Origin: Desulfobacterales bacterium
Lineage (GTDB): Bacteria; Desulfobacterota; DSM-4660; Desulfatiglandales; Desulfatiglandaceae
Assembly (NCBI GenBank): GCA_022013615.1
Contig: JAKLQB010000291.1
Span: forward strand, 1-6,138
Reading direction: 5' to 3'
DNA: 6,138 nucleotides
A model generated the notes under the pieces. The model searched no databases. It was not told the origin of the DNA and was given only the letters and a program-made list of their open reading frames with translations. The translations under genes were made by a program, and so were the position numbers. Of the stretch, positions 1 to 6,138 are shown one piece after another; within the stretch, counting starts at the first letter, position 1; each line of letters begins with the position of its first letter.

Positions 1-1018
1 CAGGGGAAATCCTCGTATCAACAAACGCGCACGATATAAGGCAAAATATAGTATAGAAAACAATATACAGGGTGATAGGAAAGCCTATCAAGAGGGAGAA
101 AAACGTGAAATGGCGAAAAAGGCCGTGTCTGTCTGTCCTTAAAGAGAACTCCCTCAGTACATTTCCTGGCCTGGAGAGAAAATCCTTGAGCGGTGTCTCT
201 AAAATTGTCTTGCCCTTATTCTTAAAACTCAGGATGTTCTCCTGTTCCGCTATGATCAGATCGACCACTGCATTTCCTTTTATGTCAAGGTAGTCGTGAC
301 TGATTAGCTTTTTTTCCAAAAGGCCTGCAATGGTCTTTTTATTAATATGTTCGAGGCTGCAGGTCTTGAGTGTCTTCTGGTCCAGAGATTTGAATACTTC
401 CGCAGGGTAGAGTGTATACTTATAATAAAAATCATTGATCTTCATCCCGAAGCTATTGGAAAGCAGCAGATTGTCTCTGAGGCCCACAAACAGGTGGCTG
501 TCCGCCTGAGACATCCATAAGACTGTCAGCACTATTAGCGGTATAAGGTGAACTATTTCTTTTAACCAGACCCTTTGGCCTCTCCGGGCGGGCAGCCACC
601 TCAAAGCGGGCACAAAGACTATAATGGGTATAAGAAAAAAATAGGAAGTTACTATGGGGCAGAAGCCCTTTAGATTCACTCCCGCAAGCAATCCTATCCA
701 GGGAACCAGGAACAGTAGCAGAAGAATTTTCTTGCGTGAAAAAAGACGGTCCCAAATCCAGGCCGCAGCGAGCGTGAGGAGGGAGAGCCCGGCACCTAAA
801 CTCAGAGTAAAAAAAATCCCCCCGAAGAAGGCAGGGCTTAATTCCAGGAGTCCCTGCATGATCCTCTGGTTTGGTATGGTCAGGTAACCGGCATTCCTGA
901 TGCTAATGAGAGAATGGTAAAGCCCGGCGTTGGACAGATAGACCTGTATGGTGGCAATAATCTGAGCCGTAAGCAGTCCCAGGAGAAGCACTTTTGCAAC
1001 GTATAAACACCTGCTCAT
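1..1018 (-). CDS. Unidentified multi-spanning membrane protein, 3' end beyond window
   Basis: An open frame of 339 codons runs on the minus strand from ATG at 1018 to the window edge without a stop, so the C-terminus is missing. I do not recognise the family. Hydrophobic segments lie at about residues 5-26, 64-88, 97-115, 121-140, 153-170 and 305-332, which suggests at least six membrane spans. Between spans five and six lies a soluble region of about 135 residues (171-304), rich in Lys, Asp and Leu, that could be a sensory or extracytoplasmic domain. No catalytic motif is visible. The start is chosen because an in-frame ATG directly precedes the first hydrophobic segment; the upstream CAGGTT gives only a weak ribosome site. 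The gene diverges from the V4R/two-component operon and shares its intergenic region. The coding call is secure from length and membrane pattern; the function is unknown. Confidence 0.8.
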   Translation of the reverse strand, partial: MSRCLYVAKVLLLGLLTAQIIATIQVYLSNAGLYHSLISIRNAGYLTIPNQRIMQGLLELSPAFFGGIFFTLSLGAGLSLLTLAAAWIWDRLFSRKKILLLLFLVPWIGLLAGVNLKGFCPIVTSYFFLIPIIVFVPALRWLPARRGQRVWLKEIVHLIPLIVLTVLWMSQADSHLFVGLRDNLLLSNSFGMKINDFYYKYTLYPAEVFKSLDQKTLKTCSLEHINKKTIAGLLEKKLISHDYLDIKGNAVVDLIIAEQENILSFKNKGKTILETPLKDFLSRPGNVLREFSLRTDRHGLFRHFTFFSLLIGFPITLYIVFYTIFCLISCAFVDTRISP

Positions 1019-1072
1019 TTCATAACCTGCAATCAGTCAATCAGGGATATGCCGAATGCTTTCGGAAATACT

Positions 1073-1102
1073 ATTATCACATTTCTACACAAGATGGGTC
1101 AA
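1073..1102 (-). promoter_or_regulatory. Predicted sigma-70 promoter of the divergent membrane-protein gene
   Basis: Reading the minus strand, a -35 box TTGACC (1102-1097) is followed by an 18-base spacer and a -10 box GATAAT (1078-1073), five of six matches to each consensus. Transcription would start near 1066 and give a leader of about 48 nt before the ATG at 1018. This leader contains a small perfect hairpin (stem CCGAA/TTCGG at 1052-1065, 4-nt loop). The hairpin is too short to be called a riboswitch and has no T-run. Prediction is from consensus match and position only. Confidence 0.55.
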
Positions 1103-1165
1103 GGATGAGAATTATCGGCCAGCAATAAGCCTAAAATGCAAGTTAATGGCCGTATCAATTTTTTA

Positions 1166-1193
1166 TTGACTTTCATTTCCTTTTATATAAAAC
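1166..1193 (+). promoter_or_regulatory. Tentative promoter of the V4R/two-component operon
   Basis: A -35 like TTGACT (1166-1171) lies in an AT-rich stretch. The best-placed -10 is TAAAAC (1188-1193, 16-base spacer); TATAAA at 1186-1191 is a better hexamer but leaves only a 14-base spacer. Either would start transcription at about 1198-1202, a few bases before the cobalamin-type RNA element. That spacing is what a riboswitch-controlled leader needs and supports the assignment. The -10 choice is uncertain. Confidence 0.4.
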
Positions 1194-1207
1194 TTAAATA
1201 ATTGTTC

Positions 1208-1309
1208 AGGTGCTCGTGTAGCTCAATAGGGAACCCCGTTAAAGTCGGGGACGGACCCGCCGCTGTAGTCCCGACCTTTTCTTTGTCCAAAAGAAAAGGA
1301 AACCTTTTT
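1208..1309 (+). promoter_or_regulatory. Cobalamin-riboswitch-like leader RNA, 5' core conserved, 3' half atypical
   Basis: Positions 1208-1266 follow the 5' half of the cobalamin riboswitch in order: an opening AGGT, a small GCT/AGC stem (1212-1222), the AATAGGGAA box (1225-1233), stem P5 CCCCG/CGGGG (1234-1250) closing a TTAAAGT loop, and the hallmark CGGACCCGCCGCTGT (1252-1266). GGG (1229-1231) can pair with CCC (1256-1258) as P4. The 3' parts of the classical element, the GCCACTG joining segment, the GGGAAG box and a full B12 box, are not found. Instead a 10-bp hairpin (1275-1299) and AGGAAACCT follow. AGGT (1208-1211) could close with ACCT at 1274-1277 or 1302-1305. It lies on the correct strand upstream of an operon that ends in a B12-type radical SAM gene. 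It may be a compact variant or a degenerate remnant; the ligand is inferred from family resemblance. Confidence 0.6.
1275..1309 (+). promoter_or_regulatory. Two mutually exclusive hairpins, possible expression platform
   Basis: CCTTTTCTTT (1275-1284) pairs perfectly over 10 bp with AAAGAAAAGG (1290-1299) across a 5-nt loop. The last six bases of the second arm, AAAAGG (1294-1299), can instead pair with CCTTTT (1303-1308) across an AAA loop. The second hairpin has no separate T-tract, because the T-run 1305-1309 forms its own 3' arm, and it is AT-rich and short, so it would be a poor intrinsic terminator. The overlap means only one hairpin can form at a time, as in a regulatory switch. Low GC in both stems keeps confidence modest. 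Confidence 0.35.
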
Positions 1310-1404
1310 AACATTAACTCACTGATTAATTCGGCCTTCTTCATCAAGAAAACCCTGGCTATTTTCGAAAAAACGATGCGAGGTTTATGGCATCTGTTCC
1401 ATTT
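1310..1404 (+). other. Leader between RNA element and first gene, no feature recognised
   Basis: This AT-rich part of the 5' leader shows no gene, strong hairpin or terminator. A 17-codon frame from ATG 1376 to a stop at 1427-1429 overlaps the start of the next gene, but has no ribosome site and is not called. Confidence 0.4.
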
Positions 1405-1411
1405 GAAAGGA
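1405..1411 (+). promoter_or_regulatory. Ribosome binding site setting the first V4R start at ATG 1416
   Basis: GAAAGGA ends four bases before ATG 1416 but only one base before the in-frame GTG 1413, so ATG 1416 is the better start. The AAAGG core (1406-1410) is exactly complementary to CCTTT at 1303-1307 in the upstream leader, so translation could be gated by that segment. Confidence 0.6.
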
Positions 1412-1415
1412 CGTG

Positions 1416-1940
1416 ATGAAGCACATTGACTGGCGAAGTGAACTTGCTCGTGAAGGCCATCGAGTCATTCTTTCCGGCCTTCCCATTGCGATGCACTGTC
1501 ATCATTACAATATCAATCTGCACAAGATGGTGGAAGATACCCTTGGCGAAGAAGGCATCCATCTGCTGGTCGAGGCGGCAGAGATGGTGAGTTATTACGG
1601 CTTCCAGTCCCTCCTTAAGCAATATAAACAGATCAAAACAATCAAATCAAAGTTAGAGCTTGCAGGGACTATATACCAGAATTGCGGACTCGGTATCCTC
1701 CTATTTAAAAAGGTAGGCCCCACCGGCGGAAGAATTATGAGCCTGTCCAGCCATCATGTGACAGGCTGGCTTTCCAAGCACGGGCGACGGGAAACACCGG
1801 GCTGTCATTTTTCCCGGGGGTGGATCGCCGGTGTAATGGGAGTAATTTACAATCACCCTCCTGGATCCTATACGGTGGAAGAGAAGGAATGCAAAATGAT
1901 GCGCAGGGATGAGTGCATCTTCCTGGTTAAGGAGCGTTAA
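1416..1940 (+). CDS. Stand-alone V4R-domain protein, probable small-molecule sensor (first of pair)
   Basis: This is a 174-residue soluble protein with no signal peptide or membrane segment. The C-terminal half (about residues 105-172) has the V4R (4-vinyl reductase) pattern: a THG-like region with H113/H114 and GW, then C130 followed by aromatic and Gly residues, then E156-x2-C159-x7-C167 and Phe. In the phenol-sensing activators MopR/DmpR, the equivalent C, E, C and C bind zinc, and the domain builds the aromatic ligand pocket. The N-terminal half has a histidine-rich HCHHYN motif (27-32) and a helical segment GEEGIHLLVEAA (44-55) that is echoed in the next gene. The stop is directly followed by that gene's start. 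The likely role is ligand sensing or a partner of the downstream kinase; ligand and partner are inferred. An enzymatic role like that once proposed for BchJ is less likely here. Confidence 0.75.
   Translation: MKHIDWRSELAREGHRVILSGLPIAMHCHHYNINLHKMVEDTLGEEGIHLLVEAAEMVSYYGFQSLLKQYKQIKTIKSKLELAGTIYQNCGLGILLFKKVGPTGGRIMSLSSHHVTGWLSKHGRRETPGCHFSRGWIAGVMGVIYNHPPGSYTVEEKECKMMRRDECIFLVKER
1929..1934 (+). promoter_or_regulatory. Ribosome binding site for a TTG start
   Basis: AAGGAG lies inside the end of the first V4R gene, six bases before TTG 1941. It supports the rare TTG start over the in-frame ATG at 1977, which has no comparable site. Confidence 0.65.
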
Positions 1941-2555
1941 TTGACCATTGACGGGAGCAAAATAATTCATGCAGTAATGGAAGGGAGCCGGATCCGAGAT
2001 GCAAAGGGTATTATCCCCCTTTTTGGCGTCTATCTCTCTCTTTTTTTCGTGCAGTATTACAATAAACTCTCTTTTGAATTTGAAAAGAAGATGGGAAAAA
2101 CTCGGGAAAAAGAGGCGGAGAAGTTACTCATTGAAGCGGCCCAGGAATGTGGCTATGCCACCTTTCAGGGTATCCGCAATTCAAGAGAATGGGAAGAACT
2201 CGTAGTTCCCATGATTGGAAACAGAGAGGACCAGATTTTCAGTTTTGCAGCGGTGGCTGTGGCATTTGGCTGGGGTGACCTCGAGGTAAAAGAATTGATT
2301 CCCCGGGAGAACCTCACGATCCGTGTTAGTGATTCATACGAAGCCACCGGTTATTTAGAGCTTCACGGCCATTCAGATTCAGGAAAATGTTATATGCTTC
2401 GTGGGGTTACCGGTGCCTTTATGGACCTCCTCTATGGCGAGGATTACCCCGACGGGTGTTTTAACTTTATGGCTGAAGAACCATTTTGCCGGGCCAAAGG
2501 AGATCTTTACTGTGAGTTCATTGCTCGAAGATCATCTGATCAGCGCATCCCTTAA
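1941..2555 (+). CDS. Stand-alone V4R-domain protein, second of tandem pair, TTG start
   Basis: The 204-residue soluble product is a divergent paralogue of the preceding protein. Both share an N-terminal YN motif (Y40-N41 here) and a LLIEAA helix (62-67) followed by a GY/GF turn. Both also share the V4R core: TGYLELHG (136-143), C150 aligned with C130 of the first protein, then E180-x2-C183-x7-C191-x-F. This is the complete zinc-ligand set known from MopR-type V4R domains. The histidines of the HCHHYN motif in the first copy are replaced (FVQYYN), so the two probably differ in ligand or task. The TTG start follows immediately on the upstream stop and has a strong AAGGAG. The last 44 bases overlap the kinase gene. 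It is likely a sensory subunit acting with the first copy, perhaps as a heterodimer; this is inference. Confidence 0.72.
   Translation: MTIDGSKIIHAVMEGSRIRDAKGIIPLFGVYLSLFFVQYYNKLSFEFEKKMGKTREKEAEKLLIEAAQECGYATFQGIRNSREWEELVVPMIGNREDQIFSFAAVAVAFGWGDLEVKELIPRENLTIRVSDSYEATGYLELHGHSDSGKCYMLRGVTGAFMDLLYGEDYPDGCFNFMAEEPFCRAKGDLYCEFIARRSSDQRIP
2496..2502 (+). promoter_or_regulatory. Ribosome binding site fixing the kinase start at GTG 2512
   Basis: AAAGGAG stands nine bases before GTG 2512 and lies within the second V4R gene. It argues against the ATG at 2401, from which 37 extra residues would be read out of frame through the conserved V4R end. The next in-frame ATG is at about 2707, inside the Cys-rich domain. 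Confidence 0.7.
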
Positions 2556-4794
2556 AAAAAGGGATACCATTAACGGACGGGCCTGCTGGGAATTTCTGTC
2601 CTGTTCCAAGGTACTCTGCCCTGCTCACAGCAAGAGTGAATCAGACTGCTGGCTTATCCCCAGGACACAATGCAGTAATTACATTGGAGAGGATTTTTTT
2701 AAAAAAATGTCCAGCTGTTTGGCTTGCCCCTATTTCAAGGCCAAGGGAGAGAATCACTCTCGGGGCCATGACCATTTTCTCGCGGATCAGGTTCAGAGAT
2801 ACAATTTCAAGGCACTGGAACAGATATATCAGAAGGAAGAGAGCTTTATTGAGATCCTGAACCGTATCCCCGACGGGCTATTCACCACGGATGCGGAGTG
2901 GCGGATTACCTACTTTAATCCTGCTGCTGAGAAGATTACAGGCTTTTCTGCATATGATGCAGTGGGTATGTATTGTAAGGATGTCTTTAAGAACACAATC
3001 TGCGAAACCGATTGTGCCCTCAAACGGGCTGTAGCCGAAAAAAGCGACATCCACAATCGGGAGTATGAGATTACCAACATTGATGGCAAACAGGTACCCA
3101 TTATATGTTCCACTTCCGCCTTTCGCGATAGTTTGGGAAATATTACAGGTGGTATTGAGATATTTAAAGATATTACAGAACTGAAGAGGCTGCAGGAAGA
3201 GATTGCAAAAAGGGAGAGGAAATACCGTCGAATCTTTGAAGGCAGCCGCGAAATGATCTATACAACGAATGAGCCCGGGAAGATTCTGGCTGTGAACCAG
3301 GCCGGGGTGGAAATGTTGGGATATAAAAGGAAGGATGAGCTATTGGGGATCGACCATGCAGAGCGGCTCTACTTTAAACCCAGTGACCGGGACAGGTTTA
3401 TAAAGAGAATAAATCATGAGGGATTCGTTAAGGACTATGAGGTCGATTTCAAGAAACGCGACGGCTCCCCTATTCATGTCTTGATATCAAGCCGGAGATA
3501 CGAAAACCTGGAGACCGGCGATATTGAGTACGAGGGGATTATCAAGGACATCACACGACGAAAGCGTGCAGAAGATGTCCTCAAGCAGCGGAACCTGGAA
3601 CTCTCTATTTTAAACAACATTGCTCTGACCTTGAACCTCACAAGGGACCTGAACCACATCCTGACGAAGACCCTGGAACACGTACTAAAGGTTCTGGGCT
3701 TAAAACGCGCGGCAATCTTCCTAATTAACAGAGAAGAAAAAACGGCCAGGCTTCAAGTGAGACAGGGCCTTCCCGGGGAAGATACCGAGAACGAAGATAA
3801 GATCATCTTCAAAGATACCCTACTTATGCAACACATCGTAAAAGAGAAGACGCTGCTCACCCCTGAACCGGCTTTCCCCTGTTTCCGGGCAAGATATAAA
3901 ACCATAAAAGGCAGAACTTCCCGCTGGTTATCCTGCTTTCTCATCACCTTTAAAGGAAGGGCGGTCGGGTTTTTTGGGCTGGATATCCCGTCCACTCGAA
4001 ATCTGAGCGACCACGAGATCCATCTTTTGGGTTCTCTTGGGAACTATCTCGGTGGGGCCATTGAGAACACCCAGCTCACAGATACAATTCGTCTCCATCA
4101 ACAGGAATTGCGGAGGCTTACGGAGAAACTGTTCCAGAGACAGGAAGAGGAACGACGCCGTATCGCCCGGGAGCTACATGATGAGGCCGGACAGGCACTG
4201 ACAGCCATAAAATTGGGCCTGGATAGGTTGGAAGAGAATGTGACCTCAAAGCCTGAGCATCTCAAAAAGGACATCAGCGAGATCCGAAAGATGATCACTC
4301 GAACGGCATCGGAAATGAGGCGCCTCTCATATCGCCTTCACCCCACCCTGTTGAGCGATCTCGGGCTGGAGCCTGCACTGGAACTCTATTTTAAGGAGGT
4401 AAAGAATCACTCCGGTATGGAAATTGAGTTCCATATGGTAGGGTTTGATCAGCGGCTCGATGCTGACGTGGAGACCGTTCTCTATCGATTCAGCCAGGAG
4501 GCGCTCACAAACACTTTGAAACATGCGAATGCCCAGCATTTCCGTCTCTCCATTATAAAGAGCTACCCCAATATTATCTTCTTGGCTGAAGACGACGGGA
4601 TTGGATTCGATAGCAGAATTGTAAGAACGAATCAGATGAGTTTAGGGCTGCTTGGCATGCGGGAGAGGGCCTCTATGCTTGGCGGGACTTTACAGCTCCG
4701 AACCAAGCCCTCAGAGGGGACCCGGATTCGGATAGAGATACCCTTAACCGAGGCACATTGCTATGGTAAAACCCATAAGAATTCTGCTCGCTGA
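2512..4794 (+). CDS. Cytosolic NarL/DesK-type sensor histidine kinase (CW-PAS-PAS-GAF-HisKA_3-HATPase)
   Basis: The 760-residue protein has no membrane segment, so it should sense inside the cell. A Cys-rich domain (25-72) starts with CWE and carries Cys 25, 31, 36, 46, 54, 69 and 72, a pattern seen in deltaproteobacterial sensors that may bind metal. PAS 1 (about 111-225) has C155, C164 and C168; PAS 2 spans about 236-352; a GAF-like domain spans about 364-522. A helical linker (525-550) leads to HisKA_3 with phospho-acceptor H556 in ELHDEAGQ, which includes the HDxxxQ motif linked to phosphatase activity. The ATPase part has an N-box (QEALTN, 662-667), DDGIGFD (694-700) and LGLLGMRER (711-719). 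The start GTG is chosen for its ribosome site. The gene overlaps the second V4R gene by 44 nt and the regulator by 32 nt. The regulator is its probable partner; the signal is unknown. Confidence 0.92.
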   Translation: MSSLLEDHLISASLKKRDTINGRACWEFLSCSKVLCPAHSKSESDCWLIPRTQCSNYIGEDFFKKMSSCLACPYFKAKGENHSRGHDHFLADQVQRYNFKALEQIYQKEESFIEILNRIPDGLFTTDAEWRITYFNPAAEKITGFSAYDAVGMYCKDVFKNTICETDCALKRAVAEKSDIHNREYEITNIDGKQVPIICSTSAFRDSLGNITGGIEIFKDITELKRLQEEIAKRERKYRRIFEGSREMIYTTNEPGKILAVNQAGVEMLGYKRKDELLGIDHAERLYFKPSDRDRFIKRINHEGFVKDYEVDFKKRDGSPIHVLISSRRYENLETGDIEYEGIIKDITRRKRAEDVLKQRNLELSILNNIALTLNLTRDLNHILTKTLEHVLKVLGLKRAAIFLINREEKTARLQVRQGLPGEDTENEDKIIFKDTLLMQHIVKEKTLLTPEPAFPCFRARYKTIKGRTSRWLSCFLITFKGRAVGFFGLDIPSTRNLSDHEIHLLGSLGNYLGGAIENTQLTDTIRLHQQELRRLTEKLFQRQEEERRRIARELHDEAGQALTAIKLGLDRLEENVTSKPEHLKKDISEIRKMITRTASEMRRLSYRLHPTLLSDLGLEPALELYFKEVKNHSGMEIEFHMVGFDQRLDADVETVLYRFSQEALTNTLKHANAQHFRLSIIKSYPNIIFLAEDDGIGFDSRIVRTNQMSLGLLGMRERASMLGGTLQLRTKPSEGTRIRIEIPLTEAHCYGKTHKNSAR

Positions 4795-5425
4795 AGATCA
4801 TACAATTGTTCGTCAGGGATTGGCCCGTCTGTTGGAAGACCAGCCTGACCTCAAGGTTGTCGGCGAGGCCACCAACGGTCGAATGGCCATGGAAAAGGCC
4901 ATTGAATTAAAACCGGACATCGTCATACTGGATATCACCATGCCCCTTATGAACGGGATCGAGGCAGCCAAGAGAATCAGGAAGGAATTACCCCAGACCA
5001 AGATACTGATCCTCTCCATGTACTCCCACGAACATTATATTCATGAACTGCTCGAGACGGGTATTTCAGGGTACCTCCTTAAGGACTCCAGTGGCCGCGA
5101 CATCATAAAGGCCATTCAGGCAGCAATGAGGGATGAGACCTTTTTAAGTCCAACCATATCCAAAAAGCTTGTGGATACATATCTCTCTCCCAGGAAGAGT
5201 TCATCCAGGGAAGAGCGTTACAAACAGCTATCCAACAGGGAGAGGGAGGTGTTTCAGCTTATTGCGGAAGGCCACTCCACAAGGGAGATCGCTGACATGC
5301 TGTTTGTGAGCGTGAGCACTGTGAAATCCCACCGAAGCAATATTATGGAAAAACTCGGGATTTACAACACTATTAAACTTGTTCATTTTGCCATCCAACT
5401 CGGGTTGGTGGACCCTGATCTTTAA
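4763..5425 (+). CDS. LuxR/NarL-family response regulator
   Basis: The 220-residue protein has a receiver domain (about 5-122) with acidic pair E11/D12, phospho-acceptor D57 in ILDITMP, S85 and K107, all the residues needed for phosphotransfer. A linker leads to a LuxR-type helix-turn-helix (about 154-210) with LSNREREVFQLIAEG and the recognition region STVKSHRSNIMEKLG. This is the usual length and order for NarL/FixJ-type transcription regulators. ATG 4763 lies within the end of the kinase gene, preceded by GAGG (4750-4753) with a 9-base gap, so the pair is probably translationally coupled. Its targets are unknown. The operon's own promoter, the divergent membrane-protein gene or the downstream radical SAM gene are candidates, but no clear inverted-repeat operator was seen. 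Confidence 0.95.
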   Translation: MVKPIRILLAEDHTIVRQGLARLLEDQPDLKVVGEATNGRMAMEKAIELKPDIVILDITMPLMNGIEAAKRIRKELPQTKILILSMYSHEHYIHELLETGISGYLLKDSSGRDIIKAIQAAMRDETFLSPTISKKLVDTYLSPRKSSSREERYKQLSNREREVFQLIAEGHSTREIADMLFVSVSTVKSHRSNIMEKLGIYNTIKLVHFAIQLGLVDPDL

Positions 5426-5451
5426 ATACTATCCATCAGGTCTCTAACTCT

Positions 5452-6138
5452 ATGAAGAAGATAGGAATCATCACACTGACCAGGCAGAATAGCCTTGCCT
5501 ATTCGGTATTAAAGAGGATTGTTGAGAATTTAGGTTACACGCCCATATGCGGAGAAGCGATCGGGGCAGACTCTCTCTTTTTCCCTCTGGAAGAGCTTAC
5601 TTTAATCGGTTACGATTTCTTGGGTGACTTCTTTAAAAAGGCGGAAATCTCTGATGCTGATATACTTCTGATTTCCGCCCCCTATTCTGTAAACCTGTTC
5701 TTTCTGCCTAAACTCATATGGTGTTTAAGGAGCATAAGTTCTGCGCCCATAATACTTGGAGGAAATGAAGCATCCAATAATTACAAGAATCTAATGCTTT
5801 ATAGGTTTTCCACCTTTGCAAATCAAGTGATCGATATCTCCCCTGATTTTATCGTGCGGGGACCCGCTGAAAGAGTCCTATTCTCTCTCCTGCCTCTACT
5901 TGACAAAACTACAATGACAAGGAAATGGGATAAAGATCTTTTAAAACAGCTTCTCGAAATTCCGAACATTGTATTCTGGCTTCCCGATAAAAGGGCTCTA
6001 TTCTCAACTGAATTCTCCTCTGAAAATCTAACAGATAAAGATATCTTCACCTTTGTGAAGTACGGGGAAAAGAGCATCGCCGTAACCCTTCAGAGGGCAT
6101 GTATCTGGGCCAAAAAATCCAAGGGAGGATGTCTCTTC
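5452..6138 (+). CDS. B12-binding-type radical SAM protein, 5' part only
   Basis: There are 229 codons from ATG 5452 to the window edge without a stop. The N-terminal 150 residues look like the cobalamin-binding domain found before radical SAM cores: a first beta strand KKIGIITLT, a strand ADILLISAPYS (69-79), then IILGGNEAS (100-108) and PDFIVRGPAERVL (131-143), a typical arrangement. No DxHxxG motif is present, so any cobalamin would be bound without the lower-axial His. At the end, VTLQRAC (211-217) through GGCLF (225-229) marks the radical SAM cysteine motif. C217 and C227 are nine residues apart, and a third Cys would be expected just past the window. The start has a weak CAGG site and lies 26 nt after the regulator with no terminator between them. 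The reaction and substrate cannot be told. The family call rests on pattern recognition. Confidence 0.7.
   Translation, partial: MKKIGIITLTRQNSLAYSVLKRIVENLGYTPICGEAIGADSLFFPLEELTLIGYDFLGDFFKKAEISDADILLISAPYSVNLFFLPKLIWCLRSISSAPIILGGNEASNNYKNLMLYRFSTFANQVIDISPDFIVRGPAERVLFSLLPLLDKTTMTRKWDKDLLKQLLEIPNIVFWLPDKRALFSTEFSSENLTDKDIFTFVKYGEKSIAVTLQRACIWAKKSKGGCLF

Follow-up and report, generated by a model that had tools for sequence, protein, structure and literature searches.

What stands ahead of the V4R/two-component operon in this Desulfobacterales contig, where a cobalamin riboswitch core seems to lack its 3′ half? The earlier note on this DNA described a compact core in which one AT-rich hairpin had taken the place of the missing half. 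It offered three readings, namely a minimal variant, a re-purposed core or a decayed element. We analysed the whole stretch of 6,138 nt, here called the window. Its features are as follows.

2-1018, opposite direction to the operon: gene without a family match
1166-1193, + strand: promoter-like pair, TTGACT (1166-1171) and TAAAAC (1188-1193) with a 16-nt spacer, picked out by eye
1203-1210, + strand: 5′ strand of P1, TGTTCAGG, usual partner absent (lineage alignment and model)
1212-1222, + strand: P2 hairpin GCT/AGC, weaker than in relatives (alignment, predicted pairing)
1225-1266, + strand: conserved core with AATAGGGAA, P5 with loop TTAAAGT, and CGGACCCGCCGCTGT (RF00174, lineage model)
1275-1299, + strand: 10-bp AT-rich hairpin; related riboswitches normally have it as a helix of their P6 accessory arm, and the pattern is also terminator-like
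1301-1310, + strand: 5′ strand of the next accessory helix, AACCTTTTTA; its partner GCTAAAAGG is absent and clear homology stops
1347-1361, + strand: possible remnant or replacement of J6/3 and the P1 3′ strand, AGAAAACC overlapping CCTGGCTA
1416-1940, + strand: first downstream gene, encoding a V4R-domain protein with an HCHHYN motif
1941-2555, + strand: second V4R-like protein
ending at 4794, + strand: PAS/GAF histidine kinase
4763-5425, + strand: LuxR-type response regulator
5452 onward: start of a gene with a sub-cut-off B12-binding match

The leader keeps the 5′ two-thirds of a class-I cobalamin riboswitch

The 5′-half motifs named in the earlier note are present and in order. These are AATAGGGAA (1225-1233), P5 (CCCCG-TTAAAGT-CGGGG, 1234-1250) and CGGACCCGCCGCTGT (1252-1266). 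The Rfam covariance check that it had proposed gave a match to RF00174 at 1190-1325, just over the gathering cut-off (31.9 against 31.5 bits, E 2.5e-05). AdoCbl-II and AdoCbl-variant were set aside as better families; cmscan, which reports the best clan member for each place and shows no separate scores for these two, gave RF00174. Matches to RF00174 occur in 39 of the 43 genomes searched, and the family is thus common there.

We also scored the window with R3, a full-length lineage model made from 22 related riboswitches. The result was 65.1 bits at 1203-1400, towards the bottom of the range seen for other elements. Complete elements outside the training set of R3 scored from 158.1 (L116) down to 38.8 bits, and L088, a member of the model, scored 194.8 bits.

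Positions 1203-1310 of the window are what remains of a class-I cobalamin riboswitch at its 5′ side, and this part is little altered. The Desulfobacterota form of the riboswitch with a P6-arm hairpin (e.g. L088) has in common with the window the 5′ strand of P1, P2, AATAGGGAA and P5. It also shares CGG.CCCGCCGCTGT, the AT-rich hairpin, ACCTTTTTA and the spacing of the promoter box. Unlike in that form, the rest of the riboswitch beyond ~1310 is absent or unrecognisable in the window.

Predicted pairing in the window was at most 0.14 for a possible P1, 0.17 for P2, 0.10 for P4, 0.47 for P5 and 0.98 for the hairpin. The corresponding medians in 22 relatives were 0.98, 0.86, 0.52, 0.80 and 0.87. 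Folding of the leader was no better than that of shuffles (z -0.88). The predicted ensemble argues against a folded core in the window.

The AT-rich hairpin is an ordinary part of the P6 arm

To place the hairpin we used R1, a model made from the window and locus L079, and searched 389 genomes of the class of genome G001 (E up to 0.1). At least 342 of these genomes had matches, and the 30 matches fetched as loci are cobalamin riboswitches. When aligned, the relatives have the layout ..CCGCTGTAACCCCGCCCTTTTC..GAAAAGGGAACCTTTTTAGC..GCCACTG..GGGAAGGC.GCTAAAAGG..GTCAGAAGACCTGCCTGAAC, with variations. Full-length Desulfobacterota relatives carry the same AT-rich hairpin in the same place, after CCGCTGT; ACCTTTTTAGC follows it, and the helices of the P6 arm covary. 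In the 22-row alignment, 96.0% of cells in the hairpin helix are paired, with two-sided change in 3 of 8 pairs. The next helix, CCTTTTTAGC with GCTAAAAGG, is 98.0% paired (two-sided change in 2 of 9 pairs). P1, formed by the 5′ strand and a CCTGAAC-type far 3′ end, is 97.2% paired (two-sided change in 5 of 8 pairs). Two-sided change occurs at 21 pairs of the structure as a whole. The shuffle mean was 10.0, none of 500 shuffles reached 21, and 4-6 such pairs were found when the structure was slid.

Because relatives carry the hairpin and ACCTTTTTA as paired, covarying helices, both are normal riboswitch parts. The proposal that the hairpin replaces the 3′ half is thus not borne out. Furthermore, since full-length relatives share the hairpin, the loss begins after ~1310 and not at 1266. 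When the element is set beside homologous riboswitches that belong to other genes, its conservation continues past 1266 to ~1310, as ordinary riboswitch sequence, and AACCTTTTTA (1301-1310) is exact in 7 of the 22 relatives. By its pattern, the hairpin together with the AAACCTTTTT behind it resembles a terminator (1 found, 0.4 expected).

The earlier note also had AGGT (1208-1211) closed by ACCT (1274-1277), giving a unit of ~70 nt. ACCT stands at the aligned columns in 3 of the 22 full-length rows, and in relatives the 5′ strand of P1 pairs with the far 3′ end instead. Neither the closure nor the short unit is supported. The Rfam alignment, for its part, maps ACCT at 1302-1305 to the terminal GGAGACCU. 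Relatives pair AACCTTTTTAGC with GCTAAAAGG, and we rejected the mapping as a register error, a placement forced because the rest of the riboswitch is missing.

A 3′ third is not detected in the window

We searched for the remainder of the riboswitch with R2, a model of the 3′ half with 75 positions, run unfiltered and allowing E values as high as 10. On the + strand between 1302 and 1736 no match was listed; by this search GCCACTG, GGGAAGG and the 3′ strands of the P6 arm are absent there. Over the whole window the best R2 match reached only 9.2 bits and lies on the other strand (673-723). An HMM built from the relatives' tails, the span of which includes P13/L13, found no 3′ part at the right place and nothing at 1347-1361. 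R3 forces 1390-1400 into the 3′ end, and the core motifs are absent from that segment. We therefore rejected a 3′ third concealed further down the window, as R2, R3 and the tail HMM give none at the right place. The nearest sequence to GCCACTG is CTCACTG (1318-1324), which was rejected as a remnant because its resemblance does not exceed that of shuffles (268 of 1000). The claim that GCCACTG and the 3′ half are absent stands, with R2 silent on the + strand at 1302-1736.

A control panel was drawn from the best 115 R1 matches listed, minus 5 within 231 bases of a contig start. The 110 loci that remain are the 30 first fetched, including the R1 model member L087, and 80 more. A 3′ half is recognisable in 109 of these 110 related 5′ halves, again the best R1 matches listed, and the other one runs off its contig. 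This is L123, the one among the 80 further loci without an R2 match, where the contig ends inside the 3′ half. R2 matched behind the 5′ half, on the right strand, in 79 of the 80 further loci, with at least 41 bits in 74. Five loci scored lower, at 12.6-34.3 bits (L189, L178, L179, L190 and L167), and 3′ motifs were found by eye in all five. In all of the first 30 loci a GTCAGAARACCTG-type motif lies behind the core; for L098 the motif script took another element, and R2 gives the 3′ half there 73.9 bits.

No further complete locus with the window's truncation was present among the 110 checked, a panel in which weaker truncated elements may be missed, since the window itself went into R1 and the loci are the best matches listed. 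A search for closer orthologues yielded matches in the single genome of the G040 family and in 3 of the 46 genomes of the G041 family, solely at places already known, and viral contigs gave no match. In titles and the openings of abstracts, we noticed no published account of the window's truncated element.

The promoter-like box and the downstream operon

In the window, a TTGAC[AT] box begins 59 nt before the AATAGGG core. A box of this type lies 51-83 nt before the core in 74 of the 102 related loci with a located core, compared with a background of 86 in 2200. The promoter scan listed no + strand promoter here, including the TTGACT/TAAAAC pair.

The protein encoded at 1416-1940 matches V4R with 19.5 bits, under the Pfam cut-off of 31, and PF02830 is present in many of its homologues, among which P0001-P0015 show 80-97% identity. 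Across 28 aligned V4R proteins, the HCHHYN motif is invariant save for one residue. Our ortholog set has 45 loci from genome contigs with titles that are mostly Deltaproteobacteria or Desulfobacterota. Both V4R genes and the kinase are found in 40 of them and the regulator too in 33; several loci end too early. R3 detected no riboswitch in sense ahead of the operon in any of the 45, of which 39 have at least 390 nt upstream. L025 has a divergent riboswitch upstream of a glycosyl-transferase-3 type gene, and L021 has a weak R3 match on the other strand (E 0.14).

Genes lying closest to the operon on its upstream side in relatives included cobW (4), BtuR/CobO (3) and MtrH (2) among 10 loci tested, which were hand-picked from 36 listed, so that these shares are no estimate of frequency. 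The operon is nonetheless likely to have a corrinoid link. This conserved set of two V4R genes, a histidine kinase and a response regulator, with cobW, BtuR/CobO or MtrH genes as neighbours in relatives, is an uncharacterised, probably corrinoid-linked signalling module. A tRNA-Sec gene lies ~3 kb from the V4R gene in L005 (1740-1832, - strand).

A candidate closing strand at 1347-1361

Downstream of the hairpin, AGAAAACC (1347-1354) resembles J6/3 at 8 of 8 positions, and CCTGGCTA (1354-1361) resembles the P1 partner at 7 of 8. The combined match, 15 of 16 positions, was equalled in 3 of 1000 shuffles. It was also equalled in 2 of 110 non-overlapping + strand windows, both representing one site. 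These odds are flattered because the match was found after looking. The first motif test of the candidate strand was weaker (68 of 1000 shuffles). In local alignment of the region to 99 real tails, 127 of 500 shuffles and 26 of 110 windows did as well. Set against J6/3 AGAAGACC and the P1 3′ strand, the segment is a borderline match on which the tail HMM is silent. The segment 1347-1361 is a possible remnant or replacement of J6/3 and the P1 3′ strand.

The segment matters for one alternative, that of a shortened class-I riboswitch that still works, with a P6 arm of one hairpin and a core closed by AGAAAACC and CCTGGCTA. We consider this unlikely. The match at 15 of 16 positions speaks for it, yet the match was found after looking, the tail HMM and R2 are silent at 1347-1361, and the alignment to real tails is unremarkable. 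In addition, J6/3-P3 and P1 would have to share a single CC, and predicted P1 pairing is at most 0.14. The 5′ core is well kept, and this weighs on the other side. As the 5′ part has changed little, either decay was recent or the part is still useful, and the latter counts against a mere leftover. The adjoining CobW, BtuR/CobO and MtrH genes in relatives also favour a working form, since B12 control of the operon would make sense in a corrinoid neighbourhood. So too does natural variation in the length of the P6 accessory region, which a passage of PMC9600662 describes.

Insert-split and damaged riboswitches elsewhere

L079 (1813-1935) was first taken as a second member of a compact class present in two genomes. 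The locus is instead a full riboswitch split by an inverted-repeat insert, and the class was rejected. The ends of the insert form the inverted repeat GAGACCTTTGAAAAA .. TTTTGCAAAGGTCTC. The insert separates the two riboswitch halves in L087 (identical with the L079 site), L105, L110, L161 and L171, and sits behind the 3′ half in L102 and L124. At least one insert end occurs in 13 of the 110 riboswitch loci and 3 of the 45 operon loci. The insert looks like a MITE tolerated by riboswitch arms.

In the split riboswitches (L079/L087, L105, L110) the 5′ half alone looks truncated, and L079 shares the window's hairpin. Such loci raise the prospect that an insertion also divided the window's riboswitch and left the 3′ half beyond the window. 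We find this barely credible. Split riboswitches keep their 3′ halves behind the insert, whereas the window has neither 3′ half nor insert, and no copy of an L079-type insert end. R2 never rose above 9.2 bits over the whole window, and the operon itself would have to sit between the halves. An assembly chimera, in which a contig ending inside a riboswitch was joined to a contig with the V4R operon, is highly improbable. Joins of this kind are possible, given that one genome may have several similar riboswitches (matches in 39 of 43 genomes), but there is no direct sign of one.

Damaged cobalamin riboswitches do occur, as L076 and L077 were found outside the panel. L076 (684-819, - strand, genome G041) has no 5′ core and keeps its 3′ half. 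The gene behind it, from the start of its protein, we take to be cobT-like. This riboswitch is incomplete like that of the window and comes from a related genome, but the opposite half is lost. A V4R homologue with 80% identity across residues 4-86 is also present in G041. L077, from the RF00174 search, has a 5′ half with the contig end 285 nt further on. At 1701-2104 of this locus, an inverted repeat, ATTTCGTTATCAG .. CTGATAATGAAAT, comes after the 5′ half and directly precedes AAGCCACTG. L077 may be a further riboswitch split by an insert, cut off where the contig ends.

Origin and function of the leader

Among the three readings first offered, decay fits best, because relatives have the window's parts together with the missing third and no like truncation was found in the 110 best R1 matches listed. 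A compact working form keeps the small chance given above. As the last third of the riboswitch is gone, we think it probable that the truncated class-I cobalamin riboswitch is a non-sensing leftover, leading the V4R/two-component operon without B12 control. The window element is most likely a dead, degenerate member of a known riboswitch class.

A deletion or rearrangement probably fused the promoter and 5′ two-thirds of a riboswitch to the V4R/two-component operon. The second strands of the P6 arm, J6/3, the second strand of P1 and the P13/L13 platform would have been lost. In the simplest history, the source would be the riboswitch of another B12-regulated gene; deletion, replacement and transfer are all candidates. 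J6/3 contributes to the cobalamin site. With J6/3, P1 and L13 missing, neither this site nor the switch would be expected to form, so that the RNA would not sense cobalamin. A kissing loop between L5 and L13 couples ligand state to the platform, according to a passage of PMC9600662. The operon would then be transcribed from the riboswitch's old promoter, freed of B12 control. The leftover hairpin may act as a passive leader or, at most, a weak attenuator.

The locus is also a warning that a match barely over the Rfam cut-off may come from a relic aligned in the wrong register. Were the compact form real, it would help to show how small a P6 arm a class-I cobalamin riboswitch can tolerate, and would tie the V4R/two-component operon to B12 control. 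On the reading that we favour, the window would provide an example of a riboswitch promoter and broken sensor becoming the leader of an unrelated operon.
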